NCBI GenBank assembly: GCA_041486365.1
Contig: JBGPLH010000083.1
Coordinates: forward strand, 1 to 10,903
Direction of reading: 5' to 3'
Length of the DNA: 10,903 bases
From: JBGPLH01 sp041486365 [NCBI: Thermodesulfobacteriota bacterium]
Lineage (GTDB): Bacteria > JAUYMQ01
The translations under genes and the position numbers were made by a program. The notes under the pieces were generated by a model. The model was not told the origin of the DNA, did not search any database, and saw nothing but the letters and a program-made list of their open reading frames with translations. Below, piece after piece: positions 1 to 10,903 of this stretch; the first letter of the stretch is position 1, and the number at the start of each line of letters is the position of its first letter.

Positions 1-42
1 CTTGACGAAGCCGTCCGGGTTCGAGTCCCGGCCCTGGCACCA
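1..42 (+). tRNA. tRNA 3' end (partial), probably tRNA-Leu
   Basis: Only the 3' part is inside the window. The T-arm is clear: stem CCGGG (15-19), loop TTCGAGT (20-26), stem CCCGG (27-31). It is followed by the acceptor 3' strand CCCTGGC (32-38), discriminator A39 and an encoded CCA (40-42). The preceding bases fold as a short hairpin, CTT (1-3) with AAG (8-10) around GACG, which fits the long variable arm of a class II tRNA. Discriminator A and an inferred 5' end of GCCAGGG fit Leu better than Ser, which has discriminator G. The anticodon is outside the window, so the isotype is an inference. Confidence 0.8.
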
Positions 43-61
43 ACATGGAAGAGCAATCGCG

Positions 62-90
62 AGCCCCCGCCACCGGCGGGGGCTTTCGTC
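62..90 (+). terminator. Rho-independent terminator of the tRNA
   Basis: A ten-base stem AGCCCCCGCC (62-71) pairs perfectly with GGCGGGGGCT (75-84) around a three-base loop, followed by TTTCGT. It lies 20 bases after the tRNA CCA end, so it most likely ends the tRNA transcript. The T-tract is short but the stem is very GC-rich. Confidence 0.75.
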
Positions 91-113
91 TGGCGGTGAT
101 CGGGCGGGGAGCC

Positions 114-142
114 TTGACACGCCGCCGGGCCTGTGGCGTGAT
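114..142 (+). promoter_or_regulatory. possible sigma-70-type promoter for the 149-245 RNA
   Basis: A perfect TTGACA (114-119) is followed after 17 bases by CGTGAT (137-142), which matches TATAAT at three positions. It would start transcription near 149, just ahead of the hairpins and terminator at 154-245. The -35 is strong and the -10 is weak, so this is tentative. Confidence 0.3.
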
Positions 143-148
143 GGCGGA

Positions 149-245
149 CGGGGGGAGGTTGTAGGGGCCCAGCCACGCCCACAGCCTCCGCCGGGAGCGT
201 CTGAGACGCCGGCGACCGGGGTTTGCGGTCGGCCGGCGTTTTTCG
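149..245 (+). ncRNA. candidate structured leader (attenuator) or small RNA
   Basis: Three successive structures can be drawn. First, GGAGGTTGT (154-162) pairs with ACAGCCTCC (181-189), nine pairs with one G-T. Second, CGCCGG (189-194) pairs with CCGGCG (209-214), enclosing CGTC (198-201) with GACG (205-208). Third is the terminator at 206-245, whose 5' arm overlaps the second structure, so the two are mutually exclusive. That is the usual antiterminator/terminator layout of an attenuator. The beta-helix gene starts at 314 and no good promoter is seen between 245 and 314, which favours a leader. A free small RNA is equally possible. No known riboswitch class is recognised. Confidence 0.35.
206..245 (+). 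terminator. intrinsic terminator upstream of the beta-helix gene
   Basis: ACGCCGGC (206-213) pairs with GCCGGCGT (232-239). The stem extends inward through GACC (214-217) with GGTC (227-230) past a one-base bulge, and a run of five T's at 239-243 follows. This is a textbook Rho-independent terminator. It does not follow any protein gene, so it ends either a small RNA or a regulated leader. Confidence 0.7.
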
Positions 246-313
246 TTCGGTCGAAGGGGCGGGTGCGGGTCCGGATCCCCGGCACCCCTAGTACCGCAGA
301 AGGAGAACCAGCC

Positions 314-1204
314 ATGTTCGTCGCGGCCGGCTTCCCCCTCCGCCCCCTCGCCCTCGCCGCCGTGCTCATGGCGGCGCTCCCGGCGACGGCGCGGGCCGGA
401 AGCAGCATCGTCATCAAGGTCAATCTCGGCACCGTCAATACCGGTGGCATCACGCCGGGGGATCTCCCCGGCTTTCCCGTCACGATCACGCAACCGGGTG
501 CCTACGAGCTCGACGGAAACCTCGATCTGCGCAGCCAGCACACTCCCTGGAACGTGAACGCGATCCAGGTCACCGCGGACAATGTCACGATAGATATGAA
601 GGGGTTCGCGATCATCGGACCCGCGGTCTGCTCGGGGCATCCCCCCGTCTGCATGCCCATCGGCACGGGCGACGGGATCAGCTCGATCAACAGCAACATC
701 GTCGTGGAGAACGGGACGATCCGGGGGATGGGAAGCGATGGCATCGCGCTCGCCAACAACGTGCGGGTATCGAACGTTCGCGCCATCAGCAACGGCGGGG
801 ACGGCATCGCTGTGCTCGATACGTCGATCGTGGAGAACTGCACCGTCCAGTCCAACGGGGACGACGGAATCCAGGTCGGCAACACGTCGACGGTCCGGGG
901 GAACGTCGTCAAGGACACCAAGGAGCAGGGGATCGTCGCGCTCAACGCGTCCACGGTGATGGGCAACTCGGTGTTCCGGAGCGGCCTGCAGGGGATCTTC
1001 ACGATAGGCGCCTGCACGGTGACGGGGAACACCTCGGTCGGACAGGCGACCAGCTTCGGGCTGAGCCTGGGCACCGGCACCGGGTACGGCGGGAACGTCC
1101 TCACCGACAACAACGGTCCCGTCGGGAACAACAACCCGCAGGTCACCGGCGCGGGGATCCAGATCGCCCCGAACGTGTGCGGAACAGACACCGTGTGCCC
1201 GTGA
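314..1204 (+). CDS. secreted right-handed beta-helix repeat protein
   Basis: The gene encodes 296 residues. The ATG at 314 is chosen because AGAAGGAG (298-305) sits nine bases upstream and a signal peptide begins there (hydrophobic residues about 11-27, cleavage near ATARA/GS). The upstream in-frame extension reads through the tRNA and terminators and is not coding. Residues about 129-250 form parallel beta-helix (PbH1/NosD-like) coils with an exact 21-residue period: the glycine of D/QGI recurs at 143, 164, 185, 206 and 227, with a possible sixth coil at 249. Such folds are usually carbohydrate-active enzymes or cell-surface adhesin-like proteins. No catalytic residue set is recognised, so the function is unknown. 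Four cysteines (106, 113, 289, 295) flank the helix and C175 and C234 lie inside it; disulphides outside the cytoplasm are plausible. A carbohydrate-binding surface role is inference only. Confidence 0.85.
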   Translation: MFVAAGFPLRPLALAAVLMAALPATARAGSSIVIKVNLGTVNTGGITPGDLPGFPVTITQPGAYELDGNLDLRSQHTPWNVNAIQVTADNVTIDMKGFAIIGPAVCSGHPPVCMPIGTGDGISSINSNIVVENGTIRGMGSDGIALANNVRVSNVRAISNGGDGIAVLDTSIVENCTVQSNGDDGIQVGNTSTVRGNVVKDTKEQGIVALNASTVMGNSVFRSGLQGIFTIGACTVTGNTSVGQATSFGLSLGTGTGYGGNVLTDNNGPVGNNNPQVTGAGIQIAPNVCGTDTVCP

Positions 1205-1530
1205 GGGCGCACCATCGCCTGTCTCCCGGCGCCTCGCGGCTGGCCATCCTGCGGGGCGCCGGATTCCTTCAATCGGAACTTGTCGGCCCGGGCTTCGCCC
1301 GGGACCTCCGGGCGCCGGAAAGCCCGAGCCGTCCCGAAGCGCCCCCGACCCTGACGCCGGCCGGCTTGACCCCGTCGCCCCCGGTGGTACAGTGGCCGGG
1401 CTAGTTCTCCGGGACATCCGCGCGTCGTCCTGCGCGCGGTCCCCCCTCTCGGAAACATCTCCCCCCGACGTCGTCTCTCCGCGAACCGCCGCGGCACTTG
1501 GCACGCCTTGTGCGGCGAAAGGGGATTCCC
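1205..1530. other. intergenic region between the beta-helix and SUMF1-like genes
   Basis: No gene is supported here. The stretch holds a GC-rich hairpin, CCCGGGC (1287-1293) with GCCCGGG (1297-1303). It lacks a T-tract, so it is at best a weak terminator for the upstream gene. GGCGCC is repeated at about 1229, 1255 and 1311. A promoter candidate lies at 1366-1393, followed by a leader of about 130 bases in which nothing further was recognised. Confidence 0.5.
1366..1393 (+). promoter_or_regulatory. probable sigma-70-type promoter of the SUMF1-like gene
   Basis: TTGACC (1366-1371) and TACAGT (1388-1393) are separated by 16 bases, five of six and four of six matches to consensus. It is the best promoter-like pair in the gap and points at the gene starting at 1531. 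The predicted start near 1400 gives a leader of about 130 nt. Confidence 0.45.
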
Positions 1531-2358
1531 ATGCGCGCTTTCAGGACCACCCCGATGACGGCCCTGTGTTTCATGGTTCTCGCGACCGCGGCTTTCGCGG
1601 GAACGCCCAAGGCGCCCAAGGCGCCGAAGTCGGGGACGATCTGTCCCGCCGACACGGTCCAGGCAGGCTCCCTCTGCGCGGATAGGTACGAGGCGAGCGT
1701 CTGGAGCGTCCCCGCCACGAACACGTCACTCATGGCACGCGTGAAGGCCGGCGCCGTCACGCTCGCCGACCTCACCGCGGGCGGTGCGACGCAGATGGGC
1801 GCGGCGACCGGCGCTTGCACGGGAACCGAGTACCCCGTCGAGTTCCCGCGGAACGGGAACTGGACGGCGCCTCTCTTCGCGCTCTCGATCCCCGGCGTCT
1901 CGCCGAGCGCCTGCATCTCCTGGTACCAGGCCACGCAGGCCTGCGCGCTCTCGGGGAAGCGGTTGCTGCGGAACGAGGAGTGGCAGCTCGCGGCGGCGGG
2001 AACGCCCGATCCCGGCCCCGCCGATGACGGCGTCGCCCAGTGCAATGTCGCCGGGACGATGGCGGCGAGCACGGGCGCGCGTACGCTCTGCGTCTCTTCC
2101 TGGCTGGCCGCCGACATGATCGGCAACCTCGCCGAGTGGACCGCGACCTGGGACGAGAACGCCGACGGGTGCAGCGATCTCACGGGCGAGTTCGGGGGCG
2201 GGGAGCAGTGCTTCGGGGGCGACCCGGGCGGCAACCGCGTCTTCGGCCTCGTGCGCGGCGGCTCCTACCTGTCGGAGGAGAAGGCCTCCACCTTCACCCT
2301 GTGGACGTTCAACGTCGAGACGCAGTCCAGGGAGATCGGCTTCCGCTGCGGGCGTTGA
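1531..2358 (+). CDS. secreted SUMF1/FGE-fold domain protein lacking the catalytic cysteines
   Basis: The gene encodes 275 residues. ATG 1531 follows AAAGGGGA (1518-1525) and begins a signal peptide (hydrophobic 10-22, likely cleavage AFA/G), then a Lys-Ala-Pro stretch (26-34). The rest matches the formylglycine-generating enzyme/sulfatase-modifying domain (FGE-sulfatase, C-type-lectin-like fold): SLCADRYEASVW (48-59), ACISWYQATQAC (128-139), GKRLLRNEEWQLAA (142-155), MIGNLAEWT (197-205), LVRGGSY (241-247) and the closing GFRC (271-273). True FGEs carry two copper-binding cysteines just after the RGGSY motif. Here that segment reads SEEKASTFTLW with no cysteine, so aerobic formylglycine formation is not expected. 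Ten cysteines in the mature part suggest disulphides. A binding or structural role outside the cytoplasm is inferred; the ligand is unknown. The upstream in-frame TTG at 1498 would spoil the signal peptide. Confidence 0.85.
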   Translation: MRAFRTTPMTALCFMVLATAAFAGTPKAPKAPKSGTICPADTVQAGSLCADRYEASVWSVPATNTSLMARVKAGAVTLADLTAGGATQMGAATGACTGTEYPVEFPRNGNWTAPLFALSIPGVSPSACISWYQATQACALSGKRLLRNEEWQLAAAGTPDPGPADDGVAQCNVAGTMAASTGARTLCVSSWLAADMIGNLAEWTATWDENADGCSDLTGEFGGGEQCFGGDPGGNRVFGLVRGGSYLSEEKASTFTLWTFNVETQSREIGFRCGR

Positions 2359-2397
2359 GCGCCGCGCGTTCGGGTGGCCCGCGTAGCGTCGCTGTGC

Positions 2398-2425
2398 TTG
2401 ATCGGCGTCCCGGCGATGCTAGAGT
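2398..2425 (+). promoter_or_regulatory. probable promoter giving a leaderless mRNA
   Basis: TTGATC (2398-2403) and TAGAGT (2420-2425) are 16 bases apart. The -10 element ends six bases before the ATG at 2432, exactly where transcription would begin, and the gene has no convincing Shine-Dalgarno site. This is the standard geometry of a leaderless message. Confidence 0.45.
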
Positions 2426-2431
2426 GCGGGT

Positions 2432-3220
2432 ATGGTCCGCTTCGCACCGCTCCGCCCGCCCCTCCGCAGTCCCGACCCCGGTCCCTTCGACATCATTGGC
2501 GACGTCCACGGCTGCCACGTCGAGCTCGTCTCGCTGCTCGAGCGTCTCGGATACCGCCGCGACGGCGATGCGTTCTTCCACTCCGCAGGCCGGCGTGCCG
2601 TCTTCCTGGGTGATCTCCCCAACCGGGGCCCCGCCAACGTGGCCGTGCTTCGCACCGTCGCGGCCATGGTCCGCCGCGGAAGCGCGCTGTACACGCCGGG
2701 GAATCACTGCCTGAAGCTCCGTCGGGTGCTCACGGGGGACCGATCCGATCCGAAGGGAGCGACGCTCACCACGCTCGCGGAGCTGGAGGCGCTCGCGCCC
2801 GCAGAGCGCGAGGAGGCGGTCGCCGGGTTCCTCAGCCTCTGCGAGGAGGCGCCGCCGTACCTGATTCTCGACGCGGGACGGCTCGTCGTCGCACACGCGG
2901 GCATCGAGGCGGAGATGATCGGAGAGGTGAGCGAGGCGATCCTGCGCTTCGTCCGTGAAGGGGAGGTCACGGGCCGCACGCCGGAGGGGCGGCCCATCCG
3001 GCGCGACTGGGCGGCGGACTACCGGGGCGACGCCCTCGTGGTTTACGGCCACACGCCCCGGCCGCAGGTGCGCTTCGTGAACAACACCGTGAACATCGAC
3101 CAGGGCTGCGTCTACGGCGGCTCCCTCACGGCGCTCCGTTACCCCGAGCGCGCGACCGTGAGCGTGCACTCGCTTCGCGCGTACTGGCCTCGCGCCGCCG
3201 TGGGGACAGCGGAGAGTTGA
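2432..3220 (+). CDS. calcineurin-like metallophosphoesterase, Pnkp-phosphatase/PrpE type
   Basis: The protein of 262 residues contains one metallophosphoesterase domain from residue 19 to about 240. All metal-ligand motifs are present: GDVHG (23-27), GDLPNRGP (60-67), GNHC (90-93), VVAHAG (152-157) and VVYGHTP (203-209), then NNTVNIDQGCVYGG (217-230). The last block and the WAADYRG segment resemble the phosphatase module of bacterial polynucleotide kinase-phosphatase (Pnkp) and the PrpE diadenosine-tetraphosphatase-like group. Expected activity is Mn-dependent phosphomono- or diester hydrolysis in the cytoplasm; the substrate is unknown. Two positions are unusual: GDLPN replaces the common GDLVD, and GNHC replaces GNHD/E. 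Neither is a direct metal ligand. No kinase or ligase module of Pnkp is fused or adjacent. ATG 2432 is taken as the start because a -10 element lies just upstream, although no ribosome site does. Confidence 0.85.
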   Translation: MVRFAPLRPPLRSPDPGPFDIIGDVHGCHVELVSLLERLGYRRDGDAFFHSAGRRAVFLGDLPNRGPANVAVLRTVAAMVRRGSALYTPGNHCLKLRRVLTGDRSDPKGATLTTLAELEALAPAEREEAVAGFLSLCEEAPPYLILDAGRLVVAHAGIEAEMIGEVSEAILRFVREGEVTGRTPEGRPIRRDWAADYRGDALVVYGHTPRPQVRFVNNTVNIDQGCVYGGSLTALRYPERATVSVHSLRAYWPRAAVGTAES

Positions 3221-3328
3221 CATCGCCCGGCGAATGGTGCTTCTTCTTGCCCCGAAGCCGGGGGTATCCGGCTCGATGGTTCTTCCCGAGGGGGTTTCGG
3301 CGTGATTTACCCGACAGGAGGGGGGTTC

Positions 3329-3874
3329 ATGCAATTTGTGACGTACCGGCACCTGGTCCGCGTGGCGACGGCGGGCGTGATCGTTCTGGGTGTGTCCACC
3401 CTCGTCGCCTGCGGCGGACCGAAGAAGGAAGAGAGTGCGCCTGCCGAGACGGCGGCGCCGGCCGAGCAGGCCGCGCCCGCGCCTGAGGCGGCGCCCGCGG
3501 CTCCGGCTCCCGAGGCCGCGCCTGCGCCCGAAGTGGCGGCGCCGGCCGCGACCGGTGGCGCGACGCTCGGAGACGCGAGCAAGGGCAAGGCGATCTACGA
3601 GACCTACTGCGTGACCTGTCACGGGCCCGGGGGCAAGGGCGACGGGCCGGCCGCAGCGACGCTGCCGAAGAAGCCCGCCGCTCACTCCGACGGTAACTAC
3701 ATGAACCCGCTGACGAACGCCGAGCTGTACAAGGCGATCAAGGAAGGTGGCCAGTCCGTCGGCAAGTCCAACGCGATGCCGCCCTGGGGCGGGACGCTCA
3801 GCGACGATCAGGTCAAGGACGCCCTCGCCTACGTCCGGTCCCTGGCCAATCCGCCGTACACGGGCCCGAAATGA
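3329..3874 (+). CDS. lipoprotein class I c-type cytochrome
   Basis: The protein of 181 residues starts at the ATG at 3329, after the strong AGGAGGGGGG at 3317-3326 (start spacing 2-6 depending on register). An earlier in-frame ATT at 3302 lies before that site and is rejected. The N-terminus is a lipoprotein signal with lipobox LVAC, so Cys28 would be lipidated. Residues about 33-76 are an Ala/Pro/Glu linker with repeats such as PEAAPA. A single class I cytochrome c domain follows (79-175): haem site CVTCH (94-98), likely distal ligand Met150 in NAMPPWG, and a C-terminal helix DDQVKDALAYVRSL. It is probably a membrane-anchored periplasmic electron carrier. No oxidase or reductase subunit is adjacent, so its partner is unknown. 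It is read toward the convergent SDR gene. Confidence 0.9.
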   Translation: MQFVTYRHLVRVATAGVIVLGVSTLVACGGPKKEESAPAETAAPAEQAAPAPEAAPAAPAPEAAPAPEVAAPAATGGATLGDASKGKAIYETYCVTCHGPGGKGDGPAAATLPKKPAAHSDGNYMNPLTNAELYKAIKEGGQSVGKSNAMPPWGGTLSDDQVKDALAYVRSLANPPYTGPK

Positions 3875-3910
3875 TCCGGGATCCCTGACACGCGGCCTTC
3901 TTGTAACGCC

Positions 3911-3942
3911 GAAGGCTCCGGAGCGCGCGCTCCGGAGCCTTC
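3911..3942. terminator. 32-nt perfect palindrome, probable bidirectional terminator
   Basis: Every base from 3911 to 3942 is self-complementary. As RNA it gives a 14-pair stem with a GCGC loop on either strand. It lies 36 bases after the cytochrome stop and 37 bases past the SDR stop, between convergent genes, the classic place for a shared terminator. T-tracts are weak on both sides, so it may act as an mRNA 3'-end stabiliser as much as a terminator. Confidence 0.6.
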
Positions 3943-3979
3943 GTGCTTGCGGGGTGCGGCGCGCCGGCGCCGCCCGGGA

Positions 3980-4747
3980 TCAGAGTGTGCTTCCGCCGTC
4001 CACGACGAGAACCTGCCCCGTCATGTAGCTCGAGGCCTCGCTTGCGAGATACAGCGCGATCCCCGCGATCTCCTCGGGCTGCCCGTGCCGTCCCATCGGA
4101 ATGCCCCGCACCGCCTCCTGGTAGATCTCCGGCGTGTGGATCAGGGCGTGGGAGAAGGCCGTGTCGATCAGCCCCGGAGCGATGCAGTTCACGCGCACGC
4201 CGGTCCCGGCCAGCTCCTTTGCGAAGGTCCTCGTCATGTGGATGACCGCGGCCTTGCTGATTCCGTAGGCCCCGAGCAGGGCAGGCGCGCGCAGGCCGCC
4301 CGTGCTCGCCAGGTTGATGATCACGCCGGAGCCCTGGTTCATCATGATCTGCGCGGCGCGGCGGCTCGCGATGAACTGCCCCCGGAGGTTCACCTCCATC
4401 ACCTTGTCCCAGACGGCGTCGTCCGTGTTCACGAGGGCGCCCATCGCGGGGTTCGTGGCGGCGTTGTTCACGAGGATGTCCAGCCGGCCCCAGGCCCCGT
4501 GCACGGTGTCGATCAGGTTCTCGATCTCCGCGCTCTTTCCGACGTGGCAGGGGACCACGAGGGTCCGCACGCCGCGGCGTTCAATTTCGCGGGCGACCTC
4601 CTCGCAGGCTTCCTTCTTGCGGCTCGACACGACGACGTCGGCGCCCGCGTCGGCCAGCGCGATGGCGATGGCGCGGCCGATGCCGCGGCTCGATCCCGTC
4701 ACGATGGCCGTCTTACCCTTCAGAGAGAACTGATCCAGGATGGACAT
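3980..4747 (-). CDS. short-chain dehydrogenase/reductase (SDR), DHRS4-like
   Basis: The protein has 255 residues, the normal length of a classical SDR. The Rossmann cofactor site is TGSSRGIG (17-24), followed by NNAA (94-97), Asn120, Ser148, Tyr161 and Lys165 (YGISK), and the PG motif at 191-192; the Asn-Ser-Tyr-Lys tetrad is complete. Arg43 after the second beta strand (VVVSSRK) favours NADP(H), by family rule. The overall pattern, including VVVSSRK and NCIAPGLIDTAFS, resembles the DHRS4-like carbonyl reductase group; the substrate cannot be read. GAGGAG lies nine bases before the ATG. The gene faces the cytochrome gene and diverges from the 66-residue ORF, with which it shares a 199-base intergenic region. 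Confidence 0.92.
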   Translation of the reverse strand: MSILDQFSLKGKTAIVTGSSRGIGRAIAIALADAGADVVVSSRKKEACEEVAREIERRGVRTLVVPCHVGKSAEIENLIDTVHGAWGRLDILVNNAATNPAMGALVNTDDAVWDKVMEVNLRGQFIASRRAAQIMMNQGSGVIINLASTGGLRAPALLGAYGISKAAVIHMTRTFAKELAGTGVRVNCIAPGLIDTAFSHALIHTPEIYQEAVRGIPMGRHGQPEEIAGIALYLASEASSYMTGQVLVVDGGSTL

Positions 4748-4768
4748 TGGAAAGTGCTCCTCGCGTCG

Positions 4769-4794
4769 CGCGGACCGGAATCGCCCGGTCCGCG
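4769..4794. repeat. inverted repeat in the SDR promoter/leader, possible operator
   Basis: CGCGGACCG (4769-4777) and CGGTCCGCG (4786-4794) are perfect inverted repeats separated by eight bases. They lie 22 bases upstream of the SDR start. The predicted minus-strand start site (about 4791) falls inside the repeat, which suits a DNA operator for a dimeric regulator better than an RNA hairpin. No regulator gene is seen next to it. Confidence 0.4.
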
Positions 4795-4797
4795 GGC

Positions 4798-4826
4798 ATC
4801 ATGGCACGGCGTGCCGGGCGCGGCAA
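4798..4826 (-). promoter_or_regulatory. possible promoter of the SDR gene
   Basis: On the minus strand TTGCCG (4826-4821) and CATGAT (4803-4798) are 17 bases apart. Transcription would start near 4791, about 44 bases before the SDR ATG. The match is moderate. Confidence 0.35.
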
Positions 4827-4850
4827 ACGGGCCGTTCGCGAACTTTTCTC

Positions 4851-4880
4851 TTGAATCACCCGGGACCCGGGATCCATACT
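4851..4880 (+). promoter_or_regulatory. possible promoter of the 66-residue small gene
   Basis: TTGAAT (4851-4856) and CATACT (4875-4880) are separated by 18 bases that include CCCGGG twice (4859-4864 and 4866-4871). The start would be near 4887, about 60 bases before the ATG at 4947. The match is moderate and the CCCGGG pair could be a protein-binding site. Confidence 0.35.
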
Positions 4881-4946
4881 TCGCCGCATCGAGAGGGCCG
4901 CTTCCCCCGAAGCAGGTTTCGAACAGCCCGGGACAGGAGGTGCGCC

Positions 4947-5147
4947 ATGCGGATGGGTCCGCAGGAGTTGGGATGGCTGGAGTGGGATCCCTTCCGGGGG
5001 TGGGAGGCCTCGCACGCGAGTTTCGAAGCCGAGCTGTCGGATCCGGTGAGCCGGGCGCCCTTGGAGTCCGCGCTACCGCCGTCGGTGGACATCGATGACG
5101 TCGAGGACGCGCGGATGGGTCCGGAGGGATTCACGACCTGGTTTTGA
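4947..5147 (+). CDS. 66-residue acidic hypothetical protein
   Basis: The ORF begins six bases after a perfect AGGAGG (4935-4940). The protein has no signal peptide or membrane segment. It is acidic and tryptophan-rich (GWLEWDPFRGWE near the start, VDIDDVEDA near the end), and no family is recognised. Its two ends share the motif RMGP (residues 2-5 and 56-59), encoded by a 13-base in-phase direct repeat GCGGATGGGTCCG at 4949 and 5111. The second in-frame ATG (4953) is a possible alternative start. It diverges from the SDR gene and converges with the PEP-CTERM gene. The strong ribosome site and open frame support a real gene; the function is unknown. Confidence 0.6.
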   Translation: MRMGPQELGWLEWDPFRGWEASHASFEAELSDPVSRAPLESALPPSVDIDDVEDARMGPEGFTTWF

Positions 5148-5167
5148 GGGCATGGAACCGGCGAGGG

Positions 5168-5194
5168 CGAAGCCGCGTCGGATTGTCGGCTTCG
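5168..5194. terminator. hairpin between convergent small gene and PEP-CTERM gene
   Basis: CGAAGCCG (5168-5175) pairs perfectly with CGGCTTCG (5187-5194) around an 11-base loop, 21 bases after the small-gene stop. No T-tract follows on either strand, so this is a weak terminator candidate or a 3'-end stabilising hairpin. Confidence 0.3.
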
Positions 5195-5251
5195 AGAACC
5201 GGTGGCCGGCAAGCGAAGCGCCGCTGGTTGCCGATGCCATGGAGGCGATCG

Positions 5252-5890
5252 TCAGGCGGTGCGCTCGACGCGTCTGCGGAGTCGGGCAAGCAAGAGCCCA
5301 AGGCCCGATGCCATGAGCGACACAGACCCCGGCTCGGGCACCGCTGCCCCGAGGGTGATGTTGTCGAATGTGAGGAGGCCGGTGAAGTCGTTCACGTCGG
5401 GCACCGAGGTCGATCGCAGGGTGAACTGGGTGATGCTGGACCAGTTGGAGTCGAAGTTGATGGTCCCGGTGCCCCCGAAGGTCAATGTGGTCCCATTGGA
5501 CGCCACGATCTCCCACACGCCGGTGGACGGATTGAGCAGCTCCTCGATGTCCATGCTCGACAATGTGAATGGGACGCCGAAGAAATCGATGATCACTTCA
5601 TCGCCGTCGTTGCCGGTGTGAATTTGGCCCTCGCGCTCGCCAGAGATGCTGCCCGGTCCTTCGCTGATGTCGTAGATATCGAAATGGTCCTGCTCGAATC
5701 CAGGTTGCGCCTGATTGATCGTGCTGAAGCGGAACCCGTCCTCGACATACGGCGGGGCAAAGGTTGGAGGCTGAAGTATCCCGCCATTCCCGAAATCAAG
5801 CACGACGGCCTCGGCCGGCGCCGCCTCGGCCGCAGCCGCTACGGACAGAGCCACTACCAACCGAGTGAGTTTTCTTGTCAATGCGCTCAT
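5252..5890 (-). CDS. PEP-CTERM sorting domain protein
   Basis: The protein of 212 residues begins with a Sec signal (hydrophobic 10-28). The middle is beta-rich and has no cysteine: LDFGNG (31-36), then repeated short strands such as GGTGTINFDSNWSSITQFTL. It ends with the tripartite PEP-CTERM signal: VPEPG (184-188), a hydrophobic span (189-202) and the basic tail RLRRRVER (203-210). In this system an exosortase (EpsH family) cleaves at the PEP motif and the product is exported to the surface or extracellular matrix, often with exopolysaccharide. No exosortase is in the window. GGAAGG lies five bases before the ATG. A sigma-54-like site is seen just upstream (5913-5926). The central domain is not assignable to a named family with confidence. 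Confidence 0.9.
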   Translation of the reverse strand: MSALTRKLTRLVVALSVAAAAEAAPAEAVVLDFGNGGILQPPTFAPPYVEDGFRFSTINQAQPGFEQDHFDIYDISEGPGSISGEREGQIHTGNDGDEVIIDFFGVPFTLSSMDIEELLNPSTGVWEIVASNGTTLTFGGTGTINFDSNWSSITQFTLRSTSVPDVNDFTGLLTFDNITLGAAVPEPGSVSLMASGLGLLLARLRRRVERTA

Positions 5891-5912
5891 TGTCGCCTTC
5901 CATAAAAGATGG

Positions 5913-5926
5913 GCAAGGGTCCGGCC
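5913..5926 (-). promoter_or_regulatory. possible sigma-54 (-24/-12) promoter of the PEP-CTERM gene
   Basis: The minus strand reads GGCCGGACCCTTGC from 5926 to 5913, with GG and TTGC at the exact spacing of the sigma-54 consensus (GGCAC-N5-TTGC). Transcription would start near 5902, just before the GGAAGG ribosome site (5901-5896). Matches are good at the invariant GG and GC, but the CAC part is only partly conserved. Confidence 0.3.
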
Positions 5927-5960
5927 GTGAGGGCGAGTGGTCGACGCGCCTACTTCAAGC

Positions 5961-6002
5961 AGAAAAACAAAGCGGCGGGCGCTGTTCCCAGAACCTGCCG
6001 CT
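5961..6002 (-). terminator. strong minus-strand Rho-independent terminator
   Basis: Reading the minus strand, AGCGGCAGG (6002-5994) pairs with CCCGCCGCT (5979-5971), eight Watson-Crick pairs plus one G-T. The stem continues after a 2x2 mismatch with CTG/CAG closing a four-base loop. It is followed directly by TTGTTTTTCT (5970-5961), eight T's in ten. The plus strand has no T-tract after the stem, so the signal is strand-specific. It ends a minus-strand transcript arising in the 6002-6300 interval. Confidence 0.75.
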
Positions 6003-6127
6003 CTGTCTATTAGGTCGGCCTGGCCTGTGACCGTCCGGCGCAGAGCAGCCGCGGGAGCGAGGAAACCCGCGCTTGCTCCGTTCGCGTCCTGTCGCCTCCC
6101 TTTCAGGAGGCCGTCCCCTTGGCCTTG
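6003..6127 (-). ncRNA. hairpin-rich 3' part of a minus-strand transcript
   Basis: Between the small ORF stop (6128) and the terminator (6002) the minus strand holds at least two clean hairpins: GCCTCC (6111-6106) with GGAGGC (6099-6094), and an eight-pair stem joining 6079-6072 with 6061-6054 (one G-T). A weaker GGTC/GACC stem spans 6032-6013. No rRNA, tmRNA, RNase P, SRP or 6S signature was recognised. It could be a structured 3' UTR or an independent small RNA. Confidence 0.35.
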
Positions 6128-6232
6128 CTAATCTTCCCTACCCGGAAAGTGAGCTGACGCCGCTACCCGACAAGCCTTCCTCATGAGAGCGGCGAGGCCT
6201 AGGCTGAGTCCGACGAAGACGATGACATCCAT
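6128..6232 (-). CDS. 34-residue small membrane-type ORF
   Basis: On the minus strand an ATG at 6232 lies eight bases after a perfect AGGAGG (6246-6241) and opens a 34-codon frame ending in TAG at 6128. The peptide starts MDVIVFVGLSLGLAALMRKA: one hydrophobic span of about 14 residues (3-17), a basic patch (Arg18, Lys19, Arg22), then a polar tail ending FPGRED. This is the usual look of a single-span microprotein with the N-terminus out by the positive-inside rule. No family is recognised; it loosely resembles the membrane part of a PEP-CTERM tail, so a gene remnant is the main alternative. A minus-strand terminator lies 126 bases downstream, which supports transcription in this direction. Confidence 0.45.
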   Translation of the reverse strand: MDVIVFVGLSLGLAALMRKACRVAASAHFPGRED

Positions 6233-6494
6233 GCTGCGGACCTCCTGGGAGCTGGTGCCCTCGTGATTTCCCTGCTCGGTTAGTGTCGAGTGCGCGCAAA
6301 GGTGTCACGCGGGCGTGCCGTTTTTCGCAGAAAATGGGATCGACCGGAACCCCGGGAAGGCGAAATCTCCCATCGTGGAGCTTCGGAGCCTCCGCTGGAT
6401 CCGCCCCGCGCTCAGGCTCTTCCACCGGGATCTCGCCTACTTGCCCCGGAACCTCCGGCGGGCGCGTAGGGCACGCGCCCGGGTGAGCCATTCG
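6233..6494. other. intergenic stretch without a supported gene
   Basis: Apart from the small-ORF ribosome site (6241-6246) and weak minus promoter, this stretch shows only an imperfect stem: ATGGGA (6334-6339) with TCCCAT downstream, enclosing CCGG-AACC-CCGG. Open frames here are Arg-rich or Pro-rich and lack ribosome sites, typical of chance frames in GC-rich DNA. Confidence 0.4.
6280..6308 (-). promoter_or_regulatory. weak promoter candidate for the small-ORF transcript
   Basis: On the minus strand GTGACA (6308-6303) is followed after 17 bases by CACTAA (6285-6280). The -35 is good, the -10 poor. It would start transcription near 6273, 41 bases before the small ORF. Confidence 0.2.
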
Positions 6495-6523
6495 TTGACG
6501 CTCCCCCCCGAATTCACTATCCT
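6495..6523 (+). promoter_or_regulatory. sigma-70-type promoter of the tRNA-Leu/tig operon
   Basis: TTGACG (6495-6500) and TATCCT (6518-6523) are separated by exactly 17 bases, five of six and four of six matches. It is the best promoter in the window by eye. Transcription would start near 6530, leaving a leader of about 110 nt before the tRNA. That leader contains the stem GCGGGCC/GGCCCGC (about 6534-6561) and a CCCC-GAC-GGGG hairpin near 6593-6603. Confidence 0.55.
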
Positions 6524-6639
6524 CCTCGCCACGGCGGGCCGCTGTTGCTTCATGGGCCCGCTCGTACCCTCGATCGCCACCGGAGAATCCCCGACGGGGC
6601 GACTCCCTCCGAGGGGCCGGCCGGATCCCGCAGGCCATC

Positions 6640-6721
6640 GCGAGAGTGGTGGAACCGGCAGACACGCGAGACTTAGGATCTCGTGCCGAAAGGCGTGGGG
6701 GTTCGACTCCCCCCTCTCGCA
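6640..6721 (+). tRNA. tRNA-Leu (anticodon UAG)
   Basis: A full class II cloverleaf is present. The acceptor stem is GCGAGAG (6640-6646) with CTCTCGC (6714-6720) and the discriminator is A6721. The anticodon stem is CGAGA (6667-6671) with TCTCG (6679-6683), and the anticodon is TAG at 6674-6676. A long variable arm GCC-GAAA-GGC and a T-arm GGGGG-TTCGACT-CCCCC follow. The isotype is Leu, reading CUN codons. The bases after the discriminator are CCC, so the terminal A of CCA is not encoded and must be added after transcription. It stands 134 bases before tig, with no terminator between, so a tRNA-mRNA co-transcript is likely. Confidence 0.95.
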
Positions 6722-6751
6722 CCCCCCATTTCCGAATCGTTCACCCAGGTT

Positions 6752-6819
6752 CCCCCGCCCGGCAGCGCATCCTGCGCGCGCCTCGCGCGCACCGTCCGCT
6801 CGTGCGCAGCCTCCGGGGG
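6752..6819 (+). promoter_or_regulatory. structured 5' leader of tig
   Basis: CCCCCG (6752-6757) pairs with CGGGGG (6814-6819). Inside are two competing stems: CTGCGC (6772-6777) with GCGCAG (6804-6809), or GCGCGCG (6774-6780) with CGCGCGC (6784-6790). No T-tract follows, so it is not a terminator. It may protect the tig message after the tRNA is cut away, or be an incidental GC-rich fold. Confidence 0.3.
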
Positions 6820-6855
6820 CAATCCGGGTGCCCGCGAAAAAGGTGAGACCTCCCG

Positions 6856-8178
6856 ATGAAATCATCCTTTGAATCGCTCGGCCCTTGGGAGCGGAAGCTT
6901 TCGGTCGAGATCCCGCCCGAAGAGGTGGGAGAGACGGTGGACCGTGCGTTCCGCGCCATGGCTGCCCGGGCGCGCGTGAAGGGCTTCCGGCCGGGCAAGG
7001 TCCCGCGCGCGGTGATCGAGCGGCTCTACGGCGACCGGATCCGGAACGAGGTGGTCCAGTCGCTCGTCGAACGCACCTACGGGGAGGCCGTGCGAGAGCA
7101 CCACCTCGAGCCCGTGTCCGAGCCGGTGGTGGAACCGGAAAGGCTCGATCCCGGTCAACCCTGGCGCTACACGGCGCGCGTGGAGGTGAAGCCGCCGGTC
7201 AGCGTGTCGACCTGGCGCGGACTCTCCCTCGTGAAGCCCGACACGACCATCGAGGAGTCGGCGGTCAACGCGCGGATCGAGCGTCTCGCCGAGATGCAGG
7301 CGCAACTTGTCGCCGAGGATGAGACGGCCCGGCTCGCGCGAGGGCAATTCGCCGTGATCGATCACACCGGCACGATCGACGGCATCGCGTTCCCCGGCGG
7401 GTCCGGGAACGGGGTTACGATCGAGATTGGCGCCGGCGGTTTCGTCCCCGGGTTCGAGGAGCAGCTCGAGGGGATGGCGAAAGGGGAGACCCGCGAGTTC
7501 GAAGTCACGTTCCCCGCGGACGAGCGCCACGGCGATCTGGCCGGCAGGCCCGCGCTCTTCCGGGTGACGGTCCAGGAGATCAAACGGAAGGTGGTCCCCG
7601 CCATCGACGACGAATTCGCGAAGGACGTGGGCGGATTCGACACGTTGGACGCGCTGCGTCGGAAGGTGGGGGAGGATCTCCAGGCGGAAGCCGAGCGGGA
7701 GGCGAAGCAGGCGCTGCGCGACCAGGCGCGCGATGCGCTCTCGTCGTCGAACCCCGTGGCCGCGCCCCCCGCGCTCGTCGAGCGCGAATTCCGCTCCATG
7801 TTGGAGGGTATGCGGCGGCGACTCGCGGCGCAGGGCGTCTCGATGGATCAGCTCGGACTCTCGCCGGAGGTGCTCGAGAAGGACTGGCGCCCGCGCGCGG
7901 AGACGAGCGTGAGGGCGGCCCTGATCCTCGAGCAGATCGCACGCGACGAGGGGATCACGGTGGGGCCCGAGGCGATCGACGAGCGCATCCAGGACATGGC
8001 GCGTGAGACGCGGCAGACGCCGCGCGCGGTGCGCCAGGCCTACGAGGAACGAGGCCTGATTCCCGTTCTTGAAGGCCGACTTAAGGAAGAAAAGGCTCTT
8101 GATCTGGTGCTGGAAACGGCTACTATGCAAACAGGTGAACGCGCGCAGGACACGGCGGTGAAGGCGAAGAAAAAGTAG
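6856..8178 (+). CDS. tig: trigger factor, ribosome-associated chaperone and prolyl isomerase
   Basis: The protein of 440 residues is the usual length for trigger factor. It binds ribosomal protein L23 at the exit tunnel and helps nascent chains fold. The N-terminal ribosome-binding domain (1-115) contains the signature GFRPGKVP (43-50). The FKBP-type peptidyl-prolyl isomerase domain (about 155-243) includes [17 protein letters not shown]. The C-terminal helical substrate-binding arms (about 250-425) start at [21 protein letters not shown]. The tail is Lys-rich (VKAKKK). The start has AAGGTGAG eight bases upstream. It is first in the tig-clpP-clpX-lon cluster, after tRNA-Leu, and clpP follows 38 bases later. 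Confidence 0.97.
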
Positions 8179-8216
8179 CCTCCCCCGCCGATCGTTCCGC
8201 GCGCCGACGGAGATCC

Positions 8217-8816
8217 ATGAGCGGCGCGCTCATCCCCATGGTTGTCGAGCAGAACCACCGCGGCGAGCGCGCTTACGATATCTACTCTCGCTTGCTGAAG
8301 GATCGAATCATCTTCGTCGGCACGCCGATCGACGACGATATCGCCAACCTCGTCATCGCCCAGCTGCTTTTCCTGGAATCCGAGGATCCCGACAAGGACA
8401 TTCACTTGTACATCAACAGCCCGGGCGGGATCGTGACGTCCGGGCTGGCGATCTACGACACCATGCAGTACGTGAAGCCGGACATCTCCACGCTCTGCAT
8501 GGGGCAGGCGGCCAGCATGGCGGCGGTGCTGCTGGGGGCCGGGAGCAAGGGCAAACGCTCGGCGCTTCCCAACTCGCGGATCATGCTCCACCAGCCCCAG
8601 GGGGGATTCCAGGGCGCCGCGAGCGACATCAGCATCCAGGCCAGGGAGATGCTTCGGCTCCATGACACGCTCAATGAGATTCTGATCAAGCATACGGGCC
8701 AGCCGCTCGAACAGATCCAGAAGGACACCGATCGCGACTTCTTCATGTCCGGCGCGGAGGCTCGGGCCTACGGCCTCGTCGACACCGTGATCGAGAAGAA
8801 GGGCGAGAAGCGCTGA
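8217..8816 (+). CDS. clpP: ATP-dependent Clp protease proteolytic subunit
   Basis: The protein of 199 residues is a serine peptidase (family S14) that forms the tetradecameric barrel fed by ClpX or ClpA. The catalytic triad is Ser100 (in MGQAASMAA), His125 (MLHQPQGG) and Asp174 (TDRDFF), with the same 25- and 49-residue spacings as E. coli ClpP. The substrate-binding strand SPGG (68-71) is present. The N-terminus ([11 protein letters not shown]) suggests a short propeptide removed by self-cleavage, as in the family. GGAG lies just upstream of the ATG. It sits between tig and clpX, as in many bacteria, and shares their transcript. Confidence 0.98.
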
Positions 8817-8844
8817 GTCGCCCGCCGCTCCCCGGAGGACTGGG

Positions 8845-10098
8845 TTGAAGAAGAAGAGCTTCGACGAAACCACCGCCCTGAGCTGCTCCTTCTGCGGCAA
8901 GAGCCAGCGTGAGGTGAAAAAGCTCATCGCGGGGCCCACGGTCTACATCTGCGATGAATGCATCGAGCTGTGCAACGACATCATCGCGGAGGAGGTGGGT
9001 CGCGAGGAGCTGTCCGATCGGCGCTCGCGGATCCCGAAGCCGGCCGAGATCAAGAAGACGCTGGACGAGTACGTGATCGGGCAGGAGCGGGCCAAGAAGA
9101 TCCTCGCCGTGGCGGTGCACAACCACTACAAGCGAATCGAGAGCCAGGCCACGGCCGGCGAAGTGGAGTTGCAGAAGTCCAACATCCTCCTCGTGGGTCC
9201 CACCGGCTCGGGCAAGACGCTCCTCGCGCAGACCCTCGCCCGGATCCTCGACGTTCCCTTCACCATCGTGGACGCCACCACGCTCACCGAGGCGGGCTAC
9301 GTGGGCGAGGACGTCGAGAATATCATCCTGAACCTGCTCCAGGTGGCCGAGTACGACGTCGAGCGGTGCACGAAGGGGATCGTCTACATCGACGAGATCG
9401 ACAAGATCTCCCGGAAGAGCGAGAACCCCAGCATCACGCGCGACGTCTCCGGAGAAGGGGTGCAGCAGGCGCTCCTCAAGATCATCGAGGGGACCACGGC
9501 CAACGTGCCTCCGAAGGGCGGGCGCAAGCACCCGCAGCAGGACTTCCTGCAGATTGACACGACCGACATCCTTTTCATCTGCGGCGGCGCCTTCCACGGG
9601 CTCGAGAAGATCATCGAGCGGCGCGTGGGGAAGAAGGGGCTCGGATTCGGGGCGGATATCCCGAGCAAGGATCAACGGAACCTGGGCCAGTTGCTGGCGC
9701 GCGTCGAGCCGGAGGATCTGCTCAAGTTTGGGCTGATCCCCGAGTTCATCGGGCGCCTGCCGGTGATCGCGACGCTGGAGGAGCTCAACGAGGAAGCGCT
9801 CGTGCGGATTCTCCGGGAGCCCAAGAACGCCCTCGTCCGGCAGTACCAGAAGATCTTCGACTTCGAGAACGTGAAGCTCAAGTTCACCGACGGCTCGCTG
9901 CGCGCCATCGCGCGGGAAGCGCTTCAGCGCAAGTCGGGCGCGCGCGGGCTCCGGGCCATCCTCGAGAACGTGATGCTCGACGTGATGTACGAGATCCCCT
10001 CCAGGACCAACATCAGGGAATGCGTGATCAACGACGACGTGATCCAGAAGGGGGAGCAGCCGATCCTCGTGTACGAGAAGGAGGCGGAGACCGCCTGA
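8845..10098 (+). CDS. clpX: ATP-dependent Clp protease ATP-binding subunit ClpX
   Basis: The protein of 417 residues is a AAA+ unfoldase that delivers substrates to ClpP. The N-terminal C4 zinc-binding domain has Cys14, Cys17, Cys36 and Cys39. The AAA+ module has Walker A GPTGSGKT (118-125), pore loop GYVGED (151-156) and Walker B VYIDEID (180-186). It also has the RKH loop (227-229), an arginine finger in FIGRLP (302-306) and sensor 2 GARGLR (365-370). The ClpP-docking loop reads LGF (266-268), a small change from the common IGF. Translation starts at TTG (8845), five bases after GGAGGA (8834-8839); no in-frame ATG fits the conserved N-terminus. It begins 28 bases after clpP. Confidence 0.98.
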
Positions 10099-10166
10099 GG
10101 CCCACGGCTGCCGGGGATCCACCCGGGGGTCTGCCGCCGCGGCGGGGGCGCCCGAAGCGAGGGAAC

Positions 10167-10903
10167 ATGTTCTTCAAGGGAGATGACGACGCGAACGACC
10201 AGGGGCGCGGCCCGGCGGTCCGGCAGGTACCGCTGCTTCCGCTGCGCGACATCGTCGTGTTCCCTCACATGGTGGTGCCGCTGTTCGTCGGGCGCGAGAG
10301 ATCGATCAAGGCCCTCGACGAGGCCTACGCCAAGGACCGCGAGATCCTGCTCGCCGCCCAGAAACGGGCGAAGACCGATATGCCGGGCGAGGAGGACATC
10401 TACACGACCGGCACCCTCGGCAACATCATCCAGATGCTGCGCCTTCCCGACGGGACCGTGAAGGTTCTCGTGGAGGGGAAGAAGCGGGCCCGGATCCGCA
10501 GGTTCGTCCCCCGCGCCGAGTGCTTCGTGGCGGAGATCGAGGACATCGTCGAGCCCGAGGAGGCCACACCCGAGACGGAGGCGCTCATGCGGAGCGTGAA
10601 CGCCGCCTTCGAGACGTACGTGAAGCTCAACCGCAAGGTGCCCCAGGAGATGCTTTCCTCGGTGGCCACCCTCACCAGCGCCTCCCGTCTTGCCGACACC
10701 ATCGTCGCCCACCTCGACCTGAAGCTTCCCGACAAGCAGCGCCTCCTGGAGATCGAGGCCCCGGCCCGGCGGCTCGAGGAGCTGTACGCCCTCATGCAGT
10801 CGGAGATCGAGGTGCTCCAGGTGGAGCGCAAGATCCGCTCGCGCGTCAAGAAGCAGATGGAGAAGACACAGAAGGAATACATCCTCAACGAGCAGATGCG
10901 GGC
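10167..10903 (+). CDS. lon: Lon protease, N-terminal part (cut by window end)
   Basis: The 245 complete codons visible are the N-terminal substrate-binding (LAN) domain of ATP-dependent Lon protease: [19 protein letters not shown] (21-39), then [26 protein letters not shown] (75-87), the [17 protein letters not shown] segment (94-110) and the long helical linker ending [13 protein letters not shown]. The AAA+ and Ser-Lys protease domains lie beyond the window. The ATG at 10167 follows GCGAGGG, a moderate ribosome site. Lon degrades misfolded and regulatory proteins in the cytoplasm. It is the last visible gene of the cluster, 68 bases after clpX, and no terminator lies between. Confidence 0.96.

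Follow-up and report, generated by a model that had tools for sequence, protein, structure and literature searches.

The interval between a PEP-CTERM protein gene and a tRNA-Leu gene in the window (by which we mean the whole stretch of 10,903 nt analysed here) raises the question of whether its minus strand carries a gene of its own and, if so, of what kind. The interval measures 750 nt, and its features, together with those of the neighbouring genes, are collected in Table 1. On its plus strand, the window also holds genes that we take, from their translations, to be clpP, clpX and lon. The reading that we favour, with a confidence somewhat above even, is that the candidate unit is an independent minus-strand gene for a small membrane protein with a short transcript of its own. 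It is favoured because the syntenic gap of a relative holds small ORFs and a hairpin, and because a block of sequence upstream of the small ORFs is shared between the two.

Table 1. Features of the candidate unit and its neighbourhood, in window coordinates
Feature	Position	Strand	Basis
Upstream block common to the window and its relative	6325-6270	minus	local alignment
Shine-Dalgarno sequence AGGAGG	6246-6241	minus	read directly, pattern statistics
34-codon ORF	6232-6128	minus	translation MDVIVFVGLSLGLAALMRKACRVAASAHFPGRED
3′ untranslated stretch with GC-rich hairpins	6127-6014	minus	fold statistics
Intrinsic-terminator-like stem-loop and T tract	6008-5961	minus	folding, shuffle statistics
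PEP-CTERM protein gene	5890-5252	minus	Pfam PF07589, 22.6 bits against a cut-off of 20.7
Shine-Dalgarno sequence GGAAGG and signal-peptide-like N-terminus of the PEP-CTERM gene		minus	read directly
SDR gene	4747-3980	minus	Pfam
tRNA-Leu	6640-6723	plus	Rfam hit to tRNA
tig (trigger factor)	6856	plus	Pfam

A reading made from the letters alone (the sequence-only reading) had pointed to an AGGAGG eight bases before an ATG on the minus strand, and to a 34-codon frame with one hydrophobic span and a basic patch; both descriptions hold. Eight nucleotides separate the AGGAGG from the ATG at 6232, and the frame is closed by a TAG at 6130-6128. The product has a single hydrophobic span at approximately residues 3-17, which is followed by RKACR, and its C-terminal end is RED. 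Its 17-residue hydropathy is 2.2; among 20,000 random sequences with the same GC content, a fraction of 0.0003 reach this value. Chance rates for the Shine-Dalgarno (SD) and ORF pattern, and for hairpins, were taken from dinucleotide shuffles of the 750-nt interval. An AGGAGG followed after 4 to 9 nt by an ATG and an ORF of at least 25 codons appears in 1.35% of 2000 shuffled intervals (0.0135 per interval). The real window has three such arrangements, belonging to a cytochrome c-like ORF, a 66-aa ORF and the 34-codon ORF.

Downstream of the ORF, the stem-loop at 6008-5965 is followed by the tail TTTGTTTTTC, in which 8 of 10 letters are T. The 65-nt stretch 6020-5956 has a minimum free energy (MFE) of -28.4 kcal/mol (z -3.11, with 1 of 200 shuffles as good), and the hairpin by itself, as a centroid structure, reaches -27.9 kcal/mol. 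The plus strand of the same stretch folds more weakly (-23.7 kcal/mol, z -1.84, 11 of 200 shuffles) and has no T tail, which bears out the earlier description of a strand-specific terminator with eight T's in ten. T-tailed hairpins with a dG of -20 or lower occur at a mean of 0.02 per shuffled 750-nt interval (200 shuffles), and at 0.3 on average in 20 shuffles of the whole window. In the real window there are seven T-tract sites, two of them at or below -20, namely the candidate terminator (-21.5) and a stronger one at 239 on the plus strand (-27.5), so that the candidate is not the only such site in the window. A simple terminator scan did not list the site at 5961; the other minus-strand sites that it gave were 6353-6336 and 5603-5587, where 1.7 were expected.

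These rates bear on the possibility that the ORF arose by chance in a non-coding gap and that the hairpin is inert or belongs elsewhere. The second strong T-tailed hairpin would fit such an account, as would a codon usage that is not gene-like and the absence of homologues, both described below. However, an SD, a hydrophobic frame and a terminator are jointly rare in this order on one strand, and the match of the upstream block with the relative also argues against chance, which we regard as highly improbable.

The sequence-only reading had further proposed a microprotein gene or a dual-function RNA, having seen two or three hairpins ahead of the terminator. The hairpins are indeed present in the MFE fold, but their stability is ordinary (z -1.53, with 15 of 200 shuffles equally stable or better). 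The fold of the leader and ORF is not unusual either (z -0.44). The whole 348 nt fold with a z of -2.50 (1 of 100 shuffles as good), a stability that is attributed mainly to the terminator. At the gathering score, Rfam returned tRNA only, and no leader or other RNA family. Its rows for 5850-6650 at E <= 10 were dismissed as chance: mir-9201 had an E of 0.0093 and 25.3 bits where 95.5 are needed, and sul1, Xoo2 and COG3860 were far under their gathering scores. Of the two proposals, the microprotein is the best reading in view of the shared upstream block, while the dual-function RNA finds support neither in the 3′ hairpins nor in an Rfam family. The unit is probably a further instance of a familiar class of small gene, and not a new kind of RNA.

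Relatives of the locus were found by a genome scan with trigger factor, and the best 80 of 491 were kept. Among these 80, the locus on contig JAUYMQ010000238.1 (L001, from genome G001) has a trigger factor that is 60% identical, and the next relative stands at 37%. G001 is the sole genome of its class and phylum among the genomes searched, and the lineage of the window appears to be hardly sampled. L001 retains the gene order SDR, 66-aa ORF, gap, tRNA-Leu and tig. Its gap lacks a PEP-CTERM gene and contains, on the minus strand, an 83-aa and an 85-aa ORF, each with a hydrophobic stretch in its N-terminal part (17-residue hydropathy 2.34 and 3.01). These ORFs are preceded by SD-like sequences, not by the exact AGGAGG pattern; the one match to that pattern in L001 falls within the SDR gene and is therefore a false positive. 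The small ORFs are followed by a T-tailed, uninterrupted hairpin (core -18.9), whose 61-nt stretch folds at -40.7 on the minus strand and at -29.5 on the plus strand. Since it also folds on the plus strand, where a convergent ORF ends, this hairpin may also serve something other than the small ORFs. Its core, with at most 2 mismatches, occurs in G001 at two places in the gap and one elsewhere, against 1 and 1 for a backward control.

The L001 pair and the 34-codon ORF have the same position and strand and a similar upstream block. In their products the second or third residue is acidic and a hydrophobic span follows, and the hairpins of both loci have a GGCAGGTTC arm. L001 differs in having two longer ORFs with polar tails and in that no PEP-CTERM gene is adjacent. 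At the protein level, the 34 residues were compared with the N-terminal 40 residues of each L001 product; the similarity is at chance level for the 83-aa product (17% of 2000 shuffles as good) and weak, at best marginal, for the 85-aa product (3.15% of shuffles). The 83-aa and 85-aa products are themselves alike (0.05% of shuffles). In PHROGs they have weak rows only (E 0.0065 and 0.026), and for the 85-aa ORF the Pfam and NCBIfam rows, at E >= 0.16, are below cut-off. A DNA alignment of the whole interval between the window and L001 scores 59 and is not significant (100 mononucleotide shuffles, mean 40.3, maximum 71).

The upstream block emerged when the 150-nt stretches that precede the 34-aa and 83-aa ORFs were compared by local alignment; in L001 the block corresponds to 2194-2136. 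Its pattern is an A-tract, then TGACACCT[TA]TG...TCGA..CAC, and its end lies 37 nt before the ATG in the window and 43 nt before it in L001. When one side was shuffled 1000 times, the alignment score of 16 was never matched; with both sides shuffled, 3 of 5000 alignments were as good, and under a second scoring 21 of 5000. Scanned against the block, 11 of 872 windows of L001 score 14 or higher, every one of them overlapping the matched site. In the query window, where 2152 scanning windows were scored, all those at 15 or higher overlap the block site; scores of 13 or 14 occur at three further places. By these alignments the two sites are reciprocal best matches. Among 79 other loci, 15 of 40,240 windows (6 places, with a top score of 17) also reach 16, so the score is not unique by itself and the position of the match counts. 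A comparable match is absent from the 150 nt that precede the 85-aa ORF, where 959 of 1000 shuffles score as well. A global MAFFT alignment of the upstream regions placed the gap elsewhere and left TGACACC unaligned, so the case for a shared block rests on the local alignments.

Its placement and its match in L001 suggest that the block is probably a promoter or operator. A sigma-70 scan of 5300-6900 found no minus-strand site and a single promoter-like site, at 6495 on the plus strand, and a clear sigma-70 -10 box was not seen by eye in the block. Two gapped patterns of the block each match the locus itself and one other place in G001, with 0 and 1 matches for the controls; a regulon was rejected, as these counts are close to those of the controls. 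A reduced motif of the block has one match in the window, but it was built from that very site and proves nothing. For the gapped pattern whose control had 0 matches, the other place in G001 lies upstream of an ORF that, by our own recognition, is presumably ThiS-like.

Codon usage was scored with a model trained on nine window genes, with 231 held-out, overlapping gene segments for comparison. The 34-codon ORF scores -0.445 bits per codon where the held-out segments average +0.48; no segment among the 231 falls to this value, which is equalled or exceeded by 47.7% of the 595 stop-free stretches in the interval. Low scores are also seen for other small or secreted ORFs, namely the L001 83-aa ORF (0.001), the window 66-aa ORF (0.021) and the PEP-CTERM gene (0.091), but all lie above it. 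The codon usage of the ORF is thus not gene-like, and this keeps a reading of truncation or decay alive. The 34-aa product has no match in Pfam (E <= 10), NCBIfam, PHROGs or PADLOC (E <= 1); the sequence-only reading had recognised no small-protein family in it either. A homologue search did not find a relative of it either: 72,556 plasmid records gave 5 rows, all at E >= 2, and of 98 genomes, G001 included, 18 had rows at E <= 10, the best at E 0.31 and none in G001.

Truncation or decay is the main rival, although we consider it unlikely on balance. The ORF would be the remnant of a longer small-membrane-protein gene or gene pair, as found in L001, of which the promoter and SD survive together with the start and the initial ~17 codons, with the remainder eroded to non-coding sequence before the old terminator. 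Codons 2-17 score +0.24 bits per codon and the final 17 score -1.09 (raw scores, without a null for the halves), and the corresponding place in L001 is occupied by two ORFs, of 83 and 85 residues. However, neither the strong SD nor the terminator hairpin is damaged, the other frames, read by eye, offer no continuation that resembles the tail of an L001 product, and the 34 residues have no significant alignment to the 83-aa product.

The neighbouring PEP-CTERM gene opens a further alternative, in which the 34 codons would encode a leader peptide and the hairpin at 5961 would act as a regulated attenuator. The T tract lies 70 nt before the ATG of the PEP-CTERM gene on the same strand. The 34-aa ORF and the PEP-CTERM ORF (6232-5252, minus strand) also share a frame, with one TAG as the sole in-frame stop between them, but an open frame of such length is estimated to arise by chance in ~15% of cases at the GC content of the window. 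When the 3′ arm of the terminator is absent, two other pairings appear in the MFE fold, one between the 5′ half and 6012-6024 and one between the SD region (6250-6244) and the loop side of the hairpin (5992-5986). This alternative could link translation start and termination, as in an attenuator-like switch. In the full transcript, however, the 5′ arm pairs upstream with a probability of at most 0.002, the terminator fold is 16.8 kcal/mol better than the best fold without the 3′ arm, and such alternative pairings, given here without a null, are easily found in GC-rich RNA. Nor does any Rfam leader reach its gathering score, and the rows admitted at E <= 10 resemble chance matches. The matching block of L001 precedes small ORFs in an interval without a PEP-CTERM gene, which speaks against the leader. 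The sequence-only reading had held that the transcript must arise here, as the PEP-CTERM gene lies beyond the terminator; that argument left a PEP-CTERM leader possible, and it is the L001 interval that weighs against one. Taken together, we judge a leader improbable, and the PEP-CTERM gene is probably a transcription unit separate from the small ORF. A GG-N10-GC sigma-54-like site before the PEP-CTERM gene of the window matches at just 8 of 12 positions. G001 has 14 PEP-CTERM loci, and the ORF was located by script in 11 of them; one, L135, has an 11/12 site ~125 nt before the first Met. With a weak site in the window and one strong site among the 11, the comparison is no proof of a separate PEP-CTERM promoter.

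Under the favoured explanation of an independent small-protein gene, the promoter region at ~6325-6270 would start a minus-strand transcript of ~300 nt, and the strong SD would drive translation of a 34-residue single-pass inner-membrane protein. The transcript would then end at the terminator, at 5961. Positively charged residues tend to remain on the inner side of the membrane (the positive-inside rule), and on this basis the acidic N-terminus would probably lie outside and the RKACR patch inside. The locus would be the counterpart of the two-gene small-membrane-protein set of L001, the products having diverged beyond sequence recognition. E. coli YohP, YkgR and YshB, as described in PMC7549839, are products of overlooked small ORFs, with fewer than 50 residues and essentially one span, as is predicted for the 34-aa protein. 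The same paper reports that some small membrane proteins modulate or stabilise membrane complexes, and by analogy our guess is that the 34-aa protein may do so too.

A short, hydrophobic and basic peptide from a structured mRNA could instead be a type I toxin that is held in check by an antisense RNA. Membrane-associated type I toxins are described in PMC8309996 as shorter than 60 aa and hydrophobic, with a putative helix and cationic residues, and the 34-aa product agrees with them in size, in hydrophobicity and in the cationic residues after its span. It differs in that there is no signal of an antisense RNA, no sigma-70-like site being found on the plus strand over the unit; this is a weak test, as the same scan covers sigma-70-like sites only and misses any promoter of the unit itself. 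The leader structure is also ordinary, as the leader and ORF fold showed, the L001 products bear long polar tails, and the searches of Pfam, PHROGs and PADLOC gave no match. A toxin therefore appears very unlikely.

A variant of a different kind, which we consider doubtful, is a very fast-evolving small-membrane-protein locus that conserves its regulatory block, start region and terminator from one species to the next while the protein is exchanged or remodelled. If true, this would be the pattern expected of a self-directed membrane modulator or a toxin-like peptide under arms-race or turnover evolution, and it would provide a case for studying the origin and replacement of small membrane proteins under a stable promoter. 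Genes this short elude annotation, and the locus illustrates how control signals and position can hint at a small gene when there is no protein match.

Several other features of the neighbourhood were observed. The 66-aa ORF, at 4947-5147 on the plus strand of the window and at 1167-1367 on the plus strand of L001, sits between the SDR gene and the gap. The two copies are of equal length and 39% identical; AGGAGG precedes the window copy, and the C-terminal motif is GFT-x-WF. Pfam and NCBIfam show no family for it at E <= 10, and by its conservation it is a predicted small protein that has escaped annotation. In L001, a second strong hairpin lies upstream of the small ORFs at 2300-2355 on the minus strand (dG -39.4, z -5.73); its core is GGCAGG...CCTGCC, and its T tail is weak. 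Finally, a promoter-like site, TTGACG-17-TATCCT, precedes tRNA-Leu at 6495-6523 on the plus strand of the window, and its counterpart in L001 is TTGACG-17-TAGTCT at 2512-2540 on the plus strand.
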